A stretch of DNA of 64,000 nucleotides from Faecalibacterium sp. I3-3-89 (GTDB lineage: Bacteria > Bacillota > Clostridia > Oscillospirales > Ruminococcaceae), in NCBI RefSeq assembly GCF_023347275.1, contig NZ_CP094468.1:1922001-1986000 (forward strand), read 5' to 3'. The notes beneath the pieces were generated by a model. That model was not told the DNA's origin. It made no database searches and was given only the letters and a program-made list of their open reading frames with translations. The position numbers were made by a program, and so were the translations under genes. This document shows positions 1-64,000 of this stretch, piece by piece. Position 1 is the stretch's first letter; each line of letters begins with the position of its first letter.

Positions 1-110
1 ATTACAGCGTGGACAAGCCGGTCTGGGAAGAGATCGCAAACGGCCACTTCGTCTATGGCAACCAGAAGGAGCTGGAAGGCTACCGCAAGGAATACCAGAG
101 CCAGCTCTAA
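1..110 (+). CDS. C-terminal fragment of an unidentified protein
   Basis: The reading frame is open from the window edge and closes with TAA at 108-110. It gives about 35 residues that end in YRKEYQSQL. The fragment is charged and soluble-looking, with no membrane segment. It is too short to assign to a family. A rho-independent terminator follows 33 bases later, so this is the last gene of its transcript. Confidence 0.6.
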   Translation, partial: YSVDKPVWEEIANGHFVYGNQKELEGYRKEYQSQL

Positions 111-142
111 GCACGGTCACTTGACTGTATTTTAACACAAAT

Positions 143-184
143 GCCCCGCCGCATTGGGAATCTCCCTTTTGCGGCGGGGTTTTG
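143..184 (+). terminator. Rho-independent terminator of the first gene
   Basis: Stem CCCCGCCGC (144-152) pairs with GCGGCGGGG (171-179) and is followed by TTTT. It lies just after the partial gene on the same strand. Confidence 0.8.
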
Positions 185-190
185 TGCTGT

Positions 191-236
191 AGAAAAACGA
201 GGCCGCCTCCCGACTCTGCGCCGGGAAGCGGCCTCC
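191..236 (-). terminator. Terminator of the CinA-like gene / cinA cluster
   Basis: GAGGCCGCCTCCCG (199-212) pairs with CGGGAAGCGGCCTC (222-235). Read on the minus strand, the stem is followed by a T5 run (192-198). It closes the minus-strand cluster that ends at 244. Confidence 0.75.
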
Positions 237-243
237 TTGTGTT

Positions 244-1182
244 TTATATCAGTCTTGCACCGGGCTTCGGCTCGTGGGCCTGCCAGAGAGTGATCCACTC
301 GGGCAGGCGCAGGGCCTTCAGCCGCTCCGGGAGGGCGGCAAGGTCGCCGCCGGTGAGATACCACCCACCGCCCAGAGCCGCCAGCGCCAGCAGCAAGAGC
401 ACTGCCAACAGGACGCGGAGGGGATGCTTCTTCTTTTGTGGCCGGGGCTTGGCCCCGCCCTGCGGCGGGGTTTCGGCGTGGTTCTGGGCGGCCTGTCCGG
501 CGGGGAGGAAGCCCGTCCCCTCTGCCTGCGGCAGACCGGCGGCGGCGCGGCGTATCATGTCCAGCAGCCAGAGCGCGGCGTTGTCCGCTGCGGGGACCGT
601 GCGGAGCCAGCAGCCCTTTTTCGCACTGAGCACCAGAACATGGTCGCTCTCCCGCTCCGCACAGGCCACAGCCAGCTCTGTGCCCACGATGCGGCGGGCC
701 GCCTGCGCCCGGGCAAGGGCCAGACGGACGGGTTCGGGCTTGTCCCCCTCCCCGCCGAGCTTGGCCCGGGCACGCTTTTCGATCTGGGGGCCGGTCTTGG
801 CGTCGGCGTAGCTCATGGTGCCGAAGTCGTAGACCTTCTCCGCGCCGGGCACCTTCTCGAGCCGGGCTTCCAGCAGAGCGCCAGCGGCGGCATCGCCGCA
901 GGCCAGCAGGCGGTCATGGGCTTCCAGCGCCTGCACGGCGGCTGCCGCCAGACTGGTATCCCCTGCCCCATACACATCTGCACCGAAGCTGCTGCGCAGG
1001 CTCTGGGCCGCTTTCTTCAGCCCAGAGGGCGTGTCTGCATGGACAGCCAGCAGCGTCTCTGCGCCCCGGCACTTCCACTGGGCCTCTGCCCTCCACTGGG
1101 GCGCAAACCGCGCCACCGCAGCTGCCAGCCGTCCCTGCGGCGCACCGTACAGGCGCAGCACACAGCGGGTCTCCTCTGCCAA
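244..1182 (-). CDS. Degenerate CinA-like protein with a C-terminal membrane helix
   Basis: 312 residues from a TTG start; the stop of cinA lies 17 bases upstream and AAGGGG is the likely ribosome site. Residues about 8-170 follow the middle and C-terminal parts of CinA. A segment ending VYGAGDTSLA matches the VYDEDVAGLE stretch of the neighbouring CinA, and LEKVPGAEKVYDFGTMSYADAKT matches its amidohydrolase core in outline. The nucleotide-binding/catalytic motif ESCTGG of CinA reads GDAAAG here, so NMN deamidase activity is unlikely. A proline/lysine-rich linker precedes one strong hydrophobic helix (about residues 254-275) and a short tail. The homology is inferred by eye. It is probably a paralogue that has become a membrane-anchored pseudo-enzyme. 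Its function is unknown. Confidence 0.6.
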   Translation of the reverse strand: MAEETRCVLRLYGAPQGRLAAAVARFAPQWRAEAQWKCRGAETLLAVHADTPSGLKKAAQSLRSSFGADVYGAGDTSLAAAAVQALEAHDRLLACGDAAAGALLEARLEKVPGAEKVYDFGTMSYADAKTGPQIEKRARAKLGGEGDKPEPVRLALARAQAARRIVGTELAVACAERESDHVLVLSAKKGCWLRTVPAADNAALWLLDMIRRAAAGLPQAEGTGFLPAGQAAQNHAETPPQGGAKPRPQKKKHPLRVLLAVLLLLALAALGGGWYLTGGDLAALPERLKALRLPEWITLWQAHEPKPGARLI

Positions 1183-1199
1183 ATCCCATCAACCCCTTA

Positions 1200-2525
1200 T
1201 TATGATGTTTCCCGGACGAAAGCCCTGTCCAGCGCGGCCAGCGCCGCGTCGTCCGACTGCCGGGCGGCGGTGAGGGCCTGCGTCCCTTCGGGGATCTTGC
1301 CCTGCGCCAGACGCAGCCCCATCTCCAGTGCCGCCTGTGCGGCCCGGGCACGCACCAGCGCACGGTCGGGCCGGGAGACGAAGAGCTTTTTGACATAGGC
1401 CACGCCATCCCGGGCAGCGCCGAGATAGACGGTGCCCACAGGGCGGACCTCATCGCCGCCGGTCGGGCCGGCCACGCCGGTGACGCTCAGGGCGATGTCG
1501 GCCCCCGAGGCCGCTGCCGCGCCCAGCGCCATCTGTGCCGCCACGGGAGCGGACACGACGTTGTATTTCCCGATGACCGCCGGGTCCACGCCCACGAGCT
1601 TGGTCTTGGCCTGCTCCCAGTAGGTCACGAAGCCATAGCCGAACACCTCGCTGGAACCGGACACGGAGGTCAGCCGCTGGGCGATGAGTCCGCCGGTGCA
1701 GCTCTCAGCGGTGGAGATGGTCAGACCCTTTTCCTTCAGGGTATCCACCACCGTCTCTTCCAGCCCGGCCACATCCTCATCATACACCGCATCGCCCAGC
1801 GTATCATAGAACTTTTTGGCATATGCGCGGCACATTTTTTCGCCGTCCTCGTCGGAGCGGGCGCGGGCCGTGATCCGGATCTCGCACTCGCCGGTCTTGC
1901 AGTAGATGGCGGCGGTGGGATTCGGGTTTTCCAGCAGGTCACGGACTCTATACTCGATGTCGCTCTCGCCGCCCAGCACCCGGAGGGTGACGGAGTGGAG
2001 GGTGCAGTTCTGGCGCTCCATCAGCAGGGGGCGGACGCTCTCAGTCCACATGGCTTTCATCTCGTGGGGCACGCCGGGCATGAGGACAGCACAGCGGCCA
2101 TCCTGCTCGAACCATGCACCGGGCGCAGTCCCATGGTTGTTGATGATCTTATGGCCCTTGGCGGGCACCATCGCCTGCTTGCGGTTGTTGGGGGTCGTCT
2201 CGCGGCCGGTACGGGCAAAGTAGCCGGTGATCTTCTCCCACTCGGACGCATCGAAGACCAGCTCGTCGCCGAAGCAGGCGGCGACGGTCTCTTTGGTCAG
2301 GTCGTCCGCCGTGGGGCCGAGGCCGCCGGTGAAGACCAGCAGGTCGCAGCGGCTCTTGGCCTCGTTAACGAAGTCGGCCAGACGGTCATGGTTGTCGCCG
2401 ATGGTGCTCTCCCGCTGGACGGTGATGCTCAAATCGGCCAGCTCCCGGCTGAGGTACTGCGCGTTGGTGTTGAGGATATTGCCGAGAAGAAGCTCGGTGC
2501 CCACACTGATGATCTCTGCTGTCAT
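1200..2525 (-). CDS. cinA: CinA, competence/damage-inducible protein with NMN deamidase domain
   Basis: 441 residues, full family length. The N-terminal half is the MoCF/MoeA-like domain (COG1058), with TGGLGPTADDLT near residues 66-77. The C-terminal half is the PncC-type amidohydrolase, with STAESCTGG. PncC-type enzymes turn nicotinamide mononucleotide into nicotinic acid mononucleotide, recycling the NMN made by DNA ligase. The N-terminal domain is linked to ADP-ribose pyrophosphatase activity in some CinA proteins. The ATG lies 3 bases after the thiI stop, so it is probably translated from the thiI message. The next gene is a degenerate copy of the same family. Confidence 0.93.
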   Translation of the reverse strand: MTAEIISVGTELLLGNILNTNAQYLSRELADLSITVQRESTIGDNHDRLADFVNEAKSRCDLLVFTGGLGPTADDLTKETVAACFGDELVFDASEWEKITGYFARTGRETTPNNRKQAMVPAKGHKIINNHGTAPGAWFEQDGRCAVLMPGVPHEMKAMWTESVRPLLMERQNCTLHSVTLRVLGGESDIEYRVRDLLENPNPTAAIYCKTGECEIRITARARSDEDGEKMCRAYAKKFYDTLGDAVYDEDVAGLEETVVDTLKEKGLTISTAESCTGGLIAQRLTSVSGSSEVFGYGFVTYWEQAKTKLVGVDPAVIGKYNVVSAPVAAQMALGAAAASGADIALSVTGVAGPTGGDEVRPVGTVYLGAARDGVAYVKKLFVSRPDRALVRARAAQAALEMGLRLAQGKIPEGTQALTAARQSDDAALAALDRAFVRETS

Positions 2526-2528
2526 GGC

Positions 2529-3728
2529 TCAGCCCTCGAATTCCACGTCGTCGGTGATGCGCAGACGGATGCGCTCGGTGGCCTCGGCAGCTTCGGCTTC
2601 CAGCTGGGCCAGACCGGGCATCCCGGCCTCGGCCTCAAGGATCTCTTCCAGCTCGGGGCGGATCTTCGGGTGCGGCGGGGTGAAGATGGTGCAGCAGTCC
2701 TCGTAGGGCAGGATGCTCGTCTCAAAAGTATTGATGTGGCGGGCCGTCTCGACGATCTCGGTCTTATCCATGCCGATCAGGGGGCGGAGGATAGGCAGGT
2801 CCTGCGCGGCATCGGTGCACTGCAGGGCCTTGACGGTCTGGCTGGCCACCTGTGCAAGGCTCTCGCCGGTGACGAGGGCCTCACAGCCCTGCTTCTTGGC
2901 GATGATGTTGGCAATGCGCATCATGCTGCGGCGCATCAGGACGGTAAAGAGGACGTCCGGAGCGTTGTCGCGGATGTACTCCTGCGGCTTGGTGTAGGGC
3001 ACCACAAAGAGGTTGGTGCTGCCGGTATAGGGGGTGATCCGCTGGGCCAGCGCCTTGACTTTCAGTTTTGCACGCTCCGAAGTATACGGAGGGGACGCAA
3101 AATGGATGTGGTCGAGGCCGAGACCGCGCTTTGCCATCCGGTACGCCGCCACCGGGCTGTCGATGCCGCCGGAGAGCATATTGAGGGCGCGGCCGGAGGT
3201 GCCCACCGGCAGGCCGCCCTCACCCTGTATTTTCGGGCCGTGGATATACGCACCGTAATCGCGGATCTCCACGATGACCTTGAACTGCGGGTTCTTGACG
3301 TCCACCCGCAGGTAGTTGTGCTTGCCCAGCAGGTAAGCACCCAGCTCCCGCATCAGCTCAGGGCTGGTCATGGGGAAAGTCTTGTCCGAGCGGCGGGCCT
3401 CCACCTTGAAGGTCTTGATGCCATGGAGACTGTCGCCCAGATAGTCCTCGGCGGTCTGGCAGATGGTGTCAAAGTCCTTCTCGCAGACCACGGCGCGGCT
3501 GAGCGCGGCGAGACCGAACACCTTGCTCACCCGCTCAAAGGCGAGGTCCATGTCGATGTCGTCCTCCTCCGGCTCCATGTAGAAGGTGGACTGGGTGCAG
3601 TAGACGCGGAACTTGCCCACCGTCTTGAGGCGGTAGCGCAGGATCTTCATCATCGTCGATTCGAACTGGTTGCGGTTGAGGCCCTTCAGGGACATCTCGC
3701 CCTGATAGCCCATAATGACTTCTCGCAT
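2529..3728 (-). CDS. thiI: ThiI, tRNA 4-thiouridine / thiazole sulfurtransferase
   Basis: 399 residues from the ATG at 3728, chosen because CAGGAG stands at the right distance; the open frame runs further upstream but without homology. Order: ferredoxin-like N-terminus, THUMP domain (about 60-165), PP-loop ATPase with SGGIDSPVAA near 180. There is no C-terminal rhodanese domain, as usual in Firmicutes. It adenylates U8 of tRNA and installs sulfur taken from a cysteine desulfurase. That partner is encoded directly upstream. thiI and cinA are 3 bases apart. Confidence 0.93.
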   Translation of the reverse strand: MREVIMGYQGEMSLKGLNRNQFESTMMKILRYRLKTVGKFRVYCTQSTFYMEPEEDDIDMDLAFERVSKVFGLAALSRAVVCEKDFDTICQTAEDYLGDSLHGIKTFKVEARRSDKTFPMTSPELMRELGAYLLGKHNYLRVDVKNPQFKVIVEIRDYGAYIHGPKIQGEGGLPVGTSGRALNMLSGGIDSPVAAYRMAKRGLGLDHIHFASPPYTSERAKLKVKALAQRITPYTGSTNLFVVPYTKPQEYIRDNAPDVLFTVLMRRSMMRIANIIAKKQGCEALVTGESLAQVASQTVKALQCTDAAQDLPILRPLIGMDKTEIVETARHINTFETSILPYEDCCTIFTPPHPKIRPELEEILEAEAGMPGLAQLEAEAAEATERIRLRITDDVEFEG

Positions 3729-3764
3729 AGTAGTTACTCCTGATATTATGTTGTGCGTTCGTCG

Positions 3765-3880
3765 GTGTTCCGGGAGTTTCTCCGAGGACCGTCCGCTGGG
3801 GTGGGACCCTGTTGCCGAAGGCAATAGGGCGGGCGATGGAATGGCCCGATTCGTGTCCGAGGAGAAAGCTCCCGGAACAC
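3765..3880. repeat. Long imperfect inverted repeat with nested hairpins between desulfurase and thiI
   Basis: The arm 3765-3789 (GTGTTCCGGGAG then TTTCTCCGAGGAC) is complementary to 3855-3880 with only one or two bulges, giving about 24 pairs. Inside are a GGCAAT/GTTGCC hairpin with a GAA loop (about 3820-3834) and a GGGC/GCCC pair. It fills nearly all of the 157-base spacer. There is no T-run, so it is not a simple terminator. It could be an RNA processing or regulatory structure, or a small MITE; no target duplication is evident. Confidence 0.6.
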
Positions 3881-3885
3881 GCCCC

Positions 3886-5037
3886 TTACTTTCTGATTTT
3901 CTGCAAATGCTTCATGCCGTCCTCAAAGCGCTCGAGGAAGGCATCCACGTCCTCCGGGGTGTTGTCGGCACAGAAGGACACTCGGATGGCCGTATCAATG
4001 GCCAGCGGGTCACGGCCCATCGCCGCCAGCGTGTGGCTGGGCTGTCCCCTGCCGCAGGCGCTGGCCGACGAGACATAGATCTGCTTCTCCGACAGCCACG
4101 CCAGCATGGTCTCGCTCTTGATGCAGTTCTCGCTGAAGTTCAGCACCTCAGGCACCGCCCCCGCCGGGCTGTTGATCTCCACCTCCGGGAAGATGGAAAG
4201 GCCGGCGCGCAGACGGTCGTTGAGGGCACGCATGGCCTTGTCGCGGCTCCGGATGCTGCCCGCAAGGCGGGTGGCTGCGGCGGCGAGGCCCATCGCGTAG
4301 GGCAGGTTCTCGGTGCCGGGGCGGAGGCCGCGCTCCTGCTCGCCGCCGAGGTAAGGCGGCTGGAACGCCTGCACCAGCCGGTCGCTCAGATAGAGGGCAC
4401 CGACGCCCTTGGGCGCGTGGATCTTGTGGCCGCTGACCGCCATCGTGTCGATGTTGTCCAGCTTGATGGGCACCCGCATCCACGCCTGCACCGCGTCCAC
4501 ATGGACGATGGTGCGGCTGTTGCGGCGCTTGACCTCCGCGGCCAGACGCTCCACATCGTTGCGGGTGCCGATCTCGTTGTTGACCATCATACAGGCCACG
4601 AGGATGGTATTCTTGTCCACCGCTTCCAGCATCCTGCCCATGTCCAGCGTGCCGTCAGGCTGCGGGGCCACCACAGTGACATGATAGCCCTGCGCGGCCA
4701 GACGCTCCAGCGGGCGCTGGACGCTGGGGTGCTCGAAGCCCGACACCACGATGCCCTTGCCGAAGGTGCGGGTCTGGGCCGCGCCCAGAAGGGCCAGATT
4801 GTTGCCCTCGCTGCCGCAGGAGGTGAAGTACAGCTCCTTCGACTTGCAGCCCAGCGTGCGGGCCACAGCAGCGCGGGCCGCGTTCAGGGCCTCTTCGCTC
4901 CGCGCTCCCGGGGCGTAGAGGCTGGACGGATTGGCCCAGTGCTCCCGCATGGCCTTGTCTATCACGTCTGCCACCTCGGGAGCAACGATGGTGGTGGCGG
5001 CGTTGTCCAGATAATGCAGTTCTGGATTTTGCAGCAT
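3886..5037 (-). CDS. Cysteine desulfurase (NifS/IscS type)
   Basis: 383 residues, class V aminotransferase fold. It begins with the typical YLDNAATT. The PLP lysine lies in SGHKIHAPKG (about residue 203) and the catalytic cysteine in SSASACGRG (about residue 325). It removes sulfur from L-cysteine as a persulfide. The direct neighbour thiI points to delivery of sulfur for tRNA thiolation and possibly thiazole synthesis. The short active-site loop and small size fit the IscS-like/NifS group of Firmicutes that pair with ThiI (NifZ-like). A promoter with TTGCGT and TATACT boxes lies about 40 bases upstream. Confidence 0.92.
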   Translation of the reverse strand: MLQNPELHYLDNAATTIVAPEVADVIDKAMREHWANPSSLYAPGARSEEALNAARAAVARTLGCKSKELYFTSCGSEGNNLALLGAAQTRTFGKGIVVSGFEHPSVQRPLERLAAQGYHVTVVAPQPDGTLDMGRMLEAVDKNTILVACMMVNNEIGTRNDVERLAAEVKRRNSRTIVHVDAVQAWMRVPIKLDNIDTMAVSGHKIHAPKGVGALYLSDRLVQAFQPPYLGGEQERGLRPGTENLPYAMGLAAAATRLAGSIRSRDKAMRALNDRLRAGLSIFPEVEINSPAGAVPEVLNFSENCIKSETMLAWLSEKQIYVSSASACGRGQPSHTLAAMGRDPLAIDTAIRVSFCADNTPEDVDAFLERFEDGMKHLQKIRK

Positions 5038-5076
5038 AATTTCATTCCTGCCTTTTGTGCATAAAATATCAGATTA

Positions 5077-5105
5077 AGTATACCACAAAGTTCCGCAGAA
5101 CGCAA
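5077..5105 (-). promoter_or_regulatory. Promoter of the desulfurase-thiI-cinA cluster
   Basis: On the minus strand -35 TTGCGT (5105-5100) is 17 bp from -10 TATACT (5082-5077). The start codon is at 5037. The foreign-looking insertion must begin upstream of this intact promoter. Confidence 0.65.
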
Positions 5106-5116
5106 AATATTCGTGC

Positions 5117-5139
5117 AGCAAAAAAGGGGCCGCCCCCTT
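5117..5139 (-). terminator. Small minus-strand terminator at the edge of the insertion
   Basis: AAGGGG (124-129 of the 5100s) pairs with CCCCTT (134-139) with a 4-base loop and, read on the minus strand, is followed by a T6 run. It would stop minus-strand transcripts coming out of the 5143-5400 region. Confidence 0.55.
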
Positions 5140-5142
5140 GCT

Positions 5143-5276
5143 GGGTATCCGTAAAACAGTTTTCGAAAAATGACACGGCAACTGCCTGTCAGGATTGGTT
5201 ACGGAGTACCCGGCTAGGCCGAGGAAGCATCAAGTCCCATGTCCGCACCGTTAAGGTGTTGGGTATGGGGCTTTTT
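5143..5276 (+). ncRNA. Candidate structured RNA (TnpB omega-RNA / IS605 right-end-like)
   Basis: Successive paired elements on the plus strand: GGGTATCCGTAA (5143-5154) closes with TTACGGAGTACCC (5199-5211) around a hairpin TGACA..GGCA/TGCC..TGTCA (5171-5191). Then come CGGC-TAG-GCCG (5211-5221), the single-stranded GAGGAAGCATCAAGTCCC, and a 14-bp hairpin (5236-5249 with 5255-5269). A GCTTTTT tail follows. The GAAGCA..AAG.CCC string before a terminal hairpin resembles the 3' part of TnpB guide-RNA scaffolds at IS200/IS605 ends. No tnpB coding remnant is visible. The alternative is a free-standing small RNA that ends at its own terminator. Confidence 0.45.
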
Positions 5277-5293
5277 GCATTTCAGGAACGTAT

Positions 5294-5397
5294 ACACCTC
5301 TGGAAAGGTGTAACACACTAGACTTTGTACCAAAGTCGTGTGCCAAGGGTGCTGCGCCCCTTTGGAATCCCTGCTCACATCGCCTGTGGGCGATGTG
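5294..5397. repeat. Row of four short hairpins downstream of the candidate RNA
   Basis: Perfect or near-perfect palindromes follow one another: ACACCT/AGGTGT (5294-5311), GACTTTG/CAAAGTC (5321-5337), CCAAGGG/CCCTTTGG (5343-5365) and CACATCGCC/GGCGATGTG (5376-5397). No open reading frame of note crosses them. They extend the hairpin-rich tract that starts at 5143. Confidence 0.6.
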
Positions 5398-5575
5398 GAT
5401 TCGCCGGACAGAAAGCTCTCACAAAAGGCATACCCGGTTGTCTGCGGCGAGAAAAAGGCACTTCTGCGGAAGTGTAATAACCCACTATGACACTTTCATC
5501 CCTGCGGTCTGCAAAGTGTAGTGGGCTCTCCGAGGGGGAACGGCTGTATAGGGTGCGTTTCGAGCAAATCGCTGT

Positions 5576-5610
5576 GTACGTGCGTACGGGAGAAGTTGGT
5601 ACGCACGTAC
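5576..5610. promoter_or_regulatory. Perfect 12-bp inverted repeat, possible operator
   Basis: GTACGTGCGTAC (5576-5587) and GTACGCACGTAC (5599-5610) are exact reverse complements with an 11-bp spacer. The arms are spaced about two helical turns apart centre to centre (23 bp). This fits a dimeric regulator site. It stands about 60 bp upstream of an extended -10 box for the gene at 5714. The rest of 5398-5713 shows no further feature. Confidence 0.5.
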
Positions 5611-5663
5611 GCAATAAAACGGCCAAGTTCTCCTATATAGGGGTGTTCTTTCATCGGAGAGTA

Positions 5664-5672
5664 TGGTATACT
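5664..5672 (+). promoter_or_regulatory. Extended -10 promoter before the gene at 5714
   Basis: TGGTATACT gives a TGn extended -10 with TATACT at 5667-5672. No good -35 box is present at 17 bp, which is typical of extended -10 promoters. Confidence 0.45.
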
Positions 5673-5713
5673 CGGCTTAGCCCAGTAAATCGAAATTTTC
5701 GGAGGCAAAGATT

Positions 5714-6148
5714 ATGAAGAAAAAAGCAACAATAGTGTCTGTTATCATTGGGATTCTTGCTGTAGCTGCAATTATTGTATTTTCTGCATACCGGTCTTCG
5801 GAATCCTATAGAAAGGCAAAGGCAGCAATACAGTGGGACTGCTCTGTGACCTGTACAGAAGAATCAACTTCTGCTAAGTATGTAATCACATACTCTGATG
5901 TAAAAGTTTTATCCAAAACAGGTACACTAACAATTCAAAATAAAAATGATTTTGACATTGTAGTTCATTTGCTTTGCGAAGGTGAACAGGAAGTCGTATC
6001 TGACAATATTCCGGCGAACAGTTTTTATTCTTTTACGAATGTTACGGATAAAGAATATACGGTGGGTATTCATGCGGATGTTGGTGTAGCTGCTGACATT
6101 AGGGTCGTTGTATATGATGGAAAAGACACAGAGCCATATACCAAATAG
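5714..6148 (+). CDS. Small membrane-anchored or exported protein, unknown
   Basis: 144 residues behind a clear GGAGG site. Residues about 5-26 form one hydrophobic segment after MKKK (signal anchor). The rest looks like a beta-rich extracellular domain (TGTLTIQNKNDFDIVVHLL, a fragment reminiscent of extracellular carbohydrate- or FxLYD-type folds) with a pair of cysteines near residues 42 and 46. The gene is markedly more AT-rich than the flanking chromosome, which supports acquisition with the insertion. I do not recognise the family. Confidence 0.7.
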   Translation: MKKKATIVSVIIGILAVAAIIVFSAYRSSESYRKAKAAIQWDCSVTCTEESTSAKYVITYSDVKVLSKTGTLTIQNKNDFDIVVHLLCEGEQEVVSDNIPANSFYSFTNVTDKEYTVGIHADVGVAADIRVVVYDGKDTEPYTK

Positions 6149-6196
6149 CGCGACTAGCTAAACTCGATAAAATAGTACTTGCAGAGGTGAGCATAT

Positions 6197-6451
6197 TTGA
6201 AAAAACATCAATGTCCATGTTGTGGGCATTTTACCTATACTGTTCCACCGGAAGAAGACTGCGGGTATATTTGCCCCGTTTGCTTTTGGGAAAACGATCC
6301 ATTTATTGCTTCTGATGATGACCCCAGCGACTCAAACCACGGAATAACTCTAAACGAAGCAAAAGCCAATTATTTGGAATTTGGCGCCTGTGAAGAAGAA
6401 ATGTTGCGTTATGTTCGTCCGCCCGAAAGCGATGAGAATGGACACTCGTAA
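6197..6451 (+). CDS. CPCC-type cysteine-rich small protein
   Basis: 84 residues from a TTG start preceded by AGAGGTGA. The N-terminus KKHQCPCCGHFTY and a second CPVCFWE motif at about residue 29 match the cysteine-rich CPCC family (Pfam PF14206), probably a zinc-ribbon-like fold. Members of this family often occur near polymorphic-toxin and mobile loci, sometimes as presumed immunity proteins. No toxin gene is visible next to it. It is AT-rich like its upstream neighbour. Confidence 0.7.
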   Translation: MKKHQCPCCGHFTYTVPPEEDCGYICPVCFWENDPFIASDDDPSDSNHGITLNEAKANYLEFGACEEEMLRYVRPPESDENGHS

Positions 6452-6639
6452 CCCAAACTTCTAGTTTGCCGTACTCGCTCTAAGCAGGGTTTGGGGCAGG
6501 CACGCCCCAACAAGAAACAGTCCCAAAGGGGACAGGAAATTTTCGAGTATTGAAAATTTGTGGCCACGGGACGATTCTTGCTCTCACGAAAACCCATATT
6601 TTTGAAAAAACGCTTTCCGCAGCCAAAGGAGGATGCACC
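6452..6639. other. Non-coding spacer with three short hairpins
   Basis: GGGG..CCCC (about 6493-6508), GTCCC-AAA-GGGGAC (about 6521-6534) and AAATTTTC..GAAAATTT (about 6538-6560) occur in a row. There is no clear promoter and no T-run. The spacer ends in the AGGAGG site of the next gene. Confidence 0.4.
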
Positions 6640-7104
6640 ATGAAAAAAGAGATCGAAGCCTTTGTCAACGCAGCCAACGAGCAGGAGTTGGAAGCCGCAT
6701 GGAACAACCTCTCGGCAGAGGAACAGCGAGTTTTCGAGCAACTCATGGAGGAAGACTCACCCGAAGATGCACTGGCATTTTTCGCCCAGCTGTATGACGA
6801 TGCCCCGAAAGAGCAGACCAGCGAGACTGTGAGCATCTCCGAAAATGAAATCTACTTCAAGCGGAAGCCCTTGACCGAAGAGCAGAAGAAACACGGCTCT
6901 TATGTGGACGAGAACGGCAACCTCCATGTCAAGAACCTGTCCGCTTTCTGGATTCCGGAACTGACCACCACGGAGAAAGTCGGTCACACCACCTACACCG
7001 TGACCGGCAGCTATGAGGGCAAGGAATCCTTTTTGAAGAAGCTGGAGCGCATTGTTGCCAAGAACGCCCAGCAAAAATTTGAAGATGAGGGTGCAGACGA
7101 ATGA
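6640..7104 (+). CDS. TnpW-like transposon-encoded protein
   Basis: 154 residues from the ATG at 6640, chosen for the AAAGGAGG site just upstream; the frame is open earlier without homology. The N-terminal two thirds are acidic and helical, of unknown role. The C-terminal VGHTTYTVTGSYEGKESF followed by a basic helix resembles the short TnpW proteins of Tn4451/Tn4453-type elements (IG.TTY.V...F). Its stop overlaps an upstream in-frame ATG of the recombinase by 4 bases. The pairing with a large serine recombinase supports a role in the mobile element, though TnpW has no established biochemical function that I know of. Confidence 0.55.
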   Translation: MKKEIEAFVNAANEQELEAAWNNLSAEEQRVFEQLMEEDSPEDALAFFAQLYDDAPKEQTSETVSISENEIYFKRKPLTEEQKKHGSYVDENGNLHVKNLSAFWIPELTTTEKVGHTTYTVTGSYEGKESFLKKLERIVAKNAQQKFEDEGADE

Positions 7105-7187
7105 CAACTGCGCCCAATTCTGCTATACTTGACCCGGTAACCAATCCTGTACTGACAGTTGCTCCACAGAGTAAGGAGGACACAACA

Positions 7188-8825
7188 ATGTCTGGAGCAA
7201 CGAATAAAATCACCGCACTTTACTGCCGACTGTCGCAAGAGGACGCACGGCTCGGCGAAAGCCTGTCCATTGAGAACCAGAAGGCTATCCTTCTGGAATA
7301 CGCCAAAAAGAACCACTTCCCGAACCCGGTGTTCTTTGTGGATGATGGCTACTCCGGCACGAACTATGACCGCCCCGGCTTTCAGAGTATGCTGGTCGAG
7401 ATCGAAGCAGGGCGTGTAGGAATCGTTATCACGAAAGACCTGTCCCGACTGGGGCGCAACTCTGCCTTGACGGGTCTGTACACAAACTTTACCTTTCCCC
7501 AGTATAGCGTTCGCTACATTGCCATTAACGACAATTACGACACCATTGACCCGAACAGCGTAAACAACGATTTTGCGGGTATTAAGAACTGGTTCAACGA
7601 GTTTTACGCCCGCGATACCAGCCGCAAGATTCGGGCTGTCCAGAAGGCCAAGGGAGAGCGTGGAGTGCCGCTGACGGTCAATGTTCCGTACGGCTATGTA
7701 AAAGACCCGGAGAACCCGAAGCATTGGCTTGTTGACCCGGAAGCGGCTGCGATTGTGAAGCGCATCTTCTCCATGTGCATGGAGGGACGTGGCCCGACCC
7801 AAATTGCAAACCAACTGTGGGTGGACAATGTTCTGACTCCCACCGCCTACAAGCTGAGCCATGGCCGGAGTACAAACGCACCTGCCCCGGAAGACCCTTA
7901 CCGCTGGGATAAAAGAGCAGTAAGTTTGATTCTGGAACGCCGGGAGTACACTGGCTGCACAGTCAACTTCAAGACCTATACTAACTCTATCTGGGATAAA
8001 AAGAGACATCTGAATCCTGTGGAAAATCAGGCTATCTTCCCGGATACACATGAGCGCATTATTGACGATGATGTGTTTGAAAAGGTTCAGGAGATTCGTA
8101 ACCAGCGTCACCGCATGACTCGGACAGGCAAGAGCAGCATTTTCTCCGGTATGGTCTACTGCGCTGACTGCGGTTCCAAGATGCAATATGGTTCGTCCAA
8201 CAACAGGGACTTCAGTCAAGACTTCTTTGATTGCTCTCTGCACAAGAAGAACGGGAGCAAGTGCAAGGGACACTTCATCCGAGTAAAGGTTCTGGAAGGA
8301 CGTGTACTGAGTCATGTTCAGCGGGTGACGGACTACATTCTCCGTCATGAAGACTACTTCCGCAAGGTCATGGAGGAGCAGCTTCGGGTGGAAAGCACCG
8401 AAAAGCTGACCGTCCTGAAGAAGCAGCTTGCCCGGAATGAGAAGCGGATTGTAGACCTCAAACGGCTGTTCATGAAAATCTACGAGGACAACGCCAATGG
8501 AAAGCTGAGCGATGACCGCTTCGACATGATGAGCCAGAGCTACGATGCCGAACAGAAGCAGCTGGAAGAGGAATCCCTCTCTATCCAACAGGAAATCGAA
8601 GTACAGGAACAGCAAATCGAGAATATTGAAAAATTCGTCCAGAAAGCGCACAAGTACGTTCATATTGAAGAACTCACTCCCTATGCTCTCCGTGAACTGG
8701 TGTCGGCTATCTATGTAGATGCCCCGGATAAGTCCAGCGGAAAGCGGGTGCAGCACATCCATATCAAGTACGACGGGCTGGGGTACATCCCTCTGGATGA
8801 ACTGGAAGCAAAAGAAAAGGCGTGA
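7188..8825 (+). CDS. Large serine recombinase (TnpX family)
   Basis: 545 residues from the ATG at 7188, preceded by a strong AAGGAGG; an in-frame ATG at 7101 overlaps the upstream stop and could also be used. The resolvase domain (1-150) has the catalytic serine in CRLSQED (about residue 16), the SIENQ motif and the arginines of KDLSRLGRN. It is followed by the recombinase domain, a zinc ribbon (CADCGSKM, then CSLHKKNGSKCKG), a long coiled coil (about 400-500) and a short C-terminal domain typical of clostridial TnpX-like proteins. Such enzymes excise and insert elements through a circular intermediate without needing a separate transposase. The reading frame is intact. Confidence 0.9.
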   Translation: MSGATNKITALYCRLSQEDARLGESLSIENQKAILLEYAKKNHFPNPVFFVDDGYSGTNYDRPGFQSMLVEIEAGRVGIVITKDLSRLGRNSALTGLYTNFTFPQYSVRYIAINDNYDTIDPNSVNNDFAGIKNWFNEFYARDTSRKIRAVQKAKGERGVPLTVNVPYGYVKDPENPKHWLVDPEAAAIVKRIFSMCMEGRGPTQIANQLWVDNVLTPTAYKLSHGRSTNAPAPEDPYRWDKRAVSLILERREYTGCTVNFKTYTNSIWDKKRHLNPVENQAIFPDTHERIIDDDVFEKVQEIRNQRHRMTRTGKSSIFSGMVYCADCGSKMQYGSSNNRDFSQDFFDCSLHKKNGSKCKGHFIRVKVLEGRVLSHVQRVTDYILRHEDYFRKVMEEQLRVESTEKLTVLKKQLARNEKRIVDLKRLFMKIYEDNANGKLSDDRFDMMSQSYDAEQKQLEEESLSIQQEIEVQEQQIENIEKFVQKAHKYVHIEELTPYALRELVSAIYVDAPDKSSGKRVQHIHIKYDGLGYIPLDELEAKEKA

Positions 8826-8842
8826 CCGAAGTCACGCCAAAT
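8819..8842 (+). terminator. Hairpin overlapping the recombinase stop codon
   Basis: GGCGTGAC (8819-8826), loop CGAA, GTCACGCC (8831-8838). The TGA stop lies within the stem. Only AAATCTT follows, so it may be a weak terminator or the end structure of the element. Confidence 0.5.
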
Positions 8843-8931
8843 CTTCCCCATTTAGGGAACTTTTGCAAATACTGTTTTATGGGAACTCTGCTCTTGCGGG
8901 GCAGCCCCTTTCAGCAGCTTGCGATTTGGGT

Positions 8932-9219
8932 TCAGACGTTCTCGTTTGCCTTCTGCAGCCAGATGCTGCCGATGTCCAGCGCATTGTACAGGCCGTTCTT
9001 GGTGGTCTGACGGGCCACGCGGGCCTCACGGGGCTTGGATTCATCGGTAGAGAGCAGCTGCAGATGGACCTTGTCTGCCACATCCACGCCGCCCACCGTC
9101 TTGGTGGACTGGATCTGCAGATAAAGCACATACGGGTCGGTCATACAGCCATAATACAGCTCATTGTCCTTGCGGACGAGGGGCTTGCCTTTATAAGTCA
9201 ATTTCGGAGTAAATGGCAT
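8932..9219 (-). CDS. Conserved-looking 95-residue protein, unknown
   Basis: 95 residues; start supported by GGGAGGC 9 bases upstream. Begins MPFTPKLTYKGKPLVR and contains a tyrosine-rich ELYYGCMTDPYVLYLQIQ stretch, then a charged C-terminus. There is no signal peptide or membrane helix. It has its own promoter (TTGCGT, 18 bp, TATACT). I cannot assign a family. It marks the resident chromosome to the right of the recombinase island. Confidence 0.75.
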   Translation of the reverse strand: MPFTPKLTYKGKPLVRKDNELYYGCMTDPYVLYLQIQSTKTVGGVDVADKVHLQLLSTDESKPREARVARQTTKNGLYNALDIGSIWLQKANENV

Positions 9220-9253
9220 CGTGAAAGCCTCCCTATCATATTTGATTCACTTT

Positions 9254-9283
9254 AGTATATCATATTTATAATAGGAAACGCAA
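9254..9283 (-). promoter_or_regulatory. Promoter of the 95-residue gene
   Basis: Minus strand -35 TTGCGT (9283-9278), 18-bp spacer, -10 TATACT (9259-9254). Confidence 0.55.
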
Positions 9284-9321
9284 GGGCAGGCCCCCTGAAT
9301 ATAGGAATTTTTCCTCACGGG

Positions 9322-9350
9322 TTGCACGGGCCGGAGCGGTGCTGTATAAT
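9322..9350 (+). promoter_or_regulatory. Promoter of the SGNH hydrolase gene
   Basis: -35 TTGCAC (9322-9327), 17-bp spacer, consensus -10 TATAAT (9345-9350). The start codon is 37 bases further. Confidence 0.75.
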
Positions 9351-9387
9351 AGGGGTGAAAGCTATCGTTCCGCCACAGGAGGACATT

Positions 9388-10275
9388 ATGGCAGATTATC
9401 AGGAATATCGCCGCCGCATCCTTCACCGGCGCTGGCGCAGGGTGTTCATCACCGCCGCGCTGCTCATCCTTTTGGTGCTTCTGGCCGCTGTGGGCATCCT
9501 CTGGAAGCGTCTCCACCGTGAGCCGTCCCCCAATACCGCCCAGCAAGGTCCCACCATCCTGCAGCAGGAGCTGACCGGCAGCGAGTGGAACACCATCAGC
9601 TACACTCCGGCCCGCCGCCTCAACGTCCAGACCCTCGACAACGGCATGACCGCGATGGATTTCCGCCTTGCAGCCCAGACCGCCAGCCCCGCCGTGGAGC
9701 GGAGCAGCTTTTCGGACGTCAGCTTCTTGGGCGACAGCCTAACGCAGGGGATGCAGCTGTACGACACCGGCCTGCCCAACGCCCATTTCTGCGCCTACAA
9801 GGGCGTCGGCCCCAACGCCGTCGTCAACAACACCACCTGCCGCCGGGCCGACGGCGAAAAGGAGATCCCGATGGAGGCGCTGGCCTCCCAGCAGCCCCGG
9901 GCGCTCTACATCCTGCTGGGCACCAATGTGCTCACCGCCGACAACGACTATTCCAGCTTCCTCACCTACTACCGGCTGATGCTGGACATGATCTCGCAGG
10001 CGCTGCCCAACACGAAGATCTACGTCCAGTCCATCACCCCCGTCCGGCCTGAAGTGAGCCAGAAGTCCCCCGGTCTCTACAAACAGCGCCTGTGTGAGAT
10101 CAACGACGCCCTCTCGGCCATCGCACTGGAAAAGGGCTGCACCTTCCTGAACCTCTGGGAGGCGCTGGCCGACGAGAACGGCGACCTGATCGCCGAATAC
10201 GCCCAGCCGGACGGCTACCATCTGCTGCCCGCTGGGTATGACGCATGGGTGGAGTATCTCTGCACCCACACCTGA
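9388..10275 (+). CDS. Membrane-anchored SGNH/GDSL hydrolase
   Basis: 295 residues from the ATG at 9388 (AGGAGG 6 bases before). A basic N-terminus is followed by one hydrophobic helix (about 17-40), which places the catalytic domain outside. The block I motif FLGDSLTQG carries the nucleophile serine, LLGTN is block III, and DGYH holds the catalytic Asp/His of block V. The family removes acyl groups, commonly from cell-wall polymers or exopolysaccharide. The substrate cannot be told. The gene is monocistronic, with its own promoter and a strong terminator. Confidence 0.85.
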   Translation: MADYQEYRRRILHRRWRRVFITAALLILLVLLAAVGILWKRLHREPSPNTAQQGPTILQQELTGSEWNTISYTPARRLNVQTLDNGMTAMDFRLAAQTASPAVERSSFSDVSFLGDSLTQGMQLYDTGLPNAHFCAYKGVGPNAVVNNTTCRRADGEKEIPMEALASQQPRALYILLGTNVLTADNDYSSFLTYYRLMLDMISQALPNTKIYVQSITPVRPEVSQKSPGLYKQRLCEINDALSAIALEKGCTFLNLWEALADENGDLIAEYAQPDGYHLLPAGYDAWVEYLCTHT

Positions 10276-10299
10276 CCGAACCATAAACATAAATGAGAG

Positions 10300-10366
10300 A
10301 TGCTGCCCCCAGAGCTTTCCGAGGCTTTGCTTTGCCCGGTCTGCTCCGGGGCAGCATATTTTTTTC
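10300..10366 (+). terminator. Terminator of the SGNH hydrolase gene
   Basis: ATGCTGCCCC (10300-10309) pairs with GGGGCAGCAT (10348-10357), followed by ATTTTTTTT. The loop is long and can fold on itself. Confidence 0.8.
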
Positions 10367-10430
10367 GGGGTGTAACTGGGCCGAAAACGCTGCAGGCGAA
10401 GCAATGCAGCCCCCATCGGCTTCAGCAAAA

Positions 10431-10469
10431 AGAAAAGCACCGTACTTCCTGCGAAGTACGGTGCTTTTT

Positions 10470-10470
<1 letters not shown>
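10431..10470. terminator. Bidirectional hairpin terminator beside tRNA-Ala
   Basis: GCACCGTACTTC (10437-10448) pairs with GAAGTACGGTGC (10453-10464). A-rich on the left and T6 on the right make it usable on both strands. On the minus strand it directly follows tRNA-Ala. Confidence 0.8.
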
Positions 10471-10545
<75 letters not shown>

Positions 10546-10578
10546 AGAGCTGGTGTGTCGTCCCTGACGACGTGGTTT

Positions 10579-10607
10579 ATTATACCAGTCAAAAGAGCAG
10601 TTGTCAA
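10579..10607 (-). promoter_or_regulatory. Promoter of tRNA-Ala
   Basis: Minus strand -35 TTGACA (10607-10602), 17-bp spacer, -10 TATAAT (10584-10579). Both boxes match the sigma-A consensus fully. A GTCGTC/GACGAC hairpin lies between it and the tRNA. Confidence 0.85.
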
Positions 10608-10629
10608 CATCTTTTTTTCAAAATCGTGC

Positions 10630-10668
10630 AAAAAAATCCCGCCGGAGCTTTTCAGGCTCCGGCGGGAC
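10630..10668 (-). terminator. Terminator of thiT
   Basis: TCCCGCCGGAGC (10637-10648) pairs with GCTCCGGCGGGA (10656-10667). On the minus strand a T7 run follows. Confidence 0.85.
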
Positions 10669-10685
10669 TCTTATTCCGGTATCAT

Positions 10686-11258
10686 TCAGGCCTTAGCATA
10701 CTGGCGGTCGAAGATCTGGGGGGCCGCCTTGATGAGCAGCACAGCACCCACCACGGTCAGGAGAGTCTCCGGCAGCATATAGCTGGCGTTGTACCCGAGG
10801 CTGTAGGTCCATGCGCTCAGGCCCTCATTCAGGTTGCCCCAGACGAGGACGCCGGACAAAAAGCTGCACATAAAGCGCAGGAAGCCTGCAACAGCCGTAC
10901 CGACGGCCACGCCGACCATCCGGTTCTTGAAGGGGCGGGCAAAGAACTCCGCCGTGCCCAGCGCCATGAACGCCACCAGATAGTCCAGCAGGATCTCGCC
11001 GAGGAAATAGAGGAAGGTGGGCGTCGGGGGTGCCCAGAAGCCCAGAAGCATCTGCAGGCAGCCGTTCACCAGACCGGTGAACAGACCCCACTTGACGCCG
11101 TGGCGGAAGGAGACGAGCACAAAGGGCAGCATACTCAGCAGAGTGACGCTGCCGCCGTTGGGCATGGTGAAAATTTTGATGTTGGACAGCACGGTGCCGA
11201 TGGCGATCATCAGCGCGCACTCCACCAGCACCCGGGTCTTGGAGTAAGATTTCGACAT
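10686..11258 (-). CDS. thiT: ThiT, thiamine-specific S component of an ECF transporter
   Basis: 190 residues from MSKSYSKTRVL, with six predicted membrane segments. The sequence follows the ThiT pattern: an early LVECALMIAIGTVLSNIK helix, then PNGGSVTLLSMLPF, where ThiT proteins bind thiamine. It works with the shared EcfAA'T module, which must be encoded elsewhere. The TPP riboswitch in front confirms the thiamine link independently. An upstream in-frame ATG lies inside the attenuator region and is unlikely to be used. Confidence 0.92.
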   Translation of the reverse strand: MSKSYSKTRVLVECALMIAIGTVLSNIKIFTMPNGGSVTLLSMLPFVLVSFRHGVKWGLFTGLVNGCLQMLLGFWAPPTPTFLYFLGEILLDYLVAFMALGTAEFFARPFKNRMVGVAVGTAVAGFLRFMCSFLSGVLVWGNLNEGLSAWTYSLGYNASYMLPETLLTVVGAVLLIKAAPQIFDRQYAKA

Positions 11259-11292
11259 GAGGATTCCTCTTCTCATAACAATAGTACACAAA

Positions 11293-11324
11293 AACAAAAT
11301 GCGCCTGCTTTTCTGGCAGGCGCA
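11293..11324 (-). terminator. Attenuator between TPP riboswitch and thiT
   Basis: GCGCCTGC (11301-11308) pairs with GCAGGCGC (11316-11323); on the minus strand it is followed by ATTTTGTTTTT. It stands between the aptamer and the start codon, so thiamine pyrophosphate binding probably favours this terminator and switches thiT off. Confidence 0.85.
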
Positions 11325-11349
11325 CGGGCTGTTTGTGAAAATCGGGACC

Positions 11350-11436
11350 TTTCCGCAAACTACCTACGCCGGCATTACCCGGATCAGGTTCAAGGGTCTC
11401 TGCTTACAGCAGATCTCAGCCTCACGGCGCCCCTGT
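11350..11436 (-). promoter_or_regulatory. TPP riboswitch (THI element)
   Basis: Read on the minus strand it starts CAGGGGCGCC, continues GTGAGGCTGAGAT (the conserved CUGAGA core) and ends with ACCTGATCCGGGTAATGCC and GCGTAGG. These are the hallmark blocks of the thiamine pyrophosphate aptamer. It precedes an attenuator and thiT. Confidence 0.97.
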
Positions 11437-11452
11437 TTTCATGTCCGCTTTC

Positions 11453-11480
11453 AGTATAGCCGCTCTGCGTCAAAAGTCAA
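11453..11480 (-). promoter_or_regulatory. Promoter of the thiT riboswitch transcript
   Basis: Minus strand -35 TTGACT (11480-11475), 16-bp spacer, -10 TATACT (11458-11453). The aptamer begins about 17 bases downstream. Confidence 0.75.
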
Positions 11481-11552
11481 GCCCCCGGCAGCATATCGGG
11501 CCAGCCGGACACATATTCTGGAACAAGCACATTTTGGCGGGAGGGAGCAGTC

Positions 11553-11804
11553 ATGAAAGGTGATCCGGAACAGCGGGCGCTGCTGCTGGGAGAGTACATC
11601 GTGGAGCATGGAGCCACCGTGCGGGCGGCGGCGCGGGCCTTCGGATGCAGCAAATCCACCGTCCACAAGGACGTGTCGGTGCGGCTGCGGACGGTAGGGC
11701 CGGAGCTGTTCCGGCAGGTGCAGATGGTGCTGGCCCGGAACAAAGCCGAGCGCCACCTGCGGGGCGGCGCAGCCACCCGGGAGAAGTACCATAAGCCCCG
11801 ATAA
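11553..11804 (+). CDS. spoIIID: SpoIIID, mother-cell sporulation regulator
   Basis: 83 residues with a GGGAGG site. GEYIVEHGATVRAAARAFG.SKSTVHKD covers the helix-turn-helix and matches Bacillus SpoIIID closely in pattern; RHLRGG.AT..KY near the end is the basic C-terminal DNA-binding tail. SpoIIID modulates sigma-E-dependent genes in the mother cell. It is transcribed towards sigG and ends in a strong hairpin terminator. Confidence 0.93.
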   Translation: MKGDPEQRALLLGEYIVEHGATVRAAARAFGCSKSTVHKDVSVRLRTVGPELFRQVQMVLARNKAERHLRGGAATREKYHKPR

Positions 11805-11808
11805 CAAG

Positions 11809-11840
11809 AGCGGCGGTGCACTGTGTACCGCCGCTTTTGT
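11809..11840 (+). terminator. Terminator of spoIIID
   Basis: AGCGGCGGT (11809-11817) pairs with ACCGCCGCT (11827-11835), then TTTTGT. It separates the convergent spoIIID and sigG genes. Confidence 0.8.
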
Positions 11841-12607
11841 CATGTCTGCCGGTGGAACTGCTCCAGTGCCGCCTTTTCCAGACGGCTCACCTGCGCCTGA
11901 CTGATGCCGATCTCCTGCGCCACCTCCATCTGCGTCTTACCCTTGAGATACCGCAGCTCCATGATACGCTTCTCTCGCGGGGTGAGGCCCGCCACGGTCT
12001 GGCGGAACTGCAGCCCGCTGATCCAGCTGTCCTCGCCGTCGGGGTCGCGTACCTGATCGATGACGTAGACGGCATCCCCGCCGTCGGCGTAGACCGGCTC
12101 CTCGAGGCTCAACGGCTCCACCACCGATTCCAGCGCCGCCGACACCTCCCGGCGGGGCAGGCCGGTCTTCTGGGCGATCTCCTCCACGGTCGGCTCACGG
12201 CCCAGCTGCTTTTCCAGCTCCTCGCGGGACTGCATGGCCCGGTAGGCCGTGTCCCGGAGGCTGCGGCTCACCCGCAGGGCGTTGTTGTCCCGCAGGAATC
12301 GCCGTATCTCGCCGATGATCATCGGCACACCGTAGGTGGAGAACCGCACCTGCTGGGCCGGGTCGAAGTTGTCGATGGCCTTGATGAGGCCGATGCACCC
12401 CACCTGAAAGAGGTCGTCCATGTTCTCGCCCCGCTGCGAAAAGCGCTGCACGACGCTGAGCACCAGCCGCAGGTTGCCCTCGATCATGCTTTGACGAGCC
12501 GCCTTGTCCCCTGCCCGCGCCCGGGTGAGCAGGTCGCGCTTCTCCTGCTCGGACAGGATCGGCAGCTCGGCGGTGTTCACACCGCACAGTTCCACCTTGT
12601 TGTACAT
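11840..12607 (-). CDS. sigG: RNA polymerase sigma-G factor (forespore)
   Basis: 255 residues from MYNKVELCGVNT, the characteristic sigma-G N-terminus; the start is supported by GGAGG..GAGAGG upstream. Region 2 contains NLRLVLSVVQRF..RGE..DDLFQVGCIGL, followed by the PMIIGEIRR segment. Region 4 ends GKTQMEVAQEIGISQAQVSRLEKAA. Sigma-G directs late forespore genes and is made under sigma-F/sigma-G control. It lies immediately downstream of sigE, the usual order in spore-formers. Open frame upstream of this ATG shows no homology. Confidence 0.95.
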   Translation of the reverse strand: MYNKVELCGVNTAELPILSEQEKRDLLTRARAGDKAARQSMIEGNLRLVLSVVQRFSQRGENMDDLFQVGCIGLIKAIDNFDPAQQVRFSTYGVPMIIGEIRRFLRDNNALRVSRSLRDTAYRAMQSREELEKQLGREPTVEEIAQKTGLPRREVSAALESVVEPLSLEEPVYADGGDAVYVIDQVRDPDGEDSWISGLQFRQTVAGLTPREKRIMELRYLKGKTQMEVAQEIGISQAQVSRLEKAALEQFHRQT

Positions 12608-12720
12608 CCTCTCTAGCCTCCGGTGTCTTAGTTTCACCGGAAGTATGGCCGCAGGGACGGGGTAACATTCATTCCAAATTTTGTTGGCCTCTATAGCAAG
12701 GCCCGGTCTTTTGTGCAAAA

Positions 12721-12805
12721 TTGCACTTCCAGCAGTCAGCAGAAAGTGACCCGGCTTGCCAATGGCTCCCCCTTTGGGGGAGCTGGCGCAAAGCGCCTGA
12801 GAGGG
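12721..12805 (+). repeat. Repeat family C, copy 1 (between sigG and sigE)
   Basis: GGCTCCCCCTTTGGGGGAGC hairpin followed by TGGCGCAAAGCGCC and GAGAGGGC, abutting the sigE stop codon. The preceding 43 bases (TTCCAGCAGTCAGC..) also match the copy at 23436. On the minus strand the hairpin lies in the sigE-sigG spacer. Confidence 0.7.
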
Positions 12806-13525
12806 CTACTCTCCCAGCTGCTCCCTCAGCTGCCGTATGATGCGCTTTTCCAGTCGGGAGATGTAGCTTTGGCTGATGCCGATGGCATCGGCCACCTCCT
12901 TCTGGGTCCGCTCCACGCCGTCCAGCAGGCCGAAGCGCAGCTCCATGATCTGCCGCTCCCGGGGCGAGAGCTGCTCCACCGAGCGGCGGAGGCTGGCCCG
13001 CTCGGCGTCCTGCTCAAGGCGCTGGCCCACCTGATTTTCCTCGCTGCTCAGCACGTCCGACAGCAGCAGCTCGTTGCCGTCGCCGTCGATGTTCAGCGGC
13101 TCGTCAATGCTGGCCTCCTGCCGACGGTTGGAGCTTTTGCGCAGGTACATCAGGATCTCGTTGCCGATGCAGCGGCTGGCGTAGGTGGCCAGCTTGATGC
13201 TCCGCTCCGGGGTGAAGGTGTTCACGGCCTTGATGAGGCCGATCGTCCCGATGGACACCATATCCTCCGAGGGGACGCCGCTGCCCTCATACTTCTTGGC
13301 AAGGTAGACCACCAGCCGCAGATTGTGGGTGATCAGCGCATCCCGGGCGTCGGGGTCACCGTCGGCCATCCGGGCCAGAAGGGCTTTTTCCTCTTCCGGG
13401 GTCAGGGGCGGGGGCAGCCCCGGCCCGCCGCTGAGGTAGTGCGCGCCGCCCGTCCAGCTGAGTCTGGCCCAAAGGCCCTGCAAAAACTTTACAAATCGTT
13501 GAAACACAGGCAGATTTCCTCCCAT
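12806..13525 (-). CDS. sigE: RNA polymerase sigma-E factor (mother cell), pro-form
   Basis: 239 residues. The N-terminal pro-sequence leads to [17 protein letters not shown], the conserved processing region. Region 2 has [11 protein letters not shown] and [14 protein letters not shown]; region 4 ends [20 protein letters not shown]. Cleavage of the pro-sequence by SpoIIGA activates the factor after asymmetric division. The gene partly overlaps the frame end of spoIIGA (its stop is at 13533) with an 7-base gap, the spoIIGA-sigE operon seen in Bacillus and Clostridia. The start is the ATG at 13525. Confidence 0.95.
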
Positions 13526-13532
13526 CGTATCC

Positions 13533-14375
13533 TCATTTCCCCAACAGCGACGCCATCTCCGCGCTGACGAGGGCCGTCCAGCCGCCCTGCGGGGGCGGCG
13601 TATCGCAGAAGGCCGCATAGATGCCCTCCTGTGCCCTGCCGCCGCAGGAAAGCGCAGCGGGCAGGGCGGGCAGCAGACAGTGGCCCGCAACGGTCTGGCA
13701 GGGCACGAACCGCACGCCCCATTCCGGCCTCGGCTCTTCCCCGCCGCCCGCGAGGCAGCGTTCCAGATAGGTTTGCAGCGCCTCGGGCAGACGCACCGCC
13801 CCCAACCGCACCAACACCACGGCCCGGCCCGAAAGCGGCTCCTGCACGTGGAAGCCGGTGTCGCAGAGGGCTTTCAGCTCCACGCTCTGCCCCGCTACAC
13901 GGAGCCGGGCCTCGAAGCAGGCCGAGCCGCTGCGCCCCAGAAGGCGCATCACCCCCTGCACCCCGCCGCAGACCCCCGCCGTGGACGCCAGCAGCAGCCC
14001 CGGCGACACCGGCAGGTAGAAGCTGAGGTTGTTGCAGGCCGCACCGGGCAGGAGCAGCGCCCCCGTAAGGGTCAGGTTGAGCAGGATGAACCATGCCGTC
14101 AGCCGGGCGGTGTTCCGCACGCCCTGCCAGCCGTAGGCCGCAGCCACGCAGAGGGCGGCAGTCGTACCTTTATAAGTAAGGGCCAGCGGCCACGGCGCGG
14201 TGGGGGCCAAAAGGACCAGCGACGACACCGCCGCCGTCCCCGCGCCGCCCACCAGCCGCAGCGGCGAACAGCACGCCCCGCACAGCAGCCCCGCCGCCAG
14301 CAGGAACGCTGCCCCCACCACGAAATTCACCAAAAGCAGCACGTCCAGATAGATGACCGTCCGCACAAGCCCCAC
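13533..14375 (-). CDS. spoIIGA: SpoIIGA, sigma-E processing aspartic peptidase
   Basis: 280 residues from GTG at 14375 (a second GTG at 14366, giving MRTVIYLD, fits the GAGGGGG site at least as well). The N-terminal half has five or so membrane helices beginning with [12 protein letters not shown], a family signature. The C-terminal half carries the aspartic motif LCDTG followed by a PLSG block. SpoIIGA sits in the septum and, when signalled by SpoIIR, cleaves pro-sigma-E encoded next door. Divergent outside the motifs, as usual for this protein. Confidence 0.9.
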
Positions 14376-14430
14376 CCCCTCTCTCTATGGTAGCAGAGCG
14401 GGAGGGGGAAAAGAGTCGGGAGGGGGGACA

Positions 14431-14618
14431 AAGCCTCTCCCTTTGGGAGAGGTGTCACCGCAGGTGACGGAGAGGGCAAGCCCATGGCGATAGAGCTGCA
14501 GGCACAGCGATATGCAGCGGCCTTTGTCAGAGCGATAGTACCGCAGCGCGGTCGTGTCGCTGGCAGCGTCCTTGCCCTCTCAGGCGCTTCGCGCCAGCTC
14601 TCCCAAGGGGAGAGCCTT
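14431..14618 (+). repeat. MITE-like repeat family A, left copy
   Basis: 188-bp unit with inverted ends: it opens AAGCCTCTCCCTTTGGGAGAG and closes CTCTCCCAAGGGGAGAGCCTT. Subterminal hairpins are GTCACCGCAGGTGAC near the left end and GGCGCTTCGCGCC near the right. A second, inverted copy lies at 14849-15032 on the other side of tRNA-Asn. No coding capacity. The stretch 14376-14430 before it holds nothing else. Confidence 0.8.
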
Positions 14619-14667
14619 ACAGGAGCACTACAAAACCAATAAGTGTGCAAAAAATCACAAAAACCCC

Positions 14668-14696
14668 TTGCAAACTTTCCCGAGATGCGGTATAAT
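14668..14696 (+). promoter_or_regulatory. Promoter of tRNA-Asn
   Basis: -35 TTGCAA (14668-14673), 17-bp spacer, -10 TATAAT (14691-14696). The tRNA starts 37 bases downstream. Confidence 0.85.
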
Positions 14697-14732
14697 ACTT
14701 CTCGCGGCAAGGCCGCAGAGAAATGAATATCT

Positions 14733-14806
14733 GCCTCTTTAGCTCAGTCGGTTAGAGCACCTGACTGTTAATCAGGGTGTCGCCTGTTCGAGTCAGGCAA
14801 GAGGCG
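14733..14806 (+). tRNA. tRNA-Asn (anticodon GTT)
   Basis: 74 bases. Acceptor GCCTCTT pairs with AAGAGGC, D arm GCTC/GAGC, anticodon stem CCTGA/TCAGG with loop CTGTTAA (anticodon GTT), variable GTGTC, T arm GCCTG TTCGAGT CAGGC. Discriminator G. CCA is not encoded. A terminator follows at once. Confidence 0.95.
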
Positions 14807-14811
14807 CTTTT

Positions 14812-14841
14812 GCGGCGGGGAGCTTTCCCCGCCGCTTTTTG
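14812..14841 (+). terminator. Terminator of tRNA-Asn
   Basis: GCGGCGGGG (14812-14820) pairs with CCCCGCCGC (14827-14835), then TTTTTGTTTT. Confidence 0.85.
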
Positions 14842-14848
14842 TTTTCAA

Positions 14849-15032
14849 AGGCTCTCCCTTTGGGAGAGCTGGCGCGAAGCGCCTGAGAGGGCAAGGACGC
14901 TCACAGCGAAACTGCTGCGCGGCGATAACATCCCTCTGACAAAGAGCCTGCCTATCGCTATGTATGCGGCTCTATCGCCACGGGCTTGCCCTCTCCGTCA
15001 CCTGCGGTGACACCTCTCCCAGAGGGAGAGGC
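14849..15032 (-). repeat. MITE-like repeat family A, right copy (inverted)
   Basis: The reverse complement starts AAAGCCTCTCCCTCTGGGAG, has the same GTCACCGCAGGTGACGGAGAGGGCAAGCCC block as the left copy, and ends CTCTCCCAAAGGGAGAGCC. The ends are nearly identical to the left copy. The middle 60-70 bp are diverged. The two copies form an inverted pair around tRNA-Asn. Confidence 0.8.
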
Positions 15033-15064
15033 TTTGCGAAACCGGTAGATTTCGTCCCTCTCGT

Positions 15065-15158
15065 GTAACCAAACTGTAGCCTTTTTCACATTATTTTCAA
15101 AAATTAAGGGTAAATTAAAAAAAGTCCTCTTGAAGAAATGGCGTATTTGTGTTACACT
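15065..15158 (+). promoter_or_regulatory. mam1 promoter with conserved 65-bp upstream block
   Basis: -35 TTGAAG (15130-15135), 17-bp spacer, -10 TACACT (15153-15158). The 65 bp before the -35 box align without a gap to the block before the transporter promoter (15973-16037), with about 54 identical positions, including CCAAACTG, TTTTTCACAT, TTTTCAAAA and GTCCTC. AT-rich, so it may be an UP element and/or a regulator site. Confidence 0.8.
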
Positions 15159-15165
15159 ACATCCA

Positions 15166-15380
15166 AGCTGTAATGGCTTTTTTGGAGATTCTGGCGTTTT
15201 TGCCCCAGCCGAGCGGCTGTGAGGGGCAGGCGGCAGCGTATTTTCCACGCATTTTTTCTACTTTTTCCCTGTTTTGGCTGTTTTCTTGGCCGTTTGGCCT
15301 TGTGGCAGATGGGGAAGTATGGTAAAATGTAGTAGAGGTGTCTCCAAAAAGGCACTACAGCCCACTTAACTCGTGATGTT
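15166..15380 (+). other. Long 5' leader of mam1, with a possible second promoter
   Basis: Transcription from 15165 would give an untranslated leader of about 310 bases. It contains a CAGCCG/CGGCTG hairpin (about 15208-15221). A second candidate promoter TTGTGG - 17 bp - TAAAAT lies at about 15299-15327, which would shorten the leader to about 145 bases. No open frame with a ribosome site is apparent. Confidence 0.4.
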
Positions 15381-15381
15381 G

Positions 15382-15428
15382 CCGAGTGCGCACTCGGTTA
15401 CATAGGTTTTCCCGGTTGCGCAACCGGG
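15382..15428 (+). promoter_or_regulatory. Paired TGCGCA-loop hairpins in the mam1 leader
   Basis: Hairpin 1 is the palindrome CCGAGTGCGCACTCGG (15382-15397). Hairpin 2 is CCCGGTTGCGCAACCGGG (15411-15428). Both expose the hexaloop TGCGCA, which is self-complementary. They are 13 bases apart (TTACATAGG..) and 49 bases before the start codon. The leader of mam2 has the same arrangement with different stem sequences. Confidence 0.85.
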
Positions 15429-15477
15429 AGGAGACCGATCATATTCGTTTTTTTTCATTTGAAGGGAGTAATTCATT

Positions 15478-15882
15478 ATGATGATGCCTGCAAACTTCTC
15501 TGCTGTCAACGCAGAGGTCGTCTACGGCGGTGCCGTGGCCGATTACCTGCCCAACGCTTGGACTGCTGCTAACGTGAAGCAGTTCTCCACCAATGTCATC
15601 ACTCTGGTCAGCAACAGCTTCCAGGAGGGTATTATCAACGCAACTCTGGGCACCATGTTCGGTGGTAACTGGGGCGGCGACGACGGCCTCAAGCTGTTCG
15701 GCTCTGACGGCACCCTGAAGACTTGGCTGTACGGCGCTGACGCTGGCGATATGTCCTTCCTGAACAAGACCATGCGTACTCTGGGTCTGGCTTCTTTCGT
15801 CTACACTCTGGGCACCGCATCTGCTAAGGTCGGCTTCGAGAAGAATCCCGCCAATTTCCCCGTCACTATCAAAAAGATCTGA
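15478..15882 (+). CDS. MAM-like secreted protein 1 (double-glycine leader)
   Basis: 134 residues, start ATGATGATG behind GAAGGGAG. The sequence opens MMMPANFSAVNAEVVYGG, an 18-residue leader ending in the Gly-Gly that C39 peptidases cut after. The mature part (about 116 residues) has WTAANVKQFSTNVITLVSNSF, NWGGDDGLKLFG and a C-terminal TLGLASFVYTLGTASAK. Length, the MMMPAN start and the NVK.F.TN..TLV core match the microbial anti-inflammatory molecule of Faecalibacterium prausnitzii as I remember it. It is 60-70 % similar by eye to the second copy at 18782. The transporter between them is the likely exporter. Confidence 0.85.
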   Translation: MMMPANFSAVNAEVVYGGAVADYLPNAWTAANVKQFSTNVITLVSNSFQEGIINATLGTMFGGNWGGDDGLKLFGSDGTLKTWLYGADAGDMSFLNKTMRTLGLASFVYTLGTASAKVGFEKNPANFPVTIKKI

Positions 15883-15920
15883 TCGAGCTGTAATTGTTTT
15901 ATCATTCTGCACGATCTGTA

Positions 15921-15960
15921 AAAAAGCGCGGCGGACTTTCGCGGTCCGCCGCGCTTTTTG
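15921..15960 (+). terminator. Terminator of mam1
   Basis: GCGCGGCGGAC (15926-15936) pairs with GTCCGCCGCGC (15944-15954), flanked by A5 and T5. Confidence 0.9.
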
Positions 15961-15972
15961 TGCATTTCTTTT

Positions 15973-16066
15973 GTTACCAAACTGAGACTTTTTTCACATT
16001 TTTTTCAAAATTTAAGGGTTTATTAAAAATTGTCCTCTTGAACAAGCCGACAGAATGTGTTATACT
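15973..16066 (+). promoter_or_regulatory. Transporter (PCAT) promoter with the same conserved block
   Basis: -35 TTGAAC (16038-16043), 17-bp spacer, -10 TATACT (16061-16066). The preceding 65 bp (15973-16037) match the mam1 promoter region. The distance from block start to -35 is identical in both, so the two units are probably co-regulated. Confidence 0.8.
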
Positions 16067-16330
16067 ATGCCTAAGGTTCAGGAGATGATACGTCAAAATA
16101 CCTTCTCCGGGCCGACCAAAATGATCAAAGGGTAGGCGCTCCCTTCTTTTGATAGCAGCTGCTCTCTGCTCCGCTTGGCCGCAGGGCGGGGCGAGGCAGA
16201 GAGCTGTATGCTGCTTTTATCGGGAAGTGTGTAAGGCGCAGCAGTCAGAAGCCCTTTCTTCTTCGCCAAACCGTCCGTCCGCCAGCTGGCGCAGGGGCGT
16301 TTTGAGATAGAAACCAAAAAGGAAGCATCT
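16067..16330 (+). other. 5' leader of the transporter gene
   Basis: About 255 untranslated bases. A stem can form between AGCTGCTCTCTGC (about 16146-16158) and GCAGAGAGCT (about 16196-16205), enclosing GC-rich DNA. A GGCGCTCCC/GGG-type pairing is possible upstream. The TGCGCA hairpins of the mam leaders are absent here. The leader ends in AAAGGAAG before the ATG. Confidence 0.4.
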
Positions 16331-18667
16331 ATGCGTTATACCTACGTCCGGCAGCACGACACTACGGACTGCGCTGCCGCCTGTCTCGCAATGGTGTGCC
16401 TCCATTACAAAAAGGAGATCACCATCACCCGCCTGCGGGACATGATGGGTACGGACCTGAAAGGCACAAACCTGACCGGTCTGCAGAAGGCCGCGGAGGA
16501 GCTGGGGTTCAGCACCGCCGCCGTCCGCGTAGACCGCGAAAATTTCCTCAGTGAGTTTTCCGTCCCCTGCATCGCGCAGGTCATCACCGACGAGGGCCTC
16601 GCCCATTTCGTGACCGTCTTTAAAAAGACGACCATCAAGGACGACGGCGAGCGCCGGCGGCACGTCCTCAAGGAAGAGGAGGCACGGAAAAAATGCGCCG
16701 ACGAGGGGAAGAAGTTCAAGTGTCGGGATTACGTCATCATCGGCGACCCGGCAAAAGAGCTGAAGAAGATCTCCCTCGATGAGTTCTATAAGAACTTTAC
16801 CGGCGTCCTGCTCCTGCTGACCCCCACCTCGGAGTTCAAGGCAGGCAAGCAGGAGCATGGCAGTATGGTCAAGCGTTTCCTCGACCTGCTGCTCCCCCAG
16901 AAAAAGCTATTCTTCTACGCCATCCTCAGCTCGGTCATCATGACAGTTCTGGGAATCGCATCCTCGATGTTCAACAAGATATTGATGGATGAGATCCTCC
17001 CCTACGGTCTGAAGAGTCTGCTGATCTCGATGATTCTGGTGTTCAGCTTAGTCAGCGTCACCAGCGCCCTCATCAGCATGGTGCGGCAGTGGGTGCTCAT
17101 CTATCTGTCCATCAAGATCGACATCCCGCTGATGCTGGGCTACTTCGGGCACGTCTTCAAGCTGCCCATGAAGTTCTTCGCCACCCGCAAGACCGGCGAA
17201 ATTACGACCCGCTACTCCGACGCCAGCACCATCAAATCGGTGTTCACCAGCATCGCACTGAGCGTTGCGATGGATATTGTGATGGCCTGCGTTACCGGCG
17301 TCATCCTCTTCCGGATGAATGCCACCCTTTTCTCCATCTCCATCTTCACCACCCTGCTGAGCATCCTGCTCGTCTTCATCTTCAAGCAGCCCTTCAAGCG
17401 GATCAACGAAGAGACGATGCAGCAGTCGGCCATCCTGAACAGCCAGATGATCGAAAGTCTGCGCGGCATCGAGACGGTCAAGTGCAATGCAGAGGAAGAC
17501 CGGGAGCTGGAAGCTCTGGAACGGGAGTACATCAAGAGCCTGAAGATAAGCCTGCGCTCCAGCAAGATCAGCACGGTGCAGTCCCTTATCTCCACCCTCA
17601 TCACCACCATCCTCGGCATGGTAACGTCCTACGTCGGTATCATGCAGGTGCTGAATGGTGAGATGACGCTGGGCAGCTATATGGCGTTCAGCACCCTTTC
17701 CTCTTACTTTACTTCTCCGGTCAGCGAGCTGGTCAGCCTGCAGATGTCCATCCAGCAGGCACAGATCTCCATCAAGCGTCTGACCGAGATCATGGATTAC
17801 GAGTCCGAGCAGGACGAGACCCGGGAATACACCGAGATGGAAAAGATCGACGGTGATATTGAGTTCAAGGATGTCTCCTTCCGCTACGGCAGCCGTTCTC
17901 CGGCCCTGAGCCACGTCTCCTTCACCATCCCCTATGGCAAGAAGGTGGCCCTCGTGGGCAGCAGCGGCAGCGGCAAATCCACCATCACCAAGCTTCTGCT
18001 CAAGTATTATGAGCCGGAGGAGGGTTCCATCAGCGTGGGCGGTGTCCCGCTGGACGAGTACAGCAATGCCTCTGTCCGCCGCGCCATCGCCTATGTCCCC
18101 CAGAACGTCGAGCTGTTCAGCAAGACCATCTACGACAACATCCGCATTTCCCGACCGGAGGCCAGCCTCGATGAGGTCAAGGCTGCTGCCAAAAAGGCAG
18201 ATGCCCACGAGTTCATCCGGAAGCTGCCGCTGCAGTACAACACCTACCTCGAGGAAGCCGGCAACGGCCTCTCGGGCGGCGAGAAGCAGCGCTTAGCATT
18301 GGCCCGGGCCTTCCTGAAGGATGCGAACCTCTATATCTTGGACGAATCCACCAGTAGTCTGGACTTTGGCACAGAGAATACCATCTTTGATATGATCTAC
18401 AACCAGCTTGCAGACCGCTCGATGCTGATCGTCGCCCACCGCCTCTCGACCATCCGGGATTGTGACCTCATTCTGGTCATGGATCACGGCGAGATCGTGG
18501 AGCGGGGCACTCACGAAGAGCTGCTGGCAAAACAGGGCAAGTACTACGAGCTTTGGAGCCTGCAGCAGGGCATTTTCCGCAACAAGAAAAAAGCGGAACA
18601 GCCCGCACCTGCCGCCGCCGCGAAAGTGGTGGAGGACGAGGACGATGGCGAGTCCATCACCTACTAA
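16331..18667 (+). CDS. Peptidase-containing ABC transporter (PCAT), presumed MAM exporter
   Basis: 778 residues. N-terminal C39 cysteine peptidase: QHDTTDCAAACLAMV with Cys14, GLAHFV with His92 and IGDP with Asp139. A charged insert (about 98-132, KKTTIKDDGERRR...KCADEGKKFKC) separates His and Asp. Six membrane helices span about 190-470. The ATPase has GSSGSGKST (Walker A), LSGGEKQR (signature), ILDEST (Walker B) and the H-loop AHRLST. An acidic, alanine/proline-rich tail extends past the usual end. PCATs cut double-glycine leaders and export the cargo in one step. The two flanking MAM-like proteins carry such leaders. Confidence 0.93.
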   Translation: MRYTYVRQHDTTDCAAACLAMVCLHYKKEITITRLRDMMGTDLKGTNLTGLQKAAEELGFSTAAVRVDRENFLSEFSVPCIAQVITDEGLAHFVTVFKKTTIKDDGERRRHVLKEEEARKKCADEGKKFKCRDYVIIGDPAKELKKISLDEFYKNFTGVLLLLTPTSEFKAGKQEHGSMVKRFLDLLLPQKKLFFYAILSSVIMTVLGIASSMFNKILMDEILPYGLKSLLISMILVFSLVSVTSALISMVRQWVLIYLSIKIDIPLMLGYFGHVFKLPMKFFATRKTGEITTRYSDASTIKSVFTSIALSVAMDIVMACVTGVILFRMNATLFSISIFTTLLSILLVFIFKQPFKRINEETMQQSAILNSQMIESLRGIETVKCNAEEDRELEALEREYIKSLKISLRSSKISTVQSLISTLITTILGMVTSYVGIMQVLNGEMTLGSYMAFSTLSSYFTSPVSELVSLQMSIQQAQISIKRLTEIMDYESEQDETREYTEMEKIDGDIEFKDVSFRYGSRSPALSHVSFTIPYGKKVALVGSSGSGKSTITKLLLKYYEPEEGSISVGGVPLDEYSNASVRRAIAYVPQNVELFSKTIYDNIRISRPEASLDEVKAAAKKADAHEFIRKLPLQYNTYLEEAGNGLSGGEKQRLALARAFLKDANLYILDESTSSLDFGTENTIFDMIYNQLADRSMLIVAHRLSTIRDCDLILVMDHGEIVERGTHEELLAKQGKYYELWSLQQGIFRNKKKAEQPAPAAAAKVVEDEDDGESITY

Positions 18668-18677
18668 TTCGTTGCAG

Positions 18678-18732
18678 CCGCGTGCGCACGCGGTTACATA
18701 AATGGCTTTCTTTCCGGATGCGCATCTGGGAA
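18678..18732 (+). promoter_or_regulatory. Paired TGCGCA-loop hairpins in the mam2 leader
   Basis: Hairpin 1 is CCGCGTGCGCACGCGG (18678-18693). Hairpin 2 is TTTCCGGA-TGCGCA-TCTGGGAA (18711-18732, eight pairs of which two are G-U). The spacer again begins TTACATA. The distance from hairpin 2 to the ATG is 49 bases, exactly as in mam1, and the last 29 bases before the ATG are identical. No separate promoter is visible, so the leader probably lies on the transporter transcript. Confidence 0.85.
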
Positions 18733-18781
18733 CTGGGCCGACTAAATTTGTTTTTCATTCATTTGAAGGGAGTAATTCATT

Positions 18782-19189
18782 ATGATGATGCCTGCAAACT
18801 TTACTGCTGTTAACTCTGAGGTCGTCTACGGCGGCGCTGACCTGTTCTCCGTTCTGGCTGACACCACCGCTCCTATCTGGAACGCTGCTAACGTCAAGCA
18901 GTTCAACACCAACGTGATCACTCTGGTCAGCAACTCTTTCCAGTCTATCTTCACCGAAAAGGTTCTGGGCACCATGTTCAGCGGCAACTGGGGCGGCGAC
19001 GACGGCGTCAAGCTGTTCGGCGACGAGGGCACCCTGAAGCTGGCTCTGTACGGCGATGACGACATGGGCTTCGGCAACAAGGTCATGCGTACTCTGGGTC
19101 TGGCTTCTGTCGTCTACACCCTGGGCACCGCTCCTGCCAAGATCGACTTCAACGACGGCGTCGCCTCTTTCGATGCTAAGCTGAAGTAA
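18782..19189 (+). CDS. MAM-like secreted protein 2 (double-glycine leader)
   Basis: 135 residues. Leader MMMPANFTAVNSEVVYGG, then ADLFSVLADTTAPIWNAANV and FNTNVITLVSNSFQ. The TAPIW..NVK.FNTN..TLV stretch is closer than mam1 to the remembered F. prausnitzii MAM sequence. The C-terminus is TLGLASVVYTLGTAPAK. After export the mature protein would have about 117 residues, much longer than a bacteriocin and without cysteines. It directly follows the transporter and ends in two strong terminators. Confidence 0.87.
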   Translation: MMMPANFTAVNSEVVYGGADLFSVLADTTAPIWNAANVKQFNTNVITLVSNSFQSIFTEKVLGTMFSGNWGGDDGVKLFGDEGTLKLALYGDDDMGFGNKVMRTLGLASVVYTLGTAPAKIDFNDGVASFDAKLK

Positions 19190-19220
19190 TCGGTAACCCC
19201 TAAAATCTGAAGTGTATTTC

Positions 19221-19245
19221 GTCCGGCGGCTCTCGGGCCGCCGGA
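19221..19245 (+). repeat. First hairpin after mam2
   Basis: TCCGGCGGC (19222-19230) pairs with GCCGCCGGA (19237-19245). No T-run follows. It may protect the 3' end of the message. Confidence 0.6.
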
Positions 19246-19264
19246 TGACAATGCCTCGTAATGG

Positions 19265-19308
19265 TATGCCCGGAGGCACCTGCCTCCGGGCATATCTTAT
19301 TTTTTTAT
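19265..19308 (+). terminator. Terminator of mam2 / transporter unit
   Basis: ATGCCCGGAGGCA (19266-19278) pairs with TGCCTCCGGGCAT (19281-19293), then ATCTTATTTTTTT. Confidence 0.85.
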
Positions 19309-19411
19309 AAAATTTACAGTTTGGCTCTTTATTCCACACCGCCAAACCGTTATAATAAAGTGATGCCTAATATTCATCGTAGGATGAGTAATAGGTGATA
19401 GCAAAATGTAG

Positions 19412-19545
19412 AAACCTCTCCGTCACGGCTGACGCCGCGCCACCTCCCCTAGCGAGGGGAGGCCTTGGCATTCCGCGAAGCCACACCTCTTCGCCAGAGG
19501 CTCCCCTACTAGGGGAGCTGGCTGCGAAGCAGACTGAGAGGTTGG
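19412..19545 (+). repeat. MITE-like repeat family B, copy 1
   Basis: About 134 bp bounded by AACCTCTC and GAGAGGTT. Internal blocks: CCTCCCCTAGCGAGGGGAGG, CCTTGGCATTCCG, CTCTTCGCCAGAGG and CTCCCCTACTAGGGGAG. The reverse complement of 30920-31053 has the same blocks in the same order. A TATAAT at 19351-19356 upstream may serve the next gene, but its -35 is poor. Confidence 0.75.
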
Positions 19546-19607
19546 ACGAAGGACAGCCTGACCGGGCAGCCTCTGGCTTGTGGTCATCGAGAAACAGGAG
19601 ATGTTCT

Positions 19608-19985
19608 ATGCCTGTGCACAACCTGCCCTATGACCGCCGCTTAAATTCTCGTGCAAGGGGCCTTCGTCACGAAATGACGCCGCAGGAGCGCAAACTTTGG
19701 TTTGGCTTTTTGCGCAATTATCCGATAAAAATCTACAAACAGCGCGTGATAGAATTTTTTATCGTAGACTTTTATTGCGCAGAAGCAAAGCTGGTCATTG
19801 AATTAGACGGCTCTCAGCACTATACTGAGCAGGGGGTGCTTTACGACCACGAGCGAAGCTGCATCATCGAGCAATATGGCATTGAAGTGCTGCGCTTCTC
19901 CAACCGTGAAGTAAATCAGCAGTTTGAAGCTGTCTGCGGACAAATCGACTGCACGATCCATCGGCGCATTGCCCCCGCAGAATAA
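19608..19985 (+). CDS. DUF559 endonuclease-domain protein (VSR-like)
   Basis: 125 residues from the ATG at 19608 (AGGAGA upstream); earlier in-frame codons run through the repeat and are ignored. LRHEMTPQERKLWF opens the domain. IEFFIVDFYCAEAKLVIELDGSQH holds the Asp..Glu-x-Asp nuclease core, and IEVLRFSNREV closes it. The fold belongs to the very-short-patch-repair/PD-(D/E)XK group. Genes of this type are common, scattered and often near repeats in Clostridia. There is no visible functional tie to the export genes around it. Confidence 0.85.
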   Translation: MPVHNLPYDRRLNSRARGLRHEMTPQERKLWFGFLRNYPIKIYKQRVIEFFIVDFYCAEAKLVIELDGSQHYTEQGVLYDHERSCIIEQYGIEVLRFSNREVNQQFEAVCGQIDCTIHRRIAPAE

Positions 19986-20047
19986 GATTCTACCTTTTGC
20001 TATTGCCTATTACAAGCAATGAAACCAAGAACAGGTGGTATAAAATC

Positions 20048-20503
20048 ATGAGAGAGATCCAGACCGCAGAAAACAAGACCCTCAAGCTGACCAACGTGGT
20101 CAGCCGCCGCATCCAGCCCGAGGAGTTCAACAATATGCAGATCGTGCTGACCCAGCTGCACAACTTCATCAAGAGCAGCGGCGCGCAGCCCCTCGGCCCC
20201 ATCATCCAGTGCGTCAAGATCCCTGCTGGCCCCAACCCCCAGCCCGAGGTCTACATGATGCAGCAGGCTACCCAGCTCATCCCCCGCATGGAGGCCGGCT
20301 ACACCATGGACGCCGTGCTGCGGGTGCGCAACTGCCTGTACGCCCACTACGTCGGCCCCATGAGCCAGAGCGGCCTTGCCTCCCAGAAGCTGAACATCAT
20401 GGCTTTCGAGCATGAGCTGGAGCTGACCGGCACCGTCTACACCGTCTTCGTCAATCAGGACGACGACGAGGGCGTGGTCGATACCTTTATGGAGACGAAG
20501 TGA
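20048..20503 (+). CDS. GyrI-like/effector-binding-type protein in the MAM locus
   Basis: 151 residues from the ATG at 20048 (AGGTGG upstream). No DNA-binding domain. LTNVVSRRIQPEEF, then NCLYAHYVGPMSQSGLASQKLNIM and a final VYTVFVNQDDDEGVVDTFMETK follow the pattern of the GyrI-like small-molecule-binding domain (SHS2 repeats), with the typical acidic residue before the end. The similarity is weak and judged by eye. The stop is 2 bases before the ATG of the adaptor gene, so it is in the same operon. It might be a stand-alone sensor or a structural partner of the exporter. Confidence 0.55.
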   Translation: MREIQTAENKTLKLTNVVSRRIQPEEFNNMQIVLTQLHNFIKSSGAQPLGPIIQCVKIPAGPNPQPEVYMMQQATQLIPRMEAGYTMDAVLRVRNCLYAHYVGPMSQSGLASQKLNIMAFEHELELTGTVYTVFVNQDDDEGVVDTFMETK

Positions 20504-20505
20504 TT

Positions 20506-21618
20506 ATGACGACGACCATCCGCGACATCACCGAGCTGCAGGACCGCCGCATCATGATGGAGAAGAAGCTGCCCCCCTTTGGGTATGCGCTCATCCTCCT
20601 GACGGCCGCTCTGATGCTTTTCCTCGTGGTGTGGAGCACCAAAAACTACCGCACCTACGTCAGCCAGTCCAGCGGCACGGTGCAGGCCGCCAACAAGACC
20701 TACATCATGTCCAGCTACTCCGGCTCCATCACCGAGCTGAATGTCTCTGAGGGCACCTACGTCAACGAGGGCGACCTCATCGCCCACATCAAGAGCACCG
20801 ACCTCGATATGCAGCAGGACAGCATCCAGAGCCAGCTGGACATCTACAAAAAGCAGAAGTCCCAGTACGAGAAGCTGGTAAAGTCCATTCAGGACGACAA
20901 GAACTATTTCAGCGAAACGGACATCGACGATCAGCCCTACTACTACCAGTATGAGACTTACAAGAGTCAGGTGGCGCAGAAGGCTTTCGACGCCTCGCCC
21001 TATCAGGCCGCAGGCTACTCCGACGAGCAGATCAAAGCCCTGATGGAGCAGAACCAGAGCGAGGTGGAGGCGCTGTATTACTCCACCTTGCAGTCCATCT
21101 CCGCCAGCCTGACCAGCGTGCAGAGCAACATCGACAATCTGCAGAGCCAGCTGGACGCCCTGAACACCGGCGCCAACGACTATTACATCTACGCCCCCAC
21201 CTCCGGCGTCATCCACATGGACACGCCCTATAAGGTGGGCATGGTGCTGAGCGCCGGCACCCCGCTGGCCACCGTCGCCAGCGAGAACAGCGACCTCGAG
21301 GTGGTGGCCTACGTCACCCTCAGCGACCGGCCCCTCCTCCATGTGGGCGACCCCTGCAAGATCGCCATCACCGGCCTGTCGGAGTACTCCTACGGCACCC
21401 TGACCGGTACCGTGACCTCCATCGACAGCGATGTGACCGCCAGCTCCTCTGGCTCCTACTACAAAATGACCATCACCCCGGACAGCACCTATGTCATCAG
21501 CAACAGCGGCGACAAGGTCGATCTGTCCAACGGCATGAGCGTCACCGCCCGTGTGGAGTACGACAAGCTGACCTATTTTGAATACGCGATGGAGGCTCTG
21601 GGCGTCCTGTTCCGCTGA
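20506..21618 (+). CDS. HlyD-family membrane fusion / adaptor protein
   Basis: 370 residues from ATG 20506 (a GTG six bases earlier is also possible). A short cytoplasmic tail precedes one membrane helix (about 25-46). Next come a lipoyl/biotinyl half-motif (SGSITELNVSEGTYVNEGDLIAHI, written here only in outline), a coiled-coil hairpin (about 105-225, interrupted by a tyrosine-rich segment) and the second lipoyl half with YAPTSGVIH. Beta-barrel segments follow. Such adaptors join ABC exporters to the cell exterior; in Gram-positives they assist bacteriocin-type exporters. The position next to the PCAT suggests it serves MAM export. Confidence 0.85.
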   Translation: MTTTIRDITELQDRRIMMEKKLPPFGYALILLTAALMLFLVVWSTKNYRTYVSQSSGTVQAANKTYIMSSYSGSITELNVSEGTYVNEGDLIAHIKSTDLDMQQDSIQSQLDIYKKQKSQYEKLVKSIQDDKNYFSETDIDDQPYYYQYETYKSQVAQKAFDASPYQAAGYSDEQIKALMEQNQSEVEALYYSTLQSISASLTSVQSNIDNLQSQLDALNTGANDYYIYAPTSGVIHMDTPYKVGMVLSAGTPLATVASENSDLEVVAYVTLSDRPLLHVGDPCKIAITGLSEYSYGTLTGTVTSIDSDVTASSSGSYYKMTITPDSTYVISNSGDKVDLSNGMSVTARVEYDKLTYFEYAMEALGVLFR

Positions 21619-21650
21619 GCGCACACCAACGCCCAAAGAGGTACGAAAGA

Positions 21651-23132
21651 ATGAAACTGAACCCGAAAATGCTGGCCGTAAGCGCCGCTCTGCTGGGTCT
21701 GCTGGCCGGCGGCGCTGCGCTTCCGGCCGGAGCCGCCAGCCCCTTTGCGGCCGCCCCGGCTGCCATCTCTCTGCCGTGGCTTGCTGCGGAGGTGGAGAGC
21801 GTCGAGACCGGCAGCTACGCCTCCACCATGACGGTGGGCACGGCGCAGCAGCTCTCGCCCGTCATCCTGCCCGCCAAGGCCGCACGCACCGCCACGGTGA
21901 CTTTCCTGTCCAATGACCCCACCATCGTGTCCGTGACGTCTGAGGGCGTGGCACAGGCTGTGGGCGTCGGCACGGCGCAGGTCGTCGCCAGCGCGAACGG
22001 CGTCAGCTGCGTCTACACCATCACCACCGAGCTGGACGACTCCATGATCGTCAAAGAGATGGACATCACGCTGGCTTCGAACACCATCTCCGTCGGCGAC
22101 ACCACTTCCCTGTCGCTGGGCGTGCTGCCCACCAGTGCATCGAATTACGCCAGCGTGAGCCTCAGCTCCTCGAATCCGGCTGTGGCCACCGTCAACAACT
22201 TTGGCAAAGTCACCGGCGTTGCCCCCGGCACCGCCACCATCACCGCCACCTGCGGCGATGTGACCGCCTCGGCCACCATCAAGGTCGTCAACAGCGGCGT
22301 GGATCGTCAGTCCCTTGACCTGAACACCAGTTACGTCGTCCTGAAGCCGGGCGCAAGCCGCACCATCACCGGAAAAGTGACTCCCTCCTCGGCCTCCCAG
22401 TCCCTTACCTTCAAGTCGAACGACTCCAAGGTGGCTTCTGTGAGCGCCAAGGGCGTCATCACCGCTGTGGGCACGGGCGCGACCTCTGTGGTCGTGTCCA
22501 ACGGCACGGCGTCCGCCTCGGTGACGGTCATCGTCAACCGCAGCGCATCCAGCGGCGGCTCCGGCAGCGGTGACAACAGCGGCGACGGCAGCGGAGAGGC
22601 CCTCATCGACCCCGTCGTGGAGGCCATCGAGGCTGCCGAAGGCGATGAGGTAGCCTTCGCACAGCGCGAAGTGCCCGTCGTCACCAGCGAGATGCTGAAC
22701 GCCCTCCGCCTCAGTGGCAAGACCCTCGCGGTGGAGGCCGACGGCTACACCATCCGCATCGCAGGCACCGGCGTGAAGAACACCGCCGCACAGGTGAGCA
22801 CTGCCCTGAGCTTTGCCCCCTCTGAGTACGGCGTCACCTTCACCCTCAACGGCGGCGCAGCTCTGCCCGGCGTCGTTCAGGTCGAGATGACCGGCGACAA
22901 CGCCGCCTACACCCGCGTCTACCTCCACAACGCCGTCAAGGGCAAGTGGCAGTTCCTCAACAGCTACAGGGATCATGTCCTCGAGGCAGACACGGCGGGC
23001 GAATATCTGCTGACCACCCAGAATCTCCGCTTCGTCCATGTGGACTTTACCTTCTTCATCGCGGGTCTTGTGGTCATCGTAGGCATCATCATCGCCTATA
23101 TCGCCATCAAGAAACGCTATTGGTTCTGGTAA
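21651..23132 (+). CDS. Surface protein with Ig-like (BIG2) repeats and C-terminal anchor
   Basis: 493 residues. The signal peptide (1-28, cleavage near AGAAS) is followed by three BIG2-type repeats: about 50-125, 133-212 and 215-296. Each has the A-V-.-.-.-G-.-V-T/A-.-V-G-.-G-T-A pattern. A Gly/Ser/Asp linker (about 297-316) leads to a domain of about 130 residues that I do not recognise. One hydrophobic helix (about 465-487) and KKRYWFW at the end anchor it in the membrane facing out. The gap to the adaptor gene is 32 bases. It may display, hold or receive the exported cargo at the cell surface; this is inference. Confidence 0.85.
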   Translation: MKLNPKMLAVSAALLGLLAGGAALPAGAASPFAAAPAAISLPWLAAEVESVETGSYASTMTVGTAQQLSPVILPAKAARTATVTFLSNDPTIVSVTSEGVAQAVGVGTAQVVASANGVSCVYTITTELDDSMIVKEMDITLASNTISVGDTTSLSLGVLPTSASNYASVSLSSSNPAVATVNNFGKVTGVAPGTATITATCGDVTASATIKVVNSGVDRQSLDLNTSYVVLKPGASRTITGKVTPSSASQSLTFKSNDSKVASVSAKGVITAVGTGATSVVVSNGTASASVTVIVNRSASSGGSGSGDNSGDGSGEALIDPVVEAIEAAEGDEVAFAQREVPVVTSEMLNALRLSGKTLAVEADGYTIRIAGTGVKNTAAQVSTALSFAPSEYGVTFTLNGGAALPGVVQVEMTGDNAAYTRVYLHNAVKGKWQFLNSYRDHVLEADTAGEYLLTTQNLRFVHVDFTFFIAGLVVIVGIIIAYIAIKKRYWFW

Positions 23133-23135
23133 TAC

Positions 23136-23312
23136 CCTCTCAGGCGCTGACGCGCCAAGGCCGGGTTGCGGCTCCCAGCGTCTGCTTCGCTGTCGCTTGC
23201 ATCCTGCTGGCCGCTGCCCCAACAGCTCCTCCCTGTTTCCGCCGCTGGCGGCGGTCGTCGCCGTTGCCCCCAGAGGGAGAGCCATTGGCAGGACGAGAAA
23301 CATCCTGCTGAC
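23136..23312 (-). repeat. Repeat family C, diverged inverted copy with an insertion
   Basis: CCCTCTCAGGCGCT..GCGCCA at 23136-23160 and CCCAGAGGGAGAGCCATTGGCA at about 23265-23290 match the two halves of the reverse complement of the unit at 12721. They are separated by about 105 bp of unrelated sequence, itself palindromic in part (CCGCCGCTGGCGGCGG). No gene. Confidence 0.5.
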
Positions 23313-23341
23313 CACCGAAAGTCTCTGATATTTCATAAAAA

Positions 23342-23422
23342 ATAGTGCCCTGCTATAGAGGGCAGCAGCTTCAGGACATATTCCTTGTCAAGCTGCTGTG
23401 AACCTCTGTAGCAGGGCACTAT
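23342..23422. terminator. Large nested inverted repeat, bidirectional terminator
   Basis: ATAGTGCCCTGCTATAGAGG (23342-23361) pairs with CCTCTGTAGCAGGGCACTAT (23403-23422) with a single G-U-type mismatch. Inside, CAGCAGCTT pairs with AAGCTGCTG. CTTTT follows on the plus strand and TTTTTT on the minus strand. It lies between the convergent BIG2 gene and glmS. Confidence 0.8.
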
Positions 23423-23435
23423 CTTTTACGTTATA

Positions 23436-23571
23436 TTGAGCTTCCAGCGGTCAGCGCAGAGTTTCCCGGCACGCCAGTGGCTCCCCCCTTGGGGGAGCTG
23501 TCACGCCTGCGGCGTGACTGAGAGGGCAAGCCGCTGCCGGGGAGCTGTCTGCCGCAGGCAGACGGAGAGGT
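23436..23571 (+). repeat. Repeat family C, copy 2 (ends at glmS stop)
   Basis: TTCCAGCGGTCAGCGCAGAG, then GGCTCCCCCCTTGGGGGAGC, a GTCACGCCTGCGGCGTGAC hairpin and GAGAGGG. A second unit GGGGAGCTGTCTGCCGCAGGCAGACGGAGAGGTT follows. As at sigE, the repeat abuts the stop codon of the minus-strand gene. Confidence 0.7.
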
Positions 23572-25404
23572 TTACTCCACCGTCACGCTCTTTGCCAGAT
23601 TGCGGGGCTTATCGACGTCACAGCCGCGCAGGACGGCCATATAGTAGGCGAACAGCTGCAGCGGCACGATGAGCTGCAGGGGCATCAGCAGCTCTTCGTA
23701 GTCGTCCAGACGCACCACATAGTCGGCCACGCCGTCGGGAACGACGGCGTCCTTGGTGGTGAAGAGGATGACCCGTGCGCCCCGGCTCTTGGTCTCTTTG
23801 GCGTTGGAGATGGTCTTCTCGTACACCTGCTTCTGGGTCGCCAGCGCGATGACCGGCACGCCCTCGGTGATGAGGCTGATGGTGCCGTGCTTCAGCTCAC
23901 CGGCAGCGTAGGCGTCCGAGTGGACGTAGCTGATCTCCTTGAGCTTCAGGCTGCCCTCCAGCGAGAGGGCGTAGTCGAAACCGCGTCCGATGAAGAAGCA
24001 GCTCTGGGTGTTGACAAAGCGGCTGGCGAGGTATTTGATCTGCTCACAGTCCGCCAGACGGGGCTGGATGACCTCCCCGGCCCGCAGCAGCTCGGCAGTC
24101 AGGCGCTTGGTCTCAGCCTCGCTCAGACGGCCCTTGGCGTAGGCCAGACGGAACGCGAAGAGGTAGAGGGTGCACAGCTGCACCATATAGGCCTTGGTAG
24201 ACGCCACAGCGATCTCCGGGCCGGCATAGGTGTAGAGGACGTAGTCCGCCGCGCGGGCGATGGAGCTGCCCACCACATTGACGATGGCCAGCACCGGGAC
24301 GCCCCGGCTCTTGGCGAGGCGGAGAGCCGCCAGCGTATCGCTGGTCTCACCCGACTGGCTGATGATGATAACGAGATCCTCGGGGTCGAGGATGGGGTCA
24401 CGGTAGCGGAACTCACTGGCGATGTCCACTTCGGCATGGACGCGGGCCAGCCGCTCGATGGCGGTCTTGCCCACCATACCGGCGTGCATGGCCGTGCCGC
24501 AGGCTACGAGGTGGATGTTCCTGATCTTCCGCAGCCGCTCGTCGGTCAGCTCCGGGAGGCGGAGGTCGGGCATACCATCCTCCACACGGGGGCTGACGGT
24601 GGCGGTGATGGCGGCGGGCTGCTCGTGGATTTCCTTGAGCATGAAGTGGGGATAGCCGCCCTTCTCCGCGGCCTCCTCGTCCCAGTCGGCGGTCAGCACT
24701 TCCCGCTCCACCGGCTTGCCAAAGGCATCATAGAACCGGATGCCGTCGGCCTTGACCACCGCCATGTCGCCCTCCTCGAGGACGCTGTAGCGGCGGGTAT
24801 ACTTGAGCAGGGCCGGGATGTCGGAGGCCACGAAGTTCTCTCCCTCGCCCCAGCCCACGATGAGGGGGCTTTCCTTCTTGACGGCGTAGATGGTGTCCGG
24901 CTCGGCCCGGAACAGCACGCCCAGCGCATAGCTGCCGCGCACCATCCCCAGCGCCTCCCGCAGAGCCGTCAGCGGGCTTGCCTTGGGCTGGGTGCAACAG
25001 AAATAGTCGATGAGCCTGACCAGCACCTCGGTGTCCGTCTCGCTCTCAAAGGTGACGCCCTTGGCCATCAGGTCGGCCTTCAGGGGGCCGTAGTTCTCGA
25101 TGATGCCATTGTGGACGATGCTCACGCGGGGGGTGGAGTGGGGATGGCTGTTCACATCGCTGGGTTCGCCGTGGGTGGCCCAGCGGGTGTGTCCGATGCC
25201 GCAGAAGCTCTCGGGCAGGTTCTCTGCCTCCAGCTTGCGGCGGAGCACCTCCAGCCGTCCCTTGCTCTTGACGACGTGGATGCCGCCCTCCAGCGCCAGT
25301 GCAACGCCTGCGGAGTCATACCCACGATATTCCAGCTTTTCCAGCCCGTTCAGCAGCACTTCCTGCGCACTGCGCTTTCCCGAATAACCTACGATGCCAC
25401 ACAT
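23572..25404 (-). CDS. glmS: Glucosamine-6-phosphate synthase (isomerizing)
   Basis: 610 residues from MCGIVGY, so that Cys2 is the N-terminal nucleophile after methionine removal; the ATG 15 bases earlier lies in the ribosome site. Glutaminase domain 1-240 with TRWATHG, then two SIS domains (SQSGETSDT and IGRGFDYAL) and the C-terminal KSVTVE. It makes glucosamine-6-phosphate from fructose-6-phosphate and glutamine for peptidoglycan and other amino sugars. No glmS ribozyme is visible in the leader. Confidence 0.96.
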   Translation of the reverse strand: MCGIVGYSGKRSAQEVLLNGLEKLEYRGYDSAGVALALEGGIHVVKSKGRLEVLRRKLEAENLPESFCGIGHTRWATHGEPSDVNSHPHSTPRVSIVHNGIIENYGPLKADLMAKGVTFESETDTEVLVRLIDYFCCTQPKASPLTALREALGMVRGSYALGVLFRAEPDTIYAVKKESPLIVGWGEGENFVASDIPALLKYTRRYSVLEEGDMAVVKADGIRFYDAFGKPVEREVLTADWDEEAAEKGGYPHFMLKEIHEQPAAITATVSPRVEDGMPDLRLPELTDERLRKIRNIHLVACGTAMHAGMVGKTAIERLARVHAEVDIASEFRYRDPILDPEDLVIIISQSGETSDTLAALRLAKSRGVPVLAIVNVVGSSIARAADYVLYTYAGPEIAVASTKAYMVQLCTLYLFAFRLAYAKGRLSEAETKRLTAELLRAGEVIQPRLADCEQIKYLASRFVNTQSCFFIGRGFDYALSLEGSLKLKEISYVHSDAYAAGELKHGTISLITEGVPVIALATQKQVYEKTISNAKETKSRGARVILFTTKDAVVPDGVADYVVRLDDYEELLMPLQLIVPLQLFAYYMAVLRGCDVDKPRNLAKSVTVE

Positions 25405-25774
25405 ACAAAACACCTCCATGCCGACAGCCCGGCGCGAACGCGCACTGCGGCTGTCAGCCTCTTACGATAAGTTTATGTTCTTGTATGGCTTTCTTTGAAA
25501 GGAGTCTGTTGCGGTATTGCTGCCGTTTTTTCTCCTTTTTCTGCGGCTGGTAGCCTTAGAAGCGACTTTCATTGCCATAGCATCCCGTCTATCCGGCACG
25601 CTCTGACGATGAAAGCCCCTTCTTTCAACCGGAGGGACACCCGCCGAAACTTTCGATGATCCCTCTCCTCGTCACCCTCACGGCTGTCACCCGCGTGGCC
25701 CGGCGCTTTCTCGTCAACTGAAGTAGTCTTATCCCCTCTTTCTGTCTCTTCCTGCCGACTTCCAAAAACAAAAA
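25405..25774 (-). other. glmS leader and spacer
   Basis: About 370 bases without a gene. A two-tier hairpin (GACAGCC/GGCTGTC around GCGCGAACGCGC, 25421-25457) lies just upstream of the GGAGGTG site of glmS. The glmS ribozyme core is not recognisable. No clear promoter was found; short A/T-rich patches at 25460-25480 are possible -10 regions. Confidence 0.4.
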
Positions 25775-25800
25775 ACAGCTCCTTCCGGAGCTGTCAGAAG
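25771..25800 (-). terminator. Terminator of the DUF5685-membrane protein pair
   Basis: ACAGCTCC (25775-25782) pairs with GGAGCTGT (25787-25794); on the minus strand TTTTTTGTTTTT follows. A further CCGAC/GTCGG hairpin precedes it at about 25799-25818. Confidence 0.85.
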
Positions 25801-25847
25801 CCGACAGAAAAGGTCGGTTTTATTTATATCATAAAATGGGCCGCTCG

Positions 25848-26405
25848 TCAATGGACGCCCAGCATTTTGTGGAGCTTCGGCTGCCAGACCAGATGGTAGA
25901 GCATCAGCATATTGTGCAGTGCGCGGTCGTAGAGCAGAAAGGCCACATTGCCCATCGCCAGCGTCACCAGCGAGACGGCCAGCGCCGTGGTGCGCAGCTC
26001 CTCGGCGATGCTGCCTGCCGGCACCAACAGCAGCACCAGCCCGTACATCGCCAGCACAGCGCCGTTGCAGAGCAGCAGCTTGCAGACGGCCCGCAGCAGA
26101 GCGGGGCGTATTTTCTCGAAATAAGGCTTTGCCAGCGGATAGTACCCCAGCAGGAACACGAAGGTCAGCGCCACCTCCTTGTCCGGCACGAAGAGCAGGC
26201 TCAGCAGGCTCACCGCGCCGTAGGCCGTCAGGGCCATCGTCCGGCCGCACTCCACGCAGACCGTGGCGATGAGGAAGCTGGCCACCGCCGGGGCGATGAA
26301 CATTGCGATGGGAAAGACCGCTCCCATAAGCATCATGGCCACGCTGAGCGCTGCGGCCATGCCGCAGTAGGCCATTGCCCAGCTCTTGCTTCTGCGGCCC
26401 TTCAC
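25848..26405 (-). CDS. Integral membrane protein, unknown
   Basis: 185 residues, GTG start that overlaps the upstream stop in GTGA, so translation is coupled to the DUF5685 gene. Five or six membrane helices; the segment MAAALSVAMMLMGAVFPIAMF resembles the first helix of small ECF-type or YbfB-like membrane proteins, but I cannot name a family. The C-terminus LVWQPKLHKMLGVH is soluble. The coupling implies a joint role with its neighbour. Confidence 0.8.
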   Translation of the reverse strand: MKGRRSKSWAMAYCGMAAALSVAMMLMGAVFPIAMFIAPAVASFLIATVCVECGRTMALTAYGAVSLLSLLFVPDKEVALTFVFLLGYYPLAKPYFEKIRPALLRAVCKLLLCNGAVLAMYGLVLLLVPAGSIAEELRTTALAVSLVTLAMGNVAFLLYDRALHNMLMLYHLVWQPKLHKMLGVH

Positions 26406-27274
26406 GGCAGCTCCCAGCGCACCGGCTGGTTCTCGGCGTCCAGCGGCTCAATGGCGTGTCGGAGGCCGAGGAGCATGATGTTGTCCAGCAGGGTGCGGTT
26501 GAGCTTGACGTCCAGCATCCCATAGGCCCGGACGAGGTCGTTGGCGATGGCAAGGGCCTGCCGCCGGGCGTTTTCCCGGGCGGCGTTCCGGTCATAGATG
26601 CCGTTCACGAGGAAGATGTTGTAGCGTTTCTTGTCCTTGTCCCGGGAAAAGCTCTCGGCTTTGTCCAACAGGTAGGCCGCACGGCCGATGCAGCTGCCGA
26701 TATAGTGCATACTCTTGCGCTGGTTGGGGTCGTCCGTGGCCAGAAGCGAGTAGAGCGCACCGTAGAGGTTGCCCTTCGGCTCTGCGGCCAGCAGGTAGTT
26801 CTTGGCGTTCAGGGCCATCTGGACGTTGGCCTGATCGCGCTCCTGCGCGAAGATACGCTCCAGCGCCGGATTTTCTGCCGCAGCCTTTTTATAGGCTCTG
26901 CGCAGCAGCACGGTGTCCACCACCCGGCGCACCTTTTTGCCGACCGGAAGATCCGCCCATTGGGCATCCTGAATGCGGTGCCAGCTGAGCAGGATTTCCA
27001 CCTGTGCGGCCAGCCGGATGCCCTGCGTCTGACACATCATATTCTGCCAGAGCAGTGTGCCGGGCACCCGCATCCGCTTGCAGGTCGCCGGGCGGCCTGC
27101 AAGACTATCGGCCAGCAGTGCAAACAGCACGCCGTTGTAGCGCAGGCCATAATAACAGGGATAGATCCCATAGGTAGTGTAAAGCTGACGGCGTACGCCC
27201 CGCAGATACCACTGATAGGTGTTGTAGTCCCGGATGGTCAGCTCCGGCAGATAGGGCCGCATACGTCCTCTCAT
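26402..27274 (-). CDS. DUF5685 family protein
   Basis: 290 residues. RPYLPELTIRDY at the start, an AAQVEILLSWHRIQDAQWAD block in the middle and RAAYLLDKAESFSRDKDKKRYNIF near the end follow the layout of the DUF5685 family as I know it. The CGLC cysteine pair of typical members is replaced here by YLRG. The family is helical, often tied to metal-binding-like or isoprenoid-enzyme-like folds, with no known function. A consensus-like promoter drives this two-gene unit. Confidence 0.65.
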   Translation of the reverse strand: MRGRMRPYLPELTIRDYNTYQWYLRGVRRQLYTTYGIYPCYYGLRYNGVLFALLADSLAGRPATCKRMRVPGTLLWQNMMCQTQGIRLAAQVEILLSWHRIQDAQWADLPVGKKVRRVVDTVLLRRAYKKAAAENPALERIFAQERDQANVQMALNAKNYLLAAEPKGNLYGALYSLLATDDPNQRKSMHYIGSCIGRAAYLLDKAESFSRDKDKKRYNIFLVNGIYDRNAARENARRQALAIANDLVRAYGMLDVKLNRTLLDNIMLLGLRHAIEPLDAENQPVRWELP

Positions 27275-27360
27275 TCTGATCTTTCCTTTCGTCCGCCGCG
27301 CCGACGAGCTGGGCGCAGCCTCTTTTTCGGAGGCCTACGCCTCCCACAGCCATGAATATT

Positions 27361-27389
27361 AGTATAATCTATTTTTCGCCTGCGTTCAA
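27361..27389 (-). promoter_or_regulatory. Promoter of the DUF5685 unit
   Basis: Minus strand -35 TTGAAC (27389-27384), 17-bp spacer, -10 TATACT (27366-27361). Confidence 0.75.
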
Positions 27390-27490
27390 CCATTCTCTTG
27401 TAAATTTACAGCAATTCAACATCTCCTGCGACGGCAGCAGCGATGCCGTTTTCGTGCTTCGCGGTTTTACTGACCTGCGATAAGCAGGAA

Positions 27491-27526
27491 AAAGACCGCA
27501 CGCTGCTCATTCGTCGTGCGGTCTTT
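27491..27526 (-). terminator. Terminator of the rRNA methyltransferase unit
   Basis: AGACCGCACG (27493-27502) pairs with CGTGCGGTCT (27515-27524), followed on the minus strand by TTTTTCC. Confidence 0.85.
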
Positions 27527-27533
27527 CGGGACT

Positions 27534-28754
27534 TTATTTCTTTTCAAAACGGCCCGTGTGGCCGGGCTGGGTGCGCTTGCCGTCAAAGCCGCTCTTGGGC
27601 ATCGGCTTTGCGGGACGGGCCTGCTCCGACTTAGGGGCGTTGTAGTACATATACAGCTGACAGGGGATCATGCCGTTGTACATCTTGCGGCGCTTGTTGG
27701 CCCGCTTGCCGTAGTGGTGCTCAAAGTCCATATCAGCGGTGATGGCGTAGACGCCTGCGCAGGGGTGAAGCTCCATCTGCTGGCCGAGGGTACGGGCCAG
27801 CTTGGCAGCGCCCTCGATGGTGCTCATCCGCTCGCCATACGGGGGATTGGTCAGGACGATGGCCTCGCTTCGGGCTGCGAAGTCGGCCACATCAGCCACC
27901 TCGAAGTGGCAGCGCTTCTCCACACCGGCCAGCTTGGCGTTGGCGTTGGCGAGAGCCACTGCGGCGGGGTCGATGTCGTAGCCGAAAGCCTCGAAGCCCA
28001 CGTCCAGCTTGGATTCCGCCAGAGCCTTCTGGCGCTGCTCGGCCCAGACGGCGGCGGGCACAAAGCTGTACCGCTCGGCGGCAAACCGGCGTTTGAGGCC
28101 GGGGGCGATGTTCATGGCCTTCTGAGCAGCCTCGATGAGGAGGGTGCCGCTGCCGCAGAAGGGATCCTCCACGAGGCTGTCGCGGCGGACACGGCCAAGG
28201 TCGGCGATGGTCGCAGCCAGCGTCTCGCGGATGGGGGCCTCCATGGAGTTGCGGCGGTAACCGCGCTTATGGAGGCCGTCGCCGGTGGTGTCCAGCATGA
28301 TCTCGCAGACATTCTTGCGGAGCATGAAACGGATCTTATACTCTGCACCGGTCTCGGGCAGGCTGGTGGTGCGGTGGCCCTGCATCAGGCGCTTGACGAC
28401 CGCCTTCTTGATGATGCTCTGGCAGGCCGGCACGCTGGACAGCTGGCTGTTCAGCGAGGAACCAGTGACCGGGAAAGCCGCATCGGCGGGCAGAAGCTCC
28501 TCCCAGTGGATGGAGTAGACTCCATCGAACAGCTCGTCGAAGGTGGTGGCCGTATAGGTGTTGAGGAGCAGCATGACCCGCTCCACCGTGCGGAGGTTGA
28601 GGTTGGCGGCGGCGATCATCTCCGCACCGCCTTTGAAGGTCAGACGACCGTCGCTGACCCGGATGTCCTCGGCACCGATGCGGCGCAGCTCAAAGTTGGC
28701 CGTGGATTCGCACCCGAAAAAGCAGGGGGCGATGAGTTCAAATTTTGCAGGCAT
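27534..28754 (-). CDS. 23S rRNA guanine-N2 methyltransferase (RlmL/YpsC type)
   Basis: 406 residues from MPAKFELIAPCFFG; earlier in-frame sequence overlaps the S1 gene and is not used. N-terminal ferredoxin-like and THUMP domains (to about 160) bind RNA. The Rossmann methyltransferase has DPFCGSGTLLIEAA for S-adenosylmethionine and LTNPPYGERM as catalytic motif IV. It lacks the second methyltransferase domain of enterobacterial RlmL (RlmK part), as in Firmicute YpsC. The basic tail is Pro/Lys rich. Probable product m2G2445 or an equivalent site in 23S rRNA. Confidence 0.9.
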   Translation of the reverse strand: MPAKFELIAPCFFGCESTANFELRRIGAEDIRVSDGRLTFKGGAEMIAAANLNLRTVERVMLLLNTYTATTFDELFDGVYSIHWEELLPADAAFPVTGSSLNSQLSSVPACQSIIKKAVVKRLMQGHRTTSLPETGAEYKIRFMLRKNVCEIMLDTTGDGLHKRGYRRNSMEAPIRETLAATIADLGRVRRDSLVEDPFCGSGTLLIEAAQKAMNIAPGLKRRFAAERYSFVPAAVWAEQRQKALAESKLDVGFEAFGYDIDPAAVALANANAKLAGVEKRCHFEVADVADFAARSEAIVLTNPPYGERMSTIEGAAKLARTLGQQMELHPCAGVYAITADMDFEHHYGKRANKRRKMYNGMIPCQLYMYYNAPKSEQARPAKPMPKSGFDGKRTQPGHTGRFEKK

Positions 28755-28854
28755 TCTGGTTTCCTTTCCTGTCGGGTGCAGCAGCTGCCGCACCAAAAAA
28801 CAGGCCCGCCCCGCTGGGGGCAGGCCCAAAGCTTCTTCGTCTTGTGCGGACGGC

Positions 28855-29397
28855 TCAGCGGCTGCCGCGGCGTCCCCGGGGAGCATAGCCGCCGCCCCGG
28901 CGGTTGTTGGTCTCGTGGTCGAGGTCTGCCATCTTCTCCTCGCTCTGGCTCTTGAAGCGGCTCATCATGTCCTCGAAGCTCAGGTTATCGCTCTTGGCCG
29001 GGGCCTTGGGCTGCCATACCCGGGGCGCAGCGTCCCGGGCCGGGCCGCGTCCGCCCTGCGGACGGCCGCCGGGGCCGTTGCGGCGGAAGCCGCCCTCCCG
29101 CGGGCCGTTACTGTTACTGTTGGGGCGGGGGCCTCGGCCCTCCCGCGGGGCGCGGGGTGCCGGAGGCAGCAGCCGCTTGATGGACAGTGCGATCTTGCCA
29201 TCCGGTGCCACATTGATGACCTGCACCTTCACGGTGTCGCCGTCGTGCAGCACCGTTGCAATGTCCTGGACATACTCGTTGGACACCTCAGAAATGTGGA
29301 CCATGCCCACGCGGCCCTCCGGCAGCGCAACGAATGCGCCAAACGGCTTTACGCCGGTGACACGGCCTTCAAAAATATTCCCTACCTCAATCGCCAA
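28855..29397 (-). CDS. S1-domain RNA-binding protein (YabR-like)
   Basis: 180 residues from a TTG start 9 bases after AGGAG. One S1 domain (1-75, GNIFEGRVTGVKPFGAFVALPEG..GMVHISEVS in outline) is followed by a long Arg/Gly/Pro-rich, probably disordered tail with several RGG-like units and one short helix. Its place just downstream of divIC corresponds to Bacillus yabR. Such proteins bind ribosomes or mRNA; the RGG tail is longer than in Bacillus. Confidence 0.85.
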   Translation of the reverse strand: MAIEVGNIFEGRVTGVKPFGAFVALPEGRVGMVHISEVSNEYVQDIATVLHDGDTVKVQVINVAPDGKIALSIKRLLPPAPRAPREGRGPRPNSNSNGPREGGFRRNGPGGRPQGGRGPARDAAPRVWQPKAPAKSDNLSFEDMMSRFKSQSEEKMADLDHETNNRRGGGYAPRGRRGSR

Positions 29398-29460
29398 AAC
29401 TCAATACTCCTTGTTGACTAATATGTTTTCCTCCGGCCGCAAGCCGCCGGGGGCGCGGCA

Positions 29461-29769
29461 TCAGTTGCCCGTCACATCCACGAAGATGCGCTCGTTGGCC
29501 GCCGCATAATTATAAGAGTCCCGGGCGACCCACTCGGTCACGTCATCCGAATCGCCGCTGAGGATGCGCTGCATCTCCTCGTTCTGGGTCTTCTGCTGCT
29601 CGATCTGCTCCTGCAGGGTGTCCAGCTCCGCTTTCTTGGAGCTGAGCGCCACCTGATTTGCGATGTATGCCGCCAGCATACTCAACAAAAACAGAGCGAA
29701 CAGCATCTTCAGCACAGCACCCACGACGGATGCCTTTCTTTTCCGCTTTCTCCGGCTCGGATTTGCCAT
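29461..29769 (-). CDS. divIC: DivIC/FtsB-type septum formation initiator
   Basis: 102 residues: a strongly basic N-terminus (RRKRKRKAS), one membrane helix (about 16-38), then a coiled coil (about 42-72) and a small extracytoplasmic domain ending in a conserved-looking acidic patch. This is the FtsB/DivIC plan: a bitopic divisome protein that works with FtsL and DivIB/FtsQ. Family identity rests mainly on architecture and on the yabQ-divIC-yabR order. Confidence 0.85.
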   Translation of the reverse strand: MANPSRRKRKRKASVVGAVLKMLFALFLLSMLAAYIANQVALSSKKAELDTLQEQIEQQKTQNEEMQRILSGDSDDVTEWVARDSYNYAAANERIFVDVTGN

Positions 29770-29816
29770 AACACAGTGCCCCCGTTTTCAACAGCAGGCC
29801 CAATGCGCCTGTACTC

Positions 29817-30278
29817 TTACTTTGATACGTTTGAATTATACAACATACGCGGCGGTGTTGGCAAGCTCTTTTTCGGTTTTTTTGCAAGTCTTTTTTCGTT
29901 CCGCCGTACTTTGGCGGCGGCACGGGCGGCTTTCCACGGGGCGATGCACCGGGCCGCAAGCTTTACAGGCCCCAGCAGCACCCGGCCCGCCAAGGCCTCT
30001 GCCTCCGCAAACAGAGGCCGGAGCACCGCCTGCACCGCACCGGCGGCGCAGAACGCCGCCAGCGCCATATAGCCCCGCAGCTGCCCGGCCTGACTCTGGG
30101 AGACGGCATAGCCCTGCAGGGCCATCAGCACGCAGCCCACAAAGAGCAGGTCGGGCAAAAAGGCCGCCCGCCCCCGGGTGGGCAGGACGGCCCGGGCCGC
30201 GCCGAGCACACCGCCCAGCAGCCCGCAGGCCAGCATCTCCTGCCCCACCGCACCGGGCGGGAGGGCTGGACCCATCAT
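29817..30278 (-). CDS. yabQ: YabQ, spore cortex membrane protein
   Basis: 153 residues, four hydrophobic helices in the first 105 residues, then a basic tail. Weakly conserved in sequence, but length, topology, and position between yabP and divIC match YabQ, which is needed for cortex formation in Bacillus. The ATG overlaps the yabP stop in ATGA, so the two are coupled. Confidence 0.75.
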   Translation of the reverse strand: MMGPALPPGAVGQEMLACGLLGGVLGAARAVLPTRGRAAFLPDLLFVGCVLMALQGYAVSQSQAGQLRGYMALAAFCAAGAVQAVLRPLFAEAEALAGRVLLGPVKLAARCIAPWKAARAAAKVRRNEKRLAKKPKKSLPTPPRMLYNSNVSK

Positions 30279-30559
30279 CGGACGAGGCGGCGCAGAAAAC
30301 CGCCCGGCGTGTGCTCTGCGGTATATTCCAGCGTGTCCACCCGGCCTGCAAGCTTTACCTCGCCCTTGTCGAGGTCGAGGCTGGTGATGCTCAGCTCTGC
30401 CCCGGTCAGCTCCAGCGTGCCCTTCGAGGTCAGGAGGGCCGCGCCCTCTGCGTCGCAGCGGAGGACCCGCCGCACGCCGGTGGCGGTCAGCCTGTTCCGC
30501 CCCTCCAAGATGAGGTCATGCGGCAGGGCCTGCTCCGGCTTTGCGTCCTGCTGTTTCAT
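30275..30559 (-). CDS. yabP: YabP-family sporulation protein
   Basis: 94 residues. LILEGRNRLTATGVRRVLRCD followed by G.LELTGAELSITSLDLDKGEVKLAGRVDTLEY corresponds to the YabP/YqfC beta domain. In Bacillus YabP is made under sigma-E and acts with YabQ in cortex assembly. The start is supported by GGGAGGGG. Confidence 0.85.
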   Translation of the reverse strand: MKQQDAKPEQALPHDLILEGRNRLTATGVRRVLRCDAEGAALLTSKGTLELTGAELSITSLDLDKGEVKLAGRVDTLEYTAEHTPGGFLRRLVR

Positions 30560-30616
30560 GGCACACCCCTCCCCTTTTCTGTCATCCTATGCGGGGAGGA
30601 GCCTGCTTATGCCGTT

Positions 30617-30904
30617 TTACTCGGCCTGTGCCGGGTCGTGGGCGGCAGCGAGGACGCTGTCCTGCTCGATGATCTCGTACATTTCCCGGGCCACGTCCTT
30701 GGTGCGCGGCTCCACATCGGAGAGGACTTTGACCTTGATGGGCCGGTTGCCGAACGTCACCTCGATGATGTCCCCGGCCTTGACGGCCTGACTGGCCTTG
30801 GCTGTCTTGCCATTGATGAGGATGCGGCCCGCATCGGCCACCTCATTTGCCACAGTGCGGCGCTTGATGAGCCGCGAAACCTTCAGATATTTGTCTAAGC
30901 GCAT
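30617..30904 (-). CDS. rqcP: RqcP (YabO/HslR-like) S4-domain ribosome quality control factor
   Basis: 95 residues. MRLDKYLKVSRLIKRRTVANE is the S4 RNA-binding motif, followed by INGK.AK.S..VK.GD..E. The family binds 50S-tRNA complexes and helps RqcH add alanine tails to stalled chains. The yabO position directly before yabP is as in Bacillus. AAGGAG precedes the ATG. Confidence 0.9.
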   Translation of the reverse strand: MRLDKYLKVSRLIKRRTVANEVADAGRILINGKTAKASQAVKAGDIIEVTFGNRPIKVKVLSDVEPRTKDVAREMYEIIEQDSVLAAAHDPAQAE

Positions 30905-30919
30905 TCTAAACTCCTTATC

Positions 30920-31053
30920 AACCTCTCAGTCTCGCTGTCGCTCGACAGCTCCCCTACCGAGGGGAGCCTCTGGCGAAGAGGGAAAGCTTTCCGGAATGCC
31001 AAGGCCTCTCCTCGATAGGAGAGGTGGCACGCCATAGGCGTGACGGAGAGGTT
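30920..31053 (-). repeat. MITE-like repeat family B, copy 2
   Basis: Bounded by AACCTCTC and GAGAGGTT. In reverse complement it carries CACCTCTCCTATCGAGGAGAGG, CCTTGGCATTCCG, CCTCTTCGCCAGAGG and CTCCCCTCGGTAGGGGAG in the same order as 19412-19545. It separates the HU gene (with its terminator) from rqcP. Confidence 0.75.
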
Positions 31054-31063
31054 ATCCCTCCTA

Positions 31064-31100
31064 CAAAAAAACCGCCGGGCCTAAAGGTTCCGGCGGCGGT
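31064..31100 (-). terminator. Terminator of the HU gene
   Basis: CCGCCGG (31072-31078) pairs with CCGGCGG (31090-31096); T8 on the minus strand. Confidence 0.8.
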
Positions 31101-31110
31101 GGGGCCTCTC

Positions 31111-31380
31111 TTACAGGGTGTCCTTCAGAGACTTGCCCGGCTTGAACACGATGCTCTTGGAAGCAGCGATGGTGATCGGCTCGCGGGTGCGGGGGTTGAT
31201 GCCCTGACGCTCTGCGCGCTCACGCACCTCGAAGGTGCCGAAGCCGGAGATGGAGATCTTCTCGCCCTCGGCCATCGCCTTGCCCAGTGCCTCGAATGCG
31301 GCGTTGACAGCCATCTCGGCGCTCTTCTTGCTCATCTCAGTGTTTGCCGCAACCTGTGCGATCAGATCGGTCTTGGTCAT
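31111..31380 (-). CDS. hup: HU-family DNA-binding protein
   Basis: 89 residues from MTKTDLIAQVA (GGAGG upstream). Contains GEKISISGFGTFEVRERAERQGINPRT, the beta-arm signature of HU, and ends FKPGKSLKDTL. Bends and packages DNA as a dimer. Located between mazG and rqcP as in many Firmicutes. mazG stops 32 bases upstream, so they may share a transcript, with the HU terminator ending it. Confidence 0.95.
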   Translation of the reverse strand: MTKTDLIAQVAANTEMSKKSAEMAVNAAFEALGKAMAEGEKISISGFGTFEVRERAERQGINPRTREPITIAASKSIVFKPGKSLKDTL

Positions 31381-31412
31381 AATAAAAGCCTCCACAATAT
31401 TCTCAACATTTT

Positions 31413-32138
31413 CTATTCGAGCAGACGGTGTATCCGTCTGGTACCCGTTTCCGTTTCGTCTGCTTCCAGCCTCTGGGTGAACCGCTTGGCCGCGAAGGTC
31501 AGGGCCTCCTCAGCGTCCACACCGGCCAGCCGCATGGCGTCTGCAGCGGCAAGCAGCAGCTCACCGGCGCTCTCCTGCGTCTGTGCCTCGTCCCACCCGG
31601 CTTTGGCGCTGTCCAGCGCTCTGGCTGCCCCGGCGGCATCCTCCGGCCCGCAGCCGAACCGCGCGGCCCGCTTCTGGAGCTTCTGGGCGCGCATCAGGGC
31701 GGGCAGGGTCAGCGGCACGGTGTCCAGCTCGTCGGCCAGCGTGGTGCGGCCCTTTTCCTTATTCTTGAGCGCATCCCAGCCGTTTATACCAGCATTTTCC
31801 GCCGCCGAGGAAGCGAAGATGTTCGGGTGGCGGAAGACGAGCTTCTCGCACACCTCGCGGCAGACCTTCTCCATATCGAAGCGGCCCCGCTCCTCCTCGA
31901 TGACGGTGTGGAACACCACCTGCATCAGGACGTCGCCCAGCTCTTCCTGCATCATGGCCGGGTCGTCGGCGTCGATGGCCTCCAGCGCCTCGCAGGTCTC
32001 CTCCAGAAAGTTTTTCCGGATGGAGGCATGAGTCTGCACCTTGTCCCACGGACAGCCGGTGTCCCTGTCCCGCAGGATGCGGATGATCTCCACGAGGTCC
32101 TCCGCCGTATAGTGTTCACGCGGCGTCCAGTCCTGCAT
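31413..32138 (-). CDS. mazG: MazG-type nucleoside triphosphate pyrophosphohydrolase
   Basis: 241 residues from MQDWTPREHYTAEDL (AAGGAGA upstream). GCPWDKVQTHASIR, EE..E and EELGDVLMQVVFH form the first MazG active site; the second half is a weaker MazG repeat, typical for the long bacterial form. Hydrolyses NTPs to NMP and pyrophosphate, a house-cleaning role. Corresponds to Bacillus yabN without its N-terminal methylase-like domain. Confidence 0.92.
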   Translation of the reverse strand: MQDWTPREHYTAEDLVEIIRILRDRDTGCPWDKVQTHASIRKNFLEETCEALEAIDADDPAMMQEELGDVLMQVVFHTVIEEERGRFDMEKVCREVCEKLVFRHPNIFASSAAENAGINGWDALKNKEKGRTTLADELDTVPLTLPALMRAQKLQKRAARFGCGPEDAAGAARALDSAKAGWDEAQTQESAGELLLAAADAMRLAGVDAEEALTFAAKRFTQRLEADETETGTRRIHRLLE

Positions 32139-32184
32139 GGCCGTCTCCTTTCTGCGTGCCGAAAGCATCTGCGAACAGATTCAA

Positions 32185-32213
32185 ATTGTACCGCAGAATC
32201 CACCGGAATGCAA
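32185..32213 (-). promoter_or_regulatory. Promoter of mazG-hup
   Basis: Minus strand -35 TTGCAT (32213-32208), 17-bp spacer, -10 TACAAT (32190-32185). Confidence 0.7.
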
Positions 32214-32265
32214 GGGCCGAAGCCTATTTTCCGGCTTTTTGCGGCAAAATTTTCATTTCATTCAC

Positions 32266-32302
32266 AACAAAAGGCGGCATCCCCCCGGGGGACACCGCCC
32301 TG
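32266..32302 (-). terminator. Terminator of the zinc-ribbon gene
   Basis: GGCGGCATCCCCCC pairs with GGGGGACACCGCC (about 32273-32300). On the minus strand TTTTG follows. Confidence 0.75.
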
Positions 32303-32312
32303 CGCAGGTCTG

Positions 32313-32762
32313 TTACAGCTGTGCGCCGCACTTGTTGCAGAACAGCGCATCGTCCGAGACGGGTGCGCCGCACTGAGGGCAGGTCTTGGCCTCGTCGGCC
32401 TCAGGCTTTTCCTCGGCAGACGCTGCGGGGGCATCCTCCGTCACGTCGGCGTCGGCCTCGTCCTTCTCCTCGAAGGTGGTCTCGATGATGACATCCGGCT
32501 CGAGAGAGGCTTTCAGGTCGGCAAGCTCCTGCTCGATGTTGGCGATCATCTCGATGTATTTGTCCACAAGGGGCTGGTTCTCCTCGTTGCCCTTGGCCAG
32601 ACTATACACCAGAGCGCCCAGCTGGCGCTGCGCCTTGTACAGCTTGCCCTGTGCGTTCACGATCTTGGCCTGCGTCCGGCCCTTTTCGGCCAGATCCAGC
32701 GCGGCATTTTTGCCTTTCTCGGCATACTCGAGGCCCATTTCCTTGATCTTATTGAAGTCCAT
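32313..32762 (-). CDS. Zinc-ribbon protein with N-terminal coiled coil
   Basis: 149 residues from MDFNKIKEMGLEYAEKGKNAA. A helical/coiled-coil part (1-85) rich in Lys and Gln is followed by a long acidic linker (about 88-127) and a C-terminal zinc ribbon CPQC...CNKC. No membrane segment. Proteins of this make-up are common and uncharacterised in Clostridia. Monocistronic, with its own promoter and terminator. Confidence 0.8.
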   Translation of the reverse strand: MDFNKIKEMGLEYAEKGKNAALDLAEKGRTQAKIVNAQGKLYKAQRQLGALVYSLAKGNEENQPLVDKYIEMIANIEQELADLKASLEPDVIIETTFEEKDEADADVTEDAPAASAEEKPEADEAKTCPQCGAPVSDDALFCNKCGAQL

Positions 32763-32862
32763 AAAAGACACCTCACTTGTCTGTGCCCGGGTGGGCAGCA
32801 CTCCTCTGCGTTTTCTGCTCAGGCTGTCCCTGTGCCGCCGGAGATTATTTTCATTATAGCGC

Positions 32863-32891
32863 ACTCCCCGGGGGAATGCAACGAATCCCAC
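32863..32891 (-). promoter_or_regulatory. Promoter of the zinc-ribbon gene
   Basis: Minus strand -35 TTGCAT (32891-32886), 17-bp spacer, -10 TATAAT (32868-32863). Confidence 0.75.
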
Positions 32892-32966
32892 CCAAGTTTT
32901 ACAGAATGGTGCGGATTTGGAAACAGTTTTTTCGCAATTTGCCCAGTTTCGGCGTTCTGACGTCCT

Positions 32967-33902
32967 TTAAAGCTCGCCTGCGTAGAACTCCCGCAGCATA
33001 CTGCCGGCGGGCAGCAGATCCAGCTCCACCGGGGTGACGTGCTCGAAGCGGCGGGCCGTCTCGTCCCAAAGCTCGGCGTTGTGGCCTTCCAGCGTGAAGC
33101 GCTGGCAGACCTTCCGCAGCAGCTTGGCGATCAGGCCCAGCTCATAGGTGAAGGAGGTGTCCAGCAGGAAATCTGCCGTGGTCTTGAAACCCTTGATATA
33201 CCGCGTCTCGCCGTCGAGGACCCGGTCCCACATGGCGAGGGTCTTGGCGGGGCTGCGACCCCGGGCGGCAGCATCCCGCAGGGTGCGGCGGCACAGGCGG
33301 ATGTCCTGTGTGTTGATGACCCGGCGGCCGTCGATGCAGTATTCCTCCCGCAGACCGGCATAAATGCGGTAGACGTCGTCACCCTTTACGAGGCCCGTCA
33401 GCTCCGGGTTCAGGGCGTGGATGCCCTCCACGATGCAGACGCCGCCCTCGAGGTCCAGCGCCTCCGTCTCGGAGGAGCGGGACTCTGTGGCAAAGTCGTA
33501 GATTGGCAGCACGGTCTTGCCGGTGGTGCTCAGCTCGCTGAGGCACTGGCGGATGAGGGGCATATCCAGCGTGTCGGGGTTCTCGTAGTCCAGCGTGCCG
33601 TCGGGCAGGCGGGGGTAATACTGCGCCCCCTTGAAGAAATTGTCCAGACTGATGACGTGGGCGGGCGTGCCGGAGGCTTCCAGCGCCTCGGCCACCTTGT
33701 GCGCCGAGGTGGTCTTGCCGCTGGCCGACGGGCCGGTGAGCATGACGATCTTGGCGCGGGAATCCCTGATCTTCCGGGCGGCATACTCCACCCGCTGGCG
33801 GTAGCTCTGCTCGCTCATCTGCGCCAGCGCCGCCGGATTCTGGGCTGCAACATTATACAGGTCGATCTCAACCAGACGTTTCGGTACCCAAATCGTGATC
33901 AT
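32967..33902 (-). CDS. Uridine-kinase-like nucleoside kinase (PRK/UDK superfamily)
   Basis: 311 residues from ATG 33902, with GGAG 14 bases before. A 45-residue helical N-terminal extension precedes the P-loop GPSASGKTTSAHKVAEAL. SLDNFFKG and the D-Y-x-x-P-D-T block follow, as in uridine kinases, then VCIVEGIHALN. A C-terminal helical extension completes it. Clostridial genomes often carry this long form, usually with an N-terminal TGS/threonyl-tRNA-synthetase-like part, which is absent here. The start overlaps the end of hemZ by 35 bases, so translation is probably coupled. Substrate not certain. Confidence 0.85.
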   Translation of the reverse strand: MITIWVPKRLVEIDLYNVAAQNPAALAQMSEQSYRQRVEYAARKIRDSRAKIVMLTGPSASGKTTSAHKVAEALEASGTPAHVISLDNFFKGAQYYPRLPDGTLDYENPDTLDMPLIRQCLSELSTTGKTVLPIYDFATESRSSETEALDLEGGVCIVEGIHALNPELTGLVKGDDVYRIYAGLREEYCIDGRRVINTQDIRLCRRTLRDAAARGRSPAKTLAMWDRVLDGETRYIKGFKTTADFLLDTSFTYELGLIAKLLRKVCQRFTLEGHNAELWDETARRFEHVTPVELDLLPAGSMLREFYAGEL

Positions 33903-35337
33903 AAAAATCAGCCACTCCTTTTTTCCGCTCCAGCACCTCATCGAAGCGCTGGATGTATTCCGTCGGATACTTGAAATTAAAGATGCGCTGCATCCGCCTG
34001 CCGCCGTCGGCCACCAGCTTAGTGCTGCCGCCTGCGCCAGCCGAGAGGATGGTCTGGACCTCTTCCATGATATAGATATTATAATACCCCTCGTGGCCCG
34101 GCTTGCACCAGCCCACATTTTCCAGATTCTGAAGGGTGTTTTTCTGACGATAGAGGTAGTAGGGACGGTAGCCTGCCTCGGCCAGCAGATGACACTTTTC
34201 CAGCATGGCGGCAACGTCCGCGTAGTCGTTCTCCTTCTGGTCCTCGATGACGATGCGGGAGGCCCGCTTGAGGGTCAGGGTGTGGACGGTGATGTTCTCG
34301 GGGTTAAGGGCGATGGCCTGACGCAGGCTTTTTTCGAAGCCCTCCACCGTGTCGCCGGGCAGACCCGCGATGAGGTCCATGTTGATGTCGTCATGGCCTG
34401 CGGCCCGGGCCTCGGCGTAGCAGTCGAGGATGTCCTGCGCCGAATGCTTCCGGCCGATGTTCGCCAGCACCTCGTCGGAGAAGGTCTGGGGGTTGATAGA
34501 GATGCGGGTCGCGCCGTACTCCTTGATGACCGCCAGCTTTTCGGCGTCAGTGCAGTCGGGGCGTCCGGCCTCCACCGTATACTCCACGAGAGCGGAAAGG
34601 TCGAAGCAGTCCCGCACTGTTCCCATGAGCTGGCGCAGCTGCGCCGCCGAGAGGCTGGTGGGGGTGCCGCCGCCGATGTAGATGCTGCACAGCTTCAGCC
34701 CGGCCTTGTCTGCCTCCTCCCGGATGGCCTCGACCTCACGGCAGAGGCAGTCCACATAGGGCTGCACCAGCTTGCGGTCCCGGTCGAGGTTGCAGCTGAC
34801 GAAGCTGCAGTAGCTGCACCGGGAGGGACAGAACGGAATGCCGATGTAGAGGCTGTAGGTCTTGGGGGCGCTGCCCGCTTTTAAAATCGGCTCCTGTAGG
34901 TCGGCAATGGCCTTGGCCATCCCGTACTTTTCGGGCGAGCAGTCGAACCGCTTGAGGAAAAAGTCGTCGATCTGCTCCTCCGTCCAGCCTGCGGCCCGCT
35001 TGTCGTGGACGAGGCGCACCGGCCGCACGCCGGTCATCTTGCCCCAAGGGGGGCGGATGCCCGTCCAGCGGCGCAGCAGGTCATAGGTCAGGCTGGCCAG
35101 CGCGAACTCCGGCGTCTCGCCGCCCTCCTCTGCCGGGGCGGGCAGCGGTGCTTCGGCGGTCTGGCTCTTTCCGCCCTGCCGTACCATGGCCCAGAGGCTG
35201 TCGGGCCGCTTCTCAGCCCAGACGCAGTCTGTGCCCTCCTCGGGCGGGGTGAGGGTGAGCGGGGCCATCGGGTAGAACAGGCGGACGAGGTGCTCCACCT
35301 CGTAGCCCGAGCTGAGGCCCGTGATATAGATATTCAT
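33868..35337 (-). CDS. hemZ: HemZ, radical SAM coproporphyrinogen III oxidase-like protein
   Basis: 489 residues. An N-terminal part of about 165 residues typical of HemZ includes TGIRPPWGKMTGVRPVRL. The radical SAM core has CPSRCSYCSF for the 4Fe-4S cluster, IYIGGGTPTSL and the EAGRPD segment. A HemN-like C-terminal region closes it. HemZ is the Firmicute relative of HemN; the exact reaction in organisms without full haem synthesis is unclear. It overlaps the nucleoside kinase start. Confidence 0.9.
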   Translation of the reverse strand: MNIYITGLSSGYEVEHLVRLFYPMAPLTLTPPEEGTDCVWAEKRPDSLWAMVRQGGKSQTAEAPLPAPAEEGGETPEFALASLTYDLLRRWTGIRPPWGKMTGVRPVRLVHDKRAAGWTEEQIDDFFLKRFDCSPEKYGMAKAIADLQEPILKAGSAPKTYSLYIGIPFCPSRCSYCSFVSCNLDRDRKLVQPYVDCLCREVEAIREEADKAGLKLCSIYIGGGTPTSLSAAQLRQLMGTVRDCFDLSALVEYTVEAGRPDCTDAEKLAVIKEYGATRISINPQTFSDEVLANIGRKHSAQDILDCYAEARAAGHDDINMDLIAGLPGDTVEGFEKSLRQAIALNPENITVHTLTLKRASRIVIEDQKENDYADVAAMLEKCHLLAEAGYRPYYLYRQKNTLQNLENVGWCKPGHEGYYNIYIMEEVQTILSAGAGGSTKLVADGGRRMQRIFNFKYPTEYIQRFDEVLERKKGVADFYDHDLGTETSG

Positions 35338-35353
35338 GTGTGTTCCCGCCTTT

Positions 35354-35959
35354 TTATGCGTTTCTCAGTGCATTTCGGATATAGAAGTTGGTGGCGACCT
35401 CCTGCCCGAAGGTGGAGAAATCGCCGTGGCCGGGCAGGATCTGCGCCTCGGGCGGGACGGGCAGGGCTGCGAACTTGCGCAGGCTCTCGTCCATCTTCCG
35501 GCTGTCGCCGCCCTCGAGGTCTGTGCGGCCGATGCTGCCCTGAAACACGGTGTCGCCCACGAAGAAATAGTTCTCGCAGAGCAGCACCACGCTGCCCTCG
35601 GTGTGGCCGGGGGTGTGCCAGACGGTGAAGCGCAGCTCGTCCAGTGTGAGGACTCCGCCCTCCGCGTAGCCGCTGTCCGACTCCCTGAGGGGCAGCAGCT
35701 GGGTACCCTGACAGTCGGCGGCCTCGCAGTAGAGCTTTGCACCCCACTCGCGGCTGAGGACCCCCGCGCTGCCCACATGGTCATAGTGGCCATGGGTGCA
35801 GAGGATGAGGGCCAGCTTTCCGCCCTGCTCTTTCAGGATCTTGTCGTACTCCTGCACCTCTACGGCGGGGTCGATGACAACTGCATGGCCCGCGTCCGAG
35901 ATGAGCAGGAAGCTGTTGGTGTAAAACGGCGCGGGGCCGACCAGATGAAATGCCTTCAT
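35354..35959 (-). CDS. MBL-fold hydrolase (glyoxalase II-like)
   Basis: 201 residues, metallo-beta-lactamase fold with THGHYDHVG, HTPGHTEGS, GDTVF and LPGHGDFST as metal ligands. Short form (YcbL/GloB2-like) of the hydroxyacylglutathione hydrolase group, common in Firmicutes next to dtd and relA. It lies 3 bases after dtd. The substrate is probably a thioester, not certain. Confidence 0.9.
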   Translation of the reverse strand: MKAFHLVGPAPFYTNSFLLISDAGHAVVIDPAVEVQEYDKILKEQGGKLALILCTHGHYDHVGSAGVLSREWGAKLYCEAADCQGTQLLPLRESDSGYAEGGVLTLDELRFTVWHTPGHTEGSVVLLCENYFFVGDTVFQGSIGRTDLEGGDSRKMDESLRKFAALPVPPEAQILPGHGDFSTFGQEVATNFYIRNALRNA

Positions 35960-35962
35960 GGT

Positions 35963-36427
35963 TTACTTCTCTCCTTTGTGCCACTCGTCGGTGTCGATGA
36001 CGATGGTGCAGGGACCCTCGTTGACCAGCGACACCTGCATGTCTGCGCCGAACTCGCCGTGCTGGACGCTCTTGAGGCCCTGCCTGTTCATCTCGGCGAG
36101 GAACAGCTCGTAGGCGTCCACGGCGAGAGGCGGCTTTGCCGCCTTGATGAAGCTGGGGCGGAAGCCTTTTTTGGTGTCGCCGTAAAGGGTGAACTGGCTC
36201 ACCACCAGCGCCGAGTAGCCGAGGTCCTTCGCACTGAGGTTCAGCTTGTCGTTTTCGTCCTTGAAGATGCGAAGGCCCGCACATTTTTCGGCCAGCTTGG
36301 GCACGATGTCGAGGGTGTCGGTGTCCTTGACGCCCAGCAGGATGACGAGGCCGGGGCCGATGGGGCGCGGCTCGCCGCCGTTGACCCGGACGCTGGCCGA
36401 GGATACGGCCTGAATGACTGCACGCAT
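35963..36427 (-). CDS. dtd: D-aminoacyl-tRNA deacylase
   Basis: 154 residues: MRAVIQAVSSASV, SQFTLYGDTKKGFRPSF and a C-terminal NEGPCTIVIDT. The last motif is usually N.GPVT; Cys replaces Val here, a modest change next to the cross-subunit Gly-cisPro. Removes D-amino acids from tRNA. One base after relA, the standard relA-dtd pair of Firmicutes. Confidence 0.95.
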   Translation of the reverse strand: MRAVIQAVSSASVRVNGGEPRPIGPGLVILLGVKDTDTLDIVPKLAEKCAGLRIFKDENDKLNLSAKDLGYSALVVSQFTLYGDTKKGFRPSFIKAAKPPLAVDAYELFLAEMNRQGLKSVQHGEFGADMQVSLVNEGPCTIVIDTDEWHKGEK

Positions 36428-36428
36428 A

Positions 36429-38783
36429 TTAGCTCCTTGTTACCTTGAGCACATCCCGCACCTTGGACAGGCGGGCCACCACGCGGTTGAGGTGCTCGGT
36501 GTTGTTGATGCCGATGGTCAGGCTGATGATGGCGCAGTTGTTTTCCACCTGACGGGCGTTCATGGCGTAGATGGGGACGCGGATGTCTGCCAGTGCGGCC
36601 AGCACATCGGACAGCAGCTCGTTGCGGTTGAGCGCAATGATCTCGAGGCCCGCCTTGTAACTGTCCCGGACGCTGTCGGCCCAGTAGGCCTTGACCCAGC
36701 GGGGGGCGTTGGAGGGGTCCTTCATGCTGGCCACCGCGTTGGCACAGCTCTGCTTGTGGATGGAGACGCCGAATCCCCGGGTGATGAAGCCCACGATGGG
36801 GTCACCGGGCAGGGGCGAGCAGCACTTGGCGAACTTGATGGGGGTGTTGTCGAAGCCCTCCACCACCACGCCGTCGGTGGCGTGGACGCGGCTCAGGTCC
36901 ACCTTCGGCAGATCTTCGATTGTCTTGTTCTCGGCGGCTTCGGCGGCCTTGAGCTTCTGCCACTCCTCTTTCAGCTTGGGCAGGCAGTTGGCGATGGTCA
37001 TGCCGCCGTAGCCGATGGCGGCATAGATCTCCTCTGCGCTGTTCTGGCGCAGGCGGCGGCTGCAGCTGCCCACGAACTCGTCCAGCTGGTCGTCGGGGAT
37101 GAAGATCATCTCTCGGCGCAGCTCCTTGGCCAGCGCGTCGCGGCCCTGCTGGATGTTCTCCTCCCGGCGCATCTTCTTGAACCAGTTGCGGATCTTGCTC
37201 TTGGCCTCGCTGGTGCGCACGATCTTGAGCCAATCGCGGCTGGGGCCTTTGTCCGCCGGGCCGAGGATGACCTCGATGATCTCGCCCGTCGCCACGACAT
37301 GGTCGATGGGGACGATGCGGTTGTTGACCTTGCAGCCCACCATCCGGTTGCCGACGGCAGAGTGGATGGCATAGGCGAAGTCGATGCAGTTGGCACCGGC
37401 AGGCAGGTTGATGACGTCGCCCTTCGGGGTAAAGGCAAAGACCTCCTCCGGCAGCAGGTCACTCTTCAGGTCGTGGAGCAGGTTGCCGGAATCCTCGCTG
37501 ACGCGCTGATTTTCCAGCAGCTGGCTCACCCATGCCAGACGCTCGTCCAGCTTATCGTGGCCGTCGAGGCCCTCCTTGTACTTCCAGTGGGCGGCGACGC
37601 CGTACTCGGCCTGCTCATCCATCTTCCGGGTGCGGATCTGCACCTCAAAGGGGATACCCTCGTGTCCGATGACCGTGGTGTGGAGGCTCTGGTAGCCGTT
37701 GGGCTTGGGGGTAGAGATATAGTCCTTGAAGCGGTTGGGCAGGGGGTGGTACATATCATGGATGAGGCCCAGCGTGCTGTAGCACTCGGCCAGCGTATCC
37801 AGAATGATGCGCACCGCATAGATGTCATAAATTTCGTCGAAGGACTTGTTCTGCATGATGGTCTTGCGGTAGATGCCGTAGATGCTCTTGACTCTCCGCT
37901 TGATGGTGGCGCCCTCGATGCCGCTCTCCTCGAGGCGGTTCTTGATGACGCCCGACACGCTGGCGAGGAACTCGTCCCCGGCGCGCTCGCTGAGCATCTT
38001 GTTGATCTCCCCGTAGCCTACAGGGTCGAGGTAGTGGAGGCTGCGGTCTTCCAGCTCCTCCTTGACGTTCAGGATGCCCAGCCGGTTGGCAATGGGGGCA
38101 TAGACCTCCATGGTCTCCCGGGCCTTGTCGCGGCGCTTCTGCTCCGGCCATGCATCGCCGGTGCGCATATTGTGGAGACGGTCGCAGAGCTTAATGATCA
38201 TGACGCGGACGTCCCGGCTCATGGCCAGCAGCATCTTGCGCAGGTTCTCGGCCTGCAGCTCCTCGATGTTCGAGAACTGGATCTTCGTCAGCTTGGTGAC
38301 GCCGTCCACCAGCAGGGCCACTTCCTCGCCGAAGGCGGCGGTCAGGTCGGCCAGTGTGGTGGGGGTATCCTCCACCACGTCGTGCAGCAGGGCGGCGGCG
38401 ATGCTCTCGGTGTCCATGCCGAGGTCCAGCACGAGGCGGGCCACGGCCAGCGGGTGGCAGATATAGGGCTCACCGCTGCGGCGGCAGACGCCCTTGTGGG
38501 CGTCGTTGGCCATATTGTAGGCTTTTTCGATCATGGCCATGTTGTAGGCCTTGCCGCTGGCCTTGATGGCCTCCACCAGCTTGTCCCACGTCACGATCTC
38601 GGGCCGCACCTCCGAGGGCAGCGTCCCCTCAGGGGCGTTGGCCGGCAGGGCCGTGGCGGCCACGGTCGCCATCTCCGTCACCGGCATGGGCTGGTGGAGA
38701 TGGGTCTTTGCAGAGTAGCTGTCCTCTCCCGCCGCAGCCGACGCTGCGGGCACAGGGGCGGTGATTTTCTTTCCCTCAGGCAT
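36429..38783 (-). CDS. relA: Bifunctional (p)ppGpp synthetase/hydrolase (RelA/SpoT)
   Basis: 784 residues from MPEGKKITAP; this ATG, 2 bases after recJ, has GGAGG at good distance, unlike the ATG 21 bases earlier. HD hydrolase domain with ICHPLAVARL and LLHDVVEDTP; synthetase domain with KSIYGIYRKT, DIYAVRIILD and YQSLHTTV; then TGS and zinc-finger-like regions and a C-terminal ACT domain. Makes and degrades the stringent-response alarmone. Confidence 0.96.
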   Translation of the reverse strand: MPEGKKITAPVPAASAAAGEDSYSAKTHLHQPMPVTEMATVAATALPANAPEGTLPSEVRPEIVTWDKLVEAIKASGKAYNMAMIEKAYNMANDAHKGVCRRSGEPYICHPLAVARLVLDLGMDTESIAAALLHDVVEDTPTTLADLTAAFGEEVALLVDGVTKLTKIQFSNIEELQAENLRKMLLAMSRDVRVMIIKLCDRLHNMRTGDAWPEQKRRDKARETMEVYAPIANRLGILNVKEELEDRSLHYLDPVGYGEINKMLSERAGDEFLASVSGVIKNRLEESGIEGATIKRRVKSIYGIYRKTIMQNKSFDEIYDIYAVRIILDTLAECYSTLGLIHDMYHPLPNRFKDYISTPKPNGYQSLHTTVIGHEGIPFEVQIRTRKMDEQAEYGVAAHWKYKEGLDGHDKLDERLAWVSQLLENQRVSEDSGNLLHDLKSDLLPEEVFAFTPKGDVINLPAGANCIDFAYAIHSAVGNRMVGCKVNNRIVPIDHVVATGEIIEVILGPADKGPSRDWLKIVRTSEAKSKIRNWFKKMRREENIQQGRDALAKELRREMIFIPDDQLDEFVGSCSRRLRQNSAEEIYAAIGYGGMTIANCLPKLKEEWQKLKAAEAAENKTIEDLPKVDLSRVHATDGVVVEGFDNTPIKFAKCCSPLPGDPIVGFITRGFGVSIHKQSCANAVASMKDPSNAPRWVKAYWADSVRDSYKAGLEIIALNRNELLSDVLAALADIRVPIYAMNARQVENNCAIISLTIGINNTEHLNRVVARLSKVRDVLKVTRS

Positions 38784-38785
38784 CT

Positions 38786-40918
38786 TTATCGATCCTCCAG
38801 ACATTTCAGGATGGGCGCATCGGCGAGGTTCTTCTTGCCGGTGGCTGGCACAAGCTCCCAGAACTTGGCCCCGCCCCGGTCGGCCGCTGTGATGAGGCCG
38901 ACCTGTTCCAGCGCGGCGACCGCCACCAGCGTCTTTCCGGTGTTCTCCTCGCCAAGCTTTGCGAACAGGGGCTGCAGATCTTCGGCGTGCCAGCGCCGCG
39001 CCTGCAGCTCCCGGTAAACGGTGATGATATGGCTGCGCGCCGGGGCGACAGCCTCCTTCTGCTCTGGAGTCAGGGGCGCGCCCCGGCGCAGCGCCTGCAC
39101 CAGAGCTGCCTGCTCCGCCGCAATGTTGCCGAGGCCCGCCGGGTGCAGCTCCAGAATACGGCCCGACAGCTGCGGCCCCCGGGCCGAATCGTAGACCGAC
39201 AGGCTCACTGCCGCATCCACGACGTCGCCGGCGGCATAGGGCACCTGCTCGGGATGCATCCCGAACCAGACCGCATAGAGGCTGGCGTTCCCCTGCCGCA
39301 GCCGCAGGCGGGAGTGCTTGCCCTCCGAGACCGCATACACCCCTTCCACGACAGCCTTTTCCAGCACGAAGACCGGGCTGGGGTTGTCGGCACCGTAGGG
39401 GGCCAGCTGGTCGAGGCGGCGGACGCTCTCCACCGTAAGGCGGTCGAGGTGGACGGACAGGTCACATTCCAGCGGCGGTGTGCGCAGCACGGGGCACTCC
39501 CGTGCCGCCCAGTCGTTGAGCCGCTGACGGAGGGTGGGCAGGTCTTCCTCCCGCACCGAGAGGCCCGCCGCCATGGCGTGGCCGCCGAAGCGGAGCAGGA
39601 TGTCGGCGCAGGAGGCGATGCACTCGTGCAGGTTGAAGCCCTGCACGCTGCGGCCGCTGCCCTTGCCCTCGCCGTGCTCATCCACCGACACCACGATGAC
39701 CGGGCGTCCCGTCTTTTCCACAAGGCGGGAGGCCACGATGCCGATGACGCCGGGGTGCCAGTCCCTGCCCCAGAGCAGGATGACCCGGTCCTCGAGGCGC
39801 TCCGGCTCGGCATCCAGCAGCTCCTGCGCGGCCCGGACGATCTCCATCTCGGTCTCCTGCCGCTGGCTGTTGATGTCGGTCAGCTTATGGGCCAGCTCCT
39901 CGGCCCGGTCTTCGTCCTCACAGAGCACCAGCTGCAGGGCTGTGACGGCGCTGTCCATCCGGCCCGCCGCGTTGATGCGGGGAGCGATGGCATAGCTGAC
40001 GTTCTCCGCCGTCACCGGCCTGCCCGCAAGCCCCACCTCTTCCAGCAGGGCGCAGAAGCCGGGCCGGTCGGTGTTCTGGAGCTGGCGCAGACCGGCTTTG
40101 ACGATGGTGCGGTTCTCGCCGGTCAGGGGCATAACGTCGGCCACCGTGCCCACAGCGGCGAGGTCGCCGCAGTATTCCAGCATCTCTTCCGGCGGGCATC
40201 CGTCCAGCGCAGCGCAGAGCTTGAAGGCCACGCCCGCGCCGCACAGGCCCTTGAAGGGGCTGTGGTCGTCTGCCCGGCGGGGATCTACGATGGCCACCGC
40301 CTGCGGCAGGCTCTCGTGGGGCAGATGGTGGTCAGTGATGATGAGGTCGATGCCGAGACTGGCCGCAAAGGCGGCTTCCTCCACCGCCGAGATGCCGTTG
40401 TCCACCGTGACGATGAGGCGGCACCCCTTATCATAGATGGACTGGATGGCGTTCTTCGACAGGCCGTAGCCGTCGCCCTCCCGGCTGGGCAGCATACACT
40501 TGGCGCTGGCCCCCATCCCTTTGAGGTGCTGATAGAGCAGGGCGGTGGCGGTCACGCCGTCCACATCGTAGTCGCCGAAGACCACGATGGTCTCGCCCTC
40601 GTCGATGGCCCGCAGGATGCGCGCGCAGGCCTTGTCCATGTCGGTCAGGAGCATGGGGTCGCTCAGCTCCTCCTCGCCCGCCAGCAGTGTCAGCGCCTCG
40701 GCGGGGTCGGTGATGCCCCGGGCAGCGAGGATGCCGGCCAGCAGACCGGCCTCCTTCTGCTGGGCCGCAAAGACCGAGCGGTATTTCTCCTCGCTCCACG
40801 GCCCATCGTCCATGCTCTGGTTTTCCAGCTCTTCGGTGTTCTGCTGGGCGATGGCGGCGGTCAGCTCCTTCAGGGCCGCACGGTCAACTTCTTTGGTGTT
40901 CCAAGCCCGGTAGGTCAT
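38786..40918 (-). CDS. recJ: RecJ, single-strand-specific 5'-3' DNA exonuclease
   Basis: 710 residues. DHH motifs: VVFGDYDVDGVTATALL, TVDNGIS, ITDHHLPHE, then the DHHA1 part with GRDWHPGVIGIVASRL and RFGGHAMAAG. C-terminal OB-like region follows. Works in recombinational and mismatch repair. ATGA overlap with the upstream XpaC-like gene. Full length for Firmicutes, with a C-terminal extension. Confidence 0.95.
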   Translation of the reverse strand: MTYRAWNTKEVDRAALKELTAAIAQQNTEELENQSMDDGPWSEEKYRSVFAAQQKEAGLLAGILAARGITDPAEALTLLAGEEELSDPMLLTDMDKACARILRAIDEGETIVVFGDYDVDGVTATALLYQHLKGMGASAKCMLPSREGDGYGLSKNAIQSIYDKGCRLIVTVDNGISAVEEAAFAASLGIDLIITDHHLPHESLPQAVAIVDPRRADDHSPFKGLCGAGVAFKLCAALDGCPPEEMLEYCGDLAAVGTVADVMPLTGENRTIVKAGLRQLQNTDRPGFCALLEEVGLAGRPVTAENVSYAIAPRINAAGRMDSAVTALQLVLCEDEDRAEELAHKLTDINSQRQETEMEIVRAAQELLDAEPERLEDRVILLWGRDWHPGVIGIVASRLVEKTGRPVIVVSVDEHGEGKGSGRSVQGFNLHECIASCADILLRFGGHAMAAGLSVREEDLPTLRQRLNDWAARECPVLRTPPLECDLSVHLDRLTVESVRRLDQLAPYGADNPSPVFVLEKAVVEGVYAVSEGKHSRLRLRQGNASLYAVWFGMHPEQVPYAAGDVVDAAVSLSVYDSARGPQLSGRILELHPAGLGNIAAEQAALVQALRRGAPLTPEQKEAVAPARSHIITVYRELQARRWHAEDLQPLFAKLGEENTGKTLVAVAALEQVGLITAADRGGAKFWELVPATGKKNLADAPILKCLEDR

Positions 40919-42255
40919 CGCATTTCCTCCCCGGCCAGACCATCGTTGGCCAGCATCCCCTGCAGCGCAGCGATCTCGCTGGAAACGTCCAGCGCCATGT
41001 CCGACAAAAGCTTATCGTAAAGGTTGTCGTAGGCCTGATTCAGGGTATGCAGGATGCCCGCGATGTCCCTGCGGATGGCCTCGGCGTTCTCGCCCTGCTG
41101 GCCCTGCACGTCGTTGTAGGTGTGCAGGAGCTTGAGGGTAGTGGGGATATAGTATTCCGCAAAGCGGCGGGCCTTGGGCAGGCTCTCGGGGTGGGCTTCC
41201 AGCCACGCACCGATGGACTCGGTGGTCTTCTGCATATGCTGCAGCTCCTCCACCGCCCGCTCATCCTCCATGAGAGAGGTCTCCTTCTCGAGCACCTGCG
41301 CAAAGCGGCGGGTCGTCTCAAGGTTCAGGGGGACATCCTCGGCCTGTTCCGGCGCTTTTTCCGGTTCAGGCTCCGGCTGATTTTCCTGCGCAGTGCGGTA
41401 GTCCTCCGCCGTCAGGTAGAGCTTGTCGTTCTTCTCGTCCATCCAAGCGCTGAGCCATCCTTTATGGATGAACTTCCGCAGCAGCCGGAGGGCCTTGGCC
41501 TTCTTCTTATGGGTCAGCTCGGCCAGCATCGAGAGGGAGAGGCCCTTGTGCCAGTCGAAGCCCTCGGCAGTGTCGGCATACAGCTCCAGCGTCTTCGCGG
41601 CCTTCATCCGGGAAGCGCCCGCCGCCGTGAGCCAGCCGAACACGGCCGTCACCGCCGCCGAGCACCATCCGGTGGCCCGGGTGGCGCTCATGGCAAACTC
41701 GCCGATGGCACCGAGGACCGTCATATCAGCCGCCCCCGCCGCGCTGCCGGAGGTGAACATCCCCGCCGTGCCGAAGCAGGCGATGGCCGTAATGCCGAAG
41801 AGGACGGCGAAAGTGATGCCGGTCGCCAGCATGGCGACGCCTGCGTTGTGGCGCTTTTTTGCGCTGGTGCGGAGATTGTCGATGGGGGTCGGCACCGGCT
41901 TCTTTGCGAAAAAGCTCCGCGCCCAGCCCGGCATCCCGCCGGCGTTCTCCCCGCTCGGGGCTGCGTTCCGGGCCTCCTCAGCCCGCTTCTGATACTGCTG
42001 CTTCCCAGCCTGAAACGCCCGGCCTGCCTCCGAGATGCCGTAGCTTGCGGCATTCGCAGCGGCGCGGCCCACGTCCCATGCACGGTCGCCGAGTTCCTTC
42101 CCCCGGCCCTCAAAGCCGTGGCGGAAGGCGTCGGACATGGTATCGCCCAGCTCCCGAAGCTGGCGTTCCAGCTCCTGCTGCACCTGACGGCCCTCGCTGT
42201 CCTGTGCCCTGCTCTGGCCGGAACGATTCTGGAAATCGTTTTCACGATCAGTCAT
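40915..42255 (-). CDS. XpaC-like 5-bromo-4-chloroindolyl phosphate hydrolysis family protein
   Basis: 446 residues. A charged, amphipathic N-terminal region (1-115) precedes two hydrophobic segments (about 140-160 and 170-210). The C-terminal helical domain contains RFAEYYIPTTLKLLHTYNDV, the XpaC signature. Bacillus XpaC was named from an indicator dye assay; its true role is unknown. TelA-type partners often accompany it, but none is visible here. Confidence 0.85.
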   Translation of the reverse strand: MTDRENDFQNRSGQSRAQDSEGRQVQQELERQLRELGDTMSDAFRHGFEGRGKELGDRAWDVGRAAANAASYGISEAGRAFQAGKQQYQKRAEEARNAAPSGENAGGMPGWARSFFAKKPVPTPIDNLRTSAKKRHNAGVAMLATGITFAVLFGITAIACFGTAGMFTSGSAAGAADMTVLGAIGEFAMSATRATGWCSAAVTAVFGWLTAAGASRMKAAKTLELYADTAEGFDWHKGLSLSMLAELTHKKKAKALRLLRKFIHKGWLSAWMDEKNDKLYLTAEDYRTAQENQPEPEPEKAPEQAEDVPLNLETTRRFAQVLEKETSLMEDERAVEELQHMQKTTESIGAWLEAHPESLPKARRFAEYYIPTTLKLLHTYNDVQGQQGENAEAIRRDIAGILHTLNQAYDNLYDKLLSDMALDVSSEIAALQGMLANDGLAGEEMR

Positions 42256-42263
42256 TCAACTTC

Positions 42264-43859
42264 TCACCCTTCTGCCGGACTGTACCGGCTGATGATGGCG
42301 CGGGCCACCCGCAGGCCATCGACGGCGGCGCTCATGATGCCGCCCGCATATCCTGCGCCCTCGCCGCAGGGGTAAAGCCCCGCCAGCTGGGCACATTCAA
42401 AGTCTTCTTCCCGCTTCAGCCGCACCGGGCTGCTGGTGCGGGTCTCAAGACCTGTCAGGATGGCCTCGGGGGCGGTATAGCCTGCGATCTTCCGCTCGTA
42501 GGCGCGCAGTCCCGCCCGCAGCGTGTCAGCCAGCTCCGTCGGCAGCAGTGCGCCGAGGTCGGCGGCCCGGACGCCGCGGTCATATGTGGGCTGGACGCGG
42601 CCGATGCTCAGCTGCCCCCTGCCCTCCAAAAAGCTCTGGATGTTCTCCGCCGGGGCGGCATACTCGCCCGCGCTGCGGCCTGCCGCGTAGGCCTTCGCTT
42701 CCAGCTCTCGCTGGAAGGCGATAGCCCTGCGGGGGTCGCCGCCGAAGTCCTCGCCGCCCACGCTGACCACCACCGCCGCATTGGCGTTTTTGCCGCTGCG
42801 GGCGTGGTAGCTCATGCCGTTGGTCACGACGCGGCCCGTTTCGCTGGCCGAAGCCACCACCTGACCGCCGGGACACATACAGAAAGTATAGACGCACCGT
42901 TTTTCAACGTGCTGCGAAAGCTGATATTCGCCCCGCGGCAGGGCCGGGTGGCCTGCTGCCTCGTGGTAAAGGCTCTTTTCGATCTCCGATTGGAGATGCT
43001 CGGCCCGGAAGCCGACGCTGAAGGGCTTGCATTCCAGCACGAGGCCGCTGTCCATCAGCATCCCGAAGGTATCGCGGGCCGAGTGGCCCACCGCAAAGAC
43101 CAGTGCCTCACAGGGGAAGGCACCGCCCGTGGTCCGGATGCCGACGAGGCGGCCGTCCCGGCGCTCGAAGCCGGTGAGGGCCGTGTTGAAGTGGACCTCG
43201 CCCCCCAGCGCCTCGATCTCCCTGCGGATGGAGGTGATGACGCCCCGGAGCAGGTCGGTGCCTACATGGGGCTTCTGCTGCCATGCGATCTCCCTGGGGG
43301 CGCCGTGCTCGAGGAACACCTCGGTCACGAAGCCGCACAGCTCGTCGCCGATGCGGGTGGTGAGCTTACCGTCCGAAAAGGTGCCTGCGCCGCCCTCGCC
43401 AAACTGGATGTTGGCGTTCTCGTCCAGCTCACCGGTGGCAGAGAAATGCTCCACAGCCTTGACGCGCTCTTCCAGCGCCGGGCCGCGCTCCAGCACGATG
43501 GGCCGGTAGCCCTGACGGGCCAGCAGCAGCGCTGCAAAAAGTCCGGCCGGGCCGAGGCCGCAGACCACGGGCCGGTGGGCCAGCGGCTGGGTGCCGTTCT
43601 CCACCGAAAAGTCGGTCCTGCCCCGGACGGTGACGCTGGGCGAAGCGCCTGCATAGGCAGGCTCCTCTCCTTCCTCCTTCAGGGACACCGCCACGGTGTA
43701 GACCAGCTTGGGCTGGCCGTGGCGGGCGTCCACCGAGAGTTTGGCGATGCCCAGATGGCTCACCCTGCTGCGGGGGATCCGGGCGAGGTGGAGGGCTTTT
43801 TCATAGGCCTGCTGCTCCCCGGCGGAGAGGGGCAGGCGAATATCACGAATCAGGATCAT
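42264..43859 (-). CDS. FAD-dependent oxidoreductase of the COG2509 type
   Basis: 531 residues. A 90-residue N-terminal domain typical of this family is followed by the dinucleotide-binding VCGLGPAGLFAALLLA and IQFGEGGAGTFSDGKLTTR. CMCPGGQVV..ASE and the C-terminal YPCGEGAGYAGGIMSAAVDG bind FAD. The family is widespread in Clostridia and biochemically uncharacterised. No signal peptide. It lies 4 bases after cdaR. Confidence 0.88.
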   Translation of the reverse strand: MILIRDIRLPLSAGEQQAYEKALHLARIPRSRVSHLGIAKLSVDARHGQPKLVYTVAVSLKEEGEEPAYAGASPSVTVRGRTDFSVENGTQPLAHRPVVCGLGPAGLFAALLLARQGYRPIVLERGPALEERVKAVEHFSATGELDENANIQFGEGGAGTFSDGKLTTRIGDELCGFVTEVFLEHGAPREIAWQQKPHVGTDLLRGVITSIRREIEALGGEVHFNTALTGFERRDGRLVGIRTTGGAFPCEALVFAVGHSARDTFGMLMDSGLVLECKPFSVGFRAEHLQSEIEKSLYHEAAGHPALPRGEYQLSQHVEKRCVYTFCMCPGGQVVASASETGRVVTNGMSYHARSGKNANAAVVVSVGGEDFGGDPRRAIAFQRELEAKAYAAGRSAGEYAAPAENIQSFLEGRGQLSIGRVQPTYDRGVRAADLGALLPTELADTLRAGLRAYERKIAGYTAPEAILTGLETRTSSPVRLKREEDFECAQLAGLYPCGEGAGYAGGIMSAAVDGLRVARAIISRYSPAEG

Positions 43860-43863
43860 ATAC

Positions 43864-45159
43864 TCAGTTACTTTCTATCTTGCACTGCACCACATAGCTG
43901 CCCAGCGCAAAGATCTTATCGTTGGAGGGCACATAGAGGCGGCAGGCGATGTTCTGCTGGCCGATGGCAACGTAGAAGTCGTCGGCGTCGATCTCGATGA
44001 CCACCTGCTCCGGGGTCAGGGCCTCCAGCGAACCGGCCGGGCCGCAGAGGGTGACGTTCATCAGCCGCTCGGTCCCCACGGTCAGGGTGTAGGTAGAGGG
44101 CAGGTTTACGACCTGCACACAGCTGGCGGGCAGGTTCATGGTCTTGGTCTCCAGACGGGAGCTGTCGAAGCTGACCGTGATGGTGGAGATATTGTCCAGC
44201 AGGCGGATGCCGCTGGGCAGCTCGATGGGCATCTCATACACCTTATCCAGCGCAAAGGTGGAAAGGTCGATGGTGCCCACCGACAGGGTGGACAGCTTAT
44301 CGATCTGCGACTCCGGCCCGGCCACGTTGAGGGTCTTCTTGCTCAGGGAGTAGACCAGCACCGAGGGGTCGAAGTCCCGGGGGGCGTTGATGAAGCTCAC
44401 CTTCACCGGCAATGTCGCCAGCTTGTACACCTGCAGCGTGACCTCGACGCTGTCCGCCTCGAGGGTAGTATACTCAAATTTCACCTCGCTGCCGCTGCGG
44501 GTGTAGAACCGCAGGTCGGTGTCCAGCGTGACAGGACTGGTCAGCTCGCCGTTGTGGGTCACTTCGGCGGTGCAGGTCTCCACCTTGCTCAGCTCGGTGC
44601 TGGGGCCGGAGAGGGTCACGGTCTCCTTGGAGACCTCGGTGCCGTAGAGGATATAGCCGTCGGCGATCTTCAGATAGTTCGTCGTTACCTGAATGGGCAG
44701 GGTCTTCTCCTCCACCACATCGAACACCACGTCCACCGTGTTGCTGCCGTCGATGGAGACGGCCACACCGGTAAGCAGGGTGCTCTGGCTGCGGACCTGA
44801 AGGCGGAGGGTCTTTTCGCCGCTGTCGCGGACGCTGGACCAGTCGGGATAAACGACGAAGTCGTTGGCCGACAGGCTGCCGATGGTGTAGCCGTCGCCGG
44901 AAAGTTTTAAGTTGACCGTTTTTTCCTCTGCATCGACGATGCTCAGGCCGCGGGAGGTGTAGGCGGACGAATCGTAGGTAAAGTCCACCGGGACATTATA
45001 GATGGTGGTCGTCGTGCCGGGCTGCACCACGATGGTGACAGCCATCCACGCGATGACTGCGCCCAGCAGCGACAGCAGCAGCCGGACACGGCGGTCGCTC
45101 AGCAGGCTGCGCTTGGGGGGCACGGCAGGCTTCATGCCGTTGTTCTGCTCGGTGCTCAT
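43864..45159 (-). CDS. cdaR: CdaR (YbbR-domain) regulator of diadenylate cyclase
   Basis: 431 residues. One membrane helix (about 26-46) precedes about four YbbR repeats of 80-90 residues outside the membrane, each with a LP..V....G....GY pattern. CdaR binds CdaA and tunes c-di-AMP synthesis. ATGA overlap with cdaA, as in most Firmicutes. glmM, the usual third gene, is not in this operon. Confidence 0.92.
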   Translation of the reverse strand: MSTEQNNGMKPAVPPKRSLLSDRRVRLLLSLLGAVIAWMAVTIVVQPGTTTTIYNVPVDFTYDSSAYTSRGLSIVDAEEKTVNLKLSGDGYTIGSLSANDFVVYPDWSSVRDSGEKTLRLQVRSQSTLLTGVAVSIDGSNTVDVVFDVVEEKTLPIQVTTNYLKIADGYILYGTEVSKETVTLSGPSTELSKVETCTAEVTHNGELTSPVTLDTDLRFYTRSGSEVKFEYTTLEADSVEVTLQVYKLATLPVKVSFINAPRDFDPSVLVYSLSKKTLNVAGPESQIDKLSTLSVGTIDLSTFALDKVYEMPIELPSGIRLLDNISTITVSFDSSRLETKTMNLPASCVQVVNLPSTYTLTVGTERLMNVTLCGPAGSLEALTPEQVVIEIDADDFYVAIGQQNIACRLYVPSNDKIFALGSYVVQCKIESN

Positions 45160-46055
45160 TGCTGCTCTTCCTCCTCTTTGGCGTTCACCCAGTTCAGCAG
45201 GCGCTTGCCCCGGGCCTTCCAGCCCTCGGCGGCGCTCTTCTCGCTGGCCGTCTCCTTGGGGATCATCTCATCCACCAGACGGGTGTAGAGGGTCTGGCGG
45301 TCGAAGTGGCGGATGAGGACGCCGTTCTTCGCCATCGAGATGATGCCGGTCTCCTCGCTGACCACGATGGCGATGGCGTCGGAATTCTCGGCGATGCCGA
45401 GGCAGGCGCGGTGGCGGGTGCCCATGTCCTTGCCGAGGTCGAGGTTGTTGGAAAGGGGCAGCACGCAGCCTGCGGCTTTGATGCGGCCATCTTCGATGAT
45501 GGCCGCTCCATCGTGGAGGGGGGTGCCCTCGTAGAAGATGGTGCCCAGTACCTCAAGGTTGACCGCACTGTTCACGGGCGTGCCGGTGCGGACGATCTCC
45601 GAGAGGTTGGTATTCCGTTCCAGCACGATGAGGGCGCCGGTCTTGGTCTCCGAAAAGCGCTCGGCGGCATCGCAGATGGCGATGATGGCGCTGCGCCACG
45701 CGCCCTTGAGGCTGGTGTCGTTGTAGCGGCTCTTGTTGAAAAAGCGGTAGGCCCACTGGTCGGTCTGGCCCATCCGTTCCAGCGCACGCCGTATCTCAGG
45801 CTGGAACAGCACCACCAGCGTCAGCAGACCGACCTGCAGCAGCGAGTTCAGCAGCCAAGTAACGGTGCGCATATTCAGGATGTTGGCCACCAGATAGACC
45901 GCCAGCACGATGAGCGCGCCCTTGGCCAGCTGACCGGCCCGGGTGCGGTTGACGATGCCCAGAAGCTGGTAGATGAGGAACGCGATGATGAGGATGTCCA
46001 GCAGGTCTACCAGCTTGAAGGTCTGAAAGTTTGCTACGATAGAGTTCAGAGTCAT
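45156..46055 (-). CDS. cdaA: CdaA, diadenylate cyclase
   Basis: 299 residues: three membrane helices (to about 90), then the DAC domain with LHDGAAII and GTRHRACLG, the two catalytic motifs. Makes c-di-AMP from two ATP, controlling potassium uptake and cell-wall stress. The Trk potassium system encoded at 51483-54299 is a plausible target through its RCK domains. 17 bases after ispDF. Confidence 0.96.
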   Translation of the reverse strand: MTLNSIVANFQTFKLVDLLDILIIAFLIYQLLGIVNRTRAGQLAKGALIVLAVYLVANILNMRTVTWLLNSLLQVGLLTLVVLFQPEIRRALERMGQTDQWAYRFFNKSRYNDTSLKGAWRSAIIAICDAAERFSETKTGALIVLERNTNLSEIVRTGTPVNSAVNLEVLGTIFYEGTPLHDGAAIIEDGRIKAAGCVLPLSNNLDLGKDMGTRHRACLGIAENSDAIAIVVSEETGIISMAKNGVLIRHFDRQTLYTRLVDEMIPKETASEKSAAEGWKARGKRLLNWVNAKEEEEQQ

Positions 46056-46072
46056 GGGTCACACTCTCCCGT

Positions 46073-47236
46073 TCACACAGCTTCGATGAGGGCGACGGCG
46101 TGGGCTGCGATGCCCAGCCCCTCGCCGGTAAAGCCCAGATGCTCTTCGGTGGTCGCCTTAACGCTCACAGCCTCCACCGGCAGCCCGAAGGCGGCGGCGA
46201 GCTTTTCCCGCATGACCGGAATGTAGGGGGCCAGCTTGGGGCGCTGGCAGAGGATGGTGGCGTCGATGTTCTCGATGCGCCAGCCCTGTGCGGCGACGAT
46301 CTCCGCCACCCGGCGGGCCAGCACGAGGCTGTCCGCCCCGGCGTACTCCTCCGCCGTATCGGGGAAGTGCTGGCCGATGTCGCCCAGCGCTGCCGCGCCC
46401 AGCACGGCATCCATCACCGCATGGGCCAGCACATCGGCGTCCGAGTGGCCCAGCAGGCCCTTCTCATAGGGCACCTCCACGCCGCCAAGGATGAGCTTGC
46501 GGCCCTCCACCAGACGATGGACGTCGTAACCATGACCAATGCGCATCTTCTTTCCTCCGTTCTTCGCCCGGGGCAGGTCTTCCCGGGTCGTGATCTTGAT
46601 GTTTGCGTAGTCGCCCTGCACCAGCTCCACCGGACGGCCCGTTAACTCGAACAGGCTGCAATCGTCGGTGACGAGGCGGGCGCGGGCCTCGTCCAGCTCG
46701 TCCAGCGCCGCCAGATAGGCTGCGCGGTCGAAGCACTGGGGCGTCTGCACCGCATAAAGGGTGCTGCGGTCGGGGGTATCCTCCACCATGCAGCCGGCGG
46801 GCACCGTCTTGCCGCTGCCGCCCTTTGCCTGCTTGATGGTGTCCTTCACCGGCACTGCCGGGGCGGCAGCCCCGCAGCGGGCAGCCGCCTTCAGCACGGC
46901 GGCGATGACCTCCCCGCTCACGAAGGGCCGGGCCGCATCGTGGACGGCCACCAGCGCCCCGTGGGCAGCGGCTACGCCGTTCCGGGCGCTTTCGGCCCGG
47001 GTCGCACCGCCCCGCACCAGCTGCACCGGCTTTTTGCACCGGGCTGCGGCCCGCTCTGCGTTCTCGCCCGACGCGCCAGTCACCAGAACCAGCTCGTCCA
47101 CCTCCGGGCACTCGTCGAAAGCCCGGACGCTCCGCTCCAGCACGGTCTCGCCGCCCAGATCAAAGCTCAGTTTATCAAATCCCATCCGGGTGGAGGAGCC
47201 TGCCGCCACCAGAACAGCCGTCACACGATAGTCCAA
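46073..47236 (-). CDS. ispDF: IspDF, bifunctional isoprenoid (MEP pathway) enzyme
   Basis: 387 residues from TTG 47236. The IspD half (1-225) has [12 protein letters not shown] and VHDAARPFV and makes CDP-methylerythritol. The IspF half has GHGYDVHR and [15 protein letters not shown], giving the cyclodiphosphate. The missing step in between, IspE, is encoded elsewhere. TTG was chosen because the first ATG (47302) is only 6 bases from the -10 box and has no ribosome site, while AGGTG lies 7 bases before the TTG. Confidence 0.9.
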
Positions 47237-47307
47237 TTTCTTACACCTGCCCCATTTTCTTCCTGCCCCGTGCCACACTGCCCGGAGCTTATTATGACTC
47301 ATTGAAT

Positions 47308-47336
47308 ATTATAGCGTATCAGGCCCTAAACTGCAA
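47308..47336 (-). promoter_or_regulatory. Promoter of the ispDF-cdaA...hemZ run
   Basis: Minus strand -35 TTGCAG (47336-47331), 17-bp spacer, -10 TATAAT (47313-47308). Transcription should start around 47301. Confidence 0.8.
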
Positions 47337-47353
47337 CCGCCCACACCCATCAA

Positions 47354-47396
47354 AAATGCCCCCGTGCAGCACTTTTGGCGCTGAACGGGGGCATAA
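47354..47396 (-). terminator. Terminator of the phosphoglucomutase gene
   Basis: ATGCCCCCGT (47356-47365) pairs with ACGGGGGCAT (47385-47394); T5 on the minus strand. The ispDF -35 box begins 18 bases further. Confidence 0.85.
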
Positions 47397-47417
47397 ATTT
47401 CTGATGGGATTTCCGTG

Positions 47418-49100
47418 TTATGCGAGGATGGGCTCAATGGCAGCAGCCAGAGCATCCTTCTGAGCCTGTGCCTCGGCGAGGTCCTTGCCCAGCGTGGTGA
47501 AGTAGGTCTTGATCTTCGGCTCAGTGCCGGAGGGACGGACGACCACGGTAGCGCCGTTGTCCAGAGCGTAGATGAGGACATTTGCGGCAGGCAGGCCGGT
47601 CTCCTCGGGCTTCTTGTAGTCGGTGACCTTGACCACCTTGTGGCCGGCCAGCTCGGTGAGCGGCTCGTCGCGCAGCTTCTGCATGATGGAGGCCATCTTC
47701 TCCATGCCGGTCAGGCCGGGAAACTCGAAGCTGTCCACCTTGTTCAGGTAGCGGCCATACTCCTTGTAGATCTCTTCCAGACGCTGCTTGATGGAGGAGC
47801 CGATGCTGCGGTAGTAAGCGGCCATCTCGCAGATGAGCATGGAGCCGATGACGGCGTCCTTATCGCGGACGTAGGGACCGGCCAGATAGCCGTAGCTCTC
47901 CTCGAAGCCGAAGATGAAGCGATCCACCTCACCGGCAGCCTCCAGATTTGCGATCTGATCGCCGATCCACTTGAAGCCGGTCAGCACGCTGCGCATCTCC
48001 ACGCCATAATGAGCGGCAATGGCGTCGGCCAGCGGGGTGGAGACGATGGACTTGACGGCGACGGGGTCCTTCGGCATGGTGCCCTTCTCGATACGGCCTG
48101 CGCAGATGTAGTCCAGCAGCAGAGCGCCCATCTCGTTGCCGGAGACCAGCTCATAGCTGCCGTCCGGGCACTTCATAGCGATACCCACGCGGTCGGCGTC
48201 GGGGTCGGTGGCCAGCATCAGGTCTGCACCGGTCTTGGTGGCGAGGTCGAGGCCCAGCTTCAGGGCATCGAAGATCTCAGGGTTGGGGTAAGAGCAGGTG
48301 GTAAAGTAGCCGTTGGGATACTCCTGCTCCGGCACGATGGTGATGTCGGTGATGCCCATATCGTTCAGGACGTGGGTGACCGGCACCAGACCGGAGCCGT
48401 TCAGGGGGCTGTAGACCAGCTTCAGGCCAGCCGTCTTGCACAGGCCCGGGCGCACCTGACGTGCCTCGATGGCAGCGTAGAGGGCGTTCTTGCAGTCGTC
48501 GCCCACAAAGCGGATGAGGCCCTGCTCGACACCCTCTGCAAAGGAGATGTACTTTGCGCCGGTGAGGACATCGGTCTTCTGGATCTCATCGTAGACGATA
48601 GCGGCGGCGTCATCAGTCATCTGGCAGCCGTCGGGGCCGTAGGCCTTGTAGCCGTTGTACTTGGCGGGGTTGTGCGAAGCTGTGACCATGATGCCCGCGT
48701 TGCACTCGTAGTAACGGGTGGCAAAGCTCAGGGCCGGGACCGGCATCAGCGCGTCGTAGATGCGCACCTTGATGCCGTTCGCTGCCAGGACCCCGGCAGC
48801 CGTCTTGGCAAAGATGTCGCTCTTGAGGCGGCTGTCGTAGCTGATGGCCACGGTCTGGCTGCCGCCCTGCGTCTTGACCCAGTTTGCCAGACCCTGCGTG
48901 GCCTGACGCACGACGTAGATGTTCATACGGTTGGTGCCAGCGCCCAGCACGCCGCGCAGGCCGGCGGTGCCAAACTTCAGCGCAACGGCGAAGCGGTCCT
49001 TGATCTCGTCGTCATTTCCCTCGATCTTGGCCAGTTCCGGCTTCAGATCTGCGTCTTCCAGATCTGCTGCCAGCCAGCGCTTATACTCATCCTGATACAT
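47418..49100 (-). CDS. Phosphoglucomutase/phosphomannomutase
   Basis: 560 residues from MYQDEYKRWL. TASHNPAKYNGYK holds the phospho-serine, DPDADR binds magnesium, GFEESYGYL recognises the sugar and RPSGTEPK the phosphate. Length and the FGTAGLRG start match the PgcA-type alpha-phosphoglucomutases of Firmicutes. Interconverts glucose-1- and -6-phosphate. Own TTGACA-17-TATAGT promoter and terminator. Confidence 0.93.
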   Translation of the reverse strand: MYQDEYKRWLAADLEDADLKPELAKIEGNDDEIKDRFAVALKFGTAGLRGVLGAGTNRMNIYVVRQATQGLANWVKTQGGSQTVAISYDSRLKSDIFAKTAAGVLAANGIKVRIYDALMPVPALSFATRYYECNAGIMVTASHNPAKYNGYKAYGPDGCQMTDDAAAIVYDEIQKTDVLTGAKYISFAEGVEQGLIRFVGDDCKNALYAAIEARQVRPGLCKTAGLKLVYSPLNGSGLVPVTHVLNDMGITDITIVPEQEYPNGYFTTCSYPNPEIFDALKLGLDLATKTGADLMLATDPDADRVGIAMKCPDGSYELVSGNEMGALLLDYICAGRIEKGTMPKDPVAVKSIVSTPLADAIAAHYGVEMRSVLTGFKWIGDQIANLEAAGEVDRFIFGFEESYGYLAGPYVRDKDAVIGSMLICEMAAYYRSIGSSIKQRLEEIYKEYGRYLNKVDSFEFPGLTGMEKMASIMQKLRDEPLTELAGHKVVKVTDYKKPEETGLPAANVLIYALDNGATVVVRPSGTEPKIKTYFTTLGKDLAEAQAQKDALAAAIEPILA

Positions 49101-49163
49101 ATTGCACACCTTACCTTTGTTATTTTTGACCATAATGGACAAATTCATCCAAGTCTACTTATA

Positions 49164-49192
49164 CTATAAGCTTTTAAACGCTTTGTGTCAAT
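49164..49192 (-). promoter_or_regulatory. Promoter of the phosphoglucomutase gene
   Basis: Minus strand -35 TTGACA (49192-49187), 17-bp spacer, -10 TATAGT (49169-49164). The -35 box lies inside the 3' end of the preceding gene. Confidence 0.75.
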
Positions 49193-49566
49193 TCAGGATT
49201 ATGTACCAAGTTTTCCCCCTCAAAACCAGCAAATGCTACAAATCGCGTCGGCTTTCCGCTTTGCCGGCCTCCCTCTGCTGCCATACAGGGCCAGTAGGTC
49301 ACCCCTGCGTCGTCCAGCACTTCCATCCAATGGCCCAGTCCAACGCCATTTTCGCACAGATACCGCATCAAAGGCATCAGCCGCCCGAAGTCGCCCGTCG
49401 GGCAGATGACCTGTTCCGTCGTGCATTCCCCGCCCTGCTGCCGCTGCACTGCCAACACGACACCCTCTTCCTTCAGGCTTGCGTAATAGCACAGCGTGTA
49501 TGCGCGCTGATAGCCTTCGATATTCGAATAGGGCCGGGTATAACAGCAGTACTCTTTCGCAACCAT
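49174..49566 (-). CDS. Small uncharacterised protein (DUF6514-like)
   Basis: 130 residues from MVAKEYCCYTRPY (GGAGGAAGG upstream; the ATG 39 bases earlier has no site). A tyrosine-rich N-terminus with YGL-type strands, then ICPTGDFGRLMPLMRYLCENGVGLGHWMEVLDD, which resembles the helical end of DUF6514 proteins. That assignment is tentative. Soluble, cysteine-containing. Function unknown. Confidence 0.6.
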   Translation of the reverse strand: MVAKEYCCYTRPYSNIEGYQRAYTLCYYASLKEEGVVLAVQRQQGGECTTEQVICPTGDFGRLMPLMRYLCENGVGLGHWMEVLDDAGVTYWPCMAAEGGRQSGKPTRFVAFAGFEGENLVHNPELTQSV

Positions 49567-49747
49567 ATGATCCTTCCTCCGATCTTGTTTTTTGCCTGTT
49601 CTCATTGCGCGTGTCTCGTTGACATCTCACATGCCCTCTAATATAATAGATTCAGATAAAAAATTGTGTCGAACCCGGACGGCAATGCCCTGCTTTTTCC
49701 ATTTCTTAGTCGTTTCTTATCCAACGATTTTACATTTTTCGTCCGTT

Positions 49748-49804
49748 ATCTCAAAATAAATATCGGAACTACGTAGAATCATGCAGTGATTCTTTTTTTG
49801 AGAT
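49748..49804 (+). terminator. Nested hairpin with T7 run upstream of comM
   Basis: AGAATCA (49775-49781) pairs with TGATTCT (49787-49793), followed by T7. An outer pair ATCTCAAAA (49748-49756) / TTTTGAGAT (49796-49804) uses the same T-run, so the two folds exclude each other in part. It sits 70 bases before comM on the same strand and has no gene upstream on that strand; it may be an attenuator. The remaining spacer 49567-49747 is AT-rich without a clear promoter. Confidence 0.5.
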
Positions 49805-49874
49805 GGATACAACAGCACAAATCAAAAATTTTAATGGCCCTGCCGCCCCCTGTCGGGCAGAAAGGAGCGCCCCC

Positions 49875-51419
49875 ATGTACGCAGTCCTCAAGAGCTTCGG
49901 CCTCAAGGGCCTCAACGGCTTCCCGGTAGAGGTCGAGGCCGACATCTCGGGCGGGATGCCCGCCCTCTCCATCGTCGGCCTGCCGGACTCTGCCGTCCGG
50001 GAGAGCGGCGACCGCGTTCATGCGGCCCTGAAGAATCTGGGCTTCAAGTGGCCCGACCGCCGCATCACCATCAACCTCGCCCCGGCCGATGTCCGCAAGA
50101 CCGGCCCGGTGTACGACCTGCCCCTGCTGCTGGCCGTGCTGGCGGCCTCCGGGCAGCTGGAAACGCCGCCGAAGGACACCGCCTTTCTGGGTGAGCTGGC
50201 GCTGGACGGCAGCCTGCGGCCCGTGTCCGGCGTGCTGCCGATGGCACTGGAAGCCGCCGCCAGCGGGGTGCGGGCGCTCTACGTCCCGGCGGAGAACGCC
50301 GCCGAGGCCGCTGAGGCCGGCGGCAGCGAGATGCAGGTCTTCCCCGCTGCAACGGCCCGTCAGGTCGTGGACGCTCTGCGGGGCGTCCAGCCCATCCCGC
50401 CTACGGCTCCTGTTCCCTTCGACCCTGCCGACGCATGGAACCATGTCCCCGATTTCTCCGACGTCTGCGGTCAGCCGCTGGCCCGCCGGGCGATGGTCAT
50501 TGCCGCTGCAGGCGGGCACAACGTCCTGCTCATCGGCGCACCCGGCACCGGCAAATCCATGCTGGCCCGGCGTCTCCCCGGCATCCTGCCCCCGCTGAGC
50601 CGGGAGGAGGCCGTGGAGACCACCAAGATCTATTCCATCGCCGGGCAGATGCCCGCAGGCCGGGGCCTCGTGACGGCCCGGCCCTTCCGCAGTCCCCATC
50701 ACTCGGCCAGCTCGGCGGCGCTGGCGGGCGGCGGCACACTCTTCCGCCCCGGCGAGTGCAGTCTGGCCAACTGCGGCGTCCTCTTCCTCGACGAGCTGCC
50801 CGAGTTTTCCCGCGAGAGCCTCGAGGTGCTGCGCCAGCCCCTCGAGGACGGCTGCATCACGGTCAGCCGGGCCGCCGGCAGCGCCACTTACCCCAGCCGC
50901 TTCCAGCTCGTTGCCGCCATGAACCCCTGCAAGTGCGGCTACTACGGCCACCCCACCCGGGCCTGCACCTGCTCCCCCAGCGCGGTGCGGCAGTACCGCA
51001 GCCGGGTGTCCGGCCCGCTGCTGGACCGCATCGACCTCTGCGTCGAGATGGACCCCGTCGCCTTTGACGAGCTGCACAGCGTCTCTCCCTCTGAGAGCAG
51101 TGCCGAGCTGCGCAGGCAGGTCCTTGCCGCGCGGGCCGTTCAGGCCCAGCGGTACGCCGCCCCCGGCTACGAGGGCGTGCACTGCAACGCCCAGCTCACC
51201 GCCGGGCAGGTGCGGCGTATCTGCCGGATGACCCCTGCCGCCGAGCAGCTCCTGCGGGCCTCCTACGAGACGCTGGGCCTCTCGGCCCGCGCCCACGACC
51301 GCATCCTCCGGGTGGCCCGCACCGTGGCCGACCTCGCAGGCAAGCGCCTCCTCGACGAGGATTCCCTGCTGGAAGCGCTGCAGTACCGCGCACAGGAAAA
51401 GGTCGAGCTGACGTTCTGA
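49875..51419 (+). CDS. ComM/YifB-type Mg-chelatase-like AAA+ ATPase
   Basis: 514 residues from MYAVLKSFGLKG (AAAGGAG upstream). An N-terminal Lon-substrate-like domain with NLAPADVRKTGPVYDLPL precedes the AAA+ core: GAPGTGKSMLARRLPGILPP, FRSPHHSASSAALAGGG, LDELPEF. A zinc-binding CKCGYYGHPTRACTC and the C-terminal lid follow. In competent bacteria ComM is a hexameric helicase that promotes branch migration of incoming DNA. Convergent with trkH. Confidence 0.93.
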   Translation: MYAVLKSFGLKGLNGFPVEVEADISGGMPALSIVGLPDSAVRESGDRVHAALKNLGFKWPDRRITINLAPADVRKTGPVYDLPLLLAVLAASGQLETPPKDTAFLGELALDGSLRPVSGVLPMALEAAASGVRALYVPAENAAEAAEAGGSEMQVFPAATARQVVDALRGVQPIPPTAPVPFDPADAWNHVPDFSDVCGQPLARRAMVIAAAGGHNVLLIGAPGTGKSMLARRLPGILPPLSREEAVETTKIYSIAGQMPAGRGLVTARPFRSPHHSASSAALAGGGTLFRPGECSLANCGVLFLDELPEFSRESLEVLRQPLEDGCITVSRAAGSATYPSRFQLVAAMNPCKCGYYGHPTRACTCSPSAVRQYRSRVSGPLLDRIDLCVEMDPVAFDELHSVSPSESSAELRRQVLAARAVQAQRYAAPGYEGVHCNAQLTAGQVRRICRMTPAAEQLLRASYETLGLSARAHDRILRVARTVADLAGKRLLDEDSLLEALQYRAQEKVELTF

Positions 51420-51424
51420 GACCG

Positions 51425-51463
51425 CAAAAAGCTCCCCCGGCAGTCCAAGCCGGGGGAGCTTTG
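51425..51463. terminator. Bidirectional terminator between comM and trkH
   Basis: AGCTCCCCCGG (51430-51440) pairs with CCGGGGGAGCT (51450-51460). T5 follows on the minus strand, TTTG on the plus strand. Confidence 0.85.
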
Positions 51464-51482
51464 TCGTTGCTATAGCAGTTTT

Positions 51483-52925
51483 TTAGAATCTCCGCCATGT
51501 ATCGGGCAGGAAGAGCACCAGCATCGGGAAGATCTCCAGACGGCCGGCCAGCATATCGAAGATGAGCACCAGCTTTGCGAAGTTGGAATAAGCCCCGAAG
51601 TTCATCATAGGGCCGACCTGATTGAGGCCGGGGCCGATGTTGTTCAGGGTGGCGGCGACGGAGGTAAAGTTTGTCACCATGTCAAAGCCGTCCAGACTCA
51701 CCAGCATCAGGCTCGCTCCAAAGAGGAAGATGTAGGCCGCTATATAGACGTTGGTGGTGCGGATGGTCTCGTGGTTGACCAGCTTGCCGTCCATCCGGAC
51801 GGGAGCCACCACCTGCGGGTGAAGGGCCTGTTTCAGCTCCTTGCCCAGCGTCTTGCCCAGCAGCAGGAAACGGCTGACCTTGATGCCGCCGCCGGTGCTG
51901 CCCGCACAGGCACCCACGAACATCAGCAGCACCAGCACCTCTTTGGCCAGCGTGGGCCAGAGGTCGAAGTCACAGCTGGAAAAGCCGGTGGTCGTGATGA
52001 TGGAGCCGACCTGAAAGGCCGCGTGGCGCAGTGCCTCGCCGAAGGTGCCGTAGAGGCTGCGGATGTTCACCGTGATGACGGCCACCGCCGCCAGAATGAT
52101 GCCGAAATAGGCGCGGACCTCCTCGCTGGACGCTGCGCGGCGGAACCTCCGCAGCAGCAGGAGGAAATAAGCGTTGAAGTTGACGCCGAAGAGGATCATA
52201 AAGATGGTCACGACCCACTGGATGTAGGGCGAGAAGCTGGCAAAGCTGTCGTTCTTGAAGCCGAAGCCGCCGGTGCCCGCCGTGCCGAAGGCCGTGAGCA
52301 TCGAGTCGAATACATTCATGCCGCCTGCCAGCAGGAAGCAGAACTCCACTACCGTCAGTGCAAAATAGATGCCGTACAGGATCTTCGCCGTGGACTGCAC
52401 CTTCGGCACCAGCTTGTCCACCTGCGGGCCGGGGCTTTCCGCTTTCATCAGGTTGACGTGAGAGCCGCCGGTCAGGGGCAGCAGCGAGAGCAGAAAGACC
52501 AGAACGCCCATGCCGCCGATCCAGTGGGTGAAGCTGCGCCAGAACAGGATGCCGTTGGGCAGGCCCTCCACGGCGGGCAGGATGCTGGCACCGGTGGTGG
52601 TGAAGCCCGACACCGTCTCAAAGAGGGCGTCCACCGGGTTCTGGATGCAGCCGGTGAGGACGAAGGGTACGGCGCCTACGATACTGATGGCGATCCAGCT
52701 CAGCGCCGTGGCCGCGAAGCCCTCCCGCATATAGAACACCTTGCTGCGGGGCTTGATGGTCCGCAGCCCGAGGCCCAGCGCCGCGCTGATGGCCGCCGTC
52801 AGCAGGAACACGCCCATGACAGCCCACTCGGCGTAGATGAGGCTCGTCACCGCCGGAAGCAGCAGCAAAACGCCCTCGATCATCAGGATATAGCCCAGCA
52901 GACGAAAGACGATCGCATAATTCAT
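51483..52925 (-). CDS. trkH: TrkH-type potassium uptake membrane subunit
   Basis: 480 residues, about ten membrane helices with four pore loops: SGFTTTGASIL, AFGTAGTGGFGF, ITTTGFSSCDFD and FTSVAATLNNIGPG provide the selectivity residues. Ktr/Trk superfamily. Works with the cytoplasmic RCK protein encoded 15 bases upstream. Uptake is driven by membrane potential. C-di-AMP is a known regulator of such systems in Firmicutes. Confidence 0.94.
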   Translation of the reverse strand: MNYAIVFRLLGYILMIEGVLLLLPAVTSLIYAEWAVMGVFLLTAAISAALGLGLRTIKPRSKVFYMREGFAATALSWIAISIVGAVPFVLTGCIQNPVDALFETVSGFTTTGASILPAVEGLPNGILFWRSFTHWIGGMGVLVFLLSLLPLTGGSHVNLMKAESPGPQVDKLVPKVQSTAKILYGIYFALTVVEFCFLLAGGMNVFDSMLTAFGTAGTGGFGFKNDSFASFSPYIQWVVTIFMILFGVNFNAYFLLLLRRFRRAASSEEVRAYFGIILAAVAVITVNIRSLYGTFGEALRHAAFQVGSIITTTGFSSCDFDLWPTLAKEVLVLLMFVGACAGSTGGGIKVSRFLLLGKTLGKELKQALHPQVVAPVRMDGKLVNHETIRTTNVYIAAYIFLFGASLMLVSLDGFDMVTNFTSVAATLNNIGPGLNQVGPMMNFGAYSNFAKLVLIFDMLAGRLEIFPMLVLFLPDTWRRF

Positions 52926-52940
52926 ACGTTCTGTCCCCCG

Positions 52941-54299
52941 TTACCCTTCCACGATGTCCCGCAGGTCGTGCAGGCCGTGCTCCAGCGTGACGACGATGAC
53001 ATTGTCGCCCACCTGAATGCGGTCGCCGCCGCGGGGGATGAGGATGCGGTCGCCGCGGGTGATGCAGCAGAGCAGCAGGTTCTTTTTCAGATGCAGCTGG
53101 CTCAGTGGCACGCCGGTGGCCCGGCTCTCCTCGTGGACGGTGAACTCCAGCGCCTCCACGCGGTCATCGAGGATGCGGTAGAGGGTCTTGATGTTGTTGC
53201 CGGCCTCGTTCTGCAATGCACGGACGTACTGCACGATGTAATCGCAGGTCATGTACTTGGGGTAGACGATGCTGCCCAGATCCAGCCCGGCCAGAATATC
53301 ATCGAACTCAAGGCGGTTGATCTTCGTGACCAGCTTGCCCTTGGAGTGCTTCTTGGCAAACAGGGTCAGCAGCACGTTCTCCTCGTCGATGTTGGTCAGG
53401 GCCACGAAGGCCTCGGTGGATTCCAGTCCCTCCGAGAGCAGGAAGTCGCGGTTGGAGCCGTCCTCATTGAGGATCTGTGCCTCGGGCAGGGACTCGGCCA
53501 GCACATTGCAGCGGGCCGGGTCGCGCTCCACGATGCGGACGCGGATGTGGTTTTCCAGCAGCTCCTGACTCAGGTAGTAGGCGATGGCACCGCCGCCCAC
53601 GATGAAGGCATTGCGCACCGGCCGCACCGGCATATGGATGCGCTGGAAGAACTCGTGGGCCTTCTCCTGCGTAGCGAGGAAGGTGACCTGATCGCCGTTC
53701 TTCAGCACGAAGTTGCCGTTGGGGATGATGACCCCGCCGTCACGCTCCACGGCGCAGACCAGAATGTCGCTCTTGAGCTGGGTGGGGATCTCATGGATGG
53801 CCACACCGTCCAGCCCCTGCTGCTCGGTCAGGGCGAACTTGATGAGCCGCACGCGCCCGTCCGCAAAGGTGTCGATCTTACTTGCACCCGGAAAGCGCAG
53901 CAGATGCGAGATCTCCTTCGCCGCTGCCATCTCAGGGTTGATGATGGCCGAGATGCCGATCTGCTTTTTGATAAAGTCCAGCTCATGGCTGTAGGACGGG
54001 TTGCGTACACGGGCGATGGCGTGGCAGTGGCCCGCCTTTCTTGCGAACATACAGCACAGCAGGTTCAGCTCGTCCGAGCCGGTGACTGCAATGAAGACAT
54101 CCGCCTCCTCCACGCCCGCCTCAGACAGGGTGGTGATGGACGAGCCGTTGCCGAGAATGCTCATCACGTCGTAGGATTCGCCGATGTGCTCCACACGGGC
54201 CTTGTTCGTATCGACAACGGTCACATTATGACCCTCTTCACTGAGCTGCCGCGCCAGCGCTGTGCCGACTTTGCCGCCGCCCACCAAAACGATCTTCAT
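52941..54299 (-). CDS. trkA: TrkA, two-domain RCK regulator of potassium uptake
   Basis: 452 residues from MKIVLVGGGKVGTALARQL; the longer open frame upstream has no homology. Two RCK_N domains (VLVGGGKVG at 4 and AFIVGGGAIAYYL at about 232), each followed by an RCK_C domain. Binds NAD(H)/ATP and gates TrkH. A -10 box TATAAT at about 54346-54351 lies upstream (minus strand), with a poor -35. Confidence 0.94.
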   Translation of the reverse strand: MKIVLVGGGKVGTALARQLSEEGHNVTVVDTNKARVEHIGESYDVMSILGNGSSITTLSEAGVEEADVFIAVTGSDELNLLCCMFARKAGHCHAIARVRNPSYSHELDFIKKQIGISAIINPEMAAAKEISHLLRFPGASKIDTFADGRVRLIKFALTEQQGLDGVAIHEIPTQLKSDILVCAVERDGGVIIPNGNFVLKNGDQVTFLATQEKAHEFFQRIHMPVRPVRNAFIVGGGAIAYYLSQELLENHIRVRIVERDPARCNVLAESLPEAQILNEDGSNRDFLLSEGLESTEAFVALTNIDEENVLLTLFAKKHSKGKLVTKINRLEFDDILAGLDLGSIVYPKYMTCDYIVQYVRALQNEAGNNIKTLYRILDDRVEALEFTVHEESRATGVPLSQLHLKKNLLLCCITRGDRILIPRGGDRIQVGDNVIVVTLEHGLHDLRDIVEG

Positions 54300-54429
54300 A
54301 GAATAACCCTTTCTCTTCTCCTGCGCCGTCTGGGCGCTATTGAGTTGATTATAGCATATCTCGGGCCAAATATCTACAAAATCGGCCCTTCTGCCTGTTT
54401 TATCCACTGCAAAGCACCATTTCGGCGGA

Positions 54430-54466
54430 AAAAGCAGCCCCGGGGTGCGCACACCCCGGGGCTGTC
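54430..54466 (-). terminator. Terminator of the deoA gene
   Basis: CAGCCCCGGGGTG (54435-54447) pairs with CACCCCGGGGCTG (54452-54464); TTTTTCC on the minus strand. Confidence 0.85.
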
Positions 54467-54481
54467 AGGCATTTTCAGGCT

Positions 54482-55804
54482 TTATTCGTACCGCTCCACG
54501 CCGTCCTTAGTGACGAGGGCGTAGACCAGCGGGGCCTCTTCGGGCTTTTCGGGGCCGTAGACGAGGCCGCTGCGGTACTCGGCGGCGGCAGCGTCGAATC
54601 GGTCGGCTGCGCCGTAGAAGGTAGCGAGGCTCTCGCCCTTATGGACATAGTCGCCGCGCTTCTTGTGGAGGGTGATGCCGGCGGCGAAGTCCAGCGGGTC
54701 GCCCTTCTTCTGACGGCCTGCGCCCAGCAGCACACTGGCCGAGCCGATCTTCTCGGCGTCGTTGGCGATGATGTAACCGTCCTCCTCGGCCAGCAGCTCA
54801 TAGCTGGCGGCGGGCTTTTCGAAGAGGCTGTAGTCGTCCAGCACCCGGATGTCGCCACCCTGTGCTGCGAACATTTCCTTGCACTTTGCATAGGCGGAGC
54901 CGTCCGCGAGGACGGCCTCGGCCATGGCGCGGCACGCGGCAGGGGTGCCCTTGTCGGCCAGAACCAGCATATTGGTGGCCAGCTGTAAGCACACCTCAGT
55001 CAGGTCGGCGGGGCCATGCCCCTTGAGCACATCCATGCTCTCCATGACCTCGAGGCTGTTGCCGATGTTGCGGCCCAGCGGGGTGTCCATGTCGGTGATC
55101 ATGGCAGCGACGCGGCGGCCGTGATGGGTGCCGATGGAGACCATCAGCTTGGCCAGCTCGATGCTCTGCTCCACGGTCTTCATGAACGCGCCGGTGCCGG
55201 TGGTGACATCCAGCAGGATGGCGTCCGAGCCGGAGGCCAGCTTCTTGGACATGATGCTGGACGCGATGAGGGGGATGCAGCTGACGGTGGCGGTGACGTC
55301 CCGGAGGGCGTACATCTTCTTATCCGCCACGGCGATGCCTTCGCTCTGGCCGATGACCGACAGGCCGATCTTGTTCACCTGCGCGAAGAACTCCTCCTGC
55401 GAGAGGGCGGTCTTGGTGCCGGGGACGCTCTCCATCTTGTCGATGGTGCCGCCGGTGTGGCCGAGGCCGCGGCCGCTCATCTTGGCGATCTTGACGCCGC
55501 AGGCCGCGACGATGGGCGCGATGACCAGCGTGGTCTTGTCGCCCACGCCGCCGGTGGAGTGCTTGTCCACCTTGATGCCCGGAATGGGCGAAAGATCGAC
55601 CATGACGCCGCTGTGGGCCATCACGTCGGTCAGCTCGGCAGTCTCCTCGTCGGTCATGCCCCGCAGATAGACGGCCATCATCCATGCCGCCATCTGGTAA
55701 TCGGCCACCTCGCCGCTGACGAAGCCGTTGACGATGGCTTCCAGTTCTTCGCGACTATGGGTGCCGCCGTCCCGCTTTTTTGCGATCAGATCGTAAATGC
55801 GCAT
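54482..55804 (-). CDS. deoA: Pyrimidine-nucleoside (thymidine) phosphorylase
   Basis: 440 residues. KVDKHSTGGVGDKTT and MSGRGLGHTGGTIDK are the glycosyltransferase family 3 signatures; the C-terminal PYNP_C domain holds a lipoyl-like fold. Splits thymidine, deoxyuridine or uridine with phosphate. It ends the block that also imports nucleosides (55991-61010) and deaminates cytidine. Own promoter at 55876-55903. Confidence 0.94.
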   Translation of the reverse strand: MRIYDLIAKKRDGGTHSREELEAIVNGFVSGEVADYQMAAWMMAVYLRGMTDEETAELTDVMAHSGVMVDLSPIPGIKVDKHSTGGVGDKTTLVIAPIVAACGVKIAKMSGRGLGHTGGTIDKMESVPGTKTALSQEEFFAQVNKIGLSVIGQSEGIAVADKKMYALRDVTATVSCIPLIASSIMSKKLASGSDAILLDVTTGTGAFMKTVEQSIELAKLMVSIGTHHGRRVAAMITDMDTPLGRNIGNSLEVMESMDVLKGHGPADLTEVCLQLATNMLVLADKGTPAACRAMAEAVLADGSAYAKCKEMFAAQGGDIRVLDDYSLFEKPAASYELLAEEDGYIIANDAEKIGSASVLLGAGRQKKGDPLDFAAGITLHKKRGDYVHKGESLATFYGAADRFDAAAAEYRSGLVYGPEKPEEAPLVYALVTKDGVERYE

Positions 55805-55875
55805 AAGTTCACGCTCCTAAATCGTATTCTCCGCCAACGCTCTGCCGTCGGCAATAAGTATGACATTGTACTTCA

Positions 55876-55903
55876 AGTATAGCAAATTCTCCCGCAAAAG
55901 CAA
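55876..55903 (-). promoter_or_regulatory. Promoter of deoA
   Basis: Minus strand -35 TTGCTT (55903-55898), 16-bp spacer, -10 TATACT (55881-55876). A GCCGAC/GTTGGC hairpin lies in the leader. Confidence 0.6.
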
Positions 55904-55939
55904 GCATCGTTTTGTGGAATCTGTTGAAAAAAGAACGAA

Positions 55940-55973
55940 AAAGGCGCAGCCGCCCGGAAAGCAGCTGCGCCCC
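55940..55973 (-). terminator. Terminator of the nucleoside ABC transporter genes
   Basis: GGCGCAGC (55943-55950) pairs with GCTGCGCC (55964-55971); TTTTTCG on the minus strand. Confidence 0.8.
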
Positions 55974-55990
55974 GAAAAAACGCCCTCGGA

Positions 55991-56908
55991 TCAGCGGGAA
56001 CCTTTATCGTAGGGGATGCCCTCGGCCTTGGGGGCCATGCTGTTCTTGGAGGTGAAGGCCAGAATGACCATCGATGCCACGAAGGGCATCATGTTGTAGA
56101 TGTTGCTGGACCAGTGGAGCTGTGCGAGGAAGGTGGAGTCAGCGATGTTGGCCAGACTCTTGAAAACGGCGAAGAACATGGCCGCGCCGCAGATGTTGAA
56201 GGGCTTCCACTGACCGAAGATCATAACGGCCATCGCAAGGAAGCCTGCGCCGGCTACGCCGACCTCGAAGTTCCACGTCTGGACGGGCGGCACGATGTAA
56301 GCCAGACCGCCGACGGCACCCAGTGCGCCCGAGATGACGACACCGGCATAGCGCATCTTATAGACGTTGATGCCCACGGAGTCCGCTGCCTGCGGATGCT
56401 CGCCGCAGGCACGCAGACGCAGGCCGAAGCGGGTCTTGTACAGCACGACATAGCTGACGATGAGCAGGACGATGCCCAGCGGGACAAAGATGCTCAGCTC
56501 CAAACCGCCGAGGCTGAACAGGAAGGGCTTGTTGGAGTAGTTCAGCTTGGCACTGCCGCTCGTGCTGAAATACTTGGCGATGACCACGGCGATGGCCGTC
56601 GCCAGCAGGTTCAAGGCTGTGCCTCCGATGGTCTGGTCCGCCTTCAGGTTGATGGAGGCAAAGGCCAGCAGCAGGCTGTAGACCATACCGGCGAGAGCCG
56701 CCACCAGCACGGCGATGAGGACCGTAGCAAACGCAGGCAGGCTTGCAGGCAGCATAGTGAGGGTGAGGACACCCGCCACGCCGCCGATGACCATGATGCC
56801 TTCCAGTGCGATGTTGATGATGCCGGAGTGCTCGCTGAACATACCGCCCAGAGCGACCAGCATCAGCACGATGCCATACAGCAGGGTATACTTGATGAGA
56901 AGCAGCAT
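55991..56908 (-). CDS. nupQ: Nucleoside ABC transporter permease 2 (NupQ-like)
   Basis: 305 residues from MLLLIKYTLLYG (AAGGAGG upstream, directly after the stop of the first permease). Eight to nine helices of the BPD_transp_2 family with HSGIINIALEGIMVIGG and NLKADQTIGGTALN; GEHPQAADSVGINVYKMRY is the loop that contacts the ATPase. Pairs with the permease at 56910 in a BMP-type nucleoside importer. Confidence 0.92.
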   Translation of the reverse strand: MLLLIKYTLLYGIVLMLVALGGMFSEHSGIINIALEGIMVIGGVAGVLTLTMLPASLPAFATVLIAVLVAALAGMVYSLLLAFASINLKADQTIGGTALNLLATAIAVVIAKYFSTSGSAKLNYSNKPFLFSLGGLELSIFVPLGIVLLIVSYVVLYKTRFGLRLRACGEHPQAADSVGINVYKMRYAGVVISGALGAVGGLAYIVPPVQTWNFEVGVAGAGFLAMAVMIFGQWKPFNICGAAMFFAVFKSLANIADSTFLAQLHWSSNIYNMMPFVASMVILAFTSKNSMAPKAEGIPYDKGSR

Positions 56909-56909
56909 A

Positions 56910-58076
56910 TCACTTGCCCTCCTTCTTGGTTTTGGTCTCAGCAGGGGCAGGCTCTGCATTCACGTTGGTCTTGTCCGCATTCCTGAACAGCAGGGCGTGG
57001 ATCTTGCCCCGGAACAGCATGGAGAATGCGCACAGGTAGATGATGATGCCGCTGATGAGGTCGGAGATCTCCGTGGGATAGTACTTGGTGGACAGGAACG
57101 AGCCGCCGACCGAGATGTGGGAGATGAAGATCGCAGAGAAGATGGTTCCGATGGGGTTGGAGCTTGCCAGCAGGGCCACGGAAATGCCGTTGAAGCCCAT
57201 GGTGGGCAGGCTGGTGGAGTTCAGCGGGTTCCACTGGGACACATTGGACAGGTAGTAGAGGCCTGCGCCGAAACCGGCCAGTGCGCCTGCAATGGCCATC
57301 GAGAGGATGATGTTCTTCTTCTCGTTGATGCCGGCATAGCGAGCTGCGCTCTTGTTCAGGCCGACGGCCTTCAGCTCATAGCCGAAGGTGGTCTTGTTCA
57401 GGATGACCCAGATGAGGACGGCCACCGCAGCTGCGAGGAAGATGGCGATGGTGGTGCTGTTGGTCTGGAACATCTTGTTCAGGCCGAAGTCCGGAATGAG
57501 GGACTTGGACAGCTCGGCGCTCTTTCCGAGGTTCAGAGTGCGGGTGTTGCGCGCGTCGTACATGGGGCCGGTGCCGTTCTGGTAGATGAGCTCGTTGACC
57601 AGATAGAGGCCGATCCAGTTGAACATGATGGAGGTGATGACCTCATTGATGTTGAAGTAGGCCTTGAAGAAGCCGGGGATCGCGCCCCAGATTCCGCCGA
57701 GGATGGTTGCCGCGATGAGGCAGACGAACCATGGCATCTTGAGCATGATGGCGCAGTAGAGGGCACCGTAAGCGCCCAGCGTGTACTGACCAGCTGCACC
57801 GATGTTGAACAGGCCGGTCTTGAACGCGAAGGCCACGGACAGGCCGGTCATGATGAGGGGGGCTGCGTTGGCCAGCTCCTTGCCGACGCCGTAGGGCGCA
57901 TCATGGAAGCCGCCCTTGACGATGCGGACAAAGCCGTCACCCCATGCGTGGGCCGGATTGATGGCCAGCAGCACGAGGAAGCCCACAGCCATGCCGATGA
58001 CGATGCACAGCAGCGCGGCCAGCACACTGGTGATGGAGCTGTTGAGGTTGCTGTGGGAAAGTTTTTTCTTGTTCAT
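56910..58076 (-). CDS. nupP: Nucleoside ABC transporter permease 1 (NupP-like)
   Basis: 388 residues, about ten membrane helices, BPD_transp_2 family. FNIGAAGQYTLGAYGALY, INEVITSIMFNWIGLYLVN and the coupling loop VGLNKSAARYAGINEKK are typical. It ends one base before the ATG codon of the second permease and directly follows the ATPase stop. Confidence 0.92.
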   Translation of the reverse strand: MNKKKLSHSNLNSSITSVLAALLCIVIGMAVGFLVLLAINPAHAWGDGFVRIVKGGFHDAPYGVGKELANAAPLIMTGLSVAFAFKTGLFNIGAAGQYTLGAYGALYCAIMLKMPWFVCLIAATILGGIWGAIPGFFKAYFNINEVITSIMFNWIGLYLVNELIYQNGTGPMYDARNTRTLNLGKSAELSKSLIPDFGLNKMFQTNSTTIAIFLAAAVAVLIWVILNKTTFGYELKAVGLNKSAARYAGINEKKNIILSMAIAGALAGFGAGLYYLSNVSQWNPLNSTSLPTMGFNGISVALLASSNPIGTIFSAIFISHISVGGSFLSTKYYPTEISDLISGIIIYLCAFSMLFRGKIHALLFRNADKTNVNAEPAPAETKTKKEGK

Positions 58077-59615
58077 TTAGTTGTTCTCCTTTCCCTGCTT
58101 GCGTGCGCCGGCCATGTAGAGGCCCAGCTCCTGCACAGTGGTGGTCTTGGGGTCGAACTCGCCGACGATCTCGCCCTCGTACATAACGAGGATGCGGTCG
58201 GACAGGTTCATGACCTCATCCAGCTCAAGGCTGACCAGCAGGACTGCCTTGCCCTTGTCGCGCTCGGCGACGATCTGTCTGTGGATGTATTCGATGGCGC
58301 CGACATCAAGGCCGCGGGTAGGCTGAACAGCCACCAGCAGCTTGGGGTCTCTGTCGATCTCGCGGGCGATGATGGCCTTCTGCTGGTTGCCGCCGGACAT
58401 ACTGCGCACGATGGTGGCGCTGCCCTGACCGCTGCGGACGTCATACTGGGCGATGAGCTTATCGGAATACTCGCGGACCTTCTCGGACCGGATGAAGCCG
58501 CCCTTCTGGAACTCGGGCTGCCAGTAGCGCTGGAGCACCATGTTGTTCTCGAGGCTGTAGTCCAGCACCAGACCGTGCTTGTGGCGGTCTTCGGGGATGT
58601 GGCTCATGCCGTCCTTGGAGCGCTGGCGGATGCTGGCGTGGGTGATGTCCTTGCCGTCCAGCGTGATCTTGCCGCCCGACAGCTTCTCAAGGCCGGTGAG
58701 ACCGTAGACGAACTCGGTCTGACCGTTGCCCTCGATGCCCGCCAGACAGACGATCTCGCCGCCGTGGACCTGAAAGGTGACGTCCTTGACGGAGTCCTTC
58801 TTGCGCTGGTCGTTGTGGATGGTGACGCCCTCCACGTCCAGCACGACCTCGCCCGGGTGGGCGGGCTTTTTATCGACCTGAAGCTGGACATCGCGGCCGA
58901 CCATCATGCGGGAAAGCTCCTCCTTGGTGGTGTTCTTGATGTCCACGGTGCCCATGTACTTGCCCTTGCGCAGGACGGTGCAGCGGTCGGCGACCGCCAT
59001 GATCTCGTTGAGCTTGTGGGTGATGAAAAGGATGGACTTGCCCTCCTTCTTGAACCCGCGCATGATCTCCATCAGCTCATCGATCTCCTGCGGGGTCAGC
59101 ACAGCGGTAGGCTCGTCGAAGATCAGGATCTCGTTGTCGCGGTAGAGCATCTTCAGGATCTCCACGCGCTGCTGCATACCCACCGAGATGTCGCTGATGA
59201 GGGCATCGGGGTCAACACGCAGGCCGTACTTCTCGCTCAGGGCCATGACCTTCTTGCGGGCCTCGGCCTTCTGCAAAAAGCCCATCCTGTTCGGCTCCAC
59301 ACCCAGAATGATGTTGTCCAGCACGCTGAAGCACTCCACCAGCTTGAAGTGCTGGTGGACCATACCGATGCCCAGTGCGTTCGCATCGTTGGGGTTGCGG
59401 ATGGCGACCTCCTTGCCGTTCTTGAGGATCTTACCCTCCTCCGGCTGATACAGGCCGAACAGCACGCTCATCAGCGTGCTCTTGCCTGCACCGTTCTCGC
59501 CCAGCAGGGCATGGACCTCGCCCTTTCGCAGCTGCAGGGTAATGTCGTCGTTGGCCTTGATGCCCGGGAACTCCTTGGTGATATGGAGCATCTCGATCAC
59601 AAAATCCTCTGCCAA
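58077..59615 (-). CDS. nupO: Nucleoside ABC transporter ATP-binding protein (NupO-like)
   Basis: 512 residues from TTG 59615 (AAAGGAG ten bases before), giving [18 protein letters not shown], as in relatives. Two fused ATPase domains like RbsA/YufO. The first has [13 protein letters not shown] and [12 protein letters not shown]; the second has [11 protein letters not shown] in place of a standard Walker A and [14 protein letters not shown]. Energises import of nucleosides delivered by the BMP lipoprotein. Confidence 0.92.
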
Positions 59616-59785
59616 TCTGCTCACTCTCCTTTCGTGTCCAAGCGACACTTATACTATTCTAGTGACCATTATACCGTATTTTTGTCGTTTTGCACACTTC
59701 TTTTTGAAAATTTAGTGTTTTGCCATATCATAAGTATTACTTTTGTGCATTTTGCCAAACAGTCCTCTCCCGCTGCCCGAAAGAA

Positions 59786-59826
59786 CGCAAAAAGGCGGGA
59801 TGCCCTTTGCAGAGCATCCCGCCCGG
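59786..59826 (-). terminator. Terminator between the BMP lipoprotein and the ATPase gene
   Basis: GGCGGGATGC (59794-59803) pairs with GCATCCCGCC (59813-59822); T5 on the minus strand. It should make the lipoprotein message more abundant than the rest. A TATAAT at 59673-59678 downstream may restart transcription for the ATPase, though its -35 is poor. Confidence 0.8.
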
Positions 59827-59837
59827 GAAAGCCTTGA

Positions 59838-61010
59838 TTACTGGATGTAGTTGACGGTGGTGAACTCGCTGACGGTAGGCTTGGTGCTGTCGTCAGAGTT
59901 GTTGTCCACAACGATCTCGCCGCTCTTGATCTTGCTCTTCAGAGCCTCGTACTCGTCGGTGGTGAAGGTCTCGAAGTTCCAGCTGTCAGCATCGGTGGGC
60001 AGACCGATGTAGTCGCCGTCCTCCAGACCGAAGTTGCCGTTGGAAGCAGCGATGTCGCTCCAATCGCCTGCCTCGATGTCGGACAGAGCGGTGTTGACAG
60101 CCTCGGTCAGGCCCTTCATTGCAGAGGTGATGAAGGGGTTGTAAGCGAAGGAGCCGTCAGCCACGCCGTTGACACCGATGTAGTTCTGGTCAACGTCAAC
60201 GCCGATGACATAACCGTTGCTCTTCAAAGCAGCCTCAACAGCGGAGGTGTAGATGCCGCCGCCGCAGGCGAAGACGACCTGAGTGCCGTTGGAGTACCAG
60301 CCCTCCATACGGGAGGTGATGTTTGCATCGCCGTAGAACTGGCCGCCGTAGAAGTAGTTGATGTCGATGTTGGTGCCCAGCTCCTGAGCAGCAGCATCAG
60401 CGCCCTGAACATAGCCGTAGCCGTAACGGATAACAGCGGGAACAGCCATGCCGCCGAGGAAGCCCAGCTTGGTCTTGCCGTCCTTGACGATGGCATAGCC
60501 TGCCAGATAGCCTGCCTGCTCCTCCTTGAAGGTGATGCAGTAGCAGTTTGCAGGGATGCTGTCGGTGCCGATGTCGCCCTGCGTGACGTCAACGGCGATG
60601 AACTTGACATCGGGGTACTGGTCAGCAGCCCATGCCAGAGAAGCGCCGTACAGGTAGCCGACGCAGACGATGACGTCAGCGCCGTCGTTGACAGCCTGAC
60701 GGATCATGGTCTCGCGGTCCTCATCGGAAGCGTCAGCTTCGGGGATGTAGTACTGGCAGTCATCGCCCATGTAGCCGGAAACAGCGGTCCAGCAAGCCTG
60801 GTTGAAGCTCTCATCGTCGATGGTGCCGGTGTCGCAGGTCAGAGCGACCTTCACGATCTTCTCGCCGCCCTCAGCGGTGGAAGCGGCAGTGCTGGTGGAA
60901 GCAGCTGCGGAGGAAGCGGTGGAAGAGGAAGAACCGCCGCAGGCAGTCAGAGCAGCGGCAGCAGCAGCGGCGCCAGCCACTGCCAGAAAGTTACGACGAG
61001 AAATCATCAT
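59838..61010 (-). CDS. bmpA: BMP-family nucleoside-binding lipoprotein
   Basis: 390 residues. SRRNFLAVAG with a hydrophobic stretch and the lipobox LTAC is a lipoprotein signal, with a twin-arginine look; a Ser/Ala/Thr linker (25-50) follows. The binding domain has CDTGTIDDESFNQACW and GVDVDQNYIG, where BMP/PnrA proteins hold the ribose. Captures purine or other nucleosides for the permeases encoded downstream. It starts in ATGATG behind AAAGGAG. Confidence 0.93.
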   Translation of the reverse strand: MMISRRNFLAVAGAAAAAAALTACGGSSSSTASSAAASTSTAASTAEGGEKIVKVALTCDTGTIDDESFNQACWTAVSGYMGDDCQYYIPEADASDEDRETMIRQAVNDGADVIVCVGYLYGASLAWAADQYPDVKFIAVDVTQGDIGTDSIPANCYCITFKEEQAGYLAGYAIVKDGKTKLGFLGGMAVPAVIRYGYGYVQGADAAAQELGTNIDINYFYGGQFYGDANITSRMEGWYSNGTQVVFACGGGIYTSAVEAALKSNGYVIGVDVDQNYIGVNGVADGSFAYNPFITSAMKGLTEAVNTALSDIEAGDWSDIAASNGNFGLEDGDYIGLPTDADSWNFETFTTDEYEALKSKIKSGEIVVDNNSDDSTKPTVSEFTTVNYIQ

Positions 61011-61056
61011 AATGAAAACTCTCCTTTTATTTTAATATAATCGCGTCTTATTGACG

Positions 61057-61078
61057 AAATGTGCGCACCTGCACATTT
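61057..61078. promoter_or_regulatory. Palindrome in the bmpA leader
   Basis: AAATGTGC (61057-61064) and GCACATTT (61071-61078) are exact inverted repeats around GCACCT. They lie just downstream of the -10 box, where a repressor such as one responding to nucleosides would act; this is inference. Confidence 0.45.
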
Positions 61079-61087
61079 ACTGGCTCA

Positions 61088-61116
61088 AGTATAGCGGGAA
61101 GAAGTGACAGATGCAA
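61088..61116 (-). promoter_or_regulatory. Promoter of bmpA
   Basis: Minus strand -35 TTGCAT (61116-61111), 17-bp spacer, -10 TATACT (61093-61088). Confidence 0.75.
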
Positions 61117-61222
61117 GTCTTTTCCGATTACAAAACATTTACAAATATTTTATCAAAATTGTATAAAAATCACACTTATCCCGGAAAATCCGCTCCGTCC
61201 GGTCTTTTTCGCGCAGCTGCGT

Positions 61223-61672
61223 TCAGTCTTTCACGGCCTTGTTGCCCGCCACATTGGAGGGGCCGAAACCGAAGGGCAGCAGCTCGTCCATGCTGCGCTC
61301 GATGAAGTCCTCCGGGCTTCTTGCCATGATGACGTTCAGCTCCGGGCCGCCGAACTCGAACAGCGCCTGACGGCAGACGCCGCAGGGCGAGGTGATCTGC
61401 TTGTTGACCTCGCCCCGGCGGGAGCCCACCACCGCGATGTCGGTGAACTTGGTCACGCCCTCCGCCACAGCCTTGAACAGTGCCGTTCGCTCGGCGCAGC
61501 TGGTGGGGGTGAAGGCAGCGTTCTCCACATTGCAGCCGGTGAAGATGCGGCCATCCTCGGCCCGCAGGGCTGCGCCCACCATAAAGCCGCTGTAGGGCGC
61601 ATAGGCCTTTTCCCGGGCCGCAAGAGCCATCCGGATCAGCTCCTGCTTTTCTTCCAGAGTCAGTTTTGTCAT
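61223..61672 (-). CDS. cdd: Cytidine deaminase
   Basis: 149 residues, tetrameric short form. GCNVENAAFTPTSCAERTA carries the catalytic Glu and first zinc Cys; SPCGVCRQAL the other two. Converts cytidine and deoxycytidine to uridine forms. A slightly long C-terminus (GPSNVAGNKAVKD). Own promoter, no clear terminator before bmpA. Confidence 0.95.
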   Translation of the reverse strand: MTKLTLEEKQELIRMALAAREKAYAPYSGFMVGAALRAEDGRIFTGCNVENAAFTPTSCAERTALFKAVAEGVTKFTDIAVVGSRRGEVNKQITSPCGVCRQALFEFGGPELNVIMARSPEDFIERSMDELLPFGFGPSNVAGNKAVKD

Positions 61673-61748
61673 GGTCGGTTCTCCTTTTTTGCAGTTTACA
61701 GATATATTGTTCCTCGTCCTGACGGGCGAAGCATTTTTTGCTTATTTA

Positions 61749-61777
61749 AGTATAAATCATTCTTTTCAGAAGTGCAA
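61749..61777 (-). promoter_or_regulatory. Promoter of cdd
   Basis: Minus strand -35 TTGCAC (61777-61772), 17-bp spacer, -10 TATACT (61754-61749). Confidence 0.75.
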
Positions 61778-61791
61778 GCAAAGCCTCCGTC

Positions 61792-61830
61792 AAAAAAGAG
61801 GGCCGCTGCAAAACACAGCGACCCTCTCTG
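61792..61830 (-). terminator. Terminator of deoD
   Basis: AGAGGGCCGCTG (61797-61808) pairs with CAGCGACCCTCT (61816-61827) with one mismatch; T6 on the minus strand. Confidence 0.85.
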
Positions 61831-61842
61831 GTTCAAAAACGC

Positions 61843-62562
61843 TTAGTACTCCGCCCCCAGCGCGACCTTCATCATATCGGTGAAGCTCTTCTGGCGCTGC
61901 TCTGCGGTGGTGATCTCCGGGGAGACGAAGCTGTCCGAGATGGTCAGCAGGCAGGCGGCATTCTTGCCCAGCACCTCAGCGTTGGCGAAGAGTGCAAAGC
62001 TCTCCATCTCCACGCAGAGGCAGCCGCGCTCGTCCCGCAGCAGCTCCCAGTAAGTGGGCTTTGCGTCGGAGGGCTGACGATAGAAGACATCGGAGGAGTG
62101 GATGTTGCCCTCGATGAGCTTGATGCCCTGCTTCTTGGCGGAGGCACGCAGCTTGTCGTTCAGCTCCTCGCTGGGGAAGGTGATGTCGTGGTCGTTGCCG
62201 CTCTGGACGCGGGCATAGTTGGACTCGCTGACCGCACCGGTGGCCAGCACGGTATCGAACAGCTTGGCGCTGTCGGTGTAGCTGCCGGCGGAGCCGATGC
62301 GGATGATGTTGTCCACATCGTAGAACTTGAACAGCTCATAGGAGTAGATGCCGATGGAGGGCATTCCCATGCCGCTGCCCATCACACTGATGGGACGGCC
62401 CTCGTAGGTACCGGTGAAGCCCAGCATCCCTCGCACGCCCGTCACCTGACGGACATCCTTCAGGAAGGTGTCTGCAATGAATTTTGCGCGCAGGGGGTCG
62501 CCCGGCATCAGGACAGTCTTTGCGAAATCGCCCTTTTCGGCGCTGATGTGAGGAGTAGCCAT
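61843..62562 (-). CDS. deoD: Purine-nucleoside phosphorylase, DeoD type
   Basis: 239 residues, hexameric PNP family: MATPHISAEKGDFAK, VLMPGDPLRAKFIA for phosphate binding, GSGMGMPSIGIYSYELF and CVEMESFALF for the ribose. Cleaves purine (deoxy)nucleosides. It lies 24 bases after the peptidase gene with only a ribosome site between, so it is either co-transcribed with it or has a promoter inside it. Confidence 0.95.
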   Translation of the reverse strand: MATPHISAEKGDFAKTVLMPGDPLRAKFIADTFLKDVRQVTGVRGMLGFTGTYEGRPISVMGSGMGMPSIGIYSYELFKFYDVDNIIRIGSAGSYTDSAKLFDTVLATGAVSESNYARVQSGNDHDITFPSEELNDKLRASAKKQGIKLIEGNIHSSDVFYRQPSDAKPTYWELLRDERGCLCVEMESFALFANAEVLGKNAACLLTISDSFVSPEITTAEQRQKSFTDMMKVALGAEY

Positions 62563-62586
62563 AATAAATTTCTCCTTTTTATAGAA

Positions 62587-64000
62587 TTATTTTCTCCCCG
62601 GGAACACGTTCTGCGGGGGAATGTACGAACCATTGAGACGGATCTCAAAGTGGCAGTGGTTGCCGGTGGAACGGCCCGTGCTGCCCACATAGCCGATGAG
62701 CTGGCCCTGCTTGACGGTCTGGCCTGCGCTGACGGTCAGGGACAGGCAGTGTGCATACACGCTGCTGTAGCCGCCGCCGTGGTTGATGATGACCGAGTAG
62801 CCATAGCCCGTGCCCGCACCGGCCTTGTTGTAACCCGCCTTGGTGATGGTGCCGCCTGCGGAGGCGTAGATGGGCGTACCCGCCGGGGCACAGATGTCCA
62901 CGCCCCGGTGGCGTCCGCCATACCAGCGCGAGCAGTAGCGGTAATTCGGCACAGGCCAGATGAACTGGCCGCTGCCGGTGATGAATTTGGTGCTGGACTT
63001 CACCTTCTTGGTGCCCTGCACCACCTTTTTATTCACCGGCTCCTTGATGACCTCGGTGGAGAGGATGGTCTGCTCCACGAGGACATTGTTTGTATCGTAG
63101 ACGTTCTGGAAGGTCACGCGGCGCAGGCCGTTCTGGCCTTCCTGCAGCACCTTGGTGGTGCCCTTCGTATATTCGTTGGATTTGGTCGTTTCGATGGCGA
63201 AGGCGACCTCCTCCTCCCGGGTCTCGATGCAGGTGATCCGCACCTCGAGGGCCGCTTCTTCCTTGGTGACGATCAGCTCATCGCCCTCACGGATGCTGGA
63301 TTTTTCGTTCAGCGGCTCGCCCTTGAAGTTCGTATTGAGCGCACACAGCTCCCGGAAGGTCAGGTCATTCTTATGGGCAATGTCCCAGAGCGTGTCACCG
63401 GTCTTGACCGTGTACACCTTCTGGGCCTGCTTGACGCCGGAAAGCTCCTTCTCGACGTCCGCATAATCCTGTAGGCTGTCCTTGAAGTAAAGGCCGTCCT
63501 CCAGTGTGACCTGCTTGTTGAATCCCACGCTCACGTTGGGGTCATCGGGGACTTCGTAGGGTTCCAGACGGCTGGTGAAGTACGCGCGCAGTGCATCACC
63601 GTCGTTGCATACCGCTGTCAGCTCACCGTCCAGATACAGGGCCGTGCCCTCGCCGATCTGGTCGCCTGCGCTCTGGATGATGGCGTCGGCCATCTCGTTC
63701 TCATCCAGCATATGATGGGCGACGGCAATGGTATAGCTCGGCTCGATGGTCAGCTCCGTCTTATCGGAGCCTGCGTAGCTGATACGCTCCATCACGTCCT
63801 CGCGGGCTGTGTCGAAGACATCCTCGTTGGCCACATAGCCCACGGTCTCGCCGTTGACCTGCACAGCCAGCGCGTAGGGCTGGTTGATGACATATTCAAA
63901 CACCATGCTGCCCAGTGCCAGCGCACAGACCGGCAGGATGTACATCGCCATCCGGGGCAGCAGCCGGAGGTTACGGCGGACGCCGCTGGCGAGATAGTGG
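62587..64000 (-). CDS. LysM-G5-M23 family peptidoglycan hydrolase, N-terminus beyond the window
   Basis: At least 470 residues; the frame stays open to the window edge and the real start is probably outside. A membrane helix or signal (ILPVCALALGSMVFEYVI) is near the visible start. Then come an undefined domain, a LysM (YTVKTGDTLWDIA), a G5-type domain (TILSTEVIKEPV..) and the M23 peptidase with HRGVDICAPAGTPIYA and HCHFEI as zinc ligands. Such proteins cut peptide cross-bridges or act in the cell envelope during division or spore formation. Confidence 0.9.
   Translation of the reverse strand, partial: HYLASGVRRNLRLLPRMAMYILPVCALALGSMVFEYVINQPYALAVQVNGETVGYVANEDVFDTAREDVMERISYAGSDKTELTIEPSYTIAVAHHMLDENEMADAIIQSAGDQIGEGTALYLDGELTAVCNDGDALRAYFTSRLEPYEVPDDPNVSVGFNKQVTLEDGLYFKDSLQDYADVEKELSGVKQAQKVYTVKTGDTLWDIAHKNDLTFRELCALNTNFKGEPLNEKSSIREGDELIVTKEEAALEVRITCIETREEEVAFAIETTKSNEYTKGTTKVLQEGQNGLRRVTFQNVYDTNNVLVEQTILSTEVIKEPVNKKVVQGTKKVKSSTKFITGSGQFIWPVPNYRYCSRWYGGRHRGVDICAPAGTPIYASAGGTITKAGYNKAGAGTGYGYSVIINHGGGYSSVYAHCLSLTVSAGQTVKQGQLIGYVGSTGRSTGNHCHFEIRLNGSYIPPQNVFPGRK

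Follow-up and report, generated by a model that had tools for sequence, protein, structure and literature searches.

A conserved twin-hairpin RNA element in the leaders of mam genes behind PCAT in Faecalibacterium

Introduction

MAM is reported to rank second in abundance in the whole proteome, and first among the envelope proteins, of a leading gut commensal of humans, and its anti-inflammatory action is under study (PMC12184118). The cause of this high level is not explained in the published accounts consulted (PMC12184118). PCAT, the proposed MAM exporter (PMC12184118), lies beside mam in the published map, and the mam upstream regions have been described as divergent upstream of the ribosome binding site, and interpreted as promoters (PMC8836110). 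In the 64-kb stretch of Faecalibacterium DNA analysed here (the window), two mam genes are each preceded by two hairpins that carry the same self-complementary loop. The question is what these hairpins are and how they may bear on the amount of MAM made.

Twin hairpins in the two mam leaders

The features of the locus are given in Table 1. The letters of the two TGCGCA-loop hairpins before each mam gene are as originally predicted at all four sites. The cores so described are the tops of larger structures, since hairpin 1 is longer and hairpin 2 has a second, lower stem. The distance of 49 bases from hairpin 2 to the ATG, given for both genes, holds for mam1 but is 50-51 for mam2. At mam2 the first pair of hairpin 1 lies 5 nt past the PCAT stop codon.

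Table 1. Features around mam1, PCAT and mam2 (window positions)
Feature	Position	Strand	Remarks
Alternative mam1 promoter candidate	15130-15158		TTGAAG, TACACT; found by eye
Candidate mam1 promoter	15302..15328	+	GTGGCA, 15 nt, TG-extended TAAAAT; score 11; weak assignment
Twin-hairpin element, mam1 leader	15375..15438	+	whole covariance-model match, R1, 63 bits (1937375-1937438 on contig)
mam1 hairpin 1	15377..15402	+	loop TGCGCA 15387-15392; core CCGAG-TGCGCA-CTCGG, 15382-15397
mam1 hairpin 2, upper and lower stem	15405..15436	+	loop TGCGCA 15417-15422; core CCCGGT-TGCGCA-ACCGGG, 15411-15428
mam1 Shine-Dalgarno region	15461..15468	+	GAAGGGAG
mam1 coding sequence	15478..15882	+	134 aa
Terminator-like hairpin 3' of mam1	15940..15953	+	core of a longer hairpin by eye
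Promoter-like site ahead of PCAT, hence of PCAT-mam2	16038..16066	+	TTGAAC, 17, TATACT
PCAT, peptidase-containing ABC exporter gene	16331..18667	+	directly 5' of mam2
Twin-hairpin element between PCAT and mam2	18671..18741	+	whole covariance-model match, R1, 70.9 bits (1940671-1940741 on contig)
mam2 hairpin 1	18673..18698	+	loop TGCGCA 18683-18688; core CCGCG-TGCGCA-CGCGG, 18678-18693
mam2 hairpin 2, upper and lower stem	18704..18739	+	loop TGCGCA 18719-18724; core TCCGGA-TGCGCA-TCTGGG(A), 18713-18731
mam2 Shine-Dalgarno region	18765..18772	+	GAAGGGAG
mam2 coding sequence	18782..19189	+	135 aa
Terminator-like hairpin 3' of mam2	19263..19296	+

It may be noted that model R1 was built from alignment A2, in which both window copies are included, so that its matches to its own training rows are no proof by themselves. 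Of the 37 copies of TGCGCA in the window, only 3 are flanked by a perfect Watson-Crick stem of at least 4 pairs, all in the mam leaders (the strict Watson-Crick count leaves out mam2 hairpin 2, which has a G-T pair). First-order Markov resamplings of the window gave a chance rate of 0.175 such hairpins per 64 kb, and two TGCGCA hairpins (stem at least 3) within 40 bases were found in none of 200 resamplings. Folding energy against shuffles is less telling than this chance count: z was -2.77 for the mam1 leader and -1.67 for the mam2 leader, three further element leaders gave -0.63, -1.85 and -3.78, and a stand-alone mam leader without the element gave -2.45. RNAfold often closes the outer U-A of the loop, leaving GCGC.

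On searching Rfam, no family was found at gathering score at these places. Positions 15165-15367, which precede the element, give a sub-gathering match to Fungi_SRP (E 0.0012, 23.3 bits against a gathering score of 65); all other sub-gathering matches have E of 0.79 or more. The expectation that the element is undescribed agrees with our search of papers and Rfam, although the candidate list of PMC8040213 may hold it under a number.

Conservation and covariation of the element

Complete twin-hairpin leaders number 20 in 18 Faecalibacterium genomes, the two of the window included. Alignments A2 and A3 comprise 19 and 20 leaders, respectively; left out of both were the cut leader L005 and L064, which lie at contig ends of genome G208 (L064 is probably the other half of L005), and the relics L056 and L057. 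Strong R1 matches absent from the model are L043 (genome G205), L056, L057 and L064. The Shine-Dalgarno region is unchanged across the 19 leaders of a third alignment, A1.

Both loops read TGCGCA in all 20 leaders while the stems vary. Pairing is kept in 93.9% of 379 cells, with changes on both sides in 11 of the 20 pairs, as against 31-48% of cells in slid control alignments; a MAFFT alignment not fitted to the structure gave 92.9% of 354 cells and again 11 of 20 double-changed pairs. The departures from Watson-Crick pairing comprise 43 G-U cells, only 3 A-C cells and 20 other unpaired cells. This excess of G-U over A-C places the structure on the mam sense strand. The element is thus a sense-strand RNA structure and not an accident.

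Under a tree-aware null, hairpin 1 pairs 11-20 and 10-21 ranked as the top two of 2556 (E 0.01 and 0.06), and no single pair of hairpin 2 was significant after correction (best E 8.7 of 2556). In the unfitted alignment only pair 11-20 fell under E 0.05, pair 10-21 standing at 0.067. The whole-helix sum of hairpin 1 (61.3) was reached by none of 500 simulations over both runs. For hairpin 2 (sum 35.8), one or more of the first 100 simulations went higher (maximum 37.7), and none of the 400 in the second run did (maximum 25.2). The covariation predicted for the stems is therefore borne out by the two hairpin 1 pairs and, in the second run, by both helix sums (0 of 400 each). A measure counting further pair types was not above shuffles, 305 and 285 of 500 being as high in the two alignments.

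Of the 74 columns 26 are invariant, among them both loops, the closing G-C pair of hairpin 1 and a TTACAT stretch between the hairpins. For 12 loop columns to stay unchanged among 130 substitutions on 74 columns, a naive uniform model gives about 1e-10. Loop 2 stands 51 to 61 bases from the ATG across the 20 leaders, and the linker between the hairpins is 2-6 nt in 19 leaders and 7 in one. By eye, the linker AAATG could also form a long-range pairing with CATTT 5' of the Shine-Dalgarno; this pairing is missing in four leaders (L001, L002, L019 and L024) and was dropped.

The same data bear on whether the palindromes act as DNA, either as an operator dyad bound by a transcription factor or as a dispersed REP-like or mobile repeat. 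In most leaders hairpin 1 makes a perfect palindrome at the DNA level, as such a reading would have it; but hairpin 2, taken over its lower stem, is an imperfect one in most leaders, and the half-sites change while pairing stays, with G-U far in excess of A-C. A search of the window's own genome (150 of 1224 first-look candidates scored) returned no further copy at E <= 1 except antisense images, so the many copies at unrelated genes that mark REP-like repeats were not found there. On the pair counts and the missing copies we reject a DNA-level feature, which is extremely improbable.

Distribution among mam genes

The element begins 2-10 bases past the PCAT stop codon in all 18 genomes with mam behind PCAT, and the first pair of hairpin 1 lies 2-3 nt past that stop in 15 of the 18 junctions (15 junctions were measured in one analysis and the other three taken from another). 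In three genomes an extra mam gene is also preceded by the element. It is missing from all 9 mam genes that stand apart from PCAT (8 genomes) and from all 9 MTFPANY paralogues seen. Among the MMMPAN-type leaders of distinct genes, 21 of 30 carry this one structure, one of them only in part owing to a contig end, as opposed to the published view of these regions as divergent promoters. The covariance-model search found the element at one gene family only within the genus. A conserved RNA element specific to MAM genes had been proposed; the tie to mam and the covariation stand, but the element is not general to MAM genes.

Two genomes, G221 and G222, retain hairpin 1 behind PCAT though mam and hairpin 2 are gone from the site, which may mean that the PCAT 3' end has a role, or simply that the hairpin is a young relic. 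Weak matches within the genus (G213, G220, G212, G223 and others; loci L058, L059, L060 and L061 were inspected) were treated as chance. So were those outside the genus, found in 4 of 197 family genomes with E of 0.0015 to 0.072 per genome, about the chance level over 197 genomes; none of the four loci holds GTGCGCAC.

Promoter signals and the probable transcript end at the PCAT-mam junction

Scored against the sigma-70 consensus only, none of the 18 PCAT-mam junctions has a promoter-like signal (score 6-7, with 59 to 176 of 200 shuffles as good). A score of 11 was reached in the mam1-type leaders L001 and L002, for the window's PCAT promoter and for eight scored stand-alone mam promoters; in L002 the TATAAT box ends 10 nt ahead of the element. 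The candidate mam1 promoter was equalled by 1 of 200 shuffles, and neither of the two mam1 candidates is listed by the general promoter scan of the window.

Auger et al. placed the mam transcription start 110 bp before the start codon by ordinary RNA-seq (PMC8836110). The leader L012 belongs to a gene whose first 42 residues are those of the F. duncaniae MAM peptide (PMC12184118), from which we infer the species. Here the -110 position is the first base past the PCAT stop, 2 nt ahead of hairpin 1, so that the published 5' end would lie close to the foot of hairpin 1. The authors interpreted this end as the start from a promoter that has a TATA-like box, and PCAT was placed downstream of mam in A2-165 (PMC8836110), whereas in the genome of L012 PCAT lies upstream of mam on the same strand; we take this disagreement to be a matter of map orientation.

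Stable hairpins with T-rich stretches ahead of the Shine-Dalgarno might also act as an intrinsic terminator or attenuator and so reduce read-through from PCAT into mam. No T stretch comes directly after a stem, none of 10 terminator-like sites falls at 15375-15438 or 18671-18741, and the gene behind the element makes the most abundant envelope protein (PMC12184118). A terminator, rejected for stems lacking a direct U run, is very improbable.

Discussion

The reading to which we give about an even chance is that the element, of about 70 nt, acts in cis as the 5' end of the mature mam mRNA and makes this mRNA stable and abundant independently of PCAT. In the usual arrangement PCAT and mam would be transcribed together, and the transcript would be cut, or trimmed from its 5' side, until the foot of hairpin 1 is reached, close behind the PCAT stop. 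With the two hairpins in the way, 5'-to-3' decay would then spare the mam part, and the remainder would be lost. In the mam1 type, with its own promoter next to the element, the hairpins would stand at or near the primary 5' end. The two invariant TGCGCA loops would make a further contact, with those of another mam mRNA or with a factor. By analogy with selective RNA processing and stabilisation (SRPS), message protection that sets the amount of MAM protein is the most likely role.

A close likeness is seen in Ruminiclostridium cellulolyticum, likewise a clostridium and one that has RNase Y and RNase J: the intercistronic stem-loops of its cip-cel operon go with unequal products, and a small 5' stem-loop protects the downstream message (PMC4423207, PMC10311766); such a stem-loop raised the half-life of a reporter mRNA from 5.3 to 45.3 min (PMC10311766). 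Our proposal for PCAT-mam is alike, with processing as its presumed step, and the window's genome has genes for RNase Y and for a protein of RNase J type (TIGR00649). Stem-loops, judged stable from the five element leaders folded, are intergenic at all 18 junctions. The cip-cel hairpins are reported to be very different at the six sites and the cuts lie mostly behind a large stem-loop, at IR4 ahead of it (PMC4423207, PMC10311766), whereas the mam loops and linker stretch are identical genus-wide and the mam end would lie ahead of both hairpins. The proposal also resembles 5' stem-loop processing of the cggR-gapA type. In that Bacillus subtilis case, cleavage ahead of one ordinary hairpin leaves a stable downstream mRNA.

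Several observations speak against the protection reading. Nine stand-alone mam genes manage without the element, ribosomes ending at PCAT would cover hairpin 1, the folding energies against shuffles are mixed, and hairpin 1 is kept behind PCAT in the two genomes without mam at this site. Also, the -110 end comes from ordinary RNA-seq and was read by its authors as a promoter start (PMC8836110). A stabiliser alone does not require invariant loops, which counts against pure protection; invariant palindromic loops would need something more, either contact with the loops of another mam mRNA or a bound factor.

That a dedicated factor (an RNA-binding protein, a small RNA or a small ligand) reads the loops and TTACAT, as in a tandem-hairpin riboswitch, is rather unlikely, though it would explain why the loops, the closing pair of hairpin 1 and TTACAT are invariant in sequence, and in RNAfold predictions for 19 leaders the Shine-Dalgarno is only 18-59% free. 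The guanidine-II riboswitch (mini-ykkC) likewise has two tandem leader hairpins, alike in sequence, whose loops kiss (PMC5486947, PMC7544219), but its linker is 7-40 nt (PMC7544219) as opposed to 2-7 nt here. No guanidine-II match was found at gathering score, nor at E up to 10 in the window's two leaders. Guanidine-II hairpins have tetraloops ACGR, and the mam element UGCGCA. A sensor also fits poorly with an element found at a single gene family in the genus, with no Rfam family at gathering score at these places, and with a gene described as strongly expressed in both growth phases and as transcriptionally stable when acetate is low (PMC12184118).

The contact may instead be between loops. 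It is unlikely that kissing hexaloops bring mam messages together in pairs or chains and so set their stability, translation or cellular place, yet the same palindrome sits in both loops of every leader despite changing stems, the free hexamer duplex amounts to -8.3 kcal/mol, and RNAcofold puts extended-duplex homodimers about 20 kcal/mol better than two monomers, a calculation that ignores concentration, cannot show kissing and predicts no gain from pairing hairpin 1 with hairpin 2. Six-base, GC-rich, self-complementary loops on hairpins are known from the HIV-1 DIS, where they kiss, and likewise from the oskar mRNA 3' UTR (PMC7357161); the mam leader differs in having two such loops and a bacterial host, and its dimers are predicted from computed energies. 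Against kissing, loops would be free to covary like stems if only complementarity counted, yet they never change.

The original prediction had the loops kissing within one leader or between the mam1 and mam2 messages. The former is not favoured, as it would need a long linker and the 2-7 nt available stand against an estimated distance of about 80 Angstrom between the bases of two full-length hairpins when stacked. The latter cannot be a general purpose, because, of the 18 genomes with a complete junction element, 15 showed no second copy and nevertheless keep both loops. Since two identical self-complementary loops can hardly reach each other, mam mRNAs might link to one another, the loops serving as a bivalent RNA glue that builds pairs or chains, shields the message and perhaps gathers it near the PCAT exporter at the membrane; we hold this to be quite unlikely, but if true, homotypic mRNA assembly would be written into a bacterial 5' leader.

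The element gives a concrete handle on MAM dosage relative to its exporter and a possible expression part for the genus, and it offers a natural test of palindromic kissing loops between bacterial mRNAs.

Twin hairpins ahead of the mam genes

Two hairpins with TGCGCA loops stand ahead of either mam gene in the window, with the letters and at the positions that the original prediction had given, but the spacing from hairpin 2 to the ATG, put there at 49 bases in both leaders, was measured as 49 for mam1 and 50-51 for mam2. Perfect stems of at least 4 pairs enclose only 3 of the 37 TGCGCA copies in the window, each of them within the mam leaders, and resampled windows contained a mean of 0.175 such hairpins, with a close pair in 0 of 200. 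Further downstream, RNAfold pairs the Shine-Dalgarno sequence partly with the letters preceding it (15440-15477 and 18745-18781), its mean free probability being 0.18-0.59 over 19 leaders; such predicted pairing may limit translation.

Coding sequences of the two mam genes and the exporter gene between them
Feature	Position	Strand	Type
mam1	15478-15882	+	coding sequence
PCAT, peptidase-containing ABC exporter gene	16331-18667	+	coding sequence
mam2	18782-19189	+	coding sequence

Structure and covariation of the element

By protein search, mam was detected in 25 of the 31 genus genomes and in 2 of the 197 family genomes sampled, these being the window's own and one congeneric. For the loci obtained, the 180-base stretches ahead of the mam genes were compared, with identical ones counted once (L021 is identical to leader L016), and TGCGCA occurs twice in 19 of these leaders. 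The RNA model search added a 20th leader from G205, a genome in which mam had escaped the protein search, so that mam is present in at least 26 of the 31 genus genomes. Both loops are kept in all 20 leaders, and the RNA model, with stricter filters, gave no credible copy of the element outside the genus among the 197 sampled family genomes.

Seven pairs make up the stem of hairpin 1; the innermost is an invariant G-C, followed in most leaders by a C-A mismatch and then by an invariant TG/CA. The TTACAT on its 3′ side is also invariant across leaders. Hairpin 2 has two stems, an upper one of about 4 pairs and a lower one of about 7, with a variable, often G-A rich internal region between them. 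Of the 354 cells in the plain MAFFT alignment (19 leaders), 92.9% are paired (31-46% in the slid-partner control), as are 93.9% of the 379 cells in the model-fitted alignment of 20 leaders (31-48% in the control); either alignment has changes on both sides in 11 of 20 pairs. The covariation first proposed from the two leaders of the window was set against a null simulation preserving the tree and the substitutions (R-scape-style, own script), and it held up: hairpin 1 pairs 11-20 and 10-21 ranked 1 and 2 of 2556 in the model-fitted alignment (E 0.01 and 0.06; on the plain MAFFT alignment, E 0.000 and 0.067 of 2415), and no simulation in either run (100 and 400) reached the helix sum of hairpin 1 (61.3). 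The result is less uniform for hairpin 2, whose helix sum of 35.8 was surpassed by one or more of the first 100 simulations (maximum 37.7) and by none of the 400 run afterwards; no single hairpin 2 pair was significant in this tree-aware test. Across the leaders G-U occupies 43 cells and A-C 3, with 20 otherwise unpaired; therefore the folded molecule is RNA of the mam sense strand. This shows that a conserved sense-strand RNA structure heads mam messages.

Genomic position of the element

PCAT was found in 26 genus genomes, with mam directly 3′ of it in 18, and the full element lies between the PCAT stop codon and mam in all 18. The first pair of hairpin 1 falls 2-10 nt past the PCAT stop codon, the distance being 2-3 nt at 15 of these junctions and 5 nt in the window. 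In two other genomes, G221 and G222, hairpin 1 persists behind PCAT, with hairpin 2 and mam gone from there; it is followed by TTACAT or TTACAC, a reduced ribosome site and a short reading frame (loci L056 and L057), and is probably the remnant of a lost mam. Nothing element-like was seen behind PCAT in the remaining six PCAT genomes. These eight genomes carry mam elsewhere (nine genes in total), and TGCGCA is absent from the 180 nt upstream of all nine. Thus, of the proposed specificity for MAM genes, the tie of the element to mam stands, but the element does not accompany the nine mam genes standing apart from PCAT. The short stand-alone leaders open with other small hairpins (judged by eye, one folded), so that hairpins at the 5′ end may be a general feature of mam leaders, with or without the element; those of L011, L013, L015, L023 and others differ in sequence, e.g. 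GAGCCGG-AAACA-CCGGTTC. MTFPANY paralogues behind mam (n = 9) have no element; this third paralogue, named here for its first residues, lies 36-44 nt past the mam stop in nine genomes (loci L006-L010, L014, L017, L020 and L022).

Three genomes (the window's own, G171 and G208) have an extra mam upstream of PCAT, and its leader contains the full element in the first two, while the G208 contig stops within hairpin 2. This G208 end (L005) begins with the arm repeated in inverted orientation, as from a fold-back at the palindrome; the break is probably an assembly artefact, and the matching context suggests that locus L064 is the other half.

Transcription and the 5′ end

At the 18 PCAT-mam junctions the top sigma-70-like score is 6-7, equalled by 59 to 176 of 200 shuffles, as against 11 for the window's PCAT promoter (1 of 200). 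Transcription of a mam gene that follows PCAT thus probably starts at the PCAT promoter. A score of 11 was also obtained for the mam1-type leaders L001 and L002 (1 and 4 of 200 shuffles equal) and for stand-alone mam promoters (1 to 5 of 200; eight of the nine genes scored). The region upstream of mam1 (15062-15170) resembles the PCAT promoter region (15974-16080; TTCACA, CTTGAA, TACACT/TATACT), as if one had been copied from the other, and the real mam1 start may lie within it, in which case the leader would measure about 300 nt. A sub-threshold Fungi_SRP match at 15165-15367 (23.3 bits against a gathering score of 65; E 0.0012 when 461 bases were searched) falls in the stretch separating the element from the two candidate mam1 promoters and is probably due to chance.

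By RNA-seq, Auger et al. placed the mam transcription start 110 bp before the start codon (PMC8836110). MAM residues 1-42 encoded at L012 are identical to the F. duncaniae peptide of PMC12184118, and we infer that L012 is F. duncaniae. In this leader -110 is the first base past the PCAT stop, two bases before hairpin 1, and such an end, lacking a promoter signal, looks like a processed end halted by hairpin 1. It may be noted that the authors of PMC8836110 read the region as a promoter; the TATA-like box that they give for the 'large' type lies at about -105 and could hardly drive a start at -110. L002 has a TATAAT box ending 10 nt ahead of the element, so a primary end there would fall at nearly the same point.

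Proposed role

If the PCAT-mam transcript is cleaved or trimmed, hairpins 1 and 2 would then shield its mam part. The window's genome encodes RNase Y and an RNase J-type protein, and the nearest tested precedent for such protection comes from R. cellulolyticum, in which a small stem-loop at the 5′ end lengthened a half-life from 5.3 to 45.3 min (PMC10311766) and stem-loops make the products of a single operon unequal in amount (PMC4423207). Protection leaves the loops unexplained, as 12 loop columns are unchanged among 130 substitutions. Kissing of the loops inside one leader, as originally suggested, is unlikely because the hairpins are only 2-7 nt apart; the closest known two-hairpin leader, the guanidine-II riboswitch, has a linker of 7-40 nt (PMC7544219), and its Rfam model gave no match to the element. 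Two candidate explanations of the loops are left, contact between mRNAs via their palindromes and a factor that reads them.

Literature searches on mam leaders, UGCGCA hairpins and Faecalibacterium structured RNA yielded no description of the element, in agreement with the original prediction, and the main text of a large microbiome survey (PMC8040213) does not name F. prausnitzii. We class the element as a putative intercistronic stabiliser, unusual in its twin palindromic loops; such stabilisation would allow the very abundant cargo MAM to be produced with less of its exporter.
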